Assembly: GCF_000183135.1 (NCBI RefSeq)
Contig: NC_014734.1
Location: 2,356,001-2,420,000, forward strand
Direction of reading: 5' to 3'
Length of the DNA: 64,000 nt
Source: Paludibacter propionicigenes WB4
GTDB taxonomy: Bacteria > Bacteroidota > Bacteroidia > Bacteroidales > Paludibacteraceae
Part shown: positions 1-64,000 of the stretch, one piece after another
Layout: each line of letters begins with the position of its first letter
Position numbering within the stretch: position 1 is the stretch's first letter
The notes under the pieces: generated by a model
What the model saw: only the letters and a program-made list of their open reading frames with translations
Database searches by the model: none
Told to the model about the DNA's origin: nothing
Position numbers and translations under genes: made by a program

Positions 1-1
1 C

Positions 2-379
2 GATTGGAATGGGAGTACCTGGCCACCCAATATTGTTCATATAGATAATTGGGATTTAGTTGGAGGTATGAGTATTGAATATAGTCCGGGAATGTATTCG
101 GATCCCGATTTATCCAGAAAATTATGGGAGGCCGGAATCCGCATTTTTAAAGGTAAAGGAACCAGTCTGGTTTATCACTTCGCTTGTAAATCAACCGGTC
201 GAATACGTAAGAACAAAGGTCAAAAAACATTTGTGTTGAAATGGAATATATCGGCTAAAACATTTCAAACTAAATATTTACTGCGTGGACAATCAGTTGT
301 AAATGAACTTCCGGAAATTCATCTGACAACTACCGAAAAATTAAAGCAACTTATTAAAAGACTAAAAGCGGTTTTTTAA
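2..379 (+). CDS. Glycosyltransferase family 2, C-terminal part (cut by window edge)
   Basis: The reading frame is open from base 2, so only the last ~125 residues of this gene are visible; the first ATG in frame (68) is internal. The segment with PGMYSDPDLSRKLWEAG followed by a YHF..KSTGR motif and a KW.IS stretch is the C-terminal signature I associate with Bacteroidales family-2 glycosyltransferases, which move sugars from nucleotide donors onto lipid-linked glycans at the inner membrane. It is followed 17 bp later by a second glycosyltransferase and then an O-antigen-ligase-like gene, so it probably belongs to a surface polysaccharide operon. The catalytic N-terminal domain lies outside the window, so the sugar specificity cannot be judged. 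Confidence 0.75.
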   Translation, partial: DWNGSTWPPNIVHIDNWDLVGGMSIEYSPGMYSDPDLSRKLWEAGIRIFKGKGTSLVYHFACKSTGRIRKNKGQKTFVLKWNISAKTFQTKYLLRGQSVVNELPEIHLTTTEKLKQLIKRLKAVF

Positions 380-396
380 AAATTAAAACGATTACT

Positions 397-1149
397 ATGC
401 CTTTATCAGTCATAATCATAACATATAATGAAGAAAGAAACATTGGTAGATGTCTGGAATCATTAACCGGAATTGCCGATGATATTCTGGTAGTAGATTC
501 GTTCTCTACTGATAAGACCGAAGAAATTTGCCAACAATATAGTGCCAGATTTATTCAACGGCGGTTTGATGGGTATAGTAACCAAAAAAGATTTGCAACT
601 GAACATGCTAAGTTCGACTACGTACTTTCGCTTGATGCCGATGAGGCACTTTCTCCAGAACTAAAAACTTCCATTCTAAATGAAAAAAACAAGTGGTCAA
701 AACCTTGTTATTCATTCAATATCAGAAACCATTATTGCGGCAAAGCCATCAGACACTGCGGCTGGTACCCGGATAAACATGTTAGATTATTCAACCGCAG
801 CGTAACAAACTGGACTCAAAAGGAAGTACACGAATCAATAGCCGTGAATGACAACAAAGCGGTAATGCATCTTAAAGGAGATTTATTGCATTTTACATGC
901 TCTTCCATCACAGAACATCAGGAAAAGGAAAAAAAATACGCTCGTATGAACGCCGATATACTGGCTAAAAAGGGAAAAAACATACTATGGATTACTCCAT
1001 ACATAAAAGGAGCTTTCCGATTCTTTAAAACGTATGTTATCAAATTAGGCATTCTGGATGGCTACTATGGGTTTATAATTAGCAAAACACTTGCTAAATC
1101 ATCTTTTTATAAATATTCCTGGGCAAGAAACGCGATAAGAAAGAAATAG
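397..1149 (+). CDS. Glycosyltransferase family 2 (WaaE/KdtX-like)
   Basis: 250 aa. The N-terminus opens with the GT-A nucleotide-binding strand SVIIITYNEE (residues 4-13), has the LVVDSFSTD turn (31-39), and the metal-binding DAD at residues 80-82 inside SLDADEAL. This arrangement and the length match the WaaE/KdtX group of family-2 enzymes, which add a sugar to the lipopolysaccharide inner core from the cytoplasmic face. It sits 17 bp downstream of another glycosyltransferase and 60 bp upstream of an O-antigen-ligase-like membrane protein, which supports a role in LPS or capsule assembly. The exact donor and acceptor cannot be read from sequence. Confidence 0.85.
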   Translation: MPLSVIIITYNEERNIGRCLESLTGIADDILVVDSFSTDKTEEICQQYSARFIQRRFDGYSNQKRFATEHAKFDYVLSLDADEALSPELKTSILNEKNKWSKPCYSFNIRNHYCGKAIRHCGWYPDKHVRLFNRSVTNWTQKEVHESIAVNDNKAVMHLKGDLLHFTCSSITEHQEKEKKYARMNADILAKKGKNILWITPYIKGAFRFFKTYVIKLGILDGYYGFIISKTLAKSSFYKYSWARNAIRKK

Positions 1150-1209
1150 CTAAACTTCACGTTTATATTCTTACTCACACTTGACTTCTCAACCTTATAA
1201 TTTCTATAA

Positions 1210-2469
1210 ATGACAAGATTAGAGCTAAAATCCGGCTTAGAAAAAGTAAACTATTACGCTTTTCTACTGCTTGCATTTAGTTTAAACTTTCCGCAAACAG
1301 TTGTAAGATATTCTCTTGCAATTTGGCTTATATCTTGCCTTTTTTCAATCGACTACAAGGAAAAACCTAATTTCAAAAGAACTTATTATCTGCCATTATA
1401 CCTGATAAGTGTACTGATTTTGGGTAGAATTATTGTCTCACTAATACACAATGATTTTTCTGCTTTGCTGGCTAAACTACTTGACACACAGCTATCACTC
1501 ATATTCCTGCCTATCCTTTTGATTTTTCATGTCAATAGACATTTCAATCTGAAGCAAATTTTGCTTGTTTACGTTGTAGGATGCTTTACTTCCTGTTTTC
1601 TAGTTGTTTGCTACTTCTATTTATACCGTTTTAATTTATTGATTGGCGATGTTGAAGGTATTCCTTTAGGCACAAACAAGCACAACCTTATTGAAGACAT
1701 CAAAATATTCCAGCTATTTATCTCTCCCTATTTTAAACACCGGGCAGCTGTTGGTACAAATATCAGTCTTTCGTTTGCTGCACTGATATACTTAATCAAA
1801 ACCGAACAAAAGTTCTCCTTAAAAAATGTTTGCCTGGCAATACTAAGTTTTGCCATTTTTGCACTGGTTATCTATGTTTCAGGATCGAGATCGGGAATAA
1901 TGTCCTTCATATTCGTACTATTGGCTGGCGCTGTTTATACCTTCAGAAAAAAGAAAATAATCTTCATATCATTTTTGATTGTTGGTCTACTCATAGCCTG
2001 CCTGTCTACTTTAAAAACCACGCGGTTAATAGACAAAGGCGTGAAGTATGAAAACGATATATCGACAATTGATCCCCGCATACAAATATGGAAATCATCA
2101 GTAGAAATTATTAATGGACATCCGTGGTTGGGGGTTGGTTATTCAGGAGTGAAACCCGCACTATTCAAAAAGTATGAGGAAAAAGGGCTAAAACTGGATC
2201 TTCAGGCAAAACACAATACGCACAATCAGTTTTTACAGTTTGCTATGGAAAGTGGTGTGTGGGCAGCTGTTATATTCGCGTTGATATTGTTACCCATCTA
2301 TTTCAGGAGGAAAATATATTTCTTATCGTTTGCGTTTTCATCTGTATTTATTGTTTACAGCATGTTCGAAGACACATTTATCATTATAAATGCACTATCA
2401 ATTTTCGTGTTCTTTATATCCTTGCTGATACTTGCTCAAAAACAGAATGATGAAATACTAAGTGAGTAA
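1210..2469 (+). CDS. O-antigen ligase / Wzy-type polymerase-like membrane protein
   Basis: 419 aa, strongly hydrophobic, with about ten or more predicted membrane segments along its length and one larger soluble loop near residues 280-350. That loop holds WLGVGYSGV and then HNQFLQFAMESG, the pattern of the Wzy_C family (O-antigen ligases WaaL and related polymerases), whose large periplasmic loop attaches or polymerises lipid-linked glycans. The upstream glycosyltransferases support a surface-polysaccharide role. Ligase and polymerase members cannot be separated reliably by sequence alone, so I give no gene symbol. It ends 2 bp before the convergent RNase H gene. Confidence 0.8.
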   Translation: MTRLELKSGLEKVNYYAFLLLAFSLNFPQTVVRYSLAIWLISCLFSIDYKEKPNFKRTYYLPLYLISVLILGRIIVSLIHNDFSALLAKLLDTQLSLIFLPILLIFHVNRHFNLKQILLVYVVGCFTSCFLVVCYFYLYRFNLLIGDVEGIPLGTNKHNLIEDIKIFQLFISPYFKHRAAVGTNISLSFAALIYLIKTEQKFSLKNVCLAILSFAIFALVIYVSGSRSGIMSFIFVLLAGAVYTFRKKKIIFISFLIVGLLIACLSTLKTTRLIDKGVKYENDISTIDPRIQIWKSSVEIINGHPWLGVGYSGVKPALFKKYEEKGLKLDLQAKHNTHNQFLQFAMESGVWAAVIFALILLPIYFRRKIYFLSFAFSSVFIVYSMFEDTFIIINALSIFVFFISLLILAQKQNDEILSE

Positions 2470-2471
2470 TT

Positions 2472-3104
2472 TTATTTTCGTCCAAAGTCCGCAGGTATTT
2501 CACCCCAAACAGAAGTTTCCCATTTCAGTATTTCAGTCGAGTATTGATTTTGTTGCAGCCATGCTTCTGCTCGCGACACTAATTCAAAAAGAGTAGCGTT
2601 TACACCACTCTTTTCAAGTTTGGTTTTGGCCTTTTTGCCTTTCACCCACGCCAAAGCTGTTTTACTGTCGGTATAGATGGGCAGAGGACTATTCTTTTGT
2701 TTCAAAAAAGCCAGCCCGTGAACCAGTGCCAGAAACTCTCCAACATTATTCGTTCCTTCCGCAAATGGTCCCTGACGGAAAATTTCTTCTCCCGTTTTGG
2801 TATATACACCCCGGTATTCCATTGCACCCGGATTGCCACTACAAGCTGCATCTACCGAAAGACTTTCGAAAACAGGAGTTCCAACTTTAGCAATTTCCTC
2901 TTTTGTAGGTTTTTTTTCTTTGGCATTTTTCCCAATATAATCCCAACAAGGAGAAGACATCGCCTCACGGGCTTCGGCTTCCGTGGCGAACCCTTTGTAT
3001 AAAGCGCCCCCATAGCCATGAATCTGTCGTTTACATTCTTCCCACGAACGATATATGCCAGGTTCTTTGCCTTCCCAGACTACAAAGAATTTATTCTTAC
3101 TCAT
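2472..3104 (-). CDS. rnhA: Ribonuclease H (RNase HI with N-terminal hybrid-binding domain)
   Basis: The ATG at 3104 gives a protein of 210 aa starting SKNKFFVVWEG; the open frame reaches further to a TTG at 3134, which I reject as start. Residues 2-45 form the small caulimovirus-VI-like domain that binds RNA-DNA hybrids (FFVVWEG, W-EE-C, YGGALYKGF.T..EA). The C-terminal RNase H fold has the carboxylates in order: D in SVDAACSGNPG, E in NNVGEFLAL and D in IYTDSKTA. It cleaves RNA of RNA-DNA hybrids in the cytoplasm, for example R-loops and Okazaki primers. This two-domain form is usual in Bacteroidota. Confidence 0.9.
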   Translation of the reverse strand: MSKNKFFVVWEGKEPGIYRSWEECKRQIHGYGGALYKGFATEAEAREAMSSPCWDYIGKNAKEKKPTKEEIAKVGTPVFESLSVDAACSGNPGAMEYRGVYTKTGEEIFRQGPFAEGTNNVGEFLALVHGLAFLKQKNSPLPIYTDSKTALAWVKGKKAKTKLEKSGVNATLFELVSRAEAWLQQNQYSTEILKWETSVWGEIPADFGRK

Positions 3105-3159
3105 GTGAACAGTTATATAGTGGAAGTTTCTCAAGCATACAATTACGCTCTCTGTTTTT

Positions 3160-3954
3160 TCAAAGTTTCTTGATTCGACCTAATAAAATCTTAAGTTTAA
3201 ACCTGAAAAAGGAATCTGTTCCTTTAATGTCGATTCGCTCAATGCAGAAAGGGTCTGCCAGTGGAAGTTTATTGATTCTGTTACCAATTCGGAAACCTAA
3301 CTGAATTTCATTATTTATGAGCGTTTCCTTGAATTTTTCATATATCTTTTGCTCGCGGGGATAAGCGCCATACGGATAGGTAACAGCAGGAACGTAAGGA
3401 ATAGAGTTTTCCGTGAGTATGGATCTACATTGACTAATATCATCAATCAATTCTTCTGTAGTAAATTCTTTATAGCTTCTATGAATTAATGAATGTAGCC
3501 CAAATTCAATAAATGAAGAATCTATTTGCTTCAACCTATCAAAGCTCATGATTGCTTCATCACCTTCGTCCCATTCGTTTGATTTGCCAATGAATCCTAC
3601 CGGTAAGAAGATTGTGGCTTTTAATGCATGTTTCTTCAGCAAGGGATATAAATAAGTATAGTTATTTTCATATCCATCGTCGAATGTCAGAAGAATTGGC
3701 TTTTTTGGAAGTTTGGCTTTTTGATATTGATGTTCTATCAGTTGCTGTACGGTTATCGGATGATAATTCTTTTCTTTCAGATATAATAGCTGTTTTTCAA
3801 GCACATCCTCACTTATTGTCAGATTGTCGTTTGTATTTAGACTAATCTTGTGATACATCAATACCCTTAGGCCAGATTTTGATCTGATTAAAATATTGGT
3901 TAGAAAAACACCCACTATTATAGCAAATAAAAGAAAGAACGCATTCACAGTCAT
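3160..3954 (-). CDS. Membrane-anchored polysaccharide deacetylase (NodB family)
   Basis: I start it at the ATG at 3954 (264 aa); the frame extends two codons to a TTG. Residues 3-25 are a hydrophobic anchor. The NodB fold follows, with motif 1 LLTFDDGYEN (catalytic and metal-binding Asp pair) and motif 2 HSLIHRSY, the H-x3-H metal site. Family members remove N- or O-acetyl groups from peptidoglycan, chitin-like or exopolysaccharide chains in the periplasm. It is convergent with the polysaccharide operon and just upstream of the tRNA-Arg, as the last host gene before the island on this side. Its specific substrate is unknown. Confidence 0.85.
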   Translation of the reverse strand: MTVNAFFLLFAIIVGVFLTNILIRSKSGLRVLMYHKISLNTNDNLTISEDVLEKQLLYLKEKNYHPITVQQLIEHQYQKAKLPKKPILLTFDDGYENNYTYLYPLLKKHALKATIFLPVGFIGKSNEWDEGDEAIMSFDRLKQIDSSFIEFGLHSLIHRSYKEFTTEELIDDISQCRSILTENSIPYVPAVTYPYGAYPREQKIYEKFKETLINNEIQLGFRIGNRINKLPLADPFCIERIDIKGTDSFFRFKLKILLGRIKKL

Positions 3955-4090
3955 AGCCAAACTACTATTGATTAATCATATAACTTTACCGAAAAATTTT
4001 ACAAGTACTCCAAAGAGCGAAGACAAATGTAATAAAAAAATTTATTTATATGCAAGAAACCAACTTTTGAATTGAAAAAACTTCGCATAG

Positions 4091-4121
4091 TTTTATATAT
4101 CGGCAAAAAAATGTAATTTTG
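4091..4121 (+). promoter_or_regulatory. Probable promoter of tRNA-Arg
   Basis: TTTT at 4091-4094, a 19-base spacer, then TAATTTTG at 4114-4121 matches the Bacteroidota consensus TTTG-N19-TAnnTTTG with one mismatch in the -33 box. The mature tRNA begins 16 bases further on. Confidence 0.55.
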
Positions 4122-4137
4122 CGCCACCCTAAAAAAG

Positions 4138-4209
4138 GGTCCTGTAGTTCAATGGATAGAACAAGTGTTTCCTAAACACTAGATCCGGGTTCGATTCCCG
4201 GCGGGACTA
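4138..4209 (+). tRNA. tRNA-Arg (anticodon CCT)
   Basis: A full cloverleaf can be folded. The acceptor stem pairs GGTCCTG with CGGGACT, the D stem GTTC with GAAC, the anticodon stem AGTGT with ACACT around loop TTCCTAA (anticodon CCT, reading AGG), and the T stem CCGGG with CCCGG. The discriminator is A4209 and no CCA is encoded, as is common in this phylum. Its last 14 bases are part of the 16-bp direct repeat found again at 40608-40623, so this gene is the integration target of the island, and the tRNA stays intact because the element brings its own copy of the 3' end. Confidence 0.95.
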
Positions 4210-4211
4210 CT
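4196..4211. repeat. attL: 16-bp direct repeat at the tRNA-Arg 3' end
   Basis: TCCCGGCGGGACTACT is identical to 40608-40623. It covers the 3' half of the T stem, the acceptor strand and two bases beyond the tRNA, a common attachment site for tyrosine-recombinase islands. Confidence 0.9.
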
Positions 4212-4258
4212 TTATTTATACTGATTATCAGGTGTATAAATATATTTATTCCCCACTT

Positions 4259-4282
4259 TAGTAAGAATAATGGCAAGAATAG
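4259..4282 (+). repeat. Arm-type integrase site candidate, left end
   Basis: A 24-bp segment (GTAAGAAT, then GCAAGAATAG) matches 40460-40483 at 20 of 24 positions in the same orientation. One copy lies about 50 bp inside the left end and the other about 125 bp inside the right end. Each contains two AAGAAT half-units about 12 bp apart. Placement and repetition suggest arm-type binding sites for the integrase or its excisionase, by analogy with lambda-type recombinases; binding itself is inferred. Confidence 0.55.
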
Positions 4283-4424
4283 ATTTGATTTTTTTCTTCT
4301 ATTTCAAAAATTAATGAAATTGTCATTAAAAAAAATCAATTTCCCAAAGGTGCATTCTAAAGTCAACTGATTTTTTACTTAGCTCCAATAGATGATATTA
4401 AATAACGATTCTCTATCAAATAAT

Positions 4425-4906
4425 TTAATGTCTCTTCTCGTTCAATCCCCCAGATATTTTAGTTATCAGTGTAAATTTCTGCTCCACATTTAGTTCCTTA
4501 GTTTCTCTTTTAAGATATTCTTCTAAAACCTCAGGTCTAATTTTTAAAGCAAAGTGCACTCCTGGTTCTGATATATGAAAACTTACCTTCTGAGAATTTA
4601 TCATTTCATTTAAATATTTTATTTGATCAATCTTTGTCTTACTTTTCAACGAGTTGGACTTATTCATTGAATTTATAGTATCAATCATAGCTACATGAAC
4701 TGTATAAGATTTCTTTAAATCCAACAGACGTAATGTTCCAGCTTCTGCTGGAGCTTTTGCAACCCCTTCAGGGCATTATTAATTGAAAGTTGAACAATCC
4801 CACCTGTTTTGCACATTCTTTGCTCTTGTGGGAAACTACACTTCCATAAATGATATAAATGTCTTTTCTCTCTGACTTCTATACTTCGTTCCGCAGTTAA
4901 TTCCAT
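4425..4906 (-). pseudogene. Unrecognised small gene, possibly frameshifted
   Basis: Two overlapping minus-strand frames lie here. One is 4906-4715 (ATG start, 63 aa) and the other 4724-4425 (only a TTG start, 99 aa). The second frame is open upstream through the end of the first, so a single-base shift near 4755-4770 would join them into one protein of roughly 155 aa ending in EEYLKRETKEL..KFTLITKISGGLNEKRH. I recognise no family. It is the first possible gene inside the left end of the island. It could instead be two small unrelated genes or a non-coding stretch. Confidence 0.3.
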
Positions 4907-5074
4907 TATAATAAATGATTTTCTACTTATTCATATACGAGTGTATTTTTTCTCTATGAATAGCATTGAAAAATTGTGCGGAAGCCTGCAAAAAGACTGT
5001 GCAAGCCCTGCACTTCGACAAGCTCAGTGAGCTGGAGAGAAAGGGCGGGGATTTTTGGCGGCTGGGGACATTGC

Positions 5075-5128
5075 CCTGCGGAGCTGCCCGTAATTATCTT
5101 ACAGGCAACGCCTGACTGCTTTCTATGT
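5075..5128. repeat. 54-bp repeat, copy A (flanks the 370-aa gene)
   Basis: It starts CCCTGCGGAGCT, contains AATTATCTT and the small palindrome CAGGC-AAC-GCCTG, and ends CTGCTTTCTATG. A similar copy in the same orientation is at 6572-6625. The two copies bracket the gene at 5208-6320. The sequence just upstream (4976-5070) is GC-richer than its surroundings and holds an open frame of 66 codons that I do not believe is coding. Confidence 0.6.
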
Positions 5129-5207
5129 TCATTTGGAAGAACTTGTTCATTGGCAATGAACAGCTACAAGTATTGAACAGATATGACGTTTTGAATGGCG
5201 ATAACTA

Positions 5208-6320
5208 TCATTTACTTTGCCATGTGAGCGTATCTCTATTTGCACCATCTAAAGCTAAGTCGTAGGCTTCAATAAATGGATCGTACCAATCTGCTTTTTT
5301 ACGCGCCCATTCAATCCATTTTTGTAGTTCTTCTGTTAGCGAATTATTTTTTATTGCATTATCTTCAAACGCAGTTATATAATTTCTTAACTCTAGGGCT
5401 TTCTGATAACGACTTGCCAGTCGTAGTGTTGATTTGAAATCTGACAATTCTTTTTCTTTTATCGCTACAAGCTGCTTTGTTAGTTCCTCTTTACGGCGTT
5501 GTTCAGCCCATCTTTTTTCTCTTTCTTCCCGTTCAACTTTCTTATTGTGTGCTATTACTTCGAGTTTTGCGATTATGTCCAATAGTTTATCTTCTAAAAG
5601 AATAGTGCTGTCGGTCCATTCTCTTTGGGGGTACATGTAAAAATACTTTAGACATAGTTTTCCATTATAATGTAATCTTGAATTAAGCCAATTGCCATCT
5701 TGATACTTAATTCTGTTTGATTTTTCAACTATTGATAGTTGAAGCTCTTCACCGTAAATTACAGCAAAACTATTGCCAGCCTTTCCTATTACAGAATGTC
5801 CACAAGCATTCATCGTATTGACAAATTGCTCCATTAAACGCAAAGCACGTGACAAAAGAGCTTTTGATACGTTTATTGCAAAGGTATTGCCTTTTTTATA
5901 GTCCCAATTTTTATGGTCTTTCAGATTGTAGTATTCTTTGGTTATGTTAATTATTGGGTCAACAATCTGGGGACTCGTTTTCTTCGTATCGTTAGACTTG
6001 AGCTTCTTTGAAATTTCAGCTTTGTTTTTGTTTAGTGCGGTTGTATCTTTTGAAAAATACTCTTCAGTATCTTGATCGGTTCTTAACCATAGGGATATTT
6101 CTTGTTTGGCTTTGGTCGATTCCCAAAAATTCTCTTTTGTAACCGATTTGCCGAATTTCAGTTTAGACCAATAGCCATTGGGTGGAATGGTAATAGCCAT
6201 TTCGTTGCAAACTTCACGTAGACAAGTGTAGGAAATGTTGTATTTTCTTGAAATGGCGGATAAAGGTTCAGCCCACACAAGGTCGTAGAATTCTTTTCTT
6301 GAAAAAGTAGTTTTTGCCAT
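5208..6320 (-). CDS. Hypothetical protein with N-terminal HTH-like domain, mobile-element type
   Basis: 370 aa, function not known to me. Residues 5-55 (SRKEFYDLVW..PLS.ISRKY.IS...LREVC..M.I..PP.GYW.KLKFGK) are a pattern I have seen at the N-terminus of uncharacterised proteins on mobile elements; it reads like a helix-turn-helix followed by a basic GYW..K tail. The middle (about 150-250) is globular. Residues about 258-300 are a charged helix (KKVEREEREKRWAEQRRKEE), probably a coiled coil. It stands alone on the minus strand between two copies of a 54-bp repeat, downstream of the restriction operon and separated from rhuM by 320 bp. A DNA-binding role is plausible but not shown. Confidence 0.7.
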   Translation of the reverse strand: MAKTTFSRKEFYDLVWAEPLSAISRKYNISYTCLREVCNEMAITIPPNGYWSKLKFGKSVTKENFWESTKAKQEISLWLRTDQDTEEYFSKDTTALNKNKAEISKKLKSNDTKKTSPQIVDPIINITKEYYNLKDHKNWDYKKGNTFAINVSKALLSRALRLMEQFVNTMNACGHSVIGKAGNSFAVIYGEELQLSIVEKSNRIKYQDGNWLNSRLHYNGKLCLKYFYMYPQREWTDSTILLEDKLLDIIAKLEVIAHNKKVEREEREKRWAEQRRKEELTKQLVAIKEKELSDFKSTLRLASRYQKALELRNYITAFEDNAIKNNSLTEELQKWIEWARKKADWYDPFIEAYDLALDGANRDTLTWQSK

Positions 6321-6640
6321 AACAAATAGTTTTTTGGCTCCTCTTTTAATCTCTCTTATAATTATCGTCGTAATACATTTACTATCAATATGTAATATGT
6401 ATTTGCATCCTTAAAACTTTCCTTTCTTCTCTTATTTCTCTTTTAAATTTCTTTTAATTTGTCATCCAAGTATTATCATGTGTACGTTTTGCTATTTTTT
6501 ACACACGTTTGAAGTGACATGGGTAATTTATTAAGCTTTTATACCGCTGACATTAACAAACAAGTGATTTACCCTGCGGAGCTCTCAGGAATTATCTTTC
6601 AGGCTTGCCTGACCGCTTTTCAATGCAAGATTTAAAGATT
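6321..6640. other. Intergenic gap with repeat copy B
   Basis: 320 bp without a credible gene. The first 250 bp are AT-rich and featureless to me. The end carries repeat copy B (6572-6625) immediately downstream of the rhuM stop. Confidence 0.6.
6572..6625. repeat. 54-bp repeat, copy B
   Basis: It starts CCCTGCGGAGCT, then AATTATCTTTCAGGC-TT-GCCTGAC, ending CGCTTTTCAATG. It matches 5075-5128 along its length with a few substitutions and indels. It ends 15 bp from the rhuM stop codon, so the palindromic part could also act in mRNA 3'-end formation. Confidence 0.6.
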
Positions 6641-7645
6641 TTATTTTGAAAGTTTCTTTACTTCCTTTTCAAAATCACTTACAAAATTTTTGTCCTGGAT
6701 TACTCTGAATTTTTCGTATTCTTTTGTCGCTAGTTTAATCGCTATTTCATGTTTTACTTTACCGGAATCTTTGAGGATATCATATTCATTGAATTGCAGG
6801 AATGCATCTAAACGTTTTATCCAATCTTCCATTTTCATAGGGATTTGGCGGGCAGCCTGATTCTCTGCGAAATCTAAATACATTGAAACAATTCGCTCTA
6901 ATGATTTTATTTCTGACTCTTTCAAATAGTTTTTAGCGACACTTATATCTCCTTTTAAAACTTTGCCATTTGGAGAGTTTTTCCATGTTTGCAAACCCAT
7001 GTTTGGTTTTAAGGCATTAGCCCTGTGAGCAATTAATTCCGCAGCTGTTTCTCCAGTAATAGCCCAATGAAGTTTGTTCTGTACAGTTTTAAAAAAATTC
7101 TGCGTAATGTCGGCTGTTTTATTATAATCGATACTGCACTGTTCATAAATGTCAGTAATTTTGAGGTAGAAACGTCTTTCACTTGCTCGTATTTCCCTAA
7201 TGCGCTCTAAGAGTTCATCAAAATAGTCTTTACCAAATAACGCCCCTTGTTTTAAGCGCTCATCATCCATTACAAAACCCTTAATAATAAACTCACGTAA
7301 GGTCTTGGTAGCCCAAATGCGAAACTGTGTTGCCTGTAATGAATTTACACGATAACCAACTGCTATTATTGCATCTAGATTATAAAAGTCAAGATTTCTA
7401 GCAACCTGCCTTTCACCTTCCTGTTGAACTATTTCCATTTTGGAAACAGTTGCGTCTTTATTTAATTCTCCTGTCTCAAATATATTATTCAGGTGCTTAC
7501 TTATCGCAGGAACATCAACACCTAATAGTTCAGCCATACGTTTTTGAGTCAGCCAAAAAGTTTCATCATTATAAAGTACTTCTATCTTTACATTACCGTC
7601 TGGAGTGCTATAAAAAATTATATCATTTTTTTGAGAATTTTCCAT
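6641..7645 (-). CDS. rhuM: RhuM family protein
   Basis: 334 aa. The start (IIFYSTPDGNVKIEVLYNDETFWLTQKRMAELLGV, cited here in parts) and the blocks KHLNNIF..GEL, VARNLDFYNLDAIIAVGYRVNS and ATQFRIWATKTL are the hallmark of the RhuM family, first noted in a Salmonella pathogenicity island. The N-terminal half resembles phage anti-repressor (Bro/KilA-N-like) DNA-binding modules. The biochemical role is unsettled. RhuM genes are commonly found beside type I restriction loci, and here it is the last gene of that operon, 77 bp after the GIY-YIG gene. Members are 300-350 aa, so it appears full length. Confidence 0.85.
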   Translation of the reverse strand: MENSQKNDIIFYSTPDGNVKIEVLYNDETFWLTQKRMAELLGVDVPAISKHLNNIFETGELNKDATVSKMEIVQQEGERQVARNLDFYNLDAIIAVGYRVNSLQATQFRIWATKTLREFIIKGFVMDDERLKQGALFGKDYFDELLERIREIRASERRFYLKITDIYEQCSIDYNKTADITQNFFKTVQNKLHWAITGETAAELIAHRANALKPNMGLQTWKNSPNGKVLKGDISVAKNYLKESEIKSLERIVSMYLDFAENQAARQIPMKMEDWIKRLDAFLQFNEYDILKDSGKVKHEIAIKLATKEYEKFRVIQDKNFVSDFEKEVKKLSK

Positions 7646-7721
7646 ATAGAATTTATTTTAATATTATCGGTATTTGCCATCTGTCTTTATTTTCTTTGCA
7701 AACTAAGGGAATAGGAAATTC

Positions 7722-8369
7722 CTATTCCTCACTACTCACATAGGTTTCATTATAAATATCCATAAGGTTCTTGCCGTTATACGTCCAGTAGGATGTTGGT
7801 TGAAGAGCATGCTCAATACCCAATAACTCTTTGGTGATAGCGGTTAAGGATTTTTTTACACCGCAATAACTTATTTTCTTAGCATCGCAGACTTCTACTA
7901 TATATGTTTCGTCATCCCTATTGAATTCTAGTCTTGCGCCTAATGGTATTCCCATTTCAATGTAATTCAGCGGTGGACGACGGGTTATTTTCATTTTCTT
8001 TCCGGCTGCTTTATCCACTTCGGTTAAATCGTTGTTAATTTCTTCTACAATTTCATTCGTTATGTCTTTACTTTTATCCAGTAGCTGAAGTATGGCTATA
8101 GCCTGTTCCGGGTTTATCTCAAAGAACTCACGCTGGTTATGAATACGATAAGGGTGAAAAGCGATATGTAATGCTTTCTCAACTTTTGCGGTTTCGGTAA
8201 CTTTACATGCATATTCACACTCAAAAGGCACAGGTACACTGGTATTGAATAACTCTTTGAGACGTACATCTACATTTTCCTTGTTGGTCATTCCTATTTT
8301 TACCAATCCTGGCATGGCGGGATTTGTAAGAACATAGACTATTCCGTAGTTGATTGTTTTTGGGGACAT
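7722..8369 (-). CDS. GIY-YIG nuclease family protein (T5orf172/MUG113-like) with C-terminal extension
   Basis: 215 aa. Residues 8-95 show the T5orf172/MUG113 variant of the GIY-YIG fold: GIVYVLTNPAMPGLVKIGMT supplies the two signature strands, followed by a conserved R in VDVRLKELF, EKALH and the REFFEI glutamate strand. The C-terminal ~80 residues (PLGARLEFNRDDETYIVEV..., S.TAITKELLGI, SYWTYNGKNLMDIYNETY) resemble the small domain (DUF4357-like) found in restriction-associated proteins. GIY-YIG enzymes nick or cut DNA; this subgroup is poorly characterised. It lies 46 bp downstream of the 515-aa nuclease gene, same strand, probably co-transcribed with the hsd genes. Confidence 0.75.
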   Translation of the reverse strand: MSPKTINYGIVYVLTNPAMPGLVKIGMTNKENVDVRLKELFNTSVPVPFECEYACKVTETAKVEKALHIAFHPYRIHNQREFFEINPEQAIAILQLLDKSKDITNEIVEEINNDLTEVDKAAGKKMKITRRPPLNYIEMGIPLGARLEFNRDDETYIVEVCDAKKISYCGVKKSLTAITKELLGIEHALQPTSYWTYNGKNLMDIYNETYVSSEE

Positions 8370-8415
8370 GGGATTCTAGCTTGCTAATTTAACTACTATA
8401 TTTTTAATTTTCACA

Positions 8416-9963
8416 TTAGTAGTCTTGAGATAAATAGTTTTTCTGCACATCAAAGTATCTGTACCACACAGGGATATTAAACTTAGTACGAATCATATTT
8501 AAATACGCAATTACTTCTGCATTAGGTTTATCATATGATACAACAATCAGTTTTTGTGCATTCTCAATATTGGGAAAATAGGAGTATTCCATAATTTGAC
8601 CAAGTGCTTTTCTTATGCTTAATTTAGCATTGTCTGTTTTTATCTCAAAATAATGCCAAATACCATCTTGAGTAATTGCCTTAATATCAACCCTATTTCG
8701 TTCAATATATACTTGCTTATATTCTTTTGATTGATTTAAATAATCATTAATTGCATTTTGCATTATATCATGATATGGATCATAAGAGCATTCTACTTTG
8801 TATGTTTTGTTTCTTGTATCTGTATTTTTCTTATTTCCAACAAAGTCATCTTGATTATCTGGAATAATTAATTGCGCTTCATGATCATAATTAAACTCAG
8901 TTTCTTTAGGTAGAAGTTTAAATCTGTTAGTAGATATATTAATATCATCAGATCCTAAATAAATATATTCTTCAAATTCTTCAACATCATCAAACTTGAA
9001 TTTAATATTAAAGAAGATTTCAGGGGATAAAGCTATTTCTGAATTCCAGATTCCCTCTTTAAATTCAACTTGTTTTTTCATATCATCCATCCAACCTCTC
9101 TGTTGATATTTCAAGAACTCTGCTTCGGAATCTTGTTTAGAGATACAAACTACGTTTCTTATAATACCTACTAATAGCTTATCATTATTAGGATCAATGG
9201 TATATAGGTGTAAGTTGAAAGTTTTATTATAATGTTTATCTGATTTTAAATTTAAGGGCTGAACAAAAGCATAATGAAAGCCGTCATCTGAAACCTTTGA
9301 ACGGTCAAATAACCATTCTTCGTGTCCAAATCCAAAAGTTCTTTCATAAGAGTTTGGGTCTTTTGATTTTCCATCAATACCACTTGGAAAACACCATTTT
9401 TTGTCATTCCAACAAATTCGAACAATCTTATCTACTTGCCCTCTATCTTTTTGCAGCATCCGGCTATCTATTATCTTTGTTGAATAACGAATGAATTCAT
9501 TTTCAGAGATAGGGTAAATATCAGCAGGATTATATTTATTTATACACTTATCAATTATAGGTTTATCAATGTTCAAAAATTCATTCAAATGACTTAAATA
9601 ATTCTTTCCATGATACTCCTTATACCACTTATTTTTTGTTTTGTGCTTGTAAAATCCTCCAATTTCTCTAACAATTGATTCAAAAAATTTGGCATTGTCT
9701 TTAGAATCTTGCGCTGAAAACTCTATCCAACACTTTCTTTCTATAGTTACAAAAAAACCAATACTATAAACTTTTTCTTTCCAGTCACTTCCATTCCAGA
9801 AAGCAACTTGTAAATAGTAATCATTACCCAAAAACCAATATCCTTTATCTTTTCTGCCTTTTTTATTATTTTTTCTTGACAAAAAATATAGTTCTGGATT
9901 ACTCTCTCTTCTTTTGAGTAGAAAGTCCAATATTTTATTGTGTATTGAAAGGATATTACTCAT
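8416..9963 (-). CDS. Restriction-associated protein with C-terminal PD-(D/E)XK nuclease domain
   Basis: 515 aa. The C-terminal ~100 residues read as a restriction-endonuclease-like fold: RNRVDIKAI supplies the Asp, HYFEIKTD the E-x-K pair, and ALGQIMEY a Q-x3-Y-type helix, followed by LIVVSYDKP. I do not recognise the N-terminal 400 residues as a named family. They include an FGFGHEEWLFD block near residue 212 followed by FHYAFVQPLN, a pattern I loosely associate with PUA-like or base-recognition modules in McrA/McrB-type restriction proteins. It starts 12 bp downstream of hsdM and is surely co-transcribed with it. A modification-dependent or accessory nuclease is the best guess. Confidence 0.7.
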   Translation of the reverse strand: MSNILSIHNKILDFLLKRRESNPELYFLSRKNNKKGRKDKGYWFLGNDYYLQVAFWNGSDWKEKVYSIGFFVTIERKCWIEFSAQDSKDNAKFFESIVREIGGFYKHKTKNKWYKEYHGKNYLSHLNEFLNIDKPIIDKCINKYNPADIYPISENEFIRYSTKIIDSRMLQKDRGQVDKIVRICWNDKKWCFPSGIDGKSKDPNSYERTFGFGHEEWLFDRSKVSDDGFHYAFVQPLNLKSDKHYNKTFNLHLYTIDPNNDKLLVGIIRNVVCISKQDSEAEFLKYQQRGWMDDMKKQVEFKEGIWNSEIALSPEIFFNIKFKFDDVEEFEEYIYLGSDDINISTNRFKLLPKETEFNYDHEAQLIIPDNQDDFVGNKKNTDTRNKTYKVECSYDPYHDIMQNAINDYLNQSKEYKQVYIERNRVDIKAITQDGIWHYFEIKTDNAKLSIRKALGQIMEYSYFPNIENAQKLIVVSYDKPNAEVIAYLNMIRTKFNIPVWYRYFDVQKNYLSQDY

Positions 9964-9975
9964 ATAGATATTTTT

Positions 9976-11616
9976 TTATGGCAACTCCTTCAACCCCAAC
10001 TCCCTCAAAAATCCATTATGCGTTTCGGTTGCTTTTCTGATTTTTTCTTCCAAATCCACCAACGTTTCATTTACTGCGTTTAAATCTATTTCTTTGGCAG
10101 TAACCGCTGTACTTACATAACGGGAGATATTCAGGTTGTAATCGTTTTTGACGATTTCTTCCATAGATACTCTACGAGAGTAGCGTTCTTCTTCAGTGCG
10201 GAACTGATAAGTTTCTACAATCTTTCGTATATCGTTGGGTTCTCCTTCTTCACCGTCGCGCAGACGGTTTTGACGTTTGCCTTTTTCAAAATACTCACTG
10301 GCATTGATAAACAGCACATCATCAAACTTCTTACATTTTTTCAGTACCAGAATACATACGGGAATACCCGTAGAGAAGAACAGGTTGGACGGTAAACCGA
10401 TGACCGTATCTATATTACCATCTTTGAGCAACTTGGTACGGATACGTTCTTCCGCTCCACCACGGAATAAAACACCGTGTGGCAAGATAATAGCCATTGT
10501 ACCTTCTTGGGCTAAGAAATGGAAACCATGCAACAAGAAAGCAAAGTCGGCCGCTGACTTGGGGGCAAGCCCGTAGTTTTTGAAACGAAAATCCTCGCCC
10601 ATCGCTTCGCTTGGTTCCCAACGCAGACTAAAAGGAGGATTAGCCACTACTGCATCGAATTCCATTTTCTTAGCGGGATTCATCTCGTTTAGTATATCCC
10701 AGTCGTTTAGTAAGGTATCTCCATGATGAATATGAAACTCCGTATCTTTTACACCATGCAGCAACATATTCATACGGGCAAGGTTATAGGTAGTAATGTT
10801 CTTTTCCTGACCGTAGATTTTACCTATACCATGTTTGCCTAACTGATTGCGCACATTCAATAACAGCGAACCCGAACCACAAGCTAAATCCATTACCTTA
10901 TCTAACTTCTTCTTTTTTCCCGCAGCCGGGTTTTGACTATCAAGTGTAACAATAGACGAAAGAATGGTAGATATTTGTTGCGGGGTATAAAACTCACCTG
11001 CTTTTTTACCTGAATCAGCAGCAAACTGACCAATCAGGAATTCATAAGCATCTCCGAGTATATCCGTATCTTTTGAAAACTTGACAATACCCTGTTCTAT
11101 TTTGGTTATGATATTACATAGTTCAGCATTACGCTCTTCATATGTTTTTCCCAGTTTATCAGAATTCAGATTGATTTCAGAGAACAATCCTTGAAATGTA
11201 CTTTCAAAAGATTCATTCTCGATATAATCAAAGCCTTTTTTAAGCGTATGCAACAATTCTCCATTTTGTGTACGAGCCATTTCATAAATACTACTCCACA
11301 GATATTTAGGTTGAATAACATAATGAACCTTACGACGCATTTGTTTTTCAAACTCTTCTATATCGGCAGCATTTTCATTATACCATATTTCGAGAGCAGA
11401 AGTGGCTTTCAGTTTCTTTAAAATATCAGAAGTAACCTCCGGATAATCCTGACCCAATTCCTTTTTAGCTACATCCTCGTAATTATCGGATAAATAGCGC
11501 ATAAACAGGAATGAAAGCATATAATCTCTGAAATTATCTGCATTCATCGAGCCTCGTAATTGGTTAGCTATATCCCAAAGGGTTTTTCCTAATTGTTGTT
11601 GTTCTAATGCGGTCAT
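9976..11616 (-). CDS. hsdM: Type I restriction-modification methyltransferase subunit HsdM
   Basis: 546 aa, full length for the family. The N-terminal helical HsdM_N domain (residues 5-160) precedes the N6-adenine methylase domain: FYTP at 209-212, the SAM-binding motif I DLACGSGS at 243-250 and the catalytic NPPF at 326-329. With HsdS it methylates adenine in a bipartite target; with HsdR it forms the restriction complex. It lies 20 bp downstream of the PrrC-like gene and 12 bp upstream of the 515-aa nuclease gene, so the operon order is hsdR-hsdS-prrC-like-hsdM. All expected motifs are intact, so methylation should be active. Confidence 0.97.
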   Translation of the reverse strand: MTALEQQQLGKTLWDIANQLRGSMNADNFRDYMLSFLFMRYLSDNYEDVAKKELGQDYPEVTSDILKKLKATSALEIWYNENAADIEEFEKQMRRKVHYVIQPKYLWSSIYEMARTQNGELLHTLKKGFDYIENESFESTFQGLFSEINLNSDKLGKTYEERNAELCNIITKIEQGIVKFSKDTDILGDAYEFLIGQFAADSGKKAGEFYTPQQISTILSSIVTLDSQNPAAGKKKKLDKVMDLACGSGSLLLNVRNQLGKHGIGKIYGQEKNITTYNLARMNMLLHGVKDTEFHIHHGDTLLNDWDILNEMNPAKKMEFDAVVANPPFSLRWEPSEAMGEDFRFKNYGLAPKSAADFAFLLHGFHFLAQEGTMAIILPHGVLFRGGAEERIRTKLLKDGNIDTVIGLPSNLFFSTGIPVCILVLKKCKKFDDVLFINASEYFEKGKRQNRLRDGEEGEPNDIRKIVETYQFRTEEERYSRRVSMEEIVKNDYNLNISRYVSTAVTAKEIDLNAVNETLVDLEEKIRKATETHNGFLRELGLKELP

Positions 11617-11636
11617 TTTAGACGTATTCTTTATTT

Positions 11637-12743
11637 TTATTCTGAAAATAACTTAGGGTTAAATTTGTAATTGTTCATGAAATCTTTCAAAACCCTTTTG
11701 AAATACTCCTTATTCTCATCTATCATTATTACGGGCTCAAAAAGCGAGTAGTTTCCGTGACTGAGTATGTTGACTATTCGGGTATGTACAACCCCCTCCG
11801 GGTCATCTTCCTGTTTCTTGATACATTCAGAAAAGCCACTAAATCCATGAAACGTTGCCGTTTTTTCGAGTATACTTCTCAATATATTGAAATGATAAGT
11901 ATATAAATTGCCACTATCAGCTGCTTTTTTCAAATCTTTCAGCAGTGAGACATGGTGAAAGAATGGTGTATCTGTTGTGTCCTTTAGCATATATGAATTT
12001 TCAACGACACCTTTGCTTAGAAAAAACTTTAATGCATTGCCCATTTCATTATACATGACATTAAAGAAAAGTGTATGGTGAGTTGAAATAACTGCCTTTA
12101 CCTTGTTTTCAGGCTTTTTAAGCATCTGTGCTAAATGACTGGCAACTGCAATGGCATTATTATCATCCAACGATGAAATAGGGTCATCAATGTAAATATA
12201 TTTAACCCATTTATAATCTTCTTGTTGGTCAATAGCTAATTGTGCTATTGCAAGAAAAAAGCACCAAATAAATATATTTTCTTCTCCGCGGGATATTTTG
12301 ATAAATTCTTTATTTTGAGGCGAACCATCAACTTTTATCTCTCTAATAAAATTTACAGCCCAATACTCTTTCTCTTCCTTATCTTTATAATCGTAGTCAA
12401 TAAGGAAGTTGAAATCTGCATATCGTTGCAAAAGAGGGCGAATCCTACTCTCCATTTCCAAATCTTCTAATCCCGAGAAAAAACGAGATTCTTTGTTGAT
12501 TAGCAAAACGCGCTTACTATCACTATCCAAATCATTATCCCACGAAAATAAGTCTTCAGTAAAAGCATTATAATATAAAGTATCAGGAATACTATCCATC
12601 TTTCCTGCATCTTTAAATGCCATGGATAAACGTGTTTTACCCGTTCCATTATAGGCATAAAGCAATGTATTCTTCTTTCCAGTGGAACGCAGATAACCAA
12701 CTAACTCGTCCAGATTTTCAAGTGAAACAATCGTACTATTCAT
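11637..12743 (-). CDS. prrC: PrrC-like anticodon nuclease (ABC-type ATPase plus tRNase domain)
   Basis: 368 aa, close to the ~396 aa of E. coli PrrC. The N-terminal ATPase has Walker A AYNGTGKT (30-37), the family block YYNAFTEDLF.WDNDL (58-72), an ABC-like signature ISRGEE (150-155), Walker B YIYIDD (183-187), the D-loop SSLDD (190-194) and H-loop histidines (222-223). The C-terminal region carries R289, E293 and H329, matching the R-x3-E...H catalytic triad of PrrC (R320/E324/H356). PrrC stays silent while bound to its type I restriction complex and cuts the tRNA-Lys anticodon loop when a phage inhibits restriction. Its place between hsdS and hsdM supports the same guard role; the tRNA target here is not determinable. 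Confidence 0.85.
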   Translation of the reverse strand: MNSTIVSLENLDELVGYLRSTGKKNTLLYAYNGTGKTRLSMAFKDAGKMDSIPDTLYYNAFTEDLFSWDNDLDSDSKRVLLINKESRFFSGLEDLEMESRIRPLLQRYADFNFLIDYDYKDKEEKEYWAVNFIREIKVDGSPQNKEFIKISRGEENIFIWCFFLAIAQLAIDQQEDYKWVKYIYIDDPISSLDDNNAIAVASHLAQMLKKPENKVKAVISTHHTLFFNVMYNEMGNALKFFLSKGVVENSYMLKDTTDTPFFHHVSLLKDLKKAADSGNLYTYHFNILRSILEKTATFHGFSGFSECIKKQEDDPEGVVHTRIVNILSHGNYSLFEPVIMIDENKEYFKRVLKDFMNNYKFNPKLFSE

Positions 12744-12746
12744 AAC

Positions 12747-14048
12747 TTATTCATTTATCACCGGAAACAACCCCTGCATCAACCCCTTCTTATGCTCCTT
12801 TAACCCTTCTATCTTCTGTACTTGCGCTGCTATTTCATCATCTATGGAAGAGAGAAAGTTGGCGATTTTTTGTTGCTCGTTTGGTTGAGGAACGATAAAC
12901 TTATATTTAAGCAAATTACTCCCATTTATAGAATTAATTGTAGCACCTAAATCCGCTTTAACTTGATTGCTGTATAAATCAGTTTGAAATAATTGGAATA
13001 TAAAACTTGGTTGATATGCTCTAAATACAGTCATAAAAGCCCCATGTGTAGCAAATGGAATATCTTTAGGTATTATTGCATTCTTTCCAATCAATGATTT
13101 CGAACCATTTCTCACACAAATCAAGATGTCATTTGGCTGAATTAGATTTGCGCCTTTTACTTCAGTAGTCACATAAACACAATCATTTAAATCGATTAGA
13201 CCATTTTGAATATTAGAAGACCTTAGGACCAATAAGCCCTCATTTCTTATATCATTAGGACTATATGTTAAGCCCCCAATCAAATTTCCCAACTTATTCA
13301 ACGTCGTCTCCACCCACTCCCCATCACCTTCAAACTCCTTAAACCGTAATTTAGGCACTGTTTCTCCTTCAGCAGGAAATAGCTGCTGCATCAGTCCTTT
13401 TTTATGGTCTTTCAGTGCTTCCAATTTATAGGTATGGGCGGCTATCAATTCATCCAAAGAGGAAAGACATGAGGCGATTTTTTGTTGCTCATCTTTATTC
13501 TCAGGATAGTATACGCTTATGTTTGATAATCTTGTTGCAGAAATTCCTAAAACTTTAGCTCCTTGAGATTCTTTTTGTATTTGAGTACGAATCGAGGATG
13601 ATTTAAATAAATGTCCTCCAAAACCAGTTCTCAGTTTTGAGTCTTTTTGTCTTGCCAATAAAGTATGCAAACCCGATAATATTTTTTCATTATTTAAGTA
13701 TATAATTTCAATGCTTTTACCAACATCTGCCAAGTCTTCAGAGGCATCAGCAAAAATTATATCACCTTCTTTACAGAAAAATTCCTCCTTAATTTTCTCG
13801 ACAGTAATATCTAAATTGACAAACGGAACTATTTCTTTTGTTATATCAAAATGTGAGTTGAATTTTGTATGTATATCTCCATAATGAATATTCTTAATAT
13901 TTCCGTCTCTATAATTTAAATTATCTCTTGTAAATGAGTTTGTTCCCAAAAAAGAATATATTTCTGAAAATGGTTCTAAAATCCACTCTTTAGAAAATTG
14001 AAACTCAGGAAACCTCAACTTCGGCACTATCTTATTATCTTTATTCAT
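12747..14048 (-). CDS. hsdS: Type I restriction specificity subunit HsdS (two target-recognition domains)
   Basis: 433 aa with the typical internal duplication: target-recognition domain 1 (about residues 10-180), a central conserved helix (EQQKIASCLSSLDELI...LKDHKKGLMQQLFP), target-recognition domain 2 (about 235-395) and a C-terminal conserved helix of nearly the same sequence (EQQKIANFLSSIDDEI...LKEHKKGLMQGLFP). PKLRF.EF opens each half. The two TRDs read the two halves of the bipartite target and the helices set the spacing. It overlaps hsdR by 8 bp upstream and is 3 bp from the PrrC-like gene downstream. The target sequence cannot be predicted here. Confidence 0.95.
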   Translation of the reverse strand: MNKDNKIVPKLRFPEFQFSKEWILEPFSEIYSFLGTNSFTRDNLNYRDGNIKNIHYGDIHTKFNSHFDITKEIVPFVNLDITVEKIKEEFFCKEGDIIFADASEDLADVGKSIEIIYLNNEKILSGLHTLLARQKDSKLRTGFGGHLFKSSSIRTQIQKESQGAKVLGISATRLSNISVYYPENKDEQQKIASCLSSLDELIAAHTYKLEALKDHKKGLMQQLFPAEGETVPKLRFKEFEGDGEWVETTLNKLGNLIGGLTYSPNDIRNEGLLVLRSSNIQNGLIDLNDCVYVTTEVKGANLIQPNDILICVRNGSKSLIGKNAIIPKDIPFATHGAFMTVFRAYQPSFIFQLFQTDLYSNQVKADLGATINSINGSNLLKYKFIVPQPNEQQKIANFLSSIDDEIAAQVQKIEGLKEHKKGLMQGLFPVINE

Positions 14049-17046
14049 ACGCTTTTAATCCTGATATTTCGTGTCCCTGTGCTAATTTTTTAAGCAGAGG
14101 TACTAAATCTTCCATGAGTGCCAGTTCTTTTTTGGTGCGGTCTTTCCACCCTAATTCCAATGGTGCTAACAAATCACTGAGTTGTTCGCCATCGAATATC
14201 ATACGGGAGATAATACCCTCTACAAAGGCTTTCAATGCTTCTGTTTCTAATCCGTGTTTTTGCGCGGTTTCGTTTATTTGTTTGGCAAACTTTTCTGCTT
14301 TAAAGATTTGGTAACCATCCCGAATTTCCTTTTCCGACAGTCCTTTGCCTTCTTCCAGTGTTTTAATATAGGCGGCAATATCATCCCGTTCATCCATCAG
14401 GTTTGCACTCGAACTAAGCAGGTTAATCAACTGCTCCCGACTCATCTTTTGTTTCGAAGGCTTATTCTGGGTGAACTTGGAAATCAAGCCCATGATATAA
14501 TCGTAGTCGATAATGGCCGAAGCAAACAGCACAAACTCGAAATCGATCTCTTGAATGGCCGGTTCGGCTTTGTCGCCTTCTTTGTCACGTTTTTCTTTCA
14601 GTTTTTTTGCTGTTTCCAGATACGAGCTTCGGAATTCCAGCAATTGGTCGGTAGGCAAAATATGCTCTATCAGCTCTTTTTGTTCGGGCTGCAAATCGGT
14701 ATATTGGTCGAGCTGCGTTTTCAGTCGTTGCACTTCCTTAAAGCGGTTGATAAAGTTGATCCTTGCCGTATCGCCTTTCAGGTTATACACTTCCTGCGGA
14801 GCACAGGTTAAATCGCTTTTTTGCATAAAGTCCTGTAAAGCAGCTACCGCTTCTTCAAATTTCTCTATCACTTTCGGTGCAGGATCCACCAACCATATTT
14901 CTTTGGCCTTGTTTTCATCTTTCTCGCCCGAGAACAATGCAATAGCTGTATCTACCGCTTCCTGTTGCTGACGGAAATCAAGGATATTACCATAAGGCTT
15001 GCTATCGTTTAATATACGATTGGTACGCGAAAAAGCCTGAATCAGTCCGTGATATTTCAGGTTTTTATCTACATAAAGCGTATTCAGAAACTTGGAATCG
15101 AAACCTGTGAGCAACATATCCACTACAATCACTATATCAATTTTATTCCGGTGCGGATAATCTTTATTGCTGTATTTTTGGTCTTTGATGCGTTGCTGCA
15201 CATCCTGATAATACAAATCGAACTCGCTGATAGTATGATTTGTACCGTATTGCGCATTGTAATCGGCAATAATAGCCATCAGAGCTTGTTTTTTGCCTTC
15301 GGGGTCTTGCTTGTTATCTTCCTTTTCGTTGATTAAATCTTCCTGTAACTGTTTGATATCAGCCAGATTCTTATCGTTTTTATTTTCAGTGTCGTTCGCT
15401 AATGCCTGTGTTGGTGGCGAAAACACACAAGCTATATTCATCGGCACATAGTCTGCATCTTCCGCTTGTTTTTGTGCCTGAAAAGCTTTAAACCGCTGAT
15501 AATAATCAATGGCATCGTTTATCGATTGTGTAGCAAACAGCGCATTAAACCGTCGGTGGTTGGTGGCGCCTTCATGCTTTTTCAAAATCTCGTTTACAAT
15601 AGCTTGTTTGGCTATACTTTCGCCCGGTTTGGGTGCATTCTCACCCTGTGGTTTAAAGTAATCGATATGAAAACGCAACACATTCTTGTCCTCAATAGCA
15701 TGGGTAATGGTGTAAGCGTGTAATTCCTGTTGGAAAATGTTTTCTGTAGTTTTATACGAAGCATATTCACCCTCACGTATCAGTTGGGTAGAGTTCTGTT
15801 CAAAAATAGGTGTACCCGTAAAACCGAACAATTGTGAGTTGGGAAAGAATTCTTTAATGGCTTTATGATTATCGCCAAACTGCGAACGATGACATTCATC
15901 AAAGATAAACACCATACGACTATCGCGAAGCGGTTCAAGTCGTTCCTTGTAATTTGCCCGGTTTTCGGGATCAAGAGCAATACCGAGCTTTTGAATAGTG
16001 GTTACTATTACCTTATCGGCATAATCTTCGGACAGCATACGGCGCACTAAACTTTCGGTATTTGTATTGGCTTCCACACAACCATCCTGAAACTTATTAA
16101 ATTCTTCGCGGGTCTGACGGTCAAGATCTTTTCTATCCACCACAAACAAGCATTTTTCAATATCCGGATTATCTTTCAGCAGGGTAGAGGCTTTAAACGA
16201 AGTCAGTGTTTTTCCGCTACCTGTAGTATGCCAGATATAACCGTTGCCACGGTTTTCGTGAATACAATCCACAATGGCTTTTACCGCATAAATCTGGTAT
16301 GGGCGCATAACCAACAGCTTTTGTTCGTTAGCTACCAGCACCATGTATTTATTAATCATTTCGCCCAGCGTACACTTTGCAAGAAACTTTTCAGAGAAAT
16401 CGTGCAGGTGAGCAATCTTCTTATTATTTACATCAGCCAACTGATAAACAGGCAGAAATTGTTCGTCGGCATTAAACTGAAAATGCTGATTATTGTTATT
16501 GGCAAAATACTGTGTATTACCACGGTTGCTCACAATAAACAACTGCATAAAACAAAGCAGCGTATTGGTGTAACCATTACCTGCATCGTTTTTATAATCC
16601 ACAATTTGCTGCATGGCTCGTCGTGGGCTTATATCCAAAGCCTTTAACTCTATCTGCACCACAGGTAAACCGTTTATCAGCAAAATCACATCGTACCGCT
16701 GATGACTGTTATTGGTGTTGATACGCAGTTGATTAATTACCTCATAATCGTTTTTACACCAGTCTTTGATATTGACCAGCGTATAATGAAGCGGTGTTCC
16801 ATCTTCCCGAAAGAAAACTTCCCTTGCACGCAATCTTTTAGAAGAAGCAAATACATCCGGACTTACAATTTCGTCTAACAGACGTTTGAATTCCGCATCA
16901 GTAAGATGCACACGGTTAAGTGCTTCAAATTTCTGTCTGAAATTCAATTCAAGAGCATCCCTGTCCCGAATATCAGGGCGGTAAGTGTATTTGAGGTCTT
17001 TGAGTTTCTCAATCAGACCGAGTTCTATTTCGTTTTCTTTTGTCAT
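14041..17046 (-). CDS. hsdR: Type I restriction endonuclease subunit HsdR
   Basis: 1001 aa, normal size. The N-terminal nuclease domain has D119 (RYDVILLING), the E-x-K pair E133/K135 (VQIELKAL) and a Q-x3-Y motif at 147-151 (QIVDY). The SF2 helicase core has Walker A TTGSGKT (275-281), motif II DECHRSQFG and motif III FGFTGTP, with RTNRIL in the second RecA lobe. A long helical C-terminus binds the methylase core. The complex translocates DNA and cuts remotely when the target is unmethylated. It is the first gene of the operon, starting from the ATG at 17046, and all catalytic motifs are intact. Confidence 0.97.
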   Translation of the reverse strand: MTKENEIELGLIEKLKDLKYTYRPDIRDRDALELNFRQKFEALNRVHLTDAEFKRLLDEIVSPDVFASSKRLRAREVFFREDGTPLHYTLVNIKDWCKNDYEVINQLRINTNNSHQRYDVILLINGLPVVQIELKALDISPRRAMQQIVDYKNDAGNGYTNTLLCFMQLFIVSNRGNTQYFANNNNQHFQFNADEQFLPVYQLADVNNKKIAHLHDFSEKFLAKCTLGEMINKYMVLVANEQKLLVMRPYQIYAVKAIVDCIHENRGNGYIWHTTGSGKTLTSFKASTLLKDNPDIEKCLFVVDRKDLDRQTREEFNKFQDGCVEANTNTESLVRRMLSEDYADKVIVTTIQKLGIALDPENRANYKERLEPLRDSRMVFIFDECHRSQFGDNHKAIKEFFPNSQLFGFTGTPIFEQNSTQLIREGEYASYKTTENIFQQELHAYTITHAIEDKNVLRFHIDYFKPQGENAPKPGESIAKQAIVNEILKKHEGATNHRRFNALFATQSINDAIDYYQRFKAFQAQKQAEDADYVPMNIACVFSPPTQALANDTENKNDKNLADIKQLQEDLINEKEDNKQDPEGKKQALMAIIADYNAQYGTNHTISEFDLYYQDVQQRIKDQKYSNKDYPHRNKIDIVIVVDMLLTGFDSKFLNTLYVDKNLKYHGLIQAFSRTNRILNDSKPYGNILDFRQQQEAVDTAIALFSGEKDENKAKEIWLVDPAPKVIEKFEEAVAALQDFMQKSDLTCAPQEVYNLKGDTARINFINRFKEVQRLKTQLDQYTDLQPEQKELIEHILPTDQLLEFRSSYLETAKKLKEKRDKEGDKAEPAIQEIDFEFVLFASAIIDYDYIMGLISKFTQNKPSKQKMSREQLINLLSSSANLMDERDDIAAYIKTLEEGKGLSEKEIRDGYQIFKAEKFAKQINETAQKHGLETEALKAFVEGIISRMIFDGEQLSDLLAPLELGWKDRTKKELALMEDLVPLLKKLAQGHEISGLKAYE

Positions 17047-17914
17047 TGGCTATAGCAGTACAGAGATTTTTTATTAGTTGGAGAGCTTTATAGAATACCC
17101 TTTAGACAGTTGCAATTCACTCTAAGAATCGTTTAATAATTAGCAAATATACGAATGTTTCTCCAATTTTAAAAGAATAAAATAAGTGGCTGGCAATCAG
17201 AGAATACTGTAGATTTACAAAATTACAAATTCTATTTTACATATCCTTATTTTTAGCAAATAAAGATATTCTACTTATATTTCTTCGAGTTTTAATCTGT
17301 CAATCAATAGTAATAAAGCCGGATTTTCTTGGATCATTGATTGAAGTTTTTGGCTGAAACGGCTTTGAATTGGTTGAATGACCTAACCCCAGTCCTTCTC
17401 CATGTGGAGAGGAGAGATTTGAGCTGGTCAATCATGTAATCAACAATGTCAAGCCTTTTGGCTTTTGCTTCTGGAGTTGCAACGTATTCTAAAAGATTTG
17501 AGCCATTGATTTTATAATTGTATTGTATCTTAATATTCTAAACTTTTAAATTTGACTTATCAAAAACAATTTGTGGGATTCGGGTAAGGTTGATTTTTTC
17601 AGGTAGTTTAGTTCTCTTATATTCTTAGCCAGGTATTGTAACACAATCCCTTATTATAGGAAATTCTTTAATATAAGGGAATAACTATATAGTGCTATAA
17701 TTCAATGCAATATAAATATTTAAGGATCGTTTCCGTTGATTTTCATGCAAAAAAGAAATGGTGTATGTGATTATGTTTAATTTTATAATGCTAGTATACA
17801 GCTATATAAAACGATCAACCAAATAAAATCATATTACTTTTATATGAAGATTGGGCTTTTGCACTTATGATTTCAATCGCTTGCGAAACAACTTACTTGA
17901 TAAGTAGTATAGTG
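17047..17914. other. 868-bp gap between hsdR and the Rep-like gene
   Basis: No intact gene. On the minus strand 17382-17275 there is a 35-codon open tail (QSRFSQKLQSMIQENPAL then LIDRLKLEEI and stop) that looks like the end of a lost coding sequence, but I cannot name it. Bases 17387-17420 hold a short palindrome (CCTTCTCC-ATGT-GGAGAGG) of a kind often scattered between Bacteroidota genes. The rest is AT-rich and featureless. Confidence 0.4.
17144..17151 (-). promoter_or_regulatory. Possible -7 box upstream of the hsd operon
   Basis: On the minus strand this reads TATATTTG, a perfect TAnnTTTG box, about 100 bp upstream of the hsdR start. I find no convincing TTTG -33 box at 19-20 bases, so this is a weak call. 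Confidence 0.3.
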
Positions 17915-19126
17915 TTACATGTTATCTAAATACTTTCGTTTATCTTCCGCTATAAACTCTGATAATTCAAAAAGTGAGGGCGTAGATAAAATACGTCTGA
18001 TTGATTTCTTTGCATTGCTGGCCTTATCTCTGCACTTGTGAGTGCGTTTATATCCAACTACCTTAGCACTACAAAATAACTGACCATTAGTTGGGTGATG
18101 AATAATCTCTCCACAAACTTTACATCGTTTTACTTCAACCATCCCTGAATCTTCAACTGCAACAAAATACTCATTCATCTTAATGGGTAATTCGTCGCAT
18201 TCATCATTTAAGCTAGTTTCTCGCAAAACGGTTAATCTGTCGCATGTCGAATCTTTGTAATCATTAGGGAAAACGGTTAATTTGTTCCACGTTTTAATAA
18301 TACAATCTGCTTTTGAAGCATCTCTCAGTTCACAGCATTTAGCAACTAGTAAGTTTAAAATCTCTGTTTGAATGGTCGACTTGCTGTGGTTTTTTACAAA
18401 GGCATTACATTTCGCCCTTTCTCTACCATATCTACTTCGATTCTCTCTAGTGCCATTGTATAGCTTTGTCCAAAACAAAGGATTAATGTATTGTAGATAG
18501 CTATTTTGTTCCTTGTCTGAAAGCATATCTTGTTCTGCTTTTGATAGATTAATTATCAAACAATCTTTTATCGTTTCTTCTAATAATATTTGAAATTGCT
18601 CCCAAACAAACACGTTCAACAAATCTGACAACACTTTGCAATGAACATGTTTTTTCAAGTATTCCATCCTAATCACCTTAATCTCTATCCTTAAAATATT
18701 CTCAAATTTGTATGGCTCGATTTTACATTGGTAGGATTTATTGTATATTTTGATTGTGTAATTCTGATATTCAAATCTTCGTCCAGTTTTGTCAGTAAGT
18801 CCTGAGCAGCTCTTATGCAATATAAGGCTTTCTAAGACAATATTAGGGTCGAATGGTAGCTTTATGTTTACTCCAAACTCAAATCCGTTCAGCATCGTAA
18901 TATCCGGGTTCAATCCAATGCTTAAATATAAATTATTCAAGGTGGATTTAAAATCACTCAAAAAATAATCATCTGCATTGTGCAGTCCTTTGTTTGCAAA
19001 TTTGTGGATGCTCCCATTCAAAGTATGACCATTGTATGTATTTCGAACAAAACGTAAGCCATTCAAATTGTGGACATTGTTAGCCTGATTCGTTTTTACG
19101 TTCCAGCTTTTAAGATAGTCAATCAT
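17915..19126 (-). CDS. Replication-initiator-like protein with C-terminal zinc-finger motif
   Basis: 403 aa, no confident family. The start (MIDYL..W, residues 20-60 with HKFANKGLHNADDYFLSDF) and the middle resemble phage/plasmid-type replication initiation proteins found on small Bacteroidota integrative elements. The C-terminus (about 333-371) has CKVCGEIIHH, then FCSAKVVGYKRTHKC, a C-x2-C...C...C pattern likely to bind zinc. It follows the excisionase-like gene by 41 bp on the same strand, the usual pairing of recombination and replication genes on such elements. If it is a Rep, it would replicate the excised circle. Evidence for that is positional plus weak resemblance. Confidence 0.5.
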   Translation of the reverse strand: MIDYLKSWNVKTNQANNVHNLNGLRFVRNTYNGHTLNGSIHKFANKGLHNADDYFLSDFKSTLNNLYLSIGLNPDITMLNGFEFGVNIKLPFDPNIVLESLILHKSCSGLTDKTGRRFEYQNYTIKIYNKSYQCKIEPYKFENILRIEIKVIRMEYLKKHVHCKVLSDLLNVFVWEQFQILLEETIKDCLIINLSKAEQDMLSDKEQNSYLQYINPLFWTKLYNGTRENRSRYGRERAKCNAFVKNHSKSTIQTEILNLLVAKCCELRDASKADCIIKTWNKLTVFPNDYKDSTCDRLTVLRETSLNDECDELPIKMNEYFVAVEDSGMVEVKRCKVCGEIIHHPTNGQLFCSAKVVGYKRTHKCRDKASNAKKSIRRILSTPSLFELSEFIAEDKRKYLDNM

Positions 19127-19167
19127 ACCTTTAGGGTATTGATTCCATTACTAAGAATTTTCATGAC

Positions 19168-19491
19168 TTAAGCCCTTCGATATTTAAGAGTCTCAACATC
19201 TTTTAGCGATGCATATACATCGGCTCTTTTATACCTTATACGTGTTCCAATACGTTGGGCTGGAATTATACCATTTTTGGTCCACTCATTTAATGTAACT
19301 AAGGAAATGCCGTAAATCTGGGCGGTTTCTTTACGAGTGATCAACTCGGGGAGTGGTTCTGATTGGGTTAAACCTGAAAAGATTTTTTCTACTTCGTTTC
19401 TTACTGTTGTCCTGATACTGTCTTGCAACTGTTCAAAACTGATTCCGCTAAAAATAATTTGTTGCTGAGGTAAAATGATTTTGTTTGGCAT
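19168..19491 (-). CDS. Excisionase-type helix-turn-helix protein
   Basis: 107 aa. The C-terminal 60 residues (ELITRKETAQIYGISLVTLNEW..NGIIPAQRIGTRIRYKRADVYASL) are the winged HTH_17/excisionase module related to MerR, in which the recognition helix and the RIG.R.RY wing contact DNA. Such proteins act as recombination directionality factors or as activators of element genes. On many Bacteroidota integrative elements this gene sits just before a replication or mobilization gene, as here. It is 19 kb from the integrase of the island, although the two are usually close, which agrees with later insertion of material between them. Confidence 0.8.
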   Translation of the reverse strand: MPNKIILPQQQIIFSGISFEQLQDSIRTTVRNEVEKIFSGLTQSEPLPELITRKETAQIYGISLVTLNEWTKNGIIPAQRIGTRIRYKRADVYASLKDVETLKYRRA

Positions 19492-19540
19492 ATTCTTTTG
19501 TTTTTAGAATTTGCACAAACTTAATTTGTCCTTATTCAAT

Positions 19541-19722
19541 CTTTTATATTCCGATTCCGTAAGGGAATGGTACGGAATAGCACGGAATGTAATGCTTAAC
19601 TTATTTTAATTCAAATTCTTCATTTTACTTTTGAAATACGTTATCAAACTGGGTTAACAGTTTTGGTTTTGTTGCTGATTTTTCGGCATTTGTAAGCGTC
19701 CTAAGTGAGGCAATTCTTTCAG
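19541..19722 (-). pseudogene. Truncated copy of the integrase-adjacent gene (3' end plus downstream flank)
   Basis: This segment aligns end to end with 38022-38205 at roughly 80-85% identity in the same orientation. It encodes the C-terminal tail of the 310-aa protein at 38079-39011 (LRTLTNAEKSATKPKLL.QFD.VFQK) but has a stop where the intact copy has W, and the match ends abruptly at about 19722. The 3' flank, including the TATTCC/GGAAT hairpin-like motif, is also shared. It therefore marks a past recombination or the remains of a related element. Confidence 0.8.
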
Positions 19723-20082
19723 CATCTCAAAAGTACTTGCCCTTGCAGGGGGCTGTCAACCCTCCAAAGTCGGGTTGCCTATTTCAACCTACGGTGGCGT
19801 TTATATGATGAATTTTGGTACAAAACTGCTAAAATAAACACTCAAAGCATAATCTTGGAAAGAGACTTGCCTAGTTTGCAGGAAGTAGTAAATGCCACAT
19901 GGAGAAAAGAAGATAATTTGAAAAAGCTGAAGAGCGAATTATCAGCATTGGACTGTAAGGTACAATTTACACTAATCCCCAAACAAGGAATACAGGTAAG
20001 TCGAGAACAAAAGTCGTCGGTTGCAGAAATGAAGTTAGAAAAATGTACGGATAGTTGCCAGTTGGTTTATATTCGTATTTAA
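19723..20082 (+). pseudogene. Remnant of a larger coding sequence (C-terminal fragment)
   Basis: The plus-strand frame ending at 20082 is open for about 120 codons. Its last ~70 residues (LERDLPSLQEVVNATWRKEDN, then LKKLKSELSALDCKVQFTL in two parts) look like the C-terminal end of the very large helicase/methylase-like proteins of Bacteroidota conjugative elements; that resemblance is from memory and uncertain. There is no good start: the open frame begins inside the duplicated segment on the opposite strand. I take it as a 3' fragment left after deletion. Confidence 0.35.
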
Positions 20083-20246
20083 ACAGTTAAAGCTAACTCA
20101 AGCAGCAAGTTGTGGGGAATTTACCCAAAGAGATTAAAACGACGAGAAGTATAAAAGGATTAGGATTAACTCGTAGGGCATTAATAAAAAATGTTTATTT
20201 TGGATAAATAAACATAGTCAAATCATTGGTAATCAATTAAATAACA

Positions 20247-20640
20247 ATGAATAACTTCACAAAAAAATACGATAAAGTTCTCGAGATATTAAAGTAATCT
20301 GAGACAAAAAGTAATTTTCTGAATCAAAAACGTTGTCCGCGTTTAAGTGATATCGAACTAATCTCAGTGGATTTGACTACAGAGTCACTATGTATTGATT
20401 CAGAATATCATTTATTTAGGACTTTGCCTGAGTCATAAGTTATAAGATTGGGCGCAGTGTTTATAATCGTCCATGACGAAAATTATTTTTTGTAAAAGAA
20501 CGCATCCGCAAAGCGTTGACGGAAAAACTGATAAATACTGAAAACTATTTTATAGTGGATAGTATGCCTTTGGAAATTTAATACCGATACTGAGATTCTA
20601 ATGGAATATCGATAAACAAGGTTTGCTGCTTTTCCTGCCA
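20247..20640 (+). pseudogene. Decayed IS982-family transposase
   Basis: From the ATG at 20247 the frame reads NNFTKKYDKVLEILK and then a stop. After small shifts it continues with RCPRLSDIELISVDLT.ESLCIDSEYHLFRTLP and later ENYFIVDSMPLEI and stop. These blocks, in this order, are the N-terminal and first catalytic-Asp regions of IS982-type DDE transposases. Several stops and frameshifts and loss of the C-terminal half show it is dead. I could not find its terminal inverted repeats. Confidence 0.65.
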
Positions 20641-21093
20641 ATTCTGGTAATTACTTGATGATGTATTGTTTACTACGGATCGTTTTTTTTTGCTACATTA
20701 AATAGATTAATATGTAGATTTGCCTATTTTATGTATAAATTTGTGGTGTAGATAATTTATGAATTCTATTCAAATTTGTATTGAATAGAATTCATAAATT
20801 GACATACATAAGGATTGAACTATACATAGACAAACTACCCGATTTTATACTAAAAAAGCAACTGCAATTATATAGATGATTATTTTCCTTGGGGAGCTAT
20901 TATGCTTGATGGTATTGTTTGATTTAAAATCAGAGACCAAAACAGATAAGTTATATTCACCTCAGACAAAGAATCAAATACCTGTAAAATCTACGAATGT
21001 CGTTTTTTTACCCATGTAAACTAGGGAAAACAAAACAATAACATATACTAATTTATGACATATACTTATACCAAATAAATTATTTTAGAATTC
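20641..21093. other. Gap upstream of the first histidine kinase
   Basis: About 450 bp with no gene. It holds the perfect inverted repeat at 20754-20800 and otherwise AT-rich sequence; I see no clear TAnnTTTG box for the kinase gene. Confidence 0.5.
20754..20800. repeat. Perfect 20-bp inverted repeat with 7-base loop
   Basis: The arms 20754-20773 (containing GAATTCTATTC) and 20781-20800 (containing GAATAGAATTC) are exactly complementary around ATTTGTA. There is no T-run after it, so it is not an ordinary intrinsic terminator. It lies between the IS982 remnant and the histidine kinase gene. It could be a protein-binding operator, a recombination site or a remnant transposon end. Confidence 0.8.
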
Positions 21094-22455
21094 ATGTTTG
21101 CAATCAATTTATCTACTTCATTTTCAATACTTACTATCTCTAAGCTATTACTTGCCATTCTATTGTTTTATCTAAATTTTAAAATTCCTTCTTTGAAAGC
21201 AATCGGTTATTGGGCATTGAGCTGTTTATTGTCAGCATTGAGCACATTCGTTTTTTCAGAATATCCTTACCCTGCTTCTGAGGCTGTGGATTTTGTTTAT
21301 TCGTTTTTGTTTAATGTATTATTAATCGGCGGTGAATGCTTTTTTTTAGCTGGTTTGTGGTCTTTTAAAAATAAAAGGATTAACAAACCTGTGCTCTGGG
21401 GCTTCCTTTTGGCTACCACCATTAATAGCATCGTATTTTCGTTTTTCTTTCCGGTTCTTTGGATTCGATTATCCATTAATGCCTGTCTGATGTTTGTGCT
21501 ATGTTTTATCAATGCGCTTGAATTATTGAGCAATCCGAGAAAATCGTTAAACTCACTATTTAAATGGAGTTCGTTTCTCTATTTCTTCTATGCAACTTCT
21601 CAATTGCTAAGATTTGTTACCGGAGTATTTTTTAGACCAGTTAACCCATTGGGAAATTCTACTATTGCAATCTATTTACATTTTATACTCGGGATTTGTA
21701 TTGAGGTACTAGCTTATAACTTAATTCTGATAATAATGACATATCTAAATGATGAAATAAACGAACAATTGAAGGCTAAGAATAAACTTTACGCTGTTAT
21801 TGCTCACGATATAAGGAATCCATTAGGTAATTTAAGCAACTATGTAAGTATTTTTAAACAATCGCATGACGAATGGGATGATATTAAGGTTAAGGGTTGG
21901 ATTGATGACATGGACAAAATGACATCCAACTCCCGAATTTTGCTTGAGAATTTGCTCAATTGGAGTAAGAGTCAGCTCAACGAAATCATTGTACAACCAC
22001 GCATCAATAACTTAAATCAAATTATAAATAATGTCGTTGTTTCACTGAAACCTATGATAGATAATAAAAAAATCAGACTACTAATCCAAATCAAGCCTGA
22101 AACCAAGGCTTACTTTGACGCCGATATGATAACGCTTGTTATACGTAATTTATGTACGAATGCTATTAAGTTTACGTCGGCAAATGGAACAATAACAATT
22201 TCTGCCATCGCTTTGTCGGACAAAATAGAAGTTGCTGTAAATGATGATGGTATAGGTATTGAAAAGTCCAAATTGACTTTGATTTTTGATTCTAAAGCCA
22301 ATTTTTCTTCTTATGGGACAAATGGTGAAAAAGGTTCTGGATTTGGGTTGCCATTGTGCAAAGAATTTGTGGAATTAAACAACGGGAAAATAATAGTGAA
22401 TAGCACCATGAATGTTGGAAGTTGTTTTGCGTTTACGTTGCCAATATCACCTTGA
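21094..22455 (+). CDS. Membrane histidine kinase
   Basis: 453 aa. Residues 1-220 hold about seven hydrophobic segments with no large extracytoplasmic domain, so the sensor is probably within the membrane. HisKA follows with the H-box VIAHDIRNPLGNL (phospho-acceptor H238), then a HATPase_c domain with N box NLCTNAIKFT, G1 NDDGIGI and G2 GSGFGLPLCKEF. It autophosphorylates and should pass phosphate to a response regulator; the nearest one is at 24693. The next gene is a diverged paralogue. No PAS or receiver domain is present. The stimulus is unknown. Confidence 0.92.
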   Translation: MFAINLSTSFSILTISKLLLAILLFYLNFKIPSLKAIGYWALSCLLSALSTFVFSEYPYPASEAVDFVYSFLFNVLLIGGECFFLAGLWSFKNKRINKPVLWGFLLATTINSIVFSFFFPVLWIRLSINACLMFVLCFINALELLSNPRKSLNSLFKWSSFLYFFYATSQLLRFVTGVFFRPVNPLGNSTIAIYLHFILGICIEVLAYNLILIIMTYLNDEINEQLKAKNKLYAVIAHDIRNPLGNLSNYVSIFKQSHDEWDDIKVKGWIDDMDKMTSNSRILLENLLNWSKSQLNEIIVQPRINNLNQIINNVVVSLKPMIDNKKIRLLIQIKPETKAYFDADMITLVIRNLCTNAIKFTSANGTITISAIALSDKIEVAVNDDGIGIEKSKLTLIFDSKANFSSYGTNGEKGSGFGLPLCKEFVELNNGKIIVNSTMNVGSCFAFTLPISP

Positions 22456-23230
22456 GTATTCAATATATCTACTACAAGACAGCGCAATATTTCACGAAAC
22501 AAATACGTCTTGTTTTTTTAAGAAATAAGACGTATGAAGCCCATTTGTTGTTCTAGTCACTACAAGAAAAGTAGCTATTGAAGTGGTAGTTCATGTAAGG
22601 CACCTCTATTATAATAGCTTATTCTCATAATTCAGCTCCTGCTTTTCAAATAACAAATCAACAATATGTAACTCTGATCGATCATTTTTTTCCTTGTTTT
22701 TTGTAGTTATTTTGCCATGTCAAACGGAGAATATTTATGTAGTATTAAATACTACATATTTAAAATATAGTTATTGGAATATATTATTTCACTCATCATC
22801 CTTCACTGTTATTTGACATTATATTAATGCTCAAAAATAACCGAATAAGATTAGACTTAATTGTATAGATTTGAGCTGAGCTCAATATTGTCAATTATAT
22901 TGCTACAATTTATGATTATTTCATAATTGTGCTTCCTTTTTGCTTCCTTATCTTGTTTGAAAAAGTAGTATTTGTACATAACTTTGCTATTACTGACTTT
23001 AATTATATGAAATATCTAGATTGAATCACAGTGAGTATGTAGCAATTATTACTTTACTCGTAGTATTTTATTGAGTATTTAAACATCATAACATCTCTAC
23101 TTGAAATAACTAATGTTGAATACTTTCAATTGAAGTTTATCAACTAAATTGTGATTAAGATGGAATGAATTTATTTATTGTCTAGACATTGTGATATCTA
23201 AAAATCACGTTGAAAATTTTTCATACATTT
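22456..23230. other. 775-bp gap between the two kinase genes
   Basis: No credible gene. The right part carries a promoter with an upstream repeat motif (22930-22986), leaving a leader of about 240 bases before the second kinase. The rest is AT-rich. Confidence 0.5.
22930..22986 (+). promoter_or_regulatory. Promoter with upstream TGCTTCC repeat, degenerate-kinase gene
   Basis: TTTG at 22956-22959, a 19-base spacer and TAACTTTG at 22979-22986 match the Bacteroidota promoter exactly. Just upstream, 22930-22949 reads TGCTTCCTTTTTGCTTCCTT, a tandem pair of TGCTTCC. The same pair occurs before the surface operon (26013-26032) at nearly the same distance from its -7 box, so it is a candidate regulator binding site. 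Confidence 0.6.
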
Positions 23231-24601
23231 ATGACCATACCCGATACACATACATTATTACTTGTTTTTGCAACAATAAAATTATTGTTGGGTTTCTTAT
23301 TGTATTTGCTAAGTTCTAGAGTGCCCCATATAAAGGGAATAAAGCTTTGGGCCTATGGAAGCTTAATCACTGGATTAGGTTTTTTTATTTATGTATTTTC
23401 CCCCTATTCTGTATCTGCCACGCTCAGTTTTGCGTATTCTTTACTACAGAATCTGTGTATAATGCTGGGTGAGTGTCTCTTTTTTACCGGACTTCAAAAG
23501 TTTATCGGAAATCCAACTAAGAAATCAATACTCCTAGGCTTTCCTTTGTTTGTCGTAGTTAATAATATTGTCTTTTCCTTGATTTTTCATTGCGGTTGGA
23601 TATCTTTATTTATTAACGCTTTTTTGTTGTTTGTATTGTATGGTATTGCTGCTCAAGAATTTAGTAAAAAACAACAAAAATTTGTTCAGTTACCGTCTAG
23701 TTGGAAATTCATTTTCTACAGCTTAGCCTCATGCGCATTATTGAATTTAATCAGAGCTATTTTCTATGTCATTACAAAACCAATTAATTCTTTTGAAAAT
23801 AATAGTATTATAACAGTTTTAATTCTTTTGACAACAATATGCGTAGCCTTACTTACGTATGATTTGATTTTAGTTGTTATGAGTTCATTGAACGATAATC
23901 TGACTGAAGAGATTGAGTTTAAAAACAGACTATATGCTGTCATTGCAAACGACTTGCGAAATCCATTTGAAACCTATGAAAACCATGTTGGGGTATTGAA
24001 ACAGTCGTATAATATCTGGAATAGCAACCAGATAAAATCCTGGATTTATGATATGGAAAATATAAGTCTTGATTCTCGTTTTTTAGTAGAAAGTTTGCTG
24101 AGTTGGTGCGAATGCCAACTCAAACAAAACAGGATATATTTTAACAAACAAAATATAAGGGAAGTGATTGATACAGCAATTACTCATGTACAACATCTGG
24201 CTGTTCATAAAAACATTCAAATATTAGCTCCAGAATACACTGAAATCAAAGCCTGTTTCGATACTGACACGATTAGAATTGTTATTGAAAATTTGTATGC
24301 TAACATCATTCAATCTACAGCATCAAATGGGGTCGTCCGAACAACGATTGGTTGTAAGACTGATAAAATTGGAATTATCATATCGAACAAGGATATTGGA
24401 GCCGATGCAGAGGAATTGGACAAACTATTTGAAATGAAAGAAAGGGATTCTTCTGTTGGTTTCAATTCCAATAAAGTCTCGGGATTTGGATTGCTAATAT
24501 GCAAAGAGTTTATTGAATTAAATGGAGGTGAAATAATGACAAAAAGTACAGCCGATGCAGATAATTATTTTGCATTTACATTGCCATTGTTGTCCAGCTA
24601 A
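23231..24601 (+). CDS. Degenerate histidine kinase paralogue (phospho-acceptor His replaced by Asn)
   Basis: I start it at the ATG at 23231 (456 aa); a TTG lies seven codons upstream. It aligns along its whole length with the preceding kinase, with the same multi-span membrane part. The H-box is changed: VIANDLRNP instead of VIAHDIRNP, so the acceptor histidine is Asn240. The ATP site is also eroded: N box NLYANIIQST, G1 SNKDIGAD instead of NDDGIGI, and only SGFGLLICKEF kept from G2. The frame is intact over 456 codons, so it is not simply decaying. It is probably a pseudokinase that senses or modulates the partner kinase. It ends 91 bp before the response regulator. Confidence 0.9.
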   Translation: MTIPDTHTLLLVFATIKLLLGFLLYLLSSRVPHIKGIKLWAYGSLITGLGFFIYVFSPYSVSATLSFAYSLLQNLCIMLGECLFFTGLQKFIGNPTKKSILLGFPLFVVVNNIVFSLIFHCGWISLFINAFLLFVLYGIAAQEFSKKQQKFVQLPSSWKFIFYSLASCALLNLIRAIFYVITKPINSFENNSIITVLILLTTICVALLTYDLILVVMSSLNDNLTEEIEFKNRLYAVIANDLRNPFETYENHVGVLKQSYNIWNSNQIKSWIYDMENISLDSRFLVESLLSWCECQLKQNRIYFNKQNIREVIDTAITHVQHLAVHKNIQILAPEYTEIKACFDTDTIRIVIENLYANIIQSTASNGVVRTTIGCKTDKIGIIISNKDIGADAEELDKLFEMKERDSSVGFNSNKVSGFGLLICKEFIELNGGEIMTKSTADADNYFAFTLPLLSS

Positions 24602-24692
24602 GATTTTATAAAACCTCAGTAATTATAACCTGACTAGAAACAATTTAAAATACTAATTTAACCTAAAATAAAACTGCACAAAAAAATATACT

Positions 24693-25520
24693 ATGGAAAA
24701 TGTGATTAAAAGTGGACGGATCCTAGTTGTAGAGGATGATAATTGTAATATTCAGATCGTAAAGTTTGCTTTAGAAGATGATTATGAAGTGATAGCTGCT
24801 TCCAATGGTTTAGATGCAATTAATATGATACCAGAAGTTAAACCTGATTTTATATTATTAGACTGGTGCATGCCCGTGATGGATGGGCTGGAAACTTTAC
24901 AACATCTAAAAAGGGATGAGGTATTGAAAACTATTCCTGTGGCGATGCTTACAGGATCCAAAATAGAAACCGAGGATTTGTTATTGGCCTATCAATATGG
25001 AGTTGTTGACTTTATTCGGAAGCCGTTTAATATGCTTGAACTAAAAGCACGCGTTAAATCTATGCTTGAAGTTTCAAGATTTTACAAGACTGAGATTATA
25101 AAAAGGGAAGCAAGTTTGACCTCTTATGCTATTCAATTGTCTGAAGCGAATAGATTTTTGGTAGAGACTGCGGCTAAAATTCAAGAATCTAACTCTAAAC
25201 AAATATCTAATTGCGATATTATTAATGATATAAAACATAGCTTTAATGCTAAAGTTGTAAATTCCGCTATGAAACAATTTGGCGAACACTTTTTGAATAT
25301 TCATGAGGATTTCGATAAAAATCTACTTAAAGCGCATCCTAATATTTCACCTGCCGAAATGAAACTGGCAACGTTCTTGCGGTTGAATTTGAAAACAAAA
25401 GAGATTTCAGCCATTCTTCATCAAGCACCAGATAGTATCAGGGTTTCTCGTACTCGACTCAGGAGAAAATTGAATCTGGATCCAGATACAAATTTGACAA
25501 CATATTTAATGGGCTTTTAA
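24693..25520 (+). CDS. Response regulator with C-terminal LuxR-like helix-turn-helix
   Basis: 275 aa. The receiver domain spans residues 8-125: acidic cluster VVEDDN (12-17), phospho-acceptor D57 in LLDWCMP, Thr in MLTGSK and Lys in FIRKPFN. A helical linker (about 130-200) precedes a DNA-binding region (about 215-275) with SPAEMKLATFLRLNLKTKEIS and SIRVSRTRLRRKLNL, the same style of HTH as at the C-terminus of the propeller regulator at 54401-57274. It is the likely partner of the kinase at 21094 and the best candidate to bind the TGCTTCC repeats upstream of the surface genes that follow. Confidence 0.92.
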   Translation: MENVIKSGRILVVEDDNCNIQIVKFALEDDYEVIAASNGLDAINMIPEVKPDFILLDWCMPVMDGLETLQHLKRDEVLKTIPVAMLTGSKIETEDLLLAYQYGVVDFIRKPFNMLELKARVKSMLEVSRFYKTEIIKREASLTSYAIQLSEANRFLVETAAKIQESNSKQISNCDIINDIKHSFNAKVVNSAMKQFGEHFLNIHEDFDKNLLKAHPNISPAEMKLATFLRLNLKTKEISAILHQAPDSIRVSRTRLRRKLNLDPDTNLTTYLMGF

Positions 25521-26371
25521 TATACAAGCTCCCTCCATAGTCAATTTACAAGTTCGGATCTGGACATTTTACTATTGATTGTCCGGTTGTTTTTAGTTAG
25601 TATTTTGATGAATACTAAGCTATGATAAAGCAAACCAACAGGATAGAGTGAAGGTGAGTATTATTTGCTTCTTGACATAAGAGTAGGTCTTATGCTGGTT
25701 GCTTTTTTATTAAAAGCCAAGCAGAAGATTCAGATTATTTTTCCGTTCCGTAGAAATGCAGCATGCCACGCTTCTACAAATGTGAGATTTCACGTCTCCA
25801 CTTTCCCTAGTGCAAAGAGTTATCAGTTTTGCATATAATTCCAATTTGATGTGTAAATAATGATTTATACCAAACGAAACTATTATTTCCCCATCCCCAC
25901 TTATAGTAAAGACACGGCATACCACGTCTTAATTATCCACTAAATATTACAACAAATATAATTTAGGCAAAATTTATCTTTTGTTTCCTTTTTGCTTCTT
26001 CAATAATTATTTTTTGCTTCCTTTTTGCTTCTATAATAAATATTATATAATTCACGGAGCAATATATCTTTGTTTCGGAAATAAAAACAAGCAGATAATG
26101 AATCGAATTAAACCATCTGGTAGAATCATGTTGACGAGTCCAATTCAGAAAAAGATAACTTGCAACCATAAACTTATTATAAGTAGACTATATGATTTTA
26201 TAATAAGGGCAGATTTCTTTTTGAATTACTCATTACTAAGGGAGATGATAAATATTGAATCTTGTGACTTCATCTTTTAGAAGAAAATATCAAATCCTAT
26301 TTTCCGCTTATTTTGAAATGAAATGGTATAAAATACGACAGTATAATCATTAATAACAGACAAAGAATAGC
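25521..26371. other. 850-bp regulatory gap before the surface module
   Basis: No credible gene; open frames of 70-100 codons on both strands lack family signs. The part 25981-26072 carries TGCTTCC-type repeats and a -7 box. Transcription from there would give a leader of about 300 bases. Confidence 0.5.
25981..26072 (+). promoter_or_regulatory. Repeat motif and possible promoter of the surface operon
   Basis: Two copies of a TTGxTTCCTTTTTGCTTCT unit lie at 25981-26000 and 26013-26032, about one turn-multiple apart (32 bp). TATCTTTG at 26065-26072 is a good -7 box, but the -33 position (about 26042-26045, ATTA) is poor, as expected of an activator-dependent promoter. The unit matches the one at 22930-22949. 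Confidence 0.5.
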
Positions 26372-27328
26372 ATGAAACATTATAAAAAATTATATATCAG
26401 AATCATGAAACAAAATAACTCTAGAACTTTAAAAATGTTGGTCATCTTTACATTAGGTTCTCTGTTTATTGGGCATCTGCAGGCTCAAAACAAGCTTGGA
26501 AATAATCCAACAGTCGTCGCATCAGGGTCGTTGCTTGAACTTGAAAGTCTGAGCAAAGGTCTTCGGTTGCCCCGGATTCAGCTAGATAATGTTAGTGTTT
26601 GGACTTTAGATGGAAGTCCGGTGAGTGGTATGCTCATCTTCAACGAAACCGGAGCTGCTGCCAAAGGTATGTATTATTGGAGTACAGTGGATGCCAAGTG
26701 GTTGCGGCTGGCCAACTCTGAGGATTTAGCTAATCTGATTATACCTACAACTGTTTCCAATACCCTGACAGGTAATACGCTTACTACCATAGTAAATGGA
26801 GTCTCGGCATTGGGTGTAGATATTATTAAAAACAATGCGCTATCTATTGTCAACGGTGTACTTACTTCCACCGTGAATGGCGTAGCAAGTTCCCCAGGAC
26901 TTCAGATATTGGCAGCAGCTGATAACGGCTTAACAGCCACCAATGGCAAAGTACAATTAGGCGGTACACTTATCACCCCTACCACTATTAAGACCTCGTC
27001 AGTCAATACTTTTTCATTGCAAGGTATCCAAACTGGTGATATTTCTACTGACAGTTTGTTGGTCATTGTGCCCGGTACAGGTGTAATACGAAAACTGAGT
27101 GCTACAGGCTTGGAGACTGCTATTTATAAGTCCATTACCTACGCATCTGCCGATGGACAGAAGCAATTTCCAACCCCGGTCACCATTACTGATCCGAAGA
27201 AAATACAGGTATATCGCAACGGTATAAACATTGAATTTATGGGAGTAATTGGCAGTGGGACTATCGACTTGGAAAATCCTGCTTCGTGCTATGTGGACGA
27301 TGAAATTAAAATTATTCAATCGAAATAG
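26372..27328 (+). CDS. Secreted surface protein with fibre-like sequence
   Basis: 318 aa from 26372; the ATG at 26405 (307 aa) puts a cleaner signal peptide first (basic start, then LVIFTLGSLFIG, cut near LQA/Q). The mature start has the Bacteroidota tail-fibre-like block SKGLRLPRIQLDN...LDGSPVSGMLIFNETG...GMYYWSTVDAKWLRL. A Thr/Val/Asn-rich repetitive middle follows, and a C-terminal module (about 255-318) with KKIQVYRNGI and DDEIKII. The same C-terminal module ends the next protein. It is first in a run of surface genes behind the repeat-controlled promoter. Function is unknown; adhesin or fibre subunit is plausible. Confidence 0.7.
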   Translation: MKHYKKLYIRIMKQNNSRTLKMLVIFTLGSLFIGHLQAQNKLGNNPTVVASGSLLELESLSKGLRLPRIQLDNVSVWTLDGSPVSGMLIFNETGAAAKGMYYWSTVDAKWLRLANSEDLANLIIPTTVSNTLTGNTLTTIVNGVSALGVDIIKNNALSIVNGVLTSTVNGVASSPGLQILAAADNGLTATNGKVQLGGTLITPTTIKTSSVNTFSLQGIQTGDISTDSLLVIVPGTGVIRKLSATGLETAIYKSITYASADGQKQFPTPVTITDPKKIQVYRNGINIEFMGVIGSGTIDLENPASCYVDDEIKIIQSK

Positions 27329-27367
27329 TATTTGTAATTAATAGTCAAACAATTTAATTTTTAGAAA

Positions 27368-28078
27368 ATGAAAAAAGTAGTAAAGAAACAAAAAATGAGA
27401 ATTGCAGGCTTGTGCTTTGCAATTGGAATGTCGGCAGCTGTGAATGCACAGACTGTAACCGGAACAAATGTGCTAAAAACAGCAGGGAAAACAAACAGCG
27501 GTACAGCTGCCCCTGTTCGCGTAGTAGACAACAAGGGTACTATCAAGTACTTGCAAGTAAACAATGGTTTGACTCAGATTGTAAACACAACTAATGAGGT
27601 AACCACAACTACCTGGCAATTAGGTGGTACTTTAACTGAAAACACGTATATTGATGCTACAGGAAAGGTTTTTGCCCTGGATGGCCTTGCCGTGGTTACA
27701 TCATCTGATGCTGCTGCGACCACTGCTACTAGTCTACATGGCACGACTAATCCAACTGGATATACCTTGTTGGTACATGATGAAGTAACCGGTGCAGTAA
27801 AAAAGCTGTTATTTTCTGATCTTGTTAAAGGTGGGCAATCATTCGCTCCAATAACCGACGCGACAGTGAACTACACATATACTGATGCCACAGTTCCTGT
27901 TGATGTAAAAAAAATATCTGTATACCGCAACGGTGTTAAGTTAGTGGCTGGAGAAGATTATACAAATGCTGGAACTGTTGGTGCAGTAACCGTAACCATT
28001 AAGAAATCAAATGGTGCTGATCCCGACGACTATGCATTTGTTGTAGGGGACAAAATTGAAATTCAGTGGATTCAATAG
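27368..28078 (+). CDS. Secreted surface protein sharing modules with both neighbours
   Basis: 236 aa. It has a signal peptide (KKVVKKQKMR, then hydrophobic to VNA/Q). After the cleavage site comes VRVVDNKGTIKYL, which is nearly repeated at the start of the next protein (VRVVDNKGTISTI). The C-terminus KKISVYRNGVKL...VGDKIEIQW matches the end of the previous protein. It therefore looks like a linker or subunit sharing interaction modules with both. It lies 39 bp after the upstream gene, and an intrinsic terminator follows, so these two genes form one transcript with the larger fibre gene separate or read through. I recognise no named family. Confidence 0.7.
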   Translation: MKKVVKKQKMRIAGLCFAIGMSAAVNAQTVTGTNVLKTAGKTNSGTAAPVRVVDNKGTIKYLQVNNGLTQIVNTTNEVTTTTWQLGGTLTENTYIDATGKVFALDGLAVVTSSDAAATTATSLHGTTNPTGYTLLVHDEVTGAVKKLLFSDLVKGGQSFAPITDATVNYTYTDATVPVDVKKISVYRNGVKLVAGEDYTNAGTVGAVTVTIKKSNGADPDDYAFVVGDKIEIQWIQ

Positions 28079-28091
28079 AATGCAATCTTTT

Positions 28092-28142
28092 AAAAAAGCT
28101 GTCGCATTAAGGATTGAACCGGATGTGTGCGGCAGCTTTTTT
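28092..28142 (+). terminator. Intrinsic terminator after the two small surface genes
   Basis: The arms AAAAAAGCTGTCGCA (28092-28106) and TGCGGCAGCTTTTTT (28128-28142) pair with one G-U, ending in a T-run. Confidence 0.8.
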
Positions 28143-28257
28143 ATCCATTAGCCCTTACTGAGTTAACCTTATTATATTTAATAGTTATCAACAATGCGAT
28201 AATAATGTCCGGTTCTCCGTTAGCTGGACATACAAAATAAACTTAATATAAAGCAAA

Positions 28258-30954
28258 ATGAAGAGTTTTATTTACAACAAGCCCATATATTTACTATTGT
28301 TTAACATCCTTTTGTCCTGTTCATATATGGGGGCTCAAGTACGCGTGGTCGATAACAAAGGAACTATTTCCACTATACCCATTAATTGGACTCGTGTTAC
28401 GGGTACCACGAAAGATATTTACAATACAGACTTGGGAAACGTAGGTGTAGGAATAGTTAAACCTATGGCCACATTCCACAATTCCGGATCAACTATTTTG
28501 GGGGCTAAAGCGGGTAATACAACGCTATCTTCAAGTGCTGCTTTAATATATGCCGACTATACCGTTTTCAATTATTCGGCATCTACTTCAGGTGTTACCC
28601 TAAGCCTTCCTGCCACGATGACGGATGCGACTGCAGGTAGACTTATTACCATCACAAACACGGGGACTACCAATGGCTTCGATGTTTCTTTTTCCGCAGG
28701 TGCTGTGGTTACCCTGCCCGTGGGATATGCCCAATCTTTTGTTTGGAATGGCACCGTATGGACTCCTCAATCATCACCGGTAGCCTTATCCGTCCCCATC
28801 AGCGGGCTGACAGCAGCTACCAAGAATAATAGCATTGATAATACCAATTATACTCAGACTTGGAACTGGAGTACAGCTACCACGCAAAGTCCTTTGGCAC
28901 TGAGTGCTCCTGCTTTGACAGATGGTAATTTGCTATCGATAAGTGGTGGTGCAGCTAGTATGATCGGAAATTTACTTAAGGTCAACGGGGCTTCAACCTA
29001 TTATGGTAATGCAGGAGTTTGGTTCAACTTTAGCGGTGATCATATTGGCCATGGTTTTTATTTATCCGATATGACTACGAAAGGGAATGCAATGAGAATT
29101 TGGGCTGAGAACGTAACTACGGGAAATGCTTTAAATATAACCGGTGGTAGTGCTCTGACTACGGGTTCGCTTATCAATGCCACAGCGGCAGTAGCTGCAA
29201 CCACCACCAAAGGTCTTTTGAATATAGCCAATACGGCAGCATCCACTACCGGGACTGTGGCCACTATTCAGGCCAACAGCACAGCAGGTTCAGGCCTTAC
29301 CGTGCTGGCCAACGGGAATGTAGGAGTTGGAACTTCTGCTCCTACAGCTGCGCTACATTTACAAGCCGGAACGGCTACAGCCGGAACAGCTCCATTGAAA
29401 TTAAGCTCAGGCGCTAACCTCACCACAGCCGAAAGCGGAGCCGTGGAGTTTGATGGTAGCCATTTTTACGGCACAGCCGGCACCAACCGCCTGACGCTGG
29501 ATAACTCAGCCCTGACCGGTATAGCCGGTGGTGCGGCACAAGCGCAGACTGTTGACAACTCTATTTCGGCACTCACTAAGGGTATGACCGTAACCTGGGT
29601 TCCGACAGCCAGTAACACAGCTGCCGACCCTACGCTGGCGGTGGGAACCGCAACGGCTACAACCGTAAAGAAATCAGGAACAGCATCACTGGCGGCAAAT
29701 GATATTGCGCTGGGTGTGGCAGCTACCGCTGTGTATGATGGCACCAACTGGCAACTACAGAATCCGCAGTCAGCCACAGCCTGGTCGCTCACCGGAAATG
29801 GCGGCACTACCGCCGCTACTAATTTTATGGGTACTACCGATGATAAAGATGTGGTATTTAAGCGTAATGGTATACTGGCTGGTTTGCTGAATTTGTCAAG
29901 TTCTAACACCAGCTGGGGAGTAGATGCATTTAATACTACTGCTACTGGAACTTACAATTCAGTATTCGGATATCAGGCTCTTAAAAGCCTTACTTCCGGT
30001 AATGGCAACTCTGCCTTTGGTCGTAGAGCGCTCACAAATAATACTACTGGTTATGGTAATCTGGCTGTAGGTTCTCAGGCTTTGCAGTCCAATACCACCG
30101 GAAGTAGTAATACTGCTGTTGGTCAAGGTGCACTGTTTAACACTACCACTGGAAGCAATAATATCGCTATCGGTGCTAATGCTCAGGTTCTTACTACTAC
30201 TAATGATAACCAGTTGAGCATTGGTAATTCCATTTATGGGTTGGGTATGGGTACGGCTACACCAAAAATCGGTATTGGGCTAAATGCTCCTACAGCTGCT
30301 CTGCACTTGTTAGCCGGAACGGCTTCAGCCGGTACAGCTCCCTTGAAATTAACGTCATCAGGAACGGCGGTTCTACTTACTACACCTGAAACAGGTGCAA
30401 TTGAGTTTGATGGCACTCATTTATACTGTACTATTGGCACTACCCGATACCAGCTCGACCAACAGAATTCTATATCTGGAGAAATTAAAATATGGGCAGG
30501 GACTACTACTGCTACTACCCTACCTGCAGGATGGCTTGTCTGCGATGGTTCTGCTATATCTCGTACTACTTATGCTAATCTATTCTTAGTACTAGGTACT
30601 ACTTATGGCGCGGGAGATGGTTCTACTACATTTAATCTCCCAAACTTAAAGGGTAGAGTTCCTGTAGGGTATGATGGATCACAGACTGAGTTTAATGCCT
30701 TAAATAAAACTGGCGGCGAAAAGACTCATACCTTGACTATTGCTGAAATGCCAAGCCATAATCATTATAATGGTAATGGTGGTTACAACGTTTTATTATC
30801 GTATGGTGGTGGTGCTAACACGACTGATGGCTTAGATAATACTGGTGGTGAACCCGATGTCCACAATTTTGGTTATGAGCAAAATGCAGGTGGTGGTCAG
30901 GCACATAACAATTTGCAACCGTACATTGTATTGAATTATATAATTAAATACTGA
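28258..30954 (+). CDS. Large secreted fibre protein with phage tail-collar C-terminus
   Basis: 898 aa. The signal peptide ends near YMGAQ and is followed by VRVVDNKGTI. The body is low-complexity Thr/Ala/Gly-rich. Residues about 360-390 and 680-710 repeat an APTAALHL.AGTA.AGTAPLKL unit. Residues about 560-665 carry head-type repeats (SVFGYQAL, SAFGRRAL, LAVGSQAL, TAVGQGAL, IAIGANA) like trimeric adhesin heads. The C-terminal 160 residues are a phage tail-collar domain (WLVCDGSAISRTTYANLF, FNLPNLKGRVPVGYD, EMPSHNH), as in microcystin-dependent-protein relatives. It is probably a trimeric extracellular fibre with a collar tip. There are no other phage genes nearby. Confidence 0.85.
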   Translation: MKSFIYNKPIYLLLFNILLSCSYMGAQVRVVDNKGTISTIPINWTRVTGTTKDIYNTDLGNVGVGIVKPMATFHNSGSTILGAKAGNTTLSSSAALIYADYTVFNYSASTSGVTLSLPATMTDATAGRLITITNTGTTNGFDVSFSAGAVVTLPVGYAQSFVWNGTVWTPQSSPVALSVPISGLTAATKNNSIDNTNYTQTWNWSTATTQSPLALSAPALTDGNLLSISGGAASMIGNLLKVNGASTYYGNAGVWFNFSGDHIGHGFYLSDMTTKGNAMRIWAENVTTGNALNITGGSALTTGSLINATAAVAATTTKGLLNIANTAASTTGTVATIQANSTAGSGLTVLANGNVGVGTSAPTAALHLQAGTATAGTAPLKLSSGANLTTAESGAVEFDGSHFYGTAGTNRLTLDNSALTGIAGGAAQAQTVDNSISALTKGMTVTWVPTASNTAADPTLAVGTATATTVKKSGTASLAANDIALGVAATAVYDGTNWQLQNPQSATAWSLTGNGGTTAATNFMGTTDDKDVVFKRNGILAGLLNLSSSNTSWGVDAFNTTATGTYNSVFGYQALKSLTSGNGNSAFGRRALTNNTTGYGNLAVGSQALQSNTTGSSNTAVGQGALFNTTTGSNNIAIGANAQVLTTTNDNQLSIGNSIYGLGMGTATPKIGIGLNAPTAALHLLAGTASAGTAPLKLTSSGTAVLLTTPETGAIEFDGTHLYCTIGTTRYQLDQQNSISGEIKIWAGTTTATTLPAGWLVCDGSAISRTTYANLFLVLGTTYGAGDGSTTFNLPNLKGRVPVGYDGSQTEFNALNKTGGEKTHTLTIAEMPSHNHYNGNGGYNVLLSYGGGANTTDGLDNTGGEPDVHNFGYEQNAGGGQAHNNLQPYIVLNYIIKY

Positions 30955-31065
30955 AATGATAGACACGATTCCAATTCATTGCCTTGTTGTCGGCACAGGA
31001 GCTAAGACAAAATAATTAAAACAGTAAGTTACTTTCATGTAAATTTATATTTAAACAATTACCTG

Positions 31066-33048
31066 ATGAAACGAAGACAATTGATCCTATGGTGCATCGT
31101 GTTACAGTTATTGGCCATTACGGTTATACATGCTCAGACTACAACTGGGGAGTATAACAGCGGGAATAGTTATATATTGCCCAATTCGCCATCCAGTACA
31201 CTATTTACCCAAACATGGGGAAAGCAAACAGGACTGGATTTCGTGAATGGAACTTCCGGTATAATTATTAATAATGGCGCGGTGTGGTATACAGGCAATT
31301 TTCAGAATAACGGTAGCGTAAGTTATGACCGCACGTTGACGCATTATCCAGCCTTGAGTTACTTTAGCGGTACTACGGCACAGACTATCTCAGGTACTGG
31401 CAGCACCTTGTTTCACAATGTCTCGTTTCAGGGGAACTCTTTCAACTTGCAGCAGGATATTCATATTGATAGTTTGATAGACTTTGAATCGGGTATAATT
31501 ACGTCATCACAAACCAGCCTTGTGGTACCAACAAACTCAGTGTTGATGCTGGCCGGCTCATCATGGCTCAATGCCTCGGATGCTTGCTTTGTAGATGGAT
31601 TTGTTCAAAAAACAGGTAACACGGCTTTTACATTTCCCATAGGCAACGGGGGGTATTTTCGTCCGGCTGGCATTGCGGCTCCCGCTGTAACCACCGATGT
31701 GTTTAGTGCTCGCTATCTGTATGCCGATCCCTCTTCGGTAGGCTATACACGTACTAATAAAGCCAATGGTGTGGGCGTGGTAAGCAATAAAGAATACTGG
31801 ATTATCCAGCGGACTACCGGAAGTTCAACTCCGTCTGTCACCTTAACCTGGAATACCAGCAAGACAAGTGCTTCCGTACCTACCGACTTGAGTAAAGTGC
31901 AGGTAGTGCGCTGGAACGGTACCCAATGGATCAGCGAAGGAAATGTTTCGACTACCGGCGACGCCACCGCAGGGTCGGTCACAGCCAATGTCACGGGTTA
32001 CGGGGTGTTTACGCTGGCATCGGTAGTGAGCAAAGTAATAGCTATAAACGACCTCTACACGATGGTGCAGAATTCATCACTAAATGGAAGTGTGGCTTTA
32101 AATGATACGGTGACTGGTGGAGTGAATAACTGGTCGGAGACTGTCAATCCTCAACACGGTAGCCTGACGATGCAAACGAATGGTGCCATTACCTACACGC
32201 CAAATGCTGATTATAACGGCACGGACAGTTTCACCTATATTCTGACTGATGCGTTTGGGAATAGTTCTTCGGCTAAAGCTACGATCACGATCAAACCGAT
32301 ATCGGGTTATCTGCTTGTAAACAAACATTCGAGCGAACCGGTGTTGCAAGGCGACGGAACATTTACCTGGAAATATTTTATTACCCTGGCTAATGTACAA
32401 ACTACCCCCATTGATTCTGTCCATGTGACGGATGATCTGAGCAAAGTGTTTGCGAGTCCGATCACCTTTGCTGTTACCAGTATTACGGCTACCGGCAATT
32501 TGAATGCCAACGGATTGTATGATGGGACTAACCATACAAATTTGTTGTTGGATGTGAGTTCATTGGCTGCCAACACAAAAGATTCCGTCACGATTGAATT
32601 AAAAGTAGATCCACATGAATATGTTGGCAAGGTATATAGTCAGGCGGAGTTTGATGGAACGATAGGCGTATTGGGTGTAGTGAGCAACCTGCTTACGGAT
32701 GATCCTGCTAATACAAGTAGTACGGCAACACGACGTCCGACAGAGACTATCATACCGATGATTGAGATTAAAATTCCTAATGCATTTTCACCCAATCATG
32801 ATGGGTTTAACGATATGTTTGTGATTTCACACGCAAGTGATGTAACACTGAGTTTCGAAGTGTTTAACCGTTGGGGAGTCCGGGTGTACAAAAACAGCAG
32901 TTATCAGAATGAGTGGGACGGAAAAGGTACGGGAACTTTACTCGGAAGCGACTTACCTGAAGGTACCTACTATTATGTGGTAGGAACGACTCATCAGATT
33001 ACACATGAGTTGAAAAAATATTCAGGATTTATCACGCTTAAGCGATAA
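31066..33048 (+). CDS. T9SS cargo with type-B (gliding-motility-type) C-terminal sorting domain
   Basis: 660 aa with signal peptide (to IHA/Q). Residues about 325-410 form an Ig/cadherin-like domain (ALNDTVTGG...GAITYTPNADYNGTDSFTYILTD). A second beta-rich domain with LVNKHSSEPV...VHVTDDLSKV follows (about 410-540). The last ~90 residues are the CHU_C/type-B sorting domain (IPNAFSPNHDGFNDMF, FEVFNRWGVRVYK, LPEGTYYYVV, KYSGFITLKR). Such proteins cross the outer membrane through the type IX system. The adjacent PorP/SprF-like protein is the expected secretion partner. It is probably a surface adhesin or the anchor of the upstream fibre. Confidence 0.92.
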   Translation: MKRRQLILWCIVLQLLAITVIHAQTTTGEYNSGNSYILPNSPSSTLFTQTWGKQTGLDFVNGTSGIIINNGAVWYTGNFQNNGSVSYDRTLTHYPALSYFSGTTAQTISGTGSTLFHNVSFQGNSFNLQQDIHIDSLIDFESGIITSSQTSLVVPTNSVLMLAGSSWLNASDACFVDGFVQKTGNTAFTFPIGNGGYFRPAGIAAPAVTTDVFSARYLYADPSSVGYTRTNKANGVGVVSNKEYWIIQRTTGSSTPSVTLTWNTSKTSASVPTDLSKVQVVRWNGTQWISEGNVSTTGDATAGSVTANVTGYGVFTLASVVSKVIAINDLYTMVQNSSLNGSVALNDTVTGGVNNWSETVNPQHGSLTMQTNGAITYTPNADYNGTDSFTYILTDAFGNSSSAKATITIKPISGYLLVNKHSSEPVLQGDGTFTWKYFITLANVQTTPIDSVHVTDDLSKVFASPITFAVTSITATGNLNANGLYDGTNHTNLLLDVSSLAANTKDSVTIELKVDPHEYVGKVYSQAEFDGTIGVLGVVSNLLTDDPANTSSTATRRPTETIIPMIEIKIPNAFSPNHDGFNDMFVISHASDVTLSFEVFNRWGVRVYKNSSYQNEWDGKGTGTLLGSDLPEGTYYYVVGTTHQITHELKKYSGFITLKR

Positions 33049-33109
33049 GCACATCACACTAAGTGAGAAGTGAAACGGTCAACTAATCAATACTTAATGC
33101 ACAGCTACA

Positions 33110-34093
33110 ATGGCAATTTTAATTTATAAAAAGATTTTCAGGAGGAGTTATAGTTTTGAAATACGGCTTTTGTCTGTAGTACTCGCAAGTTTGCTCTGTA
33201 CCTGCAATTTACTAAAAGCCCAACAAGAGCCCATGTATTCGCAATATATGTTTAACATGCTGCATATTAATCCTGCTTATGCCGGAAGCCGTGCAACCGA
33301 TAATATTACCCTGCTGTACCGCAACCAGTGGGTGGGTCTGGCGGGAGCTCCCAGAACGGGTACCTTCTCGTGGGACCGACGTGCAGATGATAGTAATGTG
33401 GGATATGGATTGGAAGTGTATAGCGATAAGTTAGGCATTGAAACAACAACCGGGCTTCAAGCTTTTTATTCGTACCATCTGCCGTTTGAAAATTCATATC
33501 TGTCGCTGGGACTTAGTGGAGGATTTCTCAACTACAAAGTTGCCTATAGCGAAGCGGTGACAAACACGGGTGGAGATCCCGTGTATCAGACTGACATAAA
33601 CAGTTGGTTACCTACAGCAGGATTCGGTATGGTGTATGTTACACCTGTTTGGTATGTAGGTCTTTCTATTCCGGCATTATTAAATACCAAAGTTAGCGCA
33701 AAAGGAACTGTTACCTCTAGTGGATTTGGAGCAAACAACCATTATTTTTTAACTGGGGGGTATGATTTTGTTTTAGACGAAAATATGAAATTGAAACCTT
33801 CGGTAATGATTAAAGCAGTTAAAGGATCACCTGTGCAGTATGACATTAATACCATGTGGTGGTTTAAGGATAAACTAGGGTTAGGCGTAAGTTATAGACA
33901 TGCTGATGCGGTAGTGGGCTTGTTGGAAGTTCAGATCACTCCAAAATTACGGCTAGGTTACTCCTATGATTATACTATTTCTGATTTTCGCACATACAAT
34001 CAGGGAACGCACGAGCTGATGCTACGTTGGGAGATTCCGAATTCTAAATGTAAAACATGTGATGACCAAAAAAAAGCATTTTCCGTAAATTAA
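33110..34093 (+). CDS. PorP/SprF family outer-membrane protein
   Basis: 327 aa. After a signal peptide ending near LLKA/Q the protein shows the family start (EPMYSQYMFNMLHINPAYAGSR), the block LLYRNQWVGLAGAP.TGTFSWDRR and a beta-barrel composition to the end (LGLGVSYRHAD, LRLGYSYDYTISDFRTYNQGTHELML in parts). In Flavobacterium, SprF is needed for secretion of its neighbouring type-B cargo SprB. Here the neighbour upstream is exactly such a type-B cargo, 61 bp away. It likely receives or anchors that cargo at the outer membrane. Confidence 0.93.
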   Translation: MAILIYKKIFRRSYSFEIRLLSVVLASLLCTCNLLKAQQEPMYSQYMFNMLHINPAYAGSRATDNITLLYRNQWVGLAGAPRTGTFSWDRRADDSNVGYGLEVYSDKLGIETTTGLQAFYSYHLPFENSYLSLGLSGGFLNYKVAYSEAVTNTGGDPVYQTDINSWLPTAGFGMVYVTPVWYVGLSIPALLNTKVSAKGTVTSSGFGANNHYFLTGGYDFVLDENMKLKPSVMIKAVKGSPVQYDINTMWWFKDKLGLGVSYRHADAVVGLLEVQITPKLRLGYSYDYTISDFRTYNQGTHELMLRWEIPNSKCKTCDDQKKAFSVN

Positions 34094-34268
34094 TAGACAG
34101 TAAAGAATCCATCTCAAGAAACTGACACTGTCTCTATATCTAAATTGTTGAACATTCGTATTCACGATTAAGATTTTCTGAATATTTTGTGAAAATATAG
34201 AACAACTCATGTTCGTGCACTTATTTGAAAAATTAATGTTTTGTTAATCATGTCTCAATATATATAAA

Positions 34269-36506
34269 ATGAAAATGACTACTGTGAGAGCTATTGTTTT
34301 AATTATACTGGCGTTTGTAAGTATTCTCGGACTTTCCGTTAATGGTCAAACAACAACCGAAGGTGTCTCGCTGAGTGCATCCGGTGTAATAAAGAAAGGT
34401 GATGATGCTTATAAGGTGTCAAATCTCACCTTGGCCGAAGCTTATTATAAACAATACATAACCGTTACGTCGGAATCGGAAGTACCTGCCATCGTCTGGT
34501 TGAAACTGGCAGACTGTTACTGGCAGCTGCGGGAATTTGATAAGTGCTTAACGATGTACGAATCAATGTTCAAATACAACCATCCAAAATTAGGAAACAA
34601 AGATAACATCCGGCTGTCTGAACTGTATGCACGGACAAAAGATTATGCCAATGCTTACAAATGGCTAAAAGGAATACCTGGCTATGAGCTGAAAGCAGAG
34701 GGATATAATGACAAAAAAAAGCGAATAGAAATGGAAAAGGACTCTGATTGTTGGGAAGTTACCAGATTAGATATCAATCCGAACTATCGGATGTTTGCCC
34801 CTACCCTAGTTGACAGTGTTCTCCTTTTTAGCAGCAACCGCCCCTCTGTACCCAAAAATCAATCTGCCGACTGGAATGGCATCGCTGCTAGTCAGCTCTG
34901 GCAGATTAGCTTAACACCCGGCCCAAAAGAAACCGGGTCGACCACACAGCCTCCACACGATCGTATGGAATTTGTAAAGAATGAGGTGATAAAGAAAAGA
35001 TTGGCCGGTGTATATGAAATAGCGGATGTGGCTGTGCAACGGAGAGATCGATATGCTTATAAAATCAGGCAGTCTCTTGTTCTGGATGAAAAGTTTGAAG
35101 GTAAACCTGTGGCCGGATTTGAGAATTCACGCTATCAAGCTCTTTCTGTTTCGCTTGATAGTGATCGGGACATTTATTTCTCGGCTACTGATAAAAATGA
35201 TAATGTTCGTTTGAAAGAGGGAAAATACACGGGAGCCGAAGTGACAAATATTAAGGAGATAAACCTGGGTAAGTGGGGCGGTATTTATGCTTCTATGCAT
35301 CCTGCCGTAAATCAAAAAGGAACAGTGCTTGTTTTCAGCAGTGATCAAACAGGTGGTCGGGGCGGATATGATCTTTACGTTAGTATCCGAAAGGACAAAA
35401 CACAGGAATGGAGTACCCCCCAAAATTTATCTTCATTCAATACAGCAGGTAACGAGGTGTTTCCAACGATTACGCCCGATGGCTATCTCTACTTTAGCAG
35501 CGATGGCATGGCAGGATTAGGCGGATTGGACATTTACAGAATCAACCTGACCGATGTGTTGGATAATAAAGGAGCTGTAGAGCATTTAAGTGCTCCGATT
35601 AATAGTGCGGCAGATGATTATGGGTGGGCACAGTATAAAGATAACCAATCAGGTTATTTTACGTCGGATCGTGTGCAGTCCAATGACAATATCTACAATT
35701 TTCATTATATACCCAAAGTAACAATTTTTGGCACAGTGAAAAATAAACTTACAGACCTTCCCATTCCTAATGCAACCGTTTTTGTATATGATAAGCAAAA
35801 GGAGAAGGTATATGTACAGAAAACAAATAAACAGGGAAATTATACAGCACGTGTAAGCAAAGGAGGAGATGCGTATGTAAAGGCAATTATAAATCCTTAC
35901 GATACAGTTTTTCAGAATACGGTTTTTAATGAATCTAGTCATGGTATATTGATACGCAACTGTACAAATGACACACCTGGTAGTGAACTGTTTTTGAATA
36001 AATTGAGTCTTGGTACTGCTTGGCAGATGGATACTATTTATTATGATTTTGACAAATGGGATATTCAACCTGTTGCGTATTCGATGCTTGATAGCATAGT
36101 TTCTCTGTTAAAGTCGTACACGATGATGCACGTTGAAATAGCTTCGTATACCGATAAACGAGGGACGGTTGAGTATAATCTCTGGCTTTCGCAGCAACGT
36201 GCCAATGCTGTGGTAAACTACATTGTACGACAAGGAGTAGATGCGGGTCGCATAAAGGCGCGGGGATATGGTAAGAATCGGTTGATTGTTGGAGATCCCA
36301 GCGATATCTCCGACAGAGAGAAAATCGATCAGATCAACCGCCGATCTGAAATAAAAGTCACCGGATTTGAGTATACTCCAGATAAGTCTATGCAACCTGT
36401 TTCTGACAACACAAAATACAAGCAGGGCGAGGTGATTGATCCAAACTCTTTGCCCGACAATTTCTTTGCTCCCGAATTTCCTTTTCCGGAAAATCAAAAA
36501 AAGTAG
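34269..36506 (+). CDS. PorE-like OmpA protein (TPR, PD40 repeats, CarboxypepD_reg, OmpA)
   Basis: 745 aa with signal peptide. The order is TPR-like helices (about 35-150), PD40/WD40-like blades (LVFSSDQTGGRGGYDLYVS, YLYFSSDGMAGLGGLDIYR), a carboxypeptidase-regulatory-like beta-sandwich (about 490-560, GTVKNKLTDLPIPNATVFVYD) and a C-terminal OmpA peptidoglycan-binding domain (YYDFDKWDIQP...YTDKRGTVEYNLWLSQQRA). This is the architecture of PorE, which ties the T9SS trans-envelope complex to peptidoglycan. Paralogues next to PorP/SprF genes are common in Bacteroidota. With the two genes upstream it completes a cargo-receiver-anchor set on a mobile island. Confidence 0.9.
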   Translation: MKMTTVRAIVLIILAFVSILGLSVNGQTTTEGVSLSASGVIKKGDDAYKVSNLTLAEAYYKQYITVTSESEVPAIVWLKLADCYWQLREFDKCLTMYESMFKYNHPKLGNKDNIRLSELYARTKDYANAYKWLKGIPGYELKAEGYNDKKKRIEMEKDSDCWEVTRLDINPNYRMFAPTLVDSVLLFSSNRPSVPKNQSADWNGIAASQLWQISLTPGPKETGSTTQPPHDRMEFVKNEVIKKRLAGVYEIADVAVQRRDRYAYKIRQSLVLDEKFEGKPVAGFENSRYQALSVSLDSDRDIYFSATDKNDNVRLKEGKYTGAEVTNIKEINLGKWGGIYASMHPAVNQKGTVLVFSSDQTGGRGGYDLYVSIRKDKTQEWSTPQNLSSFNTAGNEVFPTITPDGYLYFSSDGMAGLGGLDIYRINLTDVLDNKGAVEHLSAPINSAADDYGWAQYKDNQSGYFTSDRVQSNDNIYNFHYIPKVTIFGTVKNKLTDLPIPNATVFVYDKQKEKVYVQKTNKQGNYTARVSKGGDAYVKAIINPYDTVFQNTVFNESSHGILIRNCTNDTPGSELFLNKLSLGTAWQMDTIYYDFDKWDIQPVAYSMLDSIVSLLKSYTMMHVEIASYTDKRGTVEYNLWLSQQRANAVVNYIVRQGVDAGRIKARGYGKNRLIVGDPSDISDREKIDQINRRSEIKVTGFEYTPDKSMQPVSDNTKYKQGEVIDPNSLPDNFFAPEFPFPENQKK

Positions 36507-37474
36507 GTCATATTTCTTCCCTCCCCGTAACAAGGGGAAGGAGGGACGTGTTTCCTCCGGCAATCTATCGGCTAGTCCTGAAATAGGTTTACAAAAAAGT
36601 AAACACAATTCAGGATTATGAGTCCTACATTCTTGTACGAACCTACTGCCCGGGTTACTACAAAATCGTTTTTTGGAATCGGACCGGACAGCTTTACTGA
36701 TGGACTTTCATTAGCTTATCTGGCAAGTCGTGCTAGCAGGGTGAATACATCCACTTGTATCTATGTGCTGCACTATCCCTATACCGCCGATGACTTTTGG
36801 TGGAACGATTGCAGTGGAGAAAGTTCGTCGACGCTTCGTGCCAATTTCAACTCGGGCTGAAGAGTGCCCGAGTTTCGGCTATGTTTAGCGGACACGCGCA
36901 CCAGTCCGCAAATCGCTTCACAGGCTTTATAACCGACTAAACCACCGGATATGCAGGTAACGGGCGGTCCAGCTTGCTTTCGTAAAAGGTTTGATGATGA
37001 AAGCAAGAGGTTTACTCACCAAAGTAATTGGTTTGCTGATAGAGTCAGACGGTCTAGTGCCCGAAGTAGTCGCCTTAGTGATGGAAGTAACCGTCTTGTT
37101 GACAGAACAAGCCGGCTCAATGACCAATGAAGTAATAGGTTTAATTGCTGATGTTCGCTTTATAACTATCAGTTTGAGGGTTTATAAGCATCAGGCACAT
37201 TCTTTAAAATTTTGCTTTTGTATGATAAATAAACCTGATTTTCATATAAATAGAATAATGATTTCACTTATACTGACAATTAATTCTAAATAAATACAAT
37301 AGATCGGTGCCCTGCATCTTTGATTATATGTATCTGAAAATACTCTACAAAAAATAAGGAATATCGTCTAAAAGATAACGACAAGTGCATAAAATTAACT
37401 ATTAAAAACAGGATGAGCAAAAGTACTTAAAAACGTTTCGGCGAACCAGTAAATCCACTTTAAAATTCAAAAAT
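36507..37474. other. 970-bp gap after the surface module
   Basis: No gene I can support. Bases 36511-36555 hold an imperfect GC-rich hairpin (CCCTCCCC...GGGGAAGGAGGG) that may terminate the surface operon. An 80-codon open frame at 36618-36860 and its surroundings are GC-richer than the flanks but match nothing I know. The 21-base degenerate repeats at 36979-37146 follow. The last 300 bp are AT-rich. Confidence 0.5.
36979..37146 (+). repeat. Degenerate 21-bp tandem repeats (heptad-encoding)
   Basis: About eight units of 21 bases, for example GAAGTAGTCGCCTTAGTGATG (37063-37083) followed by GAAGTAACCGTCTTGTTGACA (37084-37104), keep the frame open on both strands. On the plus strand (ATG 36994, end 37293) they encode seven-residue units such as PEVVALV and MEVTVLL, an amphipathic pattern. 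Whether any of it is translated is unclear; the downstream tail after 37150 is AT-rich and looks non-coding. Confidence 0.5.
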
Positions 37475-37846
37475 ATGGAATACTCATATAGCGTAAATGA
37501 TATCAGTCAAACCATTATTGTGGTTATTGTTGGAGAAGTAACTGCTGCTAATTTTGAAAAACTGGATATCGAAATTTGCTTGCTGGCATTGAATCTTCAT
37601 TATAAAATAATTTTTGATTTCTCGCAAACAACTATAACCATAAGCATGGGTGAAGCATATTTCTGGTTTGCAAATCATTTAGATAAAATTAATCTGTTGT
37701 TTAGAAGAATTCCTACGGCGCATATTGCAAATGACAAAAATGAAAACTTTTTCCATTTTGTAGAAACTACATGGAATAATCATGGAATAATAACGAAAAT
37801 GTTTAAAGACTTAGAAGCAGCATCAAATTGGGTGGAAAGATTCTGA
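37475..37846 (+). CDS. Small hypothetical protein, STAS/SpoIIAA-like shape
   Basis: 123 aa with a good ATG and no signal peptide. An early beta strand pair (TIIVVIVGEVTAANFEKL), then YKIIFDFSQTTI, an amphipathic helix (GEAYFWFANHL), another strand (IPTAHIAND) and a final helix with FKDLEAASNWVERF give the alternating pattern of STAS/SpoIIAA-like proteins that bind partners or lipids. This fold call rests on the secondary-structure pattern and is weak. It stands alone between the surface module and the integrase pair, on the plus strand. Confidence 0.55.
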   Translation: MEYSYSVNDISQTIIVVIVGEVTAANFEKLDIEICLLALNLHYKIIFDFSQTTITISMGEAYFWFANHLDKINLLFRRIPTAHIANDKNENFFHFVETTWNNHGIITKMFKDLEAASNWVERF

Positions 37847-38027
37847 ATTTGAATAAGCGTTGATGTCTAAATAATTATTTTAAACATTGATGATAAATGT
37901 AGTTTTTAAGAGAGACAGTATGATATATTCAATTATTATAATAACAGACGATAAAGTATTTCCTAATTATTTCACTGGTTTATTTAATTGGAGAGTGAAG
38001 TCTGCAAATATTATTATTTAGCCTTTT

Positions 38028-38068
38028 ATATTCCTATTCCGTAAGGGAATAGTACAGAATAGGAATAT
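38028..38068. repeat. Nested inverted repeat downstream of the integrase operon
   Basis: The 12-base arms ATATTCCTATTC (38028-38039) and GAATAGGAATAT (38057-38068) are exactly complementary. Inside, TATTCC (38035-38040) can instead pair with GGAATA (38046-38051). It lies 11 bp past the stop of the 310-aa gene and is partly preserved in the truncated copy near 19550-19600. It could be a transcript end or a protein-binding site; no T-run follows on the minus strand. Confidence 0.6.
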
Positions 38069-38078
38069 GGTATTTAAC

Positions 38079-39011
38079 TTATTTTAATTCAAGTTCTTTA
38101 TTCCACTTTTGAAATACGCTATCAAATTGGTTTAACAGTTTGGGTTTCGTTGCTGATTTTTCGGCATTCGTAAGCGTTCTAAGTGAAGCAAATCTTTCAG
38201 TATTATGCATTCTCTTATCATCATACACTTCAACTCCAAATTTTTCATTAAAACATTTCAGAGCTGTGGCTGTATTATATTCACTTAAAACATTGTTTCG
38301 TTTTAGATAAAAATACAATTTTGACGTTTCGTTTTTTTCTATTTTACCAATCTCCCATTCTCTCCAACAATTATCTGTTTTAGTTAGTCCAATCGTTTGT
38401 AATTTTTCTAATAATAAATCAACATTCTCTGAATACGGACTTATAAATAGTTCTGAAAAGGATAACGGCTGTTTAGTTTTGATTGTAGTTATATCAATTA
38501 TTTCTGGTTGATTTATCTTTATTTGTTTAGTTCTATCCATGTCTATTAATAATTCTAATTGCACATTCATATGTTTTATCAGTATTCTAACATCATTTGA
38601 CATATTGCTTTTAACAATACTTCTTGAATAATCACGTTTGCAATCAATTAGTGTGTTTGCATTTATAGTATTATAAATCCCATCTTCTGCCATTTCAAAT
38701 ATCATTCTTCTATTTTCGGTTACTATTTCAATTAAATATAATAGTGCATTATTTAATTCGAATAAGTCTGACTTAAGTATTAAGTTGTTTTTATTAGGAA
38801 GAAGTTTAAATAGACCAATAAAATTATGAAATAAATCAATAATATATTGATTATTCTCAGGTAAAAAACGCTTAGCTACAATTATTTCTAAAAAATCATA
38901 CGTTTTTATTACTATTTCATTTACAAGTAGCTCTACTGAATTATATTCTTCATTTGTAATTTGTTTTGTGGCGAGGTTGCTGTCTAATGAAATTATCTCA
39001 ACTTTTTTCAT
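38079..39011 (-). CDS. Integrase-associated hypothetical protein
   Basis: 310 aa, no family I can name. It is mostly helical with N-terminal long helices (about 20-160), a C-terminal domain with FSELFISPYSENVDLLLEKL and a WREWEIGKIEKNE segment near 230-245, and a basic tail. It starts 7 bp after the integrase stop on the same strand, so the two are co-transcribed. Its position beside the integrase, and the RteC-like helical look, suggest a regulator or accessory of element excision. A truncated second copy of its 3' end lies at 19541-19722, showing it belongs to the element backbone. Confidence 0.7.
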   Translation of the reverse strand: MKKVEIISLDSNLATKQITNEEYNSVELLVNEIVIKTYDFLEIIVAKRFLPENNQYIIDLFHNFIGLFKLLPNKNNLILKSDLFELNNALLYLIEIVTENRRMIFEMAEDGIYNTINANTLIDCKRDYSRSIVKSNMSNDVRILIKHMNVQLELLIDMDRTKQIKINQPEIIDITTIKTKQPLSFSELFISPYSENVDLLLEKLQTIGLTKTDNCWREWEIGKIEKNETSKLYFYLKRNNVLSEYNTATALKCFNEKFGVEVYDDKRMHNTERFASLRTLTNAEKSATKPKLLNQFDSVFQKWNKELELK

Positions 39012-39018
39012 AATTCAT

Positions 39019-40395
39019 CTATTTAGCGATTAGCATAGGATTAAAAAACTTGTGTGATTGCATTTTTAAAGCGTTATCCTTTGCACTCATTTTGATGTAT
39101 CTCATAAAAGCTGATTCTGTCTTGTGTCCGGTAATTTTCATTATTGAAATACTTGGCATATCCATTAAGAAAGCGTTTGTTGCAAATGAACGGCGAGCAG
39201 TGTGGCTCGTTACGAGGTTATATTTTTCGGTGGTTTCAGAGACTTTAAAACCACCCTTTGTTGATTCCATAGTAATGGGTTCTTTTATTCCCGCTAATTT
39301 CGCAACTTCTTTCAAAAACTCATTGAATTTCTGATTTGTTGGGAGTTTTGGGAGTTTATAATCATACTTTCTGAAAATTTCTCTTACAATTGGGTGGATC
39401 GGGACAACTACTTTCTGATTCGTTTTTTGAGTAGTAATGTTTATTGTATTGTCAGATGTTATATTCTCTTTTTTGAGCTGTGCGAGGTCGGAAAATCTTA
39501 ACCCTGTATAGCTACCAATAAGGAATAAATCTCTCACACGTTCCAGATAAAGGGGCAAACCTGACTTATTGTATATCGATGTCAATTCAGACTCATTCAG
39601 ATAGATAGAAAATGATTCCTCATTTGGTTTTTTGAATGATTTCTTTTTGTAGTCGGTCGGTACACTTATTCCTCTGTCATTTGCAGCACTCAAAAAGGTT
39701 TTCAATATCTTTATTCGTGTGCCAATGGTGTTTACTGATAGTCCTGAAACCGTTTTAGATTTTCCGGCTTTAGTCTTTATAGTTTTAGGTTTTGTCAGGT
39801 AGTCGACAAAAGAGTTATAAAAATCAATATCGAGTCGGTCGAATGTCAAAGTAGTTTTTTTGTCATTTTGATATTCTAACAAATTATTTTTTAGTGTTTT
39901 ATAGCTCTTAATCGTGTTTTCTTTCCGGGTTGCGGTCTTAATAAAGAAGTCGATAAACGGAAATAGTTCTTTAGGGGTTTCGCCCTGTTCAGTGGTTACT
40001 TTGGTAGGTTTGTATATCTTATCTAATTCAGTACGGAGTTTATCGTGAGATGGTACATTTCCATTCTCTGAAAGGGTTCTTATTAATTCCTTTGCAGTAC
40101 GTTCAAAGGTCTCAATTTCTGAATTAATAGCTTCGTAATTCTTTCGTGCCGATTCTTTGACCGCTTGAATACTAATATCAAACGTTTCAGGGTTCGCCCA
40201 CTTGTTAGATTCCTTTGCCCGGTTTAGTTCCTTATTCCATAAATCCGGGAACATTGCAATATCTGTATAGTATTTCAGGGGCAAATACTTCTTTGCTCCA
40301 TTGTCAATTCTATATAGTCCGTAGTTGATTAAACAAAAAAGATTTGTTTCATTTTTTGTCTTTGGGTTGGCAAGGTAAAAGCTAATCTTTGCCAT
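39019..40395 (-). CDS. Tyrosine recombinase / integrase of the island
   Basis: 458 aa, usual size for Bacteroidota site-specific integrases. There is an N-terminal arm-binding domain (1-100), a core-binding SAM-like domain (about 140-250) and a catalytic domain with R300 (SYTGLRFSDL), H398 and R401 (HTARRSF), H424 (ITGHKT) and the nucleophile Y433 (AFMRYIK). All catalytic residues are present. The gene starts about 210 bp inside attR and reads inward. It should recombine the 16-bp core at tRNA-Arg with the element copy, giving insertion or excision of the whole 36.4-kb region. Confidence 0.97.
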   Translation of the reverse strand: MAKISFYLANPKTKNETNLFCLINYGLYRIDNGAKKYLPLKYYTDIAMFPDLWNKELNRAKESNKWANPETFDISIQAVKESARKNYEAINSEIETFERTAKELIRTLSENGNVPSHDKLRTELDKIYKPTKVTTEQGETPKELFPFIDFFIKTATRKENTIKSYKTLKNNLLEYQNDKKTTLTFDRLDIDFYNSFVDYLTKPKTIKTKAGKSKTVSGLSVNTIGTRIKILKTFLSAANDRGISVPTDYKKKSFKKPNEESFSIYLNESELTSIYNKSGLPLYLERVRDLFLIGSYTGLRFSDLAQLKKENITSDNTINITTQKTNQKVVVPIHPIVREIFRKYDYKLPKLPTNQKFNEFLKEVAKLAGIKEPITMESTKGGFKVSETTEKYNLVTSHTARRSFATNAFLMDMPSISIMKITGHKTESAFMRYIKMSAKDNALKMQSHKFFNPMLIAK

Positions 40396-40425
40396 TATAG
40401 TATGTACAATTGGTTAAACACACTA

Positions 40426-40472
40426 CAAAGATATAAAATTCTTACCAGACATCAGAGACTGGTAAGAATTTT
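40426..40472 (-). promoter_or_regulatory. Integrase promoter overlapped by an inverted repeat
   Basis: On the minus strand TATCTTTG (40433-40426) is a perfect -7 box 31 bp before the ATG. Directly upstream, the 14-base arms 40435-40448 and 40459-40472 (AAAATTCTTACCAG and its complement) cover the spacer and the -33 position. An operator for repression of int, or a binding site of the integrase itself, would fit. Confidence 0.55.
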
Positions 40473-40483
40473 GGTAAGAATAG
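40460..40483 (+). repeat. Arm-type integrase site candidate, right end
   Basis: It has GGTAAGAAT twice (40461 and 40473) and matches the left-end copy at 4259-4282 at 20 of 24 positions. It overlaps the right arm of the inverted repeat in front of int. Confidence 0.55.
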
Positions 40484-40607
40484 TTTCTTTTCTGTCTTTA
40501 TTCTACTTCTTCTATCTTATTTGAAAATCCCTGTAAAACATAAGATTTTAGTTACCTGTAAAGAGTTTAAGAGCAAAAACAGATAAATTAGAATAAGTGT
40601 TTTGATG

Positions 40608-40623
40608 TCCCGGCGGGACTACT
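40608..40623. repeat. attR: 16-bp direct repeat of the tRNA-Arg 3' end
   Basis: Identical to 4196-4211. Its last two bases are also the final bases of the lolD stop codon (CTA on the plus strand at 40622-40624), so before integration the tRNA and lolD were convergent neighbours about 12 bp apart. Confidence 0.9.
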
Positions 40624-41284
40624 AAATGGCTGTCAACAGAACAAGTCCATCCTTCATCTCAATCACTCTGTCGGAAAGAGCAGCCAGATCCTTATCGTGT
40701 GTTACAATCACCACCGTCAGACCAAATTTATCTCGCAGTTCAAACAAGAGTTTATGCAATTCATCTTTGTTTTTGGAGTCTAAACTTCCAGACGGTTCAT
40801 CAGCCAGAATCAACGACGGATCATTTATCAACGCACGAGCTACGGCTACACGCTGCTTTTCACCTCCCGAAAGTTCTGATGGTTTGTGCTCCATACGGTC
40901 AGCTAGCTGCAGATAAGCCAATAATTCCTTGGCCTTTTGAGCCGTTTTTTTATTATCCTTTCGGGCAATAAGAGCAGGAATCATTACATTTTCCAACGCT
41001 GTAAACTCAGGTAACAACTGATGAAACTGGAAAATAAAACCAATATGGCGATTTCTGAATGCTGCCAACTCCTTTTCATTTAGTTTGCTAAAATCAACAC
41101 CATTTACAAGCACTTCGCCTGCATTGGGCTTATCGAGTGTTCCCAGAATCTGAAGTAATGTTGTTTTTCCTGCACCACTGGGTCCTACAATAGAAACTAT
41201 TTCACCTTTAGCCACTGTTAAGTCAACCCCTTTAAGCACTTCCAGTTCACCAAAGCTCTTGTGTATATTTACTGCTTTTATCAT
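40622..41284 (-). CDS. lolD: Lipoprotein-releasing ABC transporter ATPase LolD-like
   Basis: 220 aa. It has Walker A GPSGAGKT (about 34-41), the Q-loop [16 protein letters not shown], signature [15 protein letters not shown], Walker [13 protein letters not shown] and the H-loop VTHD. The Q-loop wording and length are typical of LolD/MacB-type ATPases. LolD powers release of lipoproteins from the inner membrane with LolC/E, which are not adjacent here. It is the first host gene to the right of the island; its stop codon overlaps attR, but the core repeat preserves the reading frame end whether the island is present or not. Confidence 0.85.
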
Positions 41285-41466
41285 AAATTAGTTACGAGTT
41301 GCGAGATACAAATTACGAGGACAAAGTCCGGTAGAGTGTAACCCAAAATCCAATGTTATAATTTTATGCAAAGTTATTCGTTTCAGACAATAAACCGTTA
41401 TTTTTTGGATGGAAAAAATGTACCTTTGTACTAATAACAATTACAATCCTTTTTCATAAGTAAAAA

Positions 41467-42177
41467 ATGCTTTCAGACCCAACGTTAGGAACTATCGAAT
41501 TTATCCGCAACGAGCGATCGAAACACATTCGTGTTCGTATATTAAATTCAGGGCTGAAGGTAACTCTGCCGCCTCGTGCATCCGAAGATGATGCAATGAA
41601 ATTTATTAATTCTATTCGTACCAAACTAATTCACAAACAGGCGAAACTTGAAAAAGGTCTTCAAACGAGGAATATTCTGATAGATGAAAACTCCAAACTT
41701 CAAACCCTGACTTTTATGGTTGAAGCTAAAGCTGTAGACAGAAAAAACATCTATTTTGCATTAAAAAGTAGTACTTTAAGCATTGAGTTTCCGGTGGGAA
41801 CAGATTGCGCAACGTTGGAAAACCAACAATATTTCTGGAACGGAATAAGTTACTTTTTGCGCAAAGAAGCTAAAAGACTATTACCGGACCGGACAAAACA
41901 ACTTGCCTACAAATATGGTTTTACATTCACAGACGTCAAAATTCAGTCGAGTAAAACCCGTTGGGGGAGTTGTTCGCGGGCTAAGAGTATTAACCTTTCG
42001 CTTTACCTGATGCTGTTACCGGCATATTTGATAGATTATGTAATTCTTCATGAGTTATGCCACACGCGCGAAATGAATCACGGCGATAAGTTCTGGGCAT
42101 GGATGGATAAGGTCACTGATGGAAAAAGCAAAGAACTGAGAGCAGAACTAAAAAAATATCATATGCCGCAATCGTGA
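41467..42177 (+). CDS. YgjP-like metallopeptidase family protein
   Basis: 236 aa. It has the family blocks RNERSKHIRVRIL at the start, SSKTRWGSCS..KSINLSLYLMLLP and the zinc motif HELCH followed by H in MNHGDKFW (H-E-x2-H...H). This is the YgjP/UPF (DUF45) branch of SprT-like metalloproteases. The substrate is unknown; some relatives occur near restriction genes, but this one is outside the island. A TACCTTTG box at 41421-41428 is a possible -7 element. It is on the plus strand, diverging from lolD. Confidence 0.85.
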   Translation: MLSDPTLGTIEFIRNERSKHIRVRILNSGLKVTLPPRASEDDAMKFINSIRTKLIHKQAKLEKGLQTRNILIDENSKLQTLTFMVEAKAVDRKNIYFALKSSTLSIEFPVGTDCATLENQQYFWNGISYFLRKEAKRLLPDRTKQLAYKYGFTFTDVKIQSSKTRWGSCSRAKSINLSLYLMLLPAYLIDYVILHELCHTREMNHGDKFWAWMDKVTDGKSKELRAELKKYHMPQS

Positions 42178-42180
42178 CGT

Positions 42181-42385
42181 TAGCCCTTCGGGCGATATTA
42201 ACTCACGTCGTTCGTTGATAGTAGGCTCCGCCGTTATTTGCTCGCTGCGCTCGCGTTATTCACTCACCATCTTGTGAGTTGATATTTCAGTGCAAAAAAA
42301 TAACGCAAAAATATCGTGAGCGAAGCGAACAAGTATCTATCAATAACGCCGAAGGCTAATATCGTGAACGAAGTGAACCAATAAT
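42181..42385. repeat. Cluster of short direct and inverted repeats
   Basis: ATATCGTGAGCGAAGCGAAC (42311-42330) and ATATCGTGAACGAAGTGAAC (42359-42378) are near-identical direct copies. Inverted relatives (GTTCGTTGATAG, GCTCGCTGCGCTCGC, GCCCTTCGGGC) lie at 42181-42260. The unit can form several small hairpins. It fills the gap between the metallopeptidase and dgt genes and looks like a REP-type intergenic repeat. Confidence 0.6.
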
Positions 42386-42400
42386 TAACATGGAATAAAA

Positions 42401-43726
42401 ATGAACTGGAACCAACTTTTATCTACTAAGCGCTTCGGGCAGGAAGCCTATCATGCAAAGCGGGATGACGATCGCAGTGAATTTCAACGCGATTATGACC
42501 GTCTAATCTTCTCCGCTCCGTTTCGCAGGTTGCAAAATAAAACACAGGTTTTTCCATTGCCGGGAAGTGTATTTGTGCACAACCGACTAACGCATAGTCT
42601 GGAAGTGGCATGTGTGGGGCGGTCGTTGGGTGTAAGTGTGGCGCATAAACTGAAGCTGAAAAAGCATATAGAAAGCCCTTATTTGGAAGAAATTGGCTCC
42701 ATTGTTTCGGCTGCCTGTCTGGCACACGATTTGGGAAATCCTCCTTTCGGTCATTCAGGCGAAAAAGCTATTGCCACCTATTTTTCAGAAGGCAACTGTC
42801 AGCATCTAAAAGCAGAAATGACCGACGAAGAATGGAAAGACATTACCTGTTTTGAGGGAAATGCCAATACACTCCGGTTACTTACTCATAAGTTTAACGG
42901 CCGTCGTCCGGGAGGTTTTGTGTTGACTTACAGCACACTGGCATCTATCGTGAAGTACCCGTATGCTTCGATACATTCTGACGAGAAGAAACAAAAATTC
43001 GGATTCTTCGATTCGGAAAAAACAGATTTCGAGAAAATTGCTTCGGAGCTGGGAATTCCCCGTTCACCTCAGAACCCCAATCGTTATGTGCGTCATCCAC
43101 TGGTTTATCTGGTAGAAGCAGCCGATGATATTTGTTATCAGATTATGGACATTGAAGATGCTCATAAACTTCGTATCCTCACTTCCGATGAAACGAAAGA
43201 ATTGTTTCTAAACTTTTTTGATGATAGCCGAAAAGCACGCCGACAAGAAACCATGTTGATGGTGACCGACGTAAACGAACAAATTGCCTACCTGCGATCA
43301 TCGGTTATCGGACAATTGATCGAAGAATGTTCCACCGTGTTTGCCGAAAACGAAGAGGCCATACTGAATGGTAACTTTACTTCGCCACTTATAAAAAAGA
43401 TACCGGAACTTTCTGCTCAGGCCTACGAGACTTGTTCAAAAAAAGCTTTCGCAAAAATTTATCGATCGCAGGAAGTGTTGGATGTAGAATTGGCGGGTTA
43501 TAAAATTATCCTTACTTTATTGGAACATCTGGTGACAGCGGTTTTGAGCCCCGAGAAAGCTTACTCCGAACAGCTTTTGATGCGCATACCCGAACAGTAC
43601 GAAACCAACAGCCCGAGCGTTTATGGAAAAATTATGGCGGTGTTGGATTATATTTCCGGAATGACCGACGTATATGCGCTGGATTTGTACCGAAAAATTA
43701 CCGGAATGAATATCCCTACTTTATAG
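42401..43726 (+). CDS. dgt: Deoxyguanosinetriphosphate triphosphohydrolase
   Basis: 441 aa, close to other bacterial dGTPases. The HD-domain metal ligands are H in VHNRLTHSLEVACVGR and HD in CLAHDLGNPPFGHSGE, with FRRLQNKTQVFPLPG before them and the Asp in EAADDICYQIMDIEDA. It splits dGTP (and often other dNTPs) to the nucleoside and triphosphate, tuning the dNTP pool and limiting phage in some bacteria. It is followed directly by a terminator shared with the convergent nitroreductase. It is host DNA, not part of the island. Confidence 0.95.
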   Translation: MNWNQLLSTKRFGQEAYHAKRDDDRSEFQRDYDRLIFSAPFRRLQNKTQVFPLPGSVFVHNRLTHSLEVACVGRSLGVSVAHKLKLKKHIESPYLEEIGSIVSAACLAHDLGNPPFGHSGEKAIATYFSEGNCQHLKAEMTDEEWKDITCFEGNANTLRLLTHKFNGRRPGGFVLTYSTLASIVKYPYASIHSDEKKQKFGFFDSEKTDFEKIASELGIPRSPQNPNRYVRHPLVYLVEAADDICYQIMDIEDAHKLRILTSDETKELFLNFFDDSRKARRQETMLMVTDVNEQIAYLRSSVIGQLIEECSTVFAENEEAILNGNFTSPLIKKIPELSAQAYETCSKKAFAKIYRSQEVLDVELAGYKIILTLLEHLVTAVLSPEKAYSEQLLMRIPEQYETNSPSVYGKIMAVLDYISGMTDVYALDLYRKITGMNIPTL

Positions 43727-43730
43727 AGCA

Positions 43731-43767
43731 AAAAAAGTGACGAAGGAAATATCTTCGTCACTTTTTT
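43731..43767. terminator. Bidirectional intrinsic terminator
   Basis: The arms AAAAAAGTGACGAAG and CTTCGTCACTTTTTT are perfectly complementary around GAAATAT, so there is a T-run in both directions, between dgt (+) and the nitroreductase (-). Confidence 0.9.
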
Positions 43768-43786
43768 ATAAGTAATTGTTTACCTA

Positions 43787-44440
43787 TTAATATCCTACTG
43801 TTTGGGCCAGAATAAATTTGTAATTCGAGCCCAGATTCATGACTTTAAGCAATTCCGCATCCTTTGCACTGGCGCGCACCACGGTTCGTAGCCCTTCCGA
43901 AGCACAATACAAATACACATTTTGCCCGCAATATCCCGAATCCATTATTGCACTCTGAAAATTGTCATTTGCATTTCGGGCTTTAGCAATAAAAAGCAGA
44001 TTAAGCGGAGCAACTTCTACAAAATTCTGTGTTCCTGCCAGATTTCTGAAATCACCTTTTATTACTGGCTCCAACTGTTGTTTCAGCGGGTTGTACAAAT
44101 AAATGCCGTTAGCCAAAACTGCGTAAGTCTGCAATGGATAAAGTCCCATAGCCGAGGGAACAGTGCGTTTTCCTTTGGCACGATTTACACCGTTGGCCAC
44201 CCAAAGAATCTCTGAAAGATGCTTCAGTGAAAGATTCCGCGAATCGAACGAACGATCAGTTTTTCGCCGCGAAATAGCCTGCATAAGCGGCTTACCACCT
44301 AATGTGTCTGGAGCCTGTAACTTAATAGTATCAAAAGTTGTCAGTACCATAGGCACTTGTGCAGAATTAGTTTTAGTTGATGTTTGAGCAGTAGCAAAAA
44401 CAGCTAATAACAATGAGCAGGCAATAAGTAGGTTTTTCAT
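43787..44440 (-). CDS. Exported nitroreductase-family (SagB-type) protein
   Basis: I start it at the ATG at 44440 (217 aa) because that puts the signal peptide first (KNLLIACSLLLAVFATA/Q); the frame opens 11 codons earlier. The mature part shows the nitroreductase/SagB pattern: ISRRKTDRSFDSRNLSLKHLSEILWVANG, PSAMGLYPLQTYAV, and MDSGYCGQNVYLYCASEGL. Family members bind FMN and reduce or oxidise small molecules or peptides. An exported version is typical of Bacteroidales and of unknown substrate. The usual Arg/Ser FMN contacts near RRKTDRSF are kept. Confidence 0.85.
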   Translation of the reverse strand: MKNLLIACSLLLAVFATAQTSTKTNSAQVPMVLTTFDTIKLQAPDTLGGKPLMQAISRRKTDRSFDSRNLSLKHLSEILWVANGVNRAKGKRTVPSAMGLYPLQTYAVLANGIYLYNPLKQQLEPVIKGDFRNLAGTQNFVEVAPLNLLFIAKARNANDNFQSAIMDSGYCGQNVYLYCASEGLRTVVRASAKDAELLKVMNLGSNYKFILAQTVGY

Positions 44441-44572
44441 GAGTATATTTATGAATGATTTCTTAAACCACAAACTTACAACTTTTTCATGTATTTTTGC
44501 GTTCTATAGTGAACAAAAATATTTGTAAGTCTTTTCGAACCAAAACGCTTACCAGTAATAAGAAACAATAAA

Positions 44573-45514
44573 ATGAGCTACATCCCTTCCAAACCCAATA
44601 CTCTCGGATTAATTCAACTAACAGATATCGACTTACGTGAAATAGTACCTTTTATCGACTGGGGATTTTTCTTTATGGCCTGGCGTATGTCCGGCAAATA
44701 TGAGGGCATTGAAACTGTACACGACTGCCTTTCCTGCAAAACCACCTGGTTACAGCAATTTCCCCCAGCCGACCGTCCAAGAGCTGAAGAAGCTTTGAAG
44801 CTCTTCAAAGATGCGCAAGAGATGCTACGCAACATGCTTGACGAAAAAATAGTTTCTGTCAATGCCAGCTTTGGTGTATTTCAGGGATATGCTCTGGGCG
44901 ATGATATTTTCATCGAGAATAACGGCAGCACCATAACACTGCCGATGCTACGCCAACAGCACCCTGCAACCGATGGTTTCTGCTATTCGTTGGCCGATTT
45001 TGTAGCACCCGAAAACGATTATGTCGGAGCTTTTGCCACTACCATTCAAGGCGTGGAAGCTTATGCCGAAACATTTGAAAAAGACGATGATGTTTATCAT
45101 TCCATATTGGCAAAAACCCTGTCTGACCGGCTGGCCGAAGCGGCTGCCGAATGGCTTCACTTCAAAGTTCGACGTGAGTACTGGGGCTATGCTCCCGATG
45201 AAAACTTATCGATAAAAGAAATGCTTAAAACCACTTATAGCGGCATTCGTCCGGCAGTGGGCTATCCTTCATTACCGGATCAATCTATCATTTTTGAACT
45301 GGAACCCTTGTTGAAATTTACCGAGGTTGGAATAACATTAACCGAAAACGGAGCCATGTTCCCCAATGCTTCGGTGTGCGGTTTATATTTTGCTCATCCT
45401 CAGTCCAAGTATTTCATGATAGGTAAAATTGACGAAAATCAGTTTCTGGACTATGCCCAGCGTTGCGGAAAATCGCCGGATATTTTACGTAAATGGATGG
45501 CAGCAAATCTTTAA
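44573..45514 (+). CDS. Stand-alone B12-dependent methionine synthase activation domain protein
   Basis: 313 aa. The whole protein matches the C-terminal reactivation domain of MetH: DLREIVPFIDWGFFFMAW at the start, YSLADFVAPENDYVGAFATT, then ADRLAEAAAEWLH-like (here SDRLAEAAAEWLHFKVRREYW in two parts), GIRPAVGYPSLPDQS and the substrate segment MFPNASVCGLYFAHPQSKYF. This domain binds S-adenosylmethionine and remethylates oxidised cobalamin. In a standard MetH it is fused to the other modules; here it is a separate gene, so the rest of MetH must be elsewhere. A TATTTTTG box lies at 44492-44499. Confidence 0.92.
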   Translation: MSYIPSKPNTLGLIQLTDIDLREIVPFIDWGFFFMAWRMSGKYEGIETVHDCLSCKTTWLQQFPPADRPRAEEALKLFKDAQEMLRNMLDEKIVSVNASFGVFQGYALGDDIFIENNGSTITLPMLRQQHPATDGFCYSLADFVAPENDYVGAFATTIQGVEAYAETFEKDDDVYHSILAKTLSDRLAEAAAEWLHFKVRREYWGYAPDENLSIKEMLKTTYSGIRPAVGYPSLPDQSIIFELEPLLKFTEVGITLTENGAMFPNASVCGLYFAHPQSKYFMIGKIDENQFLDYAQRCGKSPDILRKWMAANL

Positions 45515-45667
45515 TGAGATAATATGCTAATTGCTTTAAGTTCTAAGTAGTGGGAGAATCATATTTTTTTATTTAGCCAATTAACTAATCACTAATCACC
45601 ACATTATTTCTTTATCTCATCATCACATTTTTTCTTACCTTTGCATCCTCATTATTAATCAGAGAGA

Positions 45668-46342
45668 ATGCGCATTGATATCATTTCCGCTGTCCCCGAA
45701 TTATTGGACAGCCCACTGAACTATTCTATCATTAAACGAGCCAAAGAAAAAGGATTGGTGGAAATTGTCGTGCATAATCTGCGCGAATATACCACCAACA
45801 AACATCGTCGGGTGGACGATTATGCTTTTGGCTTTAGTGCTGGAATGGTACTACAAATTGAACCTGTTGATCGTATCATATCGTTGTTGAAAAGTGAGCG
45901 CAATTATGACGATGTAATTTATACCTCGCCTGATGGTGAAAAGTTTAACCAGAAAATGGCAAACAACCTATCGATGGCGGGCAATCTGATTATTCTTTGC
46001 GGACATTACAAAGGCATTGACCATCGCATACGCGAACACCTCATTACAAAAGAAATAACCGTAGGCGATTATGTACTCACCGGTGGAGAACTTCCGGCGG
46101 CTATCATGACCGATGCCATAGTGCGACTGATTCCGGGAGCTATTGGCGACGAGCAATCGGCCCTATCCGACTCGTTTCAGGATAATCTGTTGGCACCGCC
46201 GGTTTATACACGCCCTGCCGAATACAAAGGTTGGAAAGTGCCGGACATCCTCCTGTCGGGTCATCAGGCCAAAGTCGATGAATGGAATCATCAGCAATCT
46301 GTGGAACGGACAAAGCGATTGAGACCGGATTTGCTGGAATAA
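45668..46342 (+). CDS. trmD: tRNA (guanine-37-N1)-methyltransferase
   Basis: 224 aa, full length. It starts [16 protein letters not shown] and has [40 protein letters not shown] and [12 protein letters not shown], the trefoil-knot SAM-binding region of TrmD, and [16 protein letters not shown] near the end. It methylates G37 next to the anticodon and prevents frameshifting. A TACCTTTG box at 45636-45643 is a possible -7 element. Its neighbours are unrelated, and the usual rpsP-rimM-rplS context of proteobacteria is absent, as is common in this phylum. Confidence 0.97.
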
Positions 46343-46362
46343 TTCACAATTGAGAATTCATA

Positions 46363-46629
46363 ATGCATAATTACATGTGTTGGTATTACTTTGGGATAAT
46401 CAACTTGCTCAGTGGATTCATTTTTGCCTTTGATAAACAAGCTGCAATAAACGGTAGAAGCAGAGTCCCCGAGCGAACCTTACATTTATTGGAAGCGCTC
46501 GGCGGAGTGATTGCCAATCTACTATTGATGTACACGCTCCACCACAAAAACCGCAAGTTTAGTTACTGGATATGGACGTGGATAGTGCTGATTGGGTGGG
46601 TGGTGATTGGTTCGATGATGATAATGTAA
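46363..46629 (+). CDS. DUF1294 family small membrane protein
   Basis: 88 aa with three hydrophobic segments (about 5-22, 43-58, 66-86). FAFDKQAAINGRSRVPERTLHLLEALGG, split around residue 35, is the DUF1294 signature (DK..A..G..R.PE..L.....GG). Function is unknown. The start could also be the next Met (46372). It follows trmD by 20 bp and may be co-transcribed. Confidence 0.8.
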   Translation: MHNYMCWYYFGIINLLSGFIFAFDKQAAINGRSRVPERTLHLLEALGGVIANLLLMYTLHHKNRKFSYWIWTWIVLIGWVVIGSMMIM

Positions 46630-46643
46630 CTATAGTGATTAAA

Positions 46644-46675
46644 TTTGTATATTTAAAACAAAACACTTACCTTTG
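46644..46675 (+). promoter_or_regulatory. Promoter of the higBA operon
   Basis: TTTG (46644-46647), a 20-base spacer and TACCTTTG (46668-46675) fit the Bacteroidota consensus. It lies 24 bp before the toxin start, so the leader is very short and autoregulation by the antitoxin would act here. Confidence 0.7.
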
Positions 46676-46699
46676 GCGTTAGTAATTTAAATCACTGAT

Positions 46700-46981
46700 A
46701 TGATTATTTCCTTTGGATCAAAAGATACTGAAAAGATATGGGAAGGAGAGCGATTAAAACGCATCCCTGCTGATATCCAACAAACTGGTCGGAGGAAACT
46801 AAGAATGCTGAACAATTCACAATCAATTCTTGATTTGCGAATTCCACCTTCAAACCGCTTAGAAAAACTTTCCGGAAAATTATCGGAGTTTTATAGTATT
46901 CGAATTAATGATCAATGGAGAATCGTTTTCAAGTGGGAAAATAATCATGCACTAGAAGTTGAAATTATGGATTATCATTAA
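46700..46981 (+). CDS. higB: HigB-type toxin (RelE superfamily)
   Basis: 93 aa. IISFGSKDTEKIWEGERLKRIP, LDLRIPPSNRLEKLSG and SIRINDQWRIVFKW are the blocks of the HigB/killer-protein branch of RelE ribosome-dependent mRNA nucleases. The toxin-first gene order is typical of higBA. The antitoxin gene follows after 12 bp. It appears complete. It is outside the island, in the host part between trmD and argC. Confidence 0.92.
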   Translation: MIISFGSKDTEKIWEGERLKRIPADIQQTGRRKLRMLNNSQSILDLRIPPSNRLEKLSGKLSEFYSIRINDQWRIVFKWENNHALEVEIMDYH

Positions 46982-46993
46982 AATTCAAGTAAA

Positions 46994-47299
46994 ATGGACA
47001 AATTACCAAACATACACCCCGGAGAAATATTAAATGAAGAATTCCTCATTCCAATGGAAATCTCCGCCTATAAATTGTCGAAAGATTTGGAAATACCTCA
47101 AACACGTATTTCTCAAATCATCAAAGGAAAGCGAAGAATTACTGCCGATACGGCATTGAGACTAAGCTCATACTTTGGAAACTCTGCCAAGTTTTGGCTT
47201 GGCTTGCAAGATGACTTTGATATCGAAGAAGAGAATTCAACTCAAACCGTTATTTTTGACAGAATCAGAAGTCGGAAATCAATAAAATCAGCAATTTAA
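46994..47299 (+). CDS. higA: HigA-type antitoxin (XRE helix-turn-helix)
   Basis: 101 aa. LPNIHPGEILNEEFL at the start and the HTH ISAYKLSKDLEIPQTRISQIIKG (in parts), then TADTALRLSSYFG and WLGLQ..FD, define the HigA/VapI family. It neutralises HigB and represses the shared promoter. The C-terminal tail (about 80-101) is acidic then basic. It ends 30 bp before argC, so readthrough into argC is possible. Confidence 0.93.
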   Translation: MDKLPNIHPGEILNEEFLIPMEISAYKLSKDLEIPQTRISQIIKGKRRITADTALRLSSYFGNSAKFWLGLQDDFDIEEENSTQTVIFDRIRSRKSIKSAI

Positions 47300-47329
47300 A
47301 CAAAACTAATATCCTATATTTACTTTCAC

Positions 47330-48304
47330 ATGACAAAAATTAAAGTAGGCGTAATAGGCGGCGCAGGCTATACTGCCGGCGAATTGTTGCGCATTTTGAT
47401 TCATCACCCTGCGGTGGAAATCGTATTTGTAAACAGCAGCAGCAATGCCGGCAACCCGATTGCGGATGTTCACAGTGGTTTGTTTGGCGAAACCGATTTA
47501 GTGTTTACATCCGAATTACCTTTTGGCGAAGTGGATGCATTGTTTCTGTGCTCAGCTCACGGCGACAGCAAAAAGTTTATGGACAACAATGAAATTCCTG
47601 CGTCTGTCAAAATCATTGATTTATCTACCGACTATCGCGCAAAAAGTCCTAATCACGATTTCGTGTACGGTCTGCCCGAATTGAATCGTTCGGAAATTAT
47701 TGCGGCTAAGCGCATAGCCAATCCCGGCTGTTTTGCCACAGCCATTCAGCTGGCTTTGTTGCCTTTGGCTGCTGCCGGTTTGCTTACAGACGAAGTTCAT
47801 GTGAACGCTATTACGGGCTCTACAGGAGCAGGAGTTAAGCCATCGGAGACATCTCACTTTAGCTGGAGAAACAATAATATCTCCATCTACAAACCCTTTG
47901 GACATCAACACCTAAGCGAAATAGGCCAATCGCTTCGTCAGTTGCAGACAGGTTTTACTCAAGCCATAAACTTTATTCCTGTAAGGGGAAATTTTGCGCG
48001 TGGAATTTATGCAACAACTTACACTAAATGCTCTTTGAGTTTGGATGAAGCTAAAAAATTATACACCGATTTTTATAAAGACGCAGCATTTACTTTCGTG
48101 AGTGAAAAGAACCCTGATATGAAGCAAGTGGTAAATACAAACAAAGCCATAGTTTACCTGGAAAAACATGAGGATAAACTCCTAATTGTATCCATGATTG
48201 ATAATTTATTGAAAGGAGCTTCCGGTCAGGCTGTTCAGAACATGAATTTGATGTTCGGGTTGGATGAAAAATCAGGATTAGGATTAAAGTCTACCGGCTT
48301 TTAA
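47330..48304 (+). CDS. argC: N-acetyl-gamma-glutamyl-phosphate reductase
   Basis: 324 aa. The Rossmann start VGVIGGAGYTAGELLRIL binds NADPH, the catalytic Cys is in ANPGCFAT, and FGHQHLSEIGQ and PVRGNFARGIYAT carry the other active-site residues. It reduces N-acetylglutamyl phosphate to the semialdehyde in arginine synthesis. No other arg genes are in the window; the toxin-antitoxin pair directly upstream may have inserted into a former arg operon, which is only a guess. Confidence 0.96.
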   Translation: MTKIKVGVIGGAGYTAGELLRILIHHPAVEIVFVNSSSNAGNPIADVHSGLFGETDLVFTSELPFGEVDALFLCSAHGDSKKFMDNNEIPASVKIIDLSTDYRAKSPNHDFVYGLPELNRSEIIAAKRIANPGCFATAIQLALLPLAAAGLLTDEVHVNAITGSTGAGVKPSETSHFSWRNNNISIYKPFGHQHLSEIGQSLRQLQTGFTQAINFIPVRGNFARGIYATTYTKCSLSLDEAKKLYTDFYKDAAFTFVSEKNPDMKQVVNTNKAIVYLEKHEDKLLIVSMIDNLLKGASGQAVQNMNLMFGLDEKSGLGLKSTGF

Positions 48305-48322
48305 TCCTGTCCTAAGTACAAA

Positions 48323-48448
48323 TCATGGATTTCTTTCCGAGACACAGTTAAAGATTGTTACCATTTCCGACTTTCAAAAGATGTAACATACAGAATTGTA
48401 CTATCTTGGGATAAAAAAATATCAGAAATCGTAAAAATATGTTATTAA
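48323..48448 (+). pseudogene. Remnant of a RelE-like toxin C-terminus
   Basis: The frame ending at 48448 reads SWISFRDTVKDCYHFRLSKD, then VTYRIVLSWDKK and ISEIVKICY and stop. This is the C-terminal pattern of RelE/ParE-like toxins (YHFRL, YRI...WD, EIV.I). There is no start and no antitoxin gene, so it is a fragment. It lies just downstream of argC. Confidence 0.4.
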
Positions 48449-48481
48449 ACACATTTTTAGTACAAATAATTTGGAAAATGC

Positions 48482-48512
48482 TTGCGGGTGTAAAAAATAC
48501 ACCTTATCTTTG
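48482..48512 (+). promoter_or_regulatory. Promoter of a candidate small RNA
   Basis: TTG (48482-48484), a 20-base spacer and TATCTTTG (48505-48512) match the Bacteroidota consensus. No coding start with a convincing protein follows before the terminator at 48620. Confidence 0.6.
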
Positions 48513-48517
48513 CATCG

Positions 48518-48654
48518 TGATTTTTTCATAGTATTAGATTTAAGGTTAACAAAGATTGGTAGTAAGGCGTTACTACCTTTCGCGTTTTTAGGAGTTACGC
48601 CTCCAAATTACAGTATAGCGAATCCTGAGCCCTCTGGCTCAGGATTCTTTTTTT
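48518..48654 (+). ncRNA. Candidate small non-coding RNA (about 137 nt)
   Basis: A promoter and a perfect intrinsic terminator enclose a stretch with no recognisable protein. Inside, GGTAGTAA (48558-48565) pairs exactly with TTACTACC (48570-48577) around GGCG, and GGAG...CTCC (48591-48604) can form a second hairpin. Three hairpins including the terminator fit a trans-acting sRNA or a housekeeping RNA. I do not recognise it as a named RNA. The end points are inferred from promoter and terminator. Confidence 0.5.
48620..48654 (+). terminator. Perfect intrinsic terminator
   Basis: The arms GAATCCTGAGCC (48620-48631) and GGCTCAGGATTC (48636-48647) are exactly complementary around CTCT and are followed by seven T. 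It ends the candidate small RNA and insulates the next gene. Confidence 0.95.
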
Positions 48655-48704
48655 ATGCTCATAACTGATTTTTTGTTATCTTTGACAATAAAACGAAGTC
48701 CATC

Positions 48705-49799
48705 ATGAAAAATAAAAGCATACAAACCGAAATAGACGCATGCTATCTTTACCGCAAGTTATCTGAAAACGAACCAGACAAAGCCGTTGCAGATGTTTTT
48801 CGGCGAATGAGTGAAATTGAGCAAAGTCATGCAGAAGCCTTTGCCCGAAAAATAAATCTACCTGTTGAAAACCTCATCAAACCATCCTGGCGTGCTAAGA
48901 CGCTAAATTTAATCGGTAAAATTATTAGTTACGATTACGTACTTGGCGCCATGATGGATACAGAGAAAAGTCTGTCGAATGCCATTATTAAAACCAAAGA
49001 AAAGAACAAACAAACCATTACGGGAGCCGAAACAAATCACGTAAAAATTCTCTGGTCAATCGTTGAAAATGACAGAAATATAAGTGGCTCTCAACACGCA
49101 CGTTTCGAAAAAAAGCATCGTTCTGTAGGTGGAAATGCCATACGTGCAGCTGTACTGGGCGGAAACGATGGATTGTTGTCCGTTTTTAGTTTAGTGATGG
49201 GTGTTGCCGGTGCAACCGGTGGAAATCAGGGCGTATTGTTAGCAGGTATAGCTGGTTTATTGGCAGGAGCAATGTCGATGGCGCTTGGCGAATGGATTTC
49301 AGTAAAAAGTTCGCAAGAGCTTTATGAAAACCAAATGGCTATTGAGATGGAAGAACTTGAAACGAATCCGGAAGGTGAAGAAAAAGAACTGGCACTTATT
49401 TACATGGCAAAAGGAATTCCCGAAGATCAGGCAAACTCTATGGCCCGCGAAATAATGAAAGACAAAACTCACGCTCACGAGGTACTGGTAAAAGAAGAGC
49501 TCGGAATAAACGCCGAAGAGTTGGAAGGTTCTGCTTTTGAAGCGGCTTTTTACTCATTTTTAATGTTTACTATCGGAGGAATAATACCTGTAGTTCCGTT
49601 TATTTTTACAACAGGAACAACAGCCATAGCAGCCAGCGTCATTCTGAGCACAGTGGGATTGTTTCTAATTGGAGCAGCAATAACGCTTTTTACCGGGAAA
49701 AACTTTTGGTATTCGGGCGCACGACAAATTGTTTTCGGGTTAATAGCTGCTGCCATAACCTTTGGTATCGGAAAAATAATAGGAGTAGCTATTACCTAA
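48705..49799 (+). CDS. Rubrerythrin-like domain fused to VIT1/CCC1 transporter
   Basis: 364 aa. Residues 1-130 are a ferritin-like four-helix domain with E...H ligand spacing (ACYLYRKLSENEPD, MSEIEQSHAEAF). Residues about 140-364 are a VIT1/CCC1 iron or manganese transporter: GGNDGLLSVFSLVMGVAGATG, GEWISVKSSQELYE, and a C-terminal set of hydrophobic spans. Fusions of this kind (MbfA-like) export iron and respond to oxidative stress. A TATCTTTG box at 48677-48684 gives a leader of only about 15 bases. It is monocistronic, facing the TPR gene. Confidence 0.88.
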   Translation: MKNKSIQTEIDACYLYRKLSENEPDKAVADVFRRMSEIEQSHAEAFARKINLPVENLIKPSWRAKTLNLIGKIISYDYVLGAMMDTEKSLSNAIIKTKEKNKQTITGAETNHVKILWSIVENDRNISGSQHARFEKKHRSVGGNAIRAAVLGGNDGLLSVFSLVMGVAGATGGNQGVLLAGIAGLLAGAMSMALGEWISVKSSQELYENQMAIEMEELETNPEGEEKELALIYMAKGIPEDQANSMAREIMKDKTHAHEVLVKEELGINAEELEGSAFEAAFYSFLMFTIGGIIPVVPFIFTTGTTAIAASVILSTVGLFLIGAAITLFTGKNFWYSGARQIVFGLIAAAITFGIGKIIGVAIT

Positions 49800-49838
49800 G
49801 TTTGGGTCTTTTTAGCGGAAGAGAAATAACATGAGAGG

Positions 49839-50753
49839 CTATTTAAGCAAGTCCAACAAAGCTCTTTTCGCTTTTTCATGGCCAAGCCCGGAAGCCGCTT
49901 TTAAATCCTGAAAGCCGGCTTCTTTTTGGCCTACTTTAATCTTTAGCATCCCTCTTTCATAAAACGCATCGGCATATCGGGGGTCAATTTCCAGTGCTTT
50001 GTCGAAATCTTCCAAAGCTCCGTCAGTATCTTGCAACGAAATCTTAGTAAGCGCTCTGTTATACAAAGCTTTGGTGTGTTTTGCGTTTTCTCTTAAAGCT
50101 TTATTAAAATCACTCAAAGCCCCTTTATGATCGTTGAGTGCCTCTTTTGCTTTGCCTCTGTCAAAGTACGCATCGGCACTTCCATTCATCTGAATGGCTT
50201 TGGTATAATCATCAATGGCTCCTTTAAAATCTTCAAGATAACTTTTTGCAAATCCACGGTTAGTATAACCATCTGCCAGATTTGGCTTTAGTTTGATTAC
50301 GATTGAAAAATCCGAAACCGCACCGGCAAAGTCATTGATATACTGTTTCGTAAAACCACGACTCATATAAGCCATTATATCTTTAGGGTTTAGCTCTATC
50401 GCTTTTGAGTAATTTTCTATGGCAGCAGTATAGTCCTGAAGGTTGTATTCGCAATCTCCGATATTAAAATAGGCATCTCCGTATGTTGGGTTTATCTCTA
50501 ACGCTTTATGCTGATCTTCAATCCCCCCAATGTAGTCCTGAATATAGTATTTTGCTATCCCCCTACTAACATAGGCTTTAATATTGCGCGGATTAATCTG
50601 AATTGATCTGGTGAAATTCTCAATGGCTGTTTTATAGTCCCTGTTGTTGTAAGCCGTTACACCCTTGTCGAAATAAAAATTGGCCGACTGAGCAAAACAA
50701 GAAGCGGACATTATTAACGCAAACCATAGAAATTTTAATCTCATTGAACCCAT
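49839..50753 (-). CDS. Exported TPR-repeat protein
   Basis: 304 aa; the start may be the Met three codons in (50744). A signal peptide (LKFLWFALIMSASCFA/Q) is followed by about seven tetratricopeptide repeats from residue 24 on, each with the pattern YxNRGxAKxxLxDxxGAIxDxxKAIxxNP. TPR arrays are protein-protein scaffolds; here it acts in the periplasm or on the surface. There are no other domains. It is monocistronic and convergent with the VIT gene; the partner is unknown. Confidence 0.9.
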   Translation of the reverse strand: MGSMRLKFLWFALIMSASCFAQSANFYFDKGVTAYNNRDYKTAIENFTRSIQINPRNIKAYVSRGIAKYYIQDYIGGIEDQHKALEINPTYGDAYFNIGDCEYNLQDYTAAIENYSKAIELNPKDIMAYMSRGFTKQYINDFAGAVSDFSIVIKLKPNLADGYTNRGFAKSYLEDFKGAIDDYTKAIQMNGSADAYFDRGKAKEALNDHKGALSDFNKALRENAKHTKALYNRALTKISLQDTDGALEDFDKALEIDPRYADAFYERGMLKIKVGQKEAGFQDLKAASGLGHEKAKRALLDLLK

Positions 50754-50906
50754 AATTATATTGAAAAAATAGGGATCAAAAGTACAAATTGTTTTGATTT
50801 AAGAAACAGGATAGAAAATTATTTTGATACTTACCAGATCAGAATATTTATTTTCAATTATTATTTGCTCATTCTGAGCTATTTTTAAAAAATAATACGA
50901 AAAGCC

Positions 50907-50936
50907 TTGTAGATTCAAATTAATATTGTACTTTTG
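50907..50936 (+). promoter_or_regulatory. Promoter of initiator tRNA
   Basis: TTG (50907-50909), a spacer of exactly 19 bases and TACTTTTG (50929-50936) match the Bacteroidota consensus. The tRNA starts 15 bases later. Confidence 0.75.
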
Positions 50937-50950
50937 CACCCACAAAATAT

Positions 50951-51022
<72 letters not shown>

Positions 51023-51029
51023 CTAAGAT

Positions 51030-51064
51030 CAGGCTGTTTCTACATGAGACAGCCTGTTTTTTTT
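51030..51064 (+). terminator. Intrinsic terminator after tRNA-fMet
   Basis: CAGGCTGTTTC pairs with GAGACAGCCTG (one G-U) around TACAT, followed by eight or more T. Confidence 0.9.
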
Positions 51065-51193
51065 CCATTTATTTTCCTACACAGAACTACTGATTGTCAT
51101 TTTTTTATGTTAGTAATAAAAAAAAATGCTATATTTGCAGCTCTTTAAAAAAACCGAAATAATTAATTGTCTTATTTTTAAATAAATTTTTCC

Positions 51194-54100
51194 ATGCAAA
51201 ACAAAGGACTTGTCAGGATTTTTGCACTAGCACTGACTTTAGTGTGTATATTTTATCTTTCATTTAGCGTAGTTACGAGTCACTACAACGCTAAGGCTAA
51301 AGAATATGCCAAAGGAGATAAAATGAAGGAGTTTAACTACTTAGACTCTCTTGCTAGCGAAAATATTTGGTTGGGGTATACACTGAAAGAGTGTCGTGAG
51401 AAAGAAATAGCTCTTGGTCTTGACTTAAAAGGAGGTATGAACGTAACGCTTGAAGTATCGGTAGCCGATATTATCCGTTCACTATCTGATTTCAACACCA
51501 ACCCAAATTTTAATTTGGCGCTGGCTAAAGCTACACAACTTCAAAAAACCAACAGTCAGGTTTCATACATTGATTTGTTTGTTAAGGCTTATACTGAACT
51601 TGACCCTCAAGCCAAGCTCTCGACTATCTTCAGTACATTTGAGTTGAAAGACAAAATATCTCTGACCACCTCGAACGCTGATGTTGTAAAAGTTCTTAAA
51701 ACAGAAGTAGATGGAGCTATTGCCAATTCATTCAATGTATTACGTGAACGTATCGACCGTTTTGGTGTGGTTCAGCCTAATATCCAAAAACTTGGTAACG
51801 GACGTATCTTAATCGAACTTCCCGGTGTAAAAGAGCCGGAACGTGTTCGTAAATTACTTCAAGGATCTGCTAACCTTGAGTTTTGGGAAACTTATGAATT
51901 AAATGAGATTATAAATAATCTGTCTGAGGCGAATAAAGTAATCGCTACCATACAGAAAAACGGAGGAGTTGCTGTTGTGAAAGATTCAACTGCCGCAACT
52001 ACACCGACATCTACTACAGCTAAAACTGCAACTACAGCAAGTAAAACACCTGCCTTAAGTAAAGTGGACAGCCTGAAAGCCGTATTACAACACAAAAATG
52101 CTTCGGCAACCGACTCTGCCAAAGTGCTTGAAAAGAGTCAAAAAGAAAATCCTTTATTTGCTATTCTGCAAGTTAATGCTCAGGGAGGACAAGTGGCTCG
52201 TGGTCCGATAGTAGGATACGCACACAGTAAAGATACAGCTCAAATCAATTCTTATTTTAATATCAAACAGGTAAAAGAAGCTTTACCACGCGACTTGGGA
52301 CTGAGATGGTCTGTAAAATCCATTGATAAAAAAGGAGAAATTTTCCAACTGATTGCAATTAAAATAACAAATCGTGATGGCCGTGCACCGCTTGCCGGAG
52401 ATGTAATTACCGATGCTCGTGCAGATTTCAGCCAAAATTCTTCTGAAGCTCAGGTGAGCATGTCAATGAATCAGGAAGGTGCTAAAACATGGGCACGTAT
52501 GACTAAAGACAATATTGGCAAATCAATTGCCATAGCGCTAGATGGTTATATTTATTCATTCCCAACTGTAAATACCGAAATTGATGGTGGTAATTCACAA
52601 ATCACAGGTCACTTTACAGTAGATGAAGCAAAGGATTTAGCCAACACATTGAAGTCAGGTAAAATGCCGGCTCCGGCGCACATTGTTCAGGAAGATATCG
52701 TAGGTCCTTCGTTGGGACAAGAAGCTATTAATAACGGTTTAATATCATTTATCATTGCATTTATTCTGGTACTTGTATATATGATTGTTTATTATGGACT
52801 TATACCAGGTTTAGTGGCTGATATCGCCTTGCTTGCCAACGTATTCTTCCTAATCGGTATATTAGCTTCATTTGGTTCTGTACTTACCTTACCGGGTATT
52901 GCAGGTATCGTGCTCACCATGGGTATGGCGGTAGATGCCAACGTACTTATTTATGAGCGTATACGTGAAGAAATGCGTAACGGTAAAAACATGCGTGCCG
53001 GTATTCAAGAAGGTTTTAAACATGCACTGAATGCAATTATCGACTCGAACGTAACAACACTTCTTTCGGGTATCGTGTTGGTTATTTTTGGTCAGGGACC
53101 TATTAAAGGTTTTGGGGTAACATTGAGTTTCGGTATTTTGACAACATTTATCACTGCCGTATTCTTAACCCGATACATGATAGAGGCTTATGCTGCACGT
53201 GAAAATGCAAAAGAGTTGCCTTTCCACACAAAAATATCTGAGCACTTCCTGCAAAATACGAAAATCGATTTTATGAAAATTCGTAAATCGATGTACGTAT
53301 TATCTGCAGCTCTATTCCTTATAAGTTTTGTATCGTTCGCGGTTCGCGGTTTCAGTTTGGGAATTGACTTTACCGGAGGTCGTAATTATGTTGTAAGTTT
53401 TGACAAACCGGTGAAAACCGAAGAAGTAAAAACTTTGTTGAAAGATGCTTTTGAAGGTGATTTACCTCAGGTTATTACCATTGGTAACGATAATCAGGTA
53501 CGTATATCTACCAAATACAAGATTAATGAAGACGGTTCAAATATAGATAACGAAATTGAATCGAAGCTTTATACCAATTTGAAATCAATGCTGAATTCAA
53601 ATGTAACTGAAGCACAATTCATCAAAGACAATATAAAGAGTTCTTCGAAGGTAGGTCCGGCTGTTGCCGATGATATCAAAACTTCTGCCGTATGGGCTGT
53701 AATTCTTGCAGTACTTGGTATTGGTTTATACATTCTGATTCGTTTCCGCGAGTGGGGTTATACATTGGGAGCTGTGGTTTCTTTAGCACATGACGTGGTA
53801 ATTACCATGGGTATTTTCTCATTGCTGTACGGCCTTCTTCCATTCTCAATGGAAATAGACCAATCGTTTATTGCAGCTATTCTGACTGTGCTTGGATACT
53901 CAATCAACGATACTGTAATTAACTACGATAGAATTCGTGAGAATGTTACTCTTTATCCAAAACGCGACAGAATAACCATTATCAATGACTCGGTAAACCA
54001 AATGTTAGGTCGTACTTTCAGTACAACGTTTACCGTAATTATCACACTGATTGCAATGTTTATCTTTGGTGGTGATTCAATTCGCGGATTTATTTTTGCT

Positions 54101-54223
54101 ATGTTATTCGGTATCTTTATCGGAACTTATTCTTCAGTATTTATTGCGTCTCCTATCACTGTGGAAATGGATAAACTTGTAAAAATAAGAAAGAGCAAAA
54201 AAGCATCAGAAATAAAAAAATAA
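51194..54223 (+). CDS. secDF: Protein translocase fusion SecDF
   Basis: 1009 aa, the fused form usual in Bacteroidota. The SecD half has [14 protein letters not shown] near residue 75, a large periplasmic P1 region (about 80-500) and six membrane segments with [26 protein letters not shown]. The SecF half begins around 690 with [14 protein letters not shown] and has [18 protein letters not shown]. It uses the proton gradient to pull exported proteins through SecYEG. A Thr/Ala-rich insert with low complexity lies around residues 255-300. TATATTTG at 51130-51137 is a possible -7 box. Confidence 0.97.
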   Translation: [1009 protein letters not shown]

Positions 54224-54252
54224 TTCATAGAAATACGTTTTATAAAAGCCGG

Positions 54253-54291
54253 AAGAGCCTTACTGATTAATTTCAGCAAGGCTCTTTTGTT
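54253..54291 (+). terminator. Intrinsic terminator after secDF
   Basis: AAGAGCCTT (54253-54261) pairs with AAGGCTCTT (54278-54286), with CTGA/TCAG extending the stem; a short T-rich tail follows. Confidence 0.75.
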
Positions 54292-54400
54292 ATAGAGCAG
54301 CCTAACTTTGATTATTTCAAAACAGAATGCTTCAAAGATATTTTGCCATGTCAAAGAACTTTCCGTAATTTGTAATCAGAAAACCTTAAAAACAGAGATT

Positions 54401-57274
54401 ATGCATATTAACATACTCCCTAAAAGATATCTTTTTTTGGTGGTTATTTTTGCTTCCATTTTTTCTTTTGGACAGGAATTTACTCCAATTGTCACCCAAT
54501 TCACTAAGAAAGATTATAATGCTTCCAATCAGAATTGGTCGGTTGCTCAAGGGAAAGATGGAATTATGTATTTTGGCAATAATCAGGGTGTGCTGGAGTT
54601 TGATGGATCTCTTTGGCAAATTCATCAAATACCCGGAAACCAAATTGTACGCTCAATACTGATAGGTAAAGATAACAAGATTTATGTAGGCTCATTTGAA
54701 CAGTTTGGCTATTTTGAGCGAAACAACTGCGGGCAACTTATCTATCGTTCTCTCTCTGAAAAGCTCAGAAAGTACAAAATGCAAAACGATGAAATATGGA
54801 GCATTCTCGACTTCAACGGAACCATTATTTTTCAATCATTCACTTCTTATTTTACCTACAAAGATGGCGTTGTTAAAGGTTATCGTTGTCCGTTCACTTT
54901 CCTCTTTTTTAATCTGAGCAACCATAAGATCTATACCCACACAGATCAATACGGATTCAGCTTATTTGATTTAAAAAGCAATACATTTAAATCGATATTT
55001 AATGGCACATTAAAAAAACCTGTGGCATCTGTTTTACCGTTAGACTCAGCCCGATCTTTACTTGTTACCAATTCTGATGGATTATTTGTGTACGATGGAA
55101 AAACTATAATTCCATTTAAAACCGAAGCAGATAATGACCTCAAAAAATCAGAAATAAACAGAGCTCTCATTTCGCCGAATGGAACTATAATACTGGGAAC
55201 TATTCTGGGAGGCGTAACTGCAATTAGTAAAGATGGGAGAAAGTTGTGGGCACTTAACACCTCCAATGTATTGCAAAACAACACTGTACTCGGCATGTGC
55301 TGTGATAAAAACAATAATCTATGGTTGGCATTGGATAAAGGAATAGCTTTGATTCATCTTAACTCATCACTTCGTTATATTCATTCATTCAATCCGTCGG
55401 TAGGAGCTGTTTATTCACTTAGTTACGACGAGCCGAATCTGTATATAGCTACAAATCAAGGGTTGTACAAAGCAGAATTGAGCATTAGCAAAAAGGATAT
55501 CAGAAACTTGCAACTGGAATCCAAAATTAAAGGCCAGGTATGGTCGGTGGATCAGTTTAACAAACAACAAATATGCGGAAATAATGAGGAAACCTTCGAT
55601 GTATCGCCCAAGGGAATTAGCAAACTGTCTCCTGTGAAAGGTGGGATATGTATTAAAGAAGGAATTATCCACGGAAAAGATGTATTGGTTCAGGGGACGT
55701 ACACCAGCCTTTGCATATACGAGAAGGTAAACGGAACATGGGTTTTTAGTCACGCCGTGAAAAACTTCTTAAACCCGATTCGTTACATTGAGATAGACTA
55801 CACAGGAACAATCTGGGCCAGCCATCTGCATCAGGCGTTATATGCCATTCAGCTTAGCCCCGATTTAAAAAAAATTGAAAATATCAGCACCTTCAACTCA
55901 CTTGATCAGAAACATCGACTACCTATTAATGTATTCTCGGTCAATAACCGGGTAGTTTTTACCGACAACACAGCTTTTTATACTTATGACGATATTAGGA
56001 AAAAGATTATTCCGTACAACGAACTAAATAAGAGTCTGGGATATTTTTCGCATGCTCATCGGGTTTGTCATTTTAAAGCCAACCTATATTGGTTTATTCG
56101 TAGCGGCGAAGCGGCTTTAGTACAGGTGAAGCCGGGTGCAATTAAAGTGTTGGATGTGGTACATTACGGATTGTTTCTTAATCAGGCAGTAGACGATTTT
56201 CAGAATATCATACCCATTTCTGAGAATGAATGCCTGTTCACACTCGACAACGGATTGGCTTTGTATCAGAATAATAACCCGGCCAAACAAAATAATACAG
56301 CTAATTTAAAGATAAAAAGCATACAAACTTCGGACGACGAGTTCAAGGAAAAAGTTTATCTCCCACTCACTACTGATCCTATACCAACAACACCATTCAA
56401 GCGAAACAATATCTTATTTACTGTTTTTTATCCCCAGTTCAATAATCTGAATAATATTATTTTCAGATATAAACTCGAAGGATTGGATAAGGTTTGGAGT
56501 GAGCCGACTGTTGCATCGCAAAAGGTGTACAGATATTTACCTCATGGAGAGTACACACTCAGAGTGGAAGTACAGACAAAGGATGGTATCAAGCTATCGG
56601 CAACAAGTTATACTTTTGAAGTAGATCCTCCATTCTATCTCAGTACTGCTGCCAAAATACTTTACTTTTTACTCATTGCTTTATCCGGTTATGGTATTTA
56701 TGCATACCTACATCATTCTTTTCAGGCAAAAAAGGAAAAGATTAAACAAGAACAAGAAGAAATCCGACGCAAGGAAATAGAAAAGCGCGAGAAAAAAATC
56801 ATTGCCCTCCAAAACGAAAAGCTGGAATCGGAACTGACCGTAAAGAGTAAAGAATTAGCCGAATCAACCATGACCATCATCAAGAAAAATGAGATTCTGG
56901 TGACCATAAAAGAGGAAGTTATGAATCAAAAGAAAGTTCTCGGCACGCAATATCCAAATAAATACTATGATAAACTCATTCGGTTACTTGATGAAAACCT
57001 GTCGTCGGAAGATGATTGGGCTATTTTTCAAACCAATTTCGACCGGATTCATGAGAATTTCTTCCGAAACTTACATACCAAATTTCCCGAACTGACTTCG
57101 AATGATCTTCGTTTTTGCGCGTATTTACGACTGAATTTATCAAGCAAGGACATTGCTCATCTGATGAACATCTCGTTGAAAGGAGTAGAAGTAGGACGAT
57201 ACCGTATCAGGAAAAAAATTGGAATTCCTTCTTCAAAAAGCCTGACAGAGTTCATGATTGAATTCAAAGAATAG
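54401..57274 (+). CDS. Two-component-style propeller regulator with LuxR-like HTH, no kinase domain
   Basis: I start it at the ATG at 54401 (957 aa) because the signal peptide (LPKRYLFLVVIFASIFSFG/Q) then comes first. Residues about 25-630 contain regulator-propeller repeats (QGKDGIMYFGNNQGVLEFDG, NNLWLALDKGIALIHL in parts), then a Y_Y_Y domain (about 680-750), one membrane helix (FLLIALSGYGIYAYL), a long coiled coil rich in Glu/Lys, and a C-terminal LuxR-like HTH (SSKDIAHLMNISLKGVEVGRYRIRKKIG, in parts). It reads an extracytoplasmic ligand, often a glycan, and binds DNA directly. The HTH resembles that of the island response regulator. Confidence 0.9.
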   Translation: MHINILPKRYLFLVVIFASIFSFGQEFTPIVTQFTKKDYNASNQNWSVAQGKDGIMYFGNNQGVLEFDGSLWQIHQIPGNQIVRSILIGKDNKIYVGSFEQFGYFERNNCGQLIYRSLSEKLRKYKMQNDEIWSILDFNGTIIFQSFTSYFTYKDGVVKGYRCPFTFLFFNLSNHKIYTHTDQYGFSLFDLKSNTFKSIFNGTLKKPVASVLPLDSARSLLVTNSDGLFVYDGKTIIPFKTEADNDLKKSEINRALISPNGTIILGTILGGVTAISKDGRKLWALNTSNVLQNNTVLGMCCDKNNNLWLALDKGIALIHLNSSLRYIHSFNPSVGAVYSLSYDEPNLYIATNQGLYKAELSISKKDIRNLQLESKIKGQVWSVDQFNKQQICGNNEETFDVSPKGISKLSPVKGGICIKEGIIHGKDVLVQGTYTSLCIYEKVNGTWVFSHAVKNFLNPIRYIEIDYTGTIWASHLHQALYAIQLSPDLKKIENISTFNSLDQKHRLPINVFSVNNRVVFTDNTAFYTYDDIRKKIIPYNELNKSLGYFSHAHRVCHFKANLYWFIRSGEAALVQVKPGAIKVLDVVHYGLFLNQAVDDFQNIIPISENECLFTLDNGLALYQNNNPAKQNNTANLKIKSIQTSDDEFKEKVYLPLTTDPIPTTPFKRNNILFTVFYPQFNNLNNIIFRYKLEGLDKVWSEPTVASQKVYRYLPHGEYTLRVEVQTKDGIKLSATSYTFEVDPPFYLSTAAKILYFLLIALSGYGIYAYLHHSFQAKKEKIKQEQEEIRRKEIEKREKKIIALQNEKLESELTVKSKELAESTMTIIKKNEILVTIKEEVMNQKKVLGTQYPNKYYDKLIRLLDENLSSEDDWAIFQTNFDRIHENFFRNLHTKFPELTSNDLRFCAYLRLNLSSKDIAHLMNISLKGVEVGRYRIRKKIGIPSSKSLTEFMIEFKE

Positions 57275-57503
57275 GACTGTAATAAATTGAATTTTAACGA
57301 GTTTATAAAGCAAAAGCTATGCGAATTAACATCTCATGAATATCCACAGAAATGTACTAGATTTGCCGCTTAAAATATCTAACGTTTTTTTGTCCTTTAT
57401 TATCATATCAGCAGACGATTTATCCCTGCTGGAAGAAAAACGGATGTAGCTCAACCTGAATTCACTTTCAACAAAATAATATAACAAAAACACACGACAG
57501 TTT

Positions 57504-58205
57504 ATGAGAAAAATCACATTCGTCCTATTTCTTTTTGTTGCATTGGCAGCAAAAGCACAAACAGATCTTCAGGTTCTTTACGACGCAGGCAAAGGCCGCG
57601 ACTATCTAACAACCACAGTGGAAATGTTTAAAACCGATAATTGGGGAAGCAGCTACTTCTTTGTTGATATGTATTACAATGGTGCTAACCATCATCCGGG
57701 GTTGGCTTACACAGAAATTTCAAGATGCCTGAAGTTTTGGAAAGGTCCTTTCAGTGCGCATATTGAATATAATGGAGGATTATTTGGAGTGGGTAACTCT
57801 TATCTCCCAATTAATAATGCCTGGTTAGCTGGTGTTGATTACGGCTGGCACGATAAAGCTTTTTCAAAGTTTTTGAATCTCAAACTCCTTTATAAAACTA
57901 TCGAGGGGAAAAATGCCAACTCATTCCAAATTACCGGTGTTTGGACTTTAAATTACTTTAAAAATAAATTGACCGTATCGGGTTTTGCTGATTTCTGGAG
58001 AGAAGACAATGTGAACTTCACCAACGGTAATAATGAACCTATTACACCAACCAATACAAAATTTGTTTTCATTAGCGAACCTCAATTCTGGTATAATGCC
58101 ACTCCTCACCTTTCGTTAGGTGGTGAAGTTCAGGTTGCCAGCAACTTTAGCGCAGTGAACGGACTTAAAGTCAGCCCGAAAATAGGTGCTAAATGGAATT
58201 TTTAA
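57504..58205 (+). CDS. DUF5020 outer-membrane protein (Tsx-like)
   Basis: 233 aa with signal peptide (VLFLFVALAAKA/Q). TDLQVLYDAGKGRDYLTTTVEMFKTDNWGSSYFFVDMYY, in its parts, is the DUF5020 start, and the remainder alternates as a beta-barrel (HIEYNGGLF, GGEVQVASNF, ending in aromatic WNF). The family resembles the nucleoside channel Tsx. It is 22 bp before a nucleobase permease gene, so the pair most likely brings purines across both membranes. The 229 bp upstream hold no obvious riboswitch that I can fold by eye. Confidence 0.85.
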   Translation: MRKITFVLFLFVALAAKAQTDLQVLYDAGKGRDYLTTTVEMFKTDNWGSSYFFVDMYYNGANHHPGLAYTEISRCLKFWKGPFSAHIEYNGGLFGVGNSYLPINNAWLAGVDYGWHDKAFSKFLNLKLLYKTIEGKNANSFQITGVWTLNYFKNKLTVSGFADFWREDNVNFTNGNNEPITPTNTKFVFISEPQFWYNATPHLSLGGEVQVASNFSAVNGLKVSPKIGAKWNF

Positions 58206-58227
58206 ATCAATCTAATACATAAAGCAT

Positions 58228-59598
58228 ATGTTGGAAAAATTATTTAAACTAAATGATAACGGAACAAACATCCGCACGGAAATCATAGCCGGTATAACTA
58301 CTTTTATGACCATGGCGTATATCCTGTTTCTGAACCCGAATATCTTAGGTGTTACCGGGATGGATAAAAATGCGGTGTTTTTTGCAACGGCTATTTCGGC
58401 CGGTTTCGTAACTATTGCCATGGGTCTGGTAGCTAATTTTCCTATGGCGTTGGCTCCGGGTATGGGACTTAATGCGCTTTTTGCTACCGTAGCACTGGCC
58501 GGTGTGGGTATGCCATGGCAATCGGCTCTGGGCGCGGTATTTATTTCCGGTTTAATATTCATTTTACTTACCGTAACCAAGGTTCGACAAATTTTGGTAA
58601 CAGCAGTTCCTGATTCACTTAAAAGAGCCATAACCGTAGGTATAGGATTGTTTATTACCATTATCGGATTCAAATTATCGGAAATAATGGTGGTAACAGC
58701 TCAGGTTATTCCGCCAACACTGGCTTCGCTTGGAAAAAGTGTTGCTCCTACAACGCTGAAATACTTTGAATGGAATATCGGTATGGGAAGTTTCAGTAAT
58801 CCCTCGATGGTGCTCTGCCTGATAGGATTGGGATTGGCAGCAATACTTATGGCTTTACGAGTAAAAGGAGCCTTGCTGATCAGCATAGTAGCTTCTACAC
58901 TAATCGGCATTCCGATGGGAGTTACGGTTATTCCTGAAAACTTCAAGGTTTTTAGTTTACCCGATTTTCATCATCTTGCTGTAGGAGCGCTCGATATAAA
59001 AGGCGCTTTGAATATGGGAATATGGACGGTGATCTTCACTTTTACCTTTGTTGAATTGTTCGACACATTCGGCACGCTGGTGGGTACTGCCACTAAAGCC
59101 GGACTGATAGATAAAGATGGCAAGTCGCCTAAAATCGGTAAAGCTATGTTAGTTGACGCTATCGGTGTCTCGTTTGGTGCTTTGATGGGAACAAGTACCG
59201 TGACAACTTACGTGGAAAGTGCAGCCGGTATTGGTGAGGGTGGTCGCACAGGGCTTACTGCCATTACTACCGGTGTATTGTTTTTACTTGCGTTGGTATT
59301 TGCACCGCTTGCCGGAATAATACCCAATGCTGCTACAGCTCCTGCCCTTATCATTGTGGGTGTATTGATGGCATCGTCGGTTCTTGAAATAGACTTCAAT
59401 GATTTTACTGAAGGATTTCCTGCTTTTGTTACTTTCATAATGATGCCTTTTACTTACAGCATTGCCAATGGTATTGCCGGAGGTATTGTGGCTTATACCG
59501 TGCTTAAAGTGGCAACAGGAAAAGCTAAGAAAGTGCATTGGATGATGTATATTCTTTTTGTGCTGGTAGTGGTACGATACATTTTCCTGAGTGAATAA
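58228..59598 (+). CDS. NCS2 family purine permease (AzgA-like)
   Basis: 456 aa, about 12-14 membrane segments. RTEIIAGITTFMTMAYILFLNPNIL at the start (in parts), GLVANFPMALAPGMGLNALFA, FTFVELFDTFGTLVGTATKAG and GTSTVTTYVESAAGIGEGGRTGL are the AzgA-branch signatures of adenine/guanine/hypoxanthine-proton symporters. It sits in the inner membrane and probably takes nucleobases delivered by the DUF5020 porin encoded just upstream. A strong terminator follows. Confidence 0.95.
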   Translation: MLEKLFKLNDNGTNIRTEIIAGITTFMTMAYILFLNPNILGVTGMDKNAVFFATAISAGFVTIAMGLVANFPMALAPGMGLNALFATVALAGVGMPWQSALGAVFISGLIFILLTVTKVRQILVTAVPDSLKRAITVGIGLFITIIGFKLSEIMVVTAQVIPPTLASLGKSVAPTTLKYFEWNIGMGSFSNPSMVLCLIGLGLAAILMALRVKGALLISIVASTLIGIPMGVTVIPENFKVFSLPDFHHLAVGALDIKGALNMGIWTVIFTFTFVELFDTFGTLVGTATKAGLIDKDGKSPKIGKAMLVDAIGVSFGALMGTSTVTTYVESAAGIGEGGRTGLTAITTGVLFLLALVFAPLAGIIPNAATAPALIIVGVLMASSVLEIDFNDFTEGFPAFVTFIMMPFTYSIANGIAGGIVAYTVLKVATGKAKKVHWMMYILFVLVVVRYIFLSE

Positions 59599-59626
59599 GG
59601 TTTGAAATAATTATTTAGAATAAACA

Positions 59627-59667
59627 CAATAGGCTACCCGGAATATCGGATAGCCTATTGTATTTTT
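59627..59667 (+). terminator. Intrinsic terminator of the purine uptake operon
   Basis: CAATAGGCTACCCG (59627-59640) and CGGATAGCCTATTG (59647-59660) pair with one mismatch around GAATAT, followed by TATTTTTA. Confidence 0.85.
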
Positions 59668-59740
59668 ATGTATTCATTTCCGATCTGTTCAATAAAATTC
59701 TCCTGTGGCCAAGGGCTTAATCTGCATTAGCCCGCAACAT

Positions 59741-59782
59741 AAAAAAAGAACATAGCCATTGATTTACTCAAAGGCTATGTTC
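59741..59782 (-). terminator. Intrinsic terminator of the metal efflux operon
   Basis: On the minus strand GAACATAGCC (59782-59773) pairs with GGCTATGTTC (59757-59748) and is followed by seven T. It is placed 32 bp past the end of the RND gene. Confidence 0.85.
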
Positions 59783-59813
59783 CTGATTTTGAATAATCGT
59801 TTAATTAAAAAAA

Positions 59814-62800
59814 TTAAAGCTTATCCAGCGTTTTATTTTCATGAATGCTTCCCACATTGCGATAAGCCCAGGCAAAAATAAGCGGGAAAACCAACAATGA
59901 GAAGAACATGGCAAAGAGAATTCCACCGATCACTACTCGTGCCAACGGTTGTGCGCTTTCCGAGCCTATTCCATGCGAAATGGCAGCCGGGAACAACCCA
60001 ATGGCAGCCATCAACGCTGTCATCATTACAGGGCGAATCATGGATTTCACTCCCAGACGAATAGAAGTTTTCAGAAGATCCTTCTCTCCTTTAAGCCGCT
60101 CGATATTATCTTTAAATGAGCTTATCAACAGCACACCACTCAATATACAAATACCAAACAAAGCGATAAATCCGATACCGGCCGAGATACTGAAATTGGT
60201 ACCTGTAAACAACAGTACTGCAATCCCTCCCACTATGGCAAAAGGCACATTGAGAAATACCAGTCCTGCATCTTTCATATTGCCGAACATAACGAAGAGC
60301 AACAGGAATATTAATATCAAACTCAGCGGAACTACTTGTGCAAGGCGTTTTACGGCACGTTGCTGATTTTCAAAATCGCCCTGCCAAATCATTTCGTAGC
60401 CTTTTTTCAGTTTCAATGCCTTTCCAACTTTTTCGCGAGCTTCCTGTACTGCACTTCCCATATCCCGGTCACGAACCGAGAACTTCACAGCCGAATACCT
60501 TCGGTTATCATCCCTGAATATCAAACAGGGTCCTGTTTTCATACTTATTTCGGCAATTTCTTTGATTGGCACTTTAGACCCACTGGAGGTCGGAACCATG
60601 AGGTTACCAATATCATCCACCGTATTACGATATTTTTCGGGGAAGCGGATACGAATATCAAACTTCTGGATTCCTTCGTACAACATGGTGGCTACTTTTC
60701 CACCAATAGCCATTTCTATTACGGCATTGGCATCGGCTGTAGAAACTCCGTAAAGTGCCATTTTTTGCTGATTTAATTCAATATCTAATTCCGGTTGACC
60801 TATATTTTTAATCACACCTAAATCGGAGATTCCACGTATTTTCTTCAAAACATTATACACCTCGGTCGATTTACTTTCCATATAATTCAGTGAATCACCA
60901 AATATCTTCACACAAATGGATCCTTTCACTCCCGACACTGCCTCTTCGATATTATCCGTAATGGGTTGCGAGAAATTATAATCCACACCCGGAATTACCG
61001 ACAACTTCTTATTCATTTGATCAATCAGTTCTTCCTTCGTCATTTTTGGTTTCCATTCCGATTCAGGGTATAACTGAATATCAAATTCATTGTTATAAAA
61101 TCCCGCAACATCGGTACCATCATCGGGTCGTCCGGTTTGTGAAACCACATTCTGAACCTGTGGAAACTTAATAATCTCGGCACGTATTTGTTTAGAAACT
61201 TCAATAGATTTGTCCAACGATACGGAATAAGGCAATTGCGCTCTTAACCAGATGGCTCCTTCGTTTATCTCGGGTAAAAACTCTGAACCCAAGAAATTAA
61301 ACGAAAAAAGTCCAATAACAATGACGATAAATGCTGCTACCAGTGTTCGTTTTTTATGACTGTAGGTAAAATCAAATCCACGCATCAATCGTTCTGTCAG
61401 AAAATGGACTATCGGATTGTGTTTTTCTCGCACATTTTCTTTTAAGAGCAGTTTAATCAGTACCGGAACCAATGTCAGTGTGGTAATCAATGCTCCCAAC
61501 AGAGCAAAACCGAGTGTATAAGCCAGTGGCGAGAACATTTTACCTTCCACTTTTTGGAAAGCAAAGATGGGTAGCAAACCGGTAATAATAATCAGCTTGG
61601 AAAAGAAAATCGATTTCCCCAATCGGGCTCCATCTCTCTTTATCAGTCCGGTTTTAGTCATTTTATTAAACCGCAGCATGCCCACATCTTTGGCTTTCTG
61701 ATCGAGCACCACAAAAAGTCCCTCGACCATAACCACCGCCCCATCTATTATTATCCCAAAATCGACAGCACCAAGCGAAAGCAGGTTGGCGCTCATTCCC
61801 ATAAAATTCAGGCAGATAAAAGCAAACAATAAAGACAGCGGAATGATAATGGACACAATCAACGTTGTTCGCCAATTGAACATAAACAAGGACACTATCA
61901 GGGTTACCAACAGAATACCTTCAAACAGATTGTGTAAAACGGTACTGGTAGCAAATTTGATTAAGTTTTCCCGATTATAATAAGGTACAATCTTGGTATC
62001 ATGCGGCAAAACACGTTTATTCAAATCCTCTATTTTTGCTTTTACAGCATGAATAACTTCCGAAGGATTTTCGCCTTTACGCATTATCACAATGGCTTCA
62101 ACCACATCATCTTCATTCGTCGTCGACCGTTTTCCATTATCATCAAAAATTGCATCCGAACGACCTACCAATCCCAAACGGGGTAGATTGGATACCTCCA
62201 CATCGGCTACATCTTTTACCAAAACCGGAATGCCGTTGATGTTTTGAACCACCACATTCTTGATTTCGTTGATATTGTTCAATAAACCGATACCGCGTAC
62301 CACATAAGCCTGATTGTTTTTATTGATAATATCACCACCAATGTTGATATTACTTTTACTGATGGCAGTGTATAAATCCAACGGCGTAATGCCAAGCGTA
62401 CTCAGTTTTCCCGGATCAACTTTTATCTCGTAGGTTTTCACCATTCCACCAAAGCTCACCACATCGGCAACACCCGGCACGGCACGTAACTGGCGATCGA
62501 TGACCCAATCCTGCATAGTCTTTAAATCACGCTGATTGCGGAAAGTACTTTTTAACGTGTAACGGAAAAGCTCACCCGTAGGACCTGTCGGTGGCTGTAC
62601 CGAAGGCTGAACTCCATCAGGTAAATCGGCATTGGCAAGCAGATTAGTTACCTGCGAACGGGCATCTTTATCTACTACTCCATCATCGAATACTAATTTG
62701 ATGTAAGACAACCCAAAAATGCTGGAAGAACGTAAGCTCACTTTCTTTTGAACCGGATTCATCGCAATTTCAATGGGAGTGGTAACAAATTTCTCTACTT

Positions 62801-62987
62801 CTTCGGCACTCCGTCCCGGCCATTGTGTAATAATGCTTATTTCGGTATTGGTAACATCAGGAAACGCCTCAATGGGCATGTTTTTAAACGTTATTACACC
62901 CGCAATCAGCAACAGGCCGGTGGCAAAAAGGATGAAATAATAATTTTTCAGCGAGAATGAAATTATATTTTTTAATAGCTTATTCAT
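59814..62987 (-). CDS. CusA/CzcA-type heavy-metal efflux RND pump
   Basis: 1057 aa, normal size for the HME branch of RND transporters. The N-terminus has the first membrane helix and MPIEAFPDVTNTEISIITQWPGRSAEEVEKFVTTPIE in parts. The proton relay motif DFGIIIDGAVVMVEG in TM4 has the D-D-E set typical of metal pumps. ERLMRGFDF and later GNMKDAGLVFLNVPFAIVGGIAVLLFTG follow, with two large periplasmic loops. It exports Cu/Ag or Co/Zn/Cd from the periplasm with the adaptor encoded just upstream; the metal cannot be decided here. Confidence 0.93.
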   Translation of the reverse strand: MNKLLKNIISFSLKNYYFILFATGLLLIAGVITFKNMPIEAFPDVTNTEISIITQWPGRSAEEVEKFVTTPIEIAMNPVQKKVSLRSSSIFGLSYIKLVFDDGVVDKDARSQVTNLLANADLPDGVQPSVQPPTGPTGELFRYTLKSTFRNQRDLKTMQDWVIDRQLRAVPGVADVVSFGGMVKTYEIKVDPGKLSTLGITPLDLYTAISKSNINIGGDIINKNNQAYVVRGIGLLNNINEIKNVVVQNINGIPVLVKDVADVEVSNLPRLGLVGRSDAIFDDNGKRSTTNEDDVVEAIVIMRKGENPSEVIHAVKAKIEDLNKRVLPHDTKIVPYYNRENLIKFATSTVLHNLFEGILLVTLIVSLFMFNWRTTLIVSIIIPLSLLFAFICLNFMGMSANLLSLGAVDFGIIIDGAVVMVEGLFVVLDQKAKDVGMLRFNKMTKTGLIKRDGARLGKSIFFSKLIIITGLLPIFAFQKVEGKMFSPLAYTLGFALLGALITTLTLVPVLIKLLLKENVREKHNPIVHFLTERLMRGFDFTYSHKKRTLVAAFIVIVIGLFSFNFLGSEFLPEINEGAIWLRAQLPYSVSLDKSIEVSKQIRAEIIKFPQVQNVVSQTGRPDDGTDVAGFYNNEFDIQLYPESEWKPKMTKEELIDQMNKKLSVIPGVDYNFSQPITDNIEEAVSGVKGSICVKIFGDSLNYMESKSTEVYNVLKKIRGISDLGVIKNIGQPELDIELNQQKMALYGVSTADANAVIEMAIGGKVATMLYEGIQKFDIRIRFPEKYRNTVDDIGNLMVPTSSGSKVPIKEIAEISMKTGPCLIFRDDNRRYSAVKFSVRDRDMGSAVQEAREKVGKALKLKKGYEMIWQGDFENQQRAVKRLAQVVPLSLILIFLLLFVMFGNMKDAGLVFLNVPFAIVGGIAVLLFTGTNFSISAGIGFIALFGICILSGVLLISSFKDNIERLKGEKDLLKTSIRLGVKSMIRPVMMTALMAAIGLFPAAISHGIGSESAQPLARVVIGGILFAMFFSLLVFPLIFAWAYRNVGSIHENKTLDKL

Positions 62988-62997
62988 GAGTTATGAA

Positions 62998-64000
62998 TTA
63001 ATCATTAAGTGCATCGTAAATTAAAATTGCTTGAGAAGCAATAACCTTGTCTCCCACCTTCACATCACCCGATATATAGGTACGATTATCGAAAGTACTG
63101 ATCACATCAACCGGTATAATTTTTATATCGGATTTTGAATGATAAACCATCACGTAATTCTGGCTGTGATCAAACACAATAGCCGAAGAAGCCACACACA
63201 TTGCCGCATGATTGCCTTCGTTTGTCACTTTTACATTGGCAAACATTTCAGGCTTCAAAGCATATCCCGGATTGGGTAACACGATACGGACTTTCATCAC
63301 TTTATTTGTCGGGTCGAGCACGTTCATTATTTTATCCACCTTACCTTTAAACACTTTATCCGGATAAGAAAGAGTGGTTACATCCACCTCGTCATTCAAG
63401 TGTATCTGACTGATATTGGTTTCGTACACATTGGCAATAATCCACACGTTTTTCAGATCGGAAACTGTAAACAAATTGCTGCTGTTATCGGCTCTGATAG
63501 ACATATCGTTGGTAGCAAATTTTTCCACCACAAAACCACTGATAGGGGAACGAACGATATACTCGCCATTGGTATTACCACCATTGATATGCAATACTCT
63601 TTTCACCCTATTCAGTTCCGATTGTGCCTGATCGTGGGCTGCTTGTGCCGATAACAGGTCTTTTTGCGAAGCCAATCCGCTTTTAAACATATCCTGTGCT
63701 GCATCCAGATTCTTAGCCGACACACGCAGGTTACTTTCGGCATTCACTAAATCGTTACTAATACCAGCCATTTCGGAACTTTTAATAACGGCAAGCACCT
63801 GACCTGCCTGAACATAATCTCCAAGCATTACTTTGATATTTTGTATTACTCCACTAACCATGGGGTAAATTTTGGCAACATGATCGTCATTGAAAGCCAC
63901 TTTACCCGAAAGCGTTATGGCATTTGTAAGTTGGCAATTCTGAACAGTATCAAATTTCAGTGTTTTTACCAACGAATCGGCTAAAACATATTTGGAGCTG
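62998..64000 (-). CDS. RND efflux periplasmic adaptor (CusB/CzcB-like), N-terminus beyond window
   Basis: The frame is open to the window edge at 64000, so the signal peptide and the first residues are missing; the TTG at 63972 is internal. LSGKVAFNDDHVAKIYPMVSGVIQNIKVMLGDYVQAGQVLAVI (in parts) is the lipoyl/barrel-sandwich region, NAESNLRVSAKNLDAAQDMFKSG starts the alpha-hairpin, and VRSPISGFVVEKFATNDMSI the second lipoyl half, then a beta-barrel with KVDKIMNVLDPTNKVMKVRI. It links the RND pump to an outer-membrane channel. It is 10 bp upstream of the pump gene, in one operon. Confidence 0.93.
   Translation of the reverse strand, partial: SSKYVLADSLVKTLKFDTVQNCQLTNAITLSGKVAFNDDHVAKIYPMVSGVIQNIKVMLGDYVQAGQVLAVIKSSEMAGISNDLVNAESNLRVSAKNLDAAQDMFKSGLASQKDLLSAQAAHDQAQSELNRVKRVLHINGGNTNGEYIVRSPISGFVVEKFATNDMSIRADNSSNLFTVSDLKNVWIIANVYETNISQIHLNDEVDVTTLSYPDKVFKGKVDKIMNVLDPTNKVMKVRIVLPNPGYALKPEMFANVKVTNEGNHAAMCVASSAIVFDHSQNYVMVYHSKSDIKIIPVDVISTFDNRTYISGDVKVGDKVIASQAILIYDALND

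Follow-up and report, generated by a model that had tools for sequence, protein, structure and literature searches.

In the Escherichia coli EcoprrI system, the type I restriction-modification (R-M) complex keeps the anticodon nuclease PrrC inactive, and a phage that disables the complex brings about tRNA cleavage. Neighborhoods that combine PrrC, R-M, and RhuM genes were read as multilevel defense by Anantharaman et al. 2013, and a toxin role was proposed for RhuM, as far as the available part of that article goes (PMC3710099). Two further type I operons carry other defense genes. The TgvAB gene pair is embedded in a Vibrio cholerae type I operon and, according to the accessible portion of its description, restricts phages with hypermodified DNA independently of HsdR (PMC11411939); the seven-ORF RRDM island combines a type I operon with DarTG2 (PMC12255303). 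Among type IV enzymes, EVE-PD(D/E)XK and EVE-HNH endonucleases join a constant putative reader to an exchangeable PD-(D/E)XK or HNH cutter (PMC7641849).

The locus described here lies in a 64,000-nucleotide stretch of the Paludibacter propionicigenes WB4 genome (the window). Seven genes follow one another on the minus strand in the order hsdR-hsdS-prrC-hsdM-515-aa gene-GIY-YIG-rhuM, and an ORF check found all seven intact, with open frames and ATG starts, just where a preceding sequence-only reading had placed them. That reading had also listed the spacings, of which the 8-bp overlap of hsdR and hsdS and the ensuing gaps of 3, 20, 12, and 46 bp were reproduced, while the last gap measured 76 bp rather than 77 bp. 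Third-position GC content (GC3) is 0.223 in the 515-aa gene and 0.275 to 0.417 in the remaining six. A terminator-like hairpin on the minus strand (7728 to 7708) between the GIY-YIG gene and rhuM makes it questionable whether rhuM is cotranscribed with the upstream genes, although such sites are about equally common in the real sequence (11) and in shuffled sequence (7.5 expected; standard deviation, 3.4). An additional same-strand gene (370 aa, 5208 to 6320) lies 320 bp beyond rhuM and is left out of the seven-gene count.

The first four genes encode a complete type I system. HsdR (1,001 aa, 14041 to 17046) has the nuclease and SWI2/SNF2 motor domains of a type I enzyme (PF04313, PF18766, PF22679, PF12008 [1.8e-69]; TIGR00348 above cut-off; PADLOC REase_I, E = 0). 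The target domains of HsdS (433 aa, 12747 to 14048) match PF01420 in two stretches and PADLOC Specificity_I at 4.9e-104, and the N6-adenine methyltransferase subunit HsdM (546 aa, 9976 to 11616) matches PF02384 (2.7e-103), PF12161, and TIGR00497 (above cut-off). Between hsdS and hsdM lies prrC (11637 to 12743), which encodes a 368-aa ABC-ATPase/HEPN anticodon nuclease homolog covered by the PADLOC PrrC profile over residues 9 to 363 (5.1e-136). It is 59 to 66% identical to the best 25 of 113 plasmid records, 5 of these 25 being annotated as anticodon nuclease. Its ATPase and active-site residues are intact: G35-K36-T37, R289, E293, and H329 are identical in 24 of 24 aligned sequences, while R322 of the R-x6-H motif is absent from some relatives. 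The active-site stretch from R289 to H329 (11757 to 11879) contains the three residues that we take to correspond to R320, E324, and H356 of E. coli PrrC. Type I hsd genes adjoin prrC in the window and in all 20 relatives fetched (22 were found besides the window), 12 of which share the order hsdR-hsdS-prrC-hsdM, with or without small extra genes. Downstream of hsdM, other PrrC operons carry different genes or none. Pfam, NCBIfam, and PADLOC profiles agree with the earlier identification of a type I system with PrrC inside it, and we conclude that the hsd/prrC block is of an ordinary, already known type.

The last two genes could likewise be assigned, with the identities first given to them upheld. 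The GIY-YIG protein (215 aa, 7722 to 8369) matches T5orf172/MUG113 in Pfam (alignment A7) and, over residues 7 to 211, PADLOC candidate PDC-S57 (4.4e-77). RhuM (334 aa, 6641 to 7645) matches PF13310 (2.4e-116) and, over residues 1 to 332, PADLOC candidate PDC-S05 (9.4e-157). Judged by these profiles, both genes are add-ons of known candidate defense families. Conservation of the GIY-YIG gene beside hsd genes was mixed: tblastn placed four of its eight closest relatives beside type I genes, and hsdM was not found in 16 of the 20 contexts fetched from the 28 matches outside the window.

The 515-aa protein (8416 to 9963) stands apart from its neighbors. It had no match in Pfam, NCBIfam, or PHROGs at an E value of 0.1, and 58 family members gave weak matches only against Pfam. 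A structure model (m5051c8697ca9; mean pLDDT, 90.1) and alignment A4 resolve an N-M-C architecture. The N module (residues 1 to 170, 9454 to 9963; alignment A5, cluster of 6) is the only part matched by PADLOC, residues 1 to 169 aligning with positions 1 to 178 of the 584-position Septu PtuA1 profile PDLC00287 (2.7e-30), and it bears a weak fold resemblance to the DNA-binding domain of T4 MotA. As for the hallmarks of Septu itself, neither Pfam nor PADLOC matched an AAA/ABC domain in the protein, and its gene is adjoined by hsdM and the GIY-YIG gene, with no HNH partner PtuB.

The M module (residues about 171 to 345, 8929 to 9453) is an unnamed domain with the motif RICWN..W..PSG..GKS...G.GHEEWL; N186, P193, G213, E216, W217, and Y231 are invariant in the 58 rows of alignment A4, and a plasmid protein of Vibrio gigantis combines the same module with an HNH domain. 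In sequence, the M module matches neither EVE nor any other known modified-base reader, so any dependence of the protein on DNA modification is argued from architecture. The C module (residues about 380 to 515, 8419 to 8826) carries D426, E440, K442, and Q456, invariant in 58 of 58 rows selected for complete matches, and has a fold that fits the PD-(D/E)XK superfamily, with the effector nucleases Card1, Can2, NucC, and Cap4 among its matches. These invariant residues and the fold place the protein in that superfamily, as first proposed. Besides the nuclease domain, the protein has in M a conserved, separate domain that may be a reader of the kind joined to the cutter in type IV enzymes. Profile searches mark it as new, a modular family without a counterpart in the reference libraries searched. 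The earlier interpretation is supported in part; it is weaker for the other genes, since the GIY-YIG and RhuM families already figure among the PADLOC candidates and the combination of PrrC, R-M, and RhuM is already described in the available part of PMC3710099.

Relatives of the nuclease core were sampled by scanning for two peptide patterns. The counts refer to 80 of 82 confirmed loci, a sample rather than a census, in which the match of 8 of the 80 loci (L092 to L098 and L100) is confined to the M part, L090 and L099 come from different places in a single record, and 3 of the 82 are broken or partial. A same-strand hsdM was present in 19 of 80 loci, versus about 0.6 expected by chance (calculated from genomes of the window's phylum, with 146 HsdM_N places summed and 3.4 Mb per genome assumed), and lay directly downstream of the core in 16. 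Where at least 3 kb was available on both sides (n = 62), the counts were 17 and 14. In 15 of the 16 core-hsdM pairs the frames overlap or are at most 12 bp apart; in one locus, L047, the gene beside the core is an hsdM fragment. Two loci (L040 and L069) have the related nuclease between hsdS and hsdM, and in the window the 515-aa gene comes directly after hsdM, not before it. No same-strand hsdM was found in the flanking DNA of the other 61 loci (18 of the 80 have less than 3 kb on one side). Relatives of the GIY-YIG, RhuM, and PrrC proteins were found in 0 of 80 loci. Among 28 hand-chosen same-strand neighbors from loci without hsdM, a scan that gives no fraction, there were matches to PtuA, PDC-S06, PDC-S14, cyclase, AriA, and, for at least one neighbor, PADLOC type II methyltransferase models; the methyltransferase search beside the 80 loci covered HsdM alone.

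On a tree of 58 rows, selected from 81 possible (80 loci plus the window) because their matches were complete and in a single frame, at least five changes of the type I label are needed. That label was given to 14 loci and the window, including L077 (hsdM 1.2 kb downstream); L033 and L049, with hsdM 5 and 9 kb away, were labeled other, and L072, L087, and L099, with hsdM beside the core, are outside the tree. Several lineages show the nuclease core in association with type I operons. Frequent occurrence without hsd genes had been named beforehand as grounds for abandoning the idea of a linked function; for the 515-aa gene this is largely what the 61 loci show, whereas the core lies beside hsdM far above chance.

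Because those 61 loci and the three closest relatives show no same-strand hsdM in the flanking DNA available, the 515-aa protein looks autonomous, mobile, and not dependent on HsdR. The reading we tentatively prefer, at a little under an even chance, is that it is an autonomous endonuclease, probably modification dependent or gated by a phage signal, that complements HsdR as TgvAB does in V. cholerae, in an operon made up of a PrrC-bearing type I R-M system and three add-on defense genes after hsdM. The type II methyltransferase matches among the neighbors lowered our confidence slightly, from an even chance. In this operon, HsdM and HsdS would methylate host DNA and HsdR would cut unmethylated DNA; judging by homology, the R-M complex would hold PrrC inactive, and PrrC would cut tRNA once a phage disables the complex. 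The C module would cut what is presumably DNA, and the M module most likely recognizes the DNA to be cut, probably by a modification or structure that is typical of phages and that the host lacks. The exchangeable N module, shared with Septu PtuA, may act as an additional sensor or DNA-binding part. Presumably coexpressed with the rest of the gene run, the nuclease would attack DNA beyond the reach of type I restriction. Modified phage DNA, suggested as a target from the outset, is plausible by analogy with the V. cholerae pair embedded in a type I operon, as characterized in the accessible part of PMC11411939. We regard as arguable but doubtful the broader proposal that the 515-aa protein stands for an unnamed family of modular endonucleases whose DNA reader (M) is of a new type, that type I operons captured this family more than once, and that it exchanges N-terminal sensors with other defense systems; such proteins would form a new class of restriction enzyme, modification dependent and a recurrent companion of type I systems.

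An alternative explanation, which we consider unlikely, is that the 515-aa, GIY-YIG, and RhuM genes are passengers in a defense island, recombined behind hsdM and gaining its promoter at most (rhuM, behind its hairpin, perhaps not even that), without a functional link to R-M or to one another. The three closest relatives (L021, L022, and L024) have no hsd genes in their flanks, with 10 kb on both sides for L022 and with L021 and L024 cut off on one side; together with the low GC3 of the 515-aa gene, this means that its place here could reflect a single recent capture. The variable content of other PrrC operons after hsdM points the same way. Against it stand the 16 of 80 loci in which the core immediately precedes hsdM, nearly always within 12 bp or overlapping, and the repeated label changes on the tree.

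We think it decidedly unlikely that the 515-aa protein is instead an alternative restriction subunit, acting as a second HsdR, either through recruitment by HsdM2S or by leaving host DNA uncut owing to HsdM methylation. The recurrent position of the core before hsdM, between hsdS and hsdM, or, in the window, after hsdM would suit such a role, as would the open HsdR, HsdS, and HsdM frames beside it; the 61 loci with no same-strand hsdM in the available flanks and the lack of any Pfam match to a motor domain in the protein argue against it. The third layer envisaged in the sequence-only reading, in which both nucleases are released like PrrC when HsdR restriction is blocked, has a precedent in PrrC in the same gene run (available part of PMC3710099) and fits the co-oriented genes and short gaps, but a dedicated, HsdR-dependent layer is unsupported and now quite improbable, given relatives with no hsdM in the available flanks for the core (61 of 80 loci) and the GIY-YIG protein (16 of 20 contexts). 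Least probable of all is a toxin-type effector that degrades the DNA of the infected host and kills it while a neighbor restrains it, for although effector nucleases are among the fold matches and RhuM is a proposed toxin (PMC3710099, in the part available), inspection of the ORF tables by eye revealed no recurrent small partner gene beside the core.

Should the nuclease read a modification of phage DNA, a single run of genes would deal with unmodified DNA through one enzyme and with modified DNA through another, and would hold a tRNA toxin in reserve in case the first enzyme is disarmed. The recurrent core-hsdM pairing makes this proposal testable in one cloned operon. Current defense annotation may miss such genes, since Pfam matches across 58 members are weak and the window protein has no NCBIfam match and a PADLOC match confined to the N module.

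Compared with known systems, the locus resembles EcoprrI-type type I R-M in all four core proteins, the intact PrrC signature residues, and the position of prrC beside hsdS and hsdM, and differs in having the order hsdR-hsdS-prrC-hsdM with three more genes after hsdM. It shares R-M, PrrC, and RhuM with the neighborhoods of PMC3710099, for which the available part of that article names no PD-(D/E)XK or GIY-YIG gene. PDC-S57 and PDC-S05, both candidate systems, match the GIY-YIG and RhuM genes over nearly their full length, with no difference noted. The 515-aa protein has its first 169 residues in common with Septu PtuA1 (PDLC00287) but is without the ABC-ATPase domain and a PtuB partner; in L017, a PtuA-PtuB pair of that N-module type directly follows a type I hsdR. 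With EVE-type endonucleases the family shares a constant putative reader and a swapped cutter, although its M module does not match EVE in sequence. RRDM/DarTG2 and TgvAB, like the present locus, place extra defense genes in a type I operon, with different effector families; their extra genes lie between subunits, a position held here by prrC and in L040 and L069 by the related nuclease, whereas the 515-aa, GIY-YIG, and rhuM genes of the window follow hsdM.

The seven genes of the defense run (hsdR, hsdS, prrC, hsdM, a 515-aa gene, a GIY-YIG gene, and rhuM; window 17046-6641, minus strand) lie where the sequence-only reading had placed them, with all frames open on one strand and successive spacings of -8, 3, 20, 12, 46, and 76 bp (negative values are overlaps), in a genome that is a single 3.69-Mb contig. 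A Pfam search identified HsdR, HsdS, HsdM, RhuM, and the GIY-YIG (T5orf172/MUG113) protein, and PADLOC matched PrrC at 5.1e-136. In the PrrC homologue the ATPase loop (G35-K36-T37) is intact; all 24 aligned proteins share R289, E293, and H329, and the HEPN-type motif R322-x6-H329 is present, R322 being absent from some relatives. Of 113 matching plasmid records, the 25 listed are 59 to 66% identical to it, and five of those 25 are annotated as anticodon nuclease. PrrC matches at 1e-20 occurred in 23 of the 395 genomes of a phylum sample, the window's included. hsd genes accompanied the PrrC relative in all 20 contexts fetched, 12 of which were arranged hsdR-hsdS-prrC-hsdM, sometimes with small genes added; two of the 20 also had a RhuM-like gene, and a neighborhood of PrrC, R-M, and RhuM was already described in 2013 (PMC3710099). 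The hsd/prrC block is an ordinary part of the run.

The region after hsdM is variable in PrrC operons, since on a Prosthecochloris plasmid hsdR-hsdS-prrC and an hsdM frame are followed by an annotated GIY-YIG gene, and a Hymenobacter plasmid (L145:2412-12246; L numbers denote related loci in other genomes, with coordinates counted within each) encodes in a row HsdR, a PDDEXK protein, HsdS, a PrrC-like protein, HsdM, an unknown protein, and a KwaB-like protein. The Prosthecochloris GIY-YIG protein may belong to another family, as it shares only 16% identity with the window's protein (GIY-YIG alignment A7). PADLOC matched the window's GIY-YIG and RhuM proteins to the candidates PDC-S57 and PDC-S05, respectively; such candidates originate from guilt-by-embedding according to a 2026 paper that, in the passages cited here, names PDC-S05 and not PDC-S57 (PMC12988326). 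The GIY-YIG match was present in 29 of the 150 genomes of a family sample, the window's included, and contexts were fetched for 20 of the 28 others. The pairing with hsdM that the sequence-only reading had proposed to look for elsewhere recurred by tblastn in four of these 20, all among the eight closest relatives (49 to 76% identity), and was not seen in the other 16. rhuM was nearby in three (also by tblastn), which fall among distant relatives. On the Vibrio tubiashii plasmid pFP31 (L003:10663-13003), about 0.7 kb separates a PDC-S57-type GIY-YIG gene from a two-piece match to the nuclease core, within a run of small genes that share one orientation and resemble a cassette array.

rhuM may lie outside the shared transcript, because a terminator-like hairpin on the coding (minus) strand (window 7728-7708) precedes it, following the GIY-YIG gene; shuffled sequence contains sites of this kind almost as often as the window does. 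Downstream of rhuM, a 36-nt direct repeat (83% identical; window 5071-5106 and 6569-6604) flanks a 370-aa gene (5208-6320) without a credible family match in Pfam, PADLOC, NCBIfam, or PHROGs. A tRNA-Arg gene (4138-4210) lies about 2.4 kb beyond rhuM, no att-like repeat of its end was found near the operon, and an open reading frame at 39019-40395 resembles, by eye, a tyrosine recombinase. Upstream of hsdR (17915-19491), an HTH_17 helix-turn-helix gene is followed by one for a 403-aa protein without a credible family match, an arrangement known from small mobile elements.

Among the seven genes, the 515-aa gene has the highest AT content (GC3 of 0.223 versus 0.275 to 0.417 in the others), which fits later insertion. 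At E 0.1, Pfam, NCBIfam, and PHROGs all failed to match its product; name-based literature searches cannot show a family to be undescribed. PADLOC covered only the first 169 residues, as the N terminus of Septu PtuA1 (2.7e-30). The protein was confined to the window's own genome in the family sample; eight genomes of the phylum sample, the window's included, matched some part of it. These partial matches separate an N module (residues 1 to 170) from the nuclease core, which is made up of an M module (about 171 to 345) and a C-terminal PD-(D/E)XK module (about 380 to 515). Residues from about 172 to 515 occur elsewhere as stand-alone proteins. Of the 395 phylum genomes, two had the N module: the window's own and the L017 genome. 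In L017 it heads the PtuA of a Septu PtuA-PtuB pair directly after hsdR in a type I operon (L017:52-12304). Between hsdS and hsdR, that operon also has two further genes, one GmrSD-like and the other weakly matching defense families.

A profile scan of 84,980 species, one genome per species, yielded 82 confirmed core loci, of which 80 were listed, from Bacteroidota, Pseudomonadota, Planctomycetota, Myxococcota, Nitrospirota, and other phyla; a viral-contig scan yielded two. For eight of the 80, the match is confined to the M part. M may also be a nearly stand-alone domain, as frames of 155 to 236 aa in L092, L093, L094, L096, and L097 match nothing else of the protein. Short proteins at L018:8877-9923 and L006:11287-12273 have a second type of N extension fused straight to PD-(D/E)XK, without M.

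Relatives of GIY-YIG, RhuM, or PrrC occurred in 0 of the 80 loci, and the complete set of seven genes is therefore not conserved among them. The suggested link of the 515-aa gene with hsdM recurred in part: same-strand hsdM was present in 19 of the 80 loci and not seen in 61. About 0.6 would be expected by chance, as estimated from genomes of the window's phylum (146 HsdM_N places, 3.4 Mb per genome assumed). hsdM is directly downstream of the core (under 200 bp) in 16 of the 80, the frames overlapping or lying within 12 bp in 15 of these. Among the 62 loci with at least 3 kb on both sides, hsdM was on the same strand in 17 and directly downstream in 14. L069 and L040 have the core gene between hsdS and hsdM. 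On a tree of 58 cores, the type I label requires seven changes, each of which may be a gain or a loss, with at least five forced by well-supported branches. The window's protein forms a group with L022, L021, and L024 (support, 100/95), near which no hsd genes were seen, the flanks of two of the three being complete on one side only; this suggests a separate origin of the window's type I link. In one Rhodonellum record, two type I operons separated by about 12 kb each have a nuclease core upstream of hsdM (L090:3344-4411 and L099:10001-11056); the second core is interrupted.

We propose that R-M and PrrC would work as in EcoprrI and that the 515-aa enzyme probably cuts DNA picked out by its M module. 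It is probably independent of HsdR and HsdM, judging from the 61 of 80 relatives for which no hsdM was seen on their strand. At least one of 28 scanned neighbors of the core matches type II methyltransferase models, so other methyltransferases are possible beside it. We infer that M selects the DNA to be cut, with a modification-type target, because modification-dependent enzymes have this kind of build, a reader joined to exchangeable cutters.

EVE-PD(D/E)XK and EVE-HNH are modification-dependent and join a reader to an exchangeable cutter (PMC7641849). The Escherichia coli RRDM island is another type I operon with extra defense genes (PMC12255303). A case directly comparable to the 515-aa enzyme in its type I operon is TgvAB, which lies inside a Vibrio cholerae type I operon and guards against Tevenvirinae independently of HsdR (PMC11411939).
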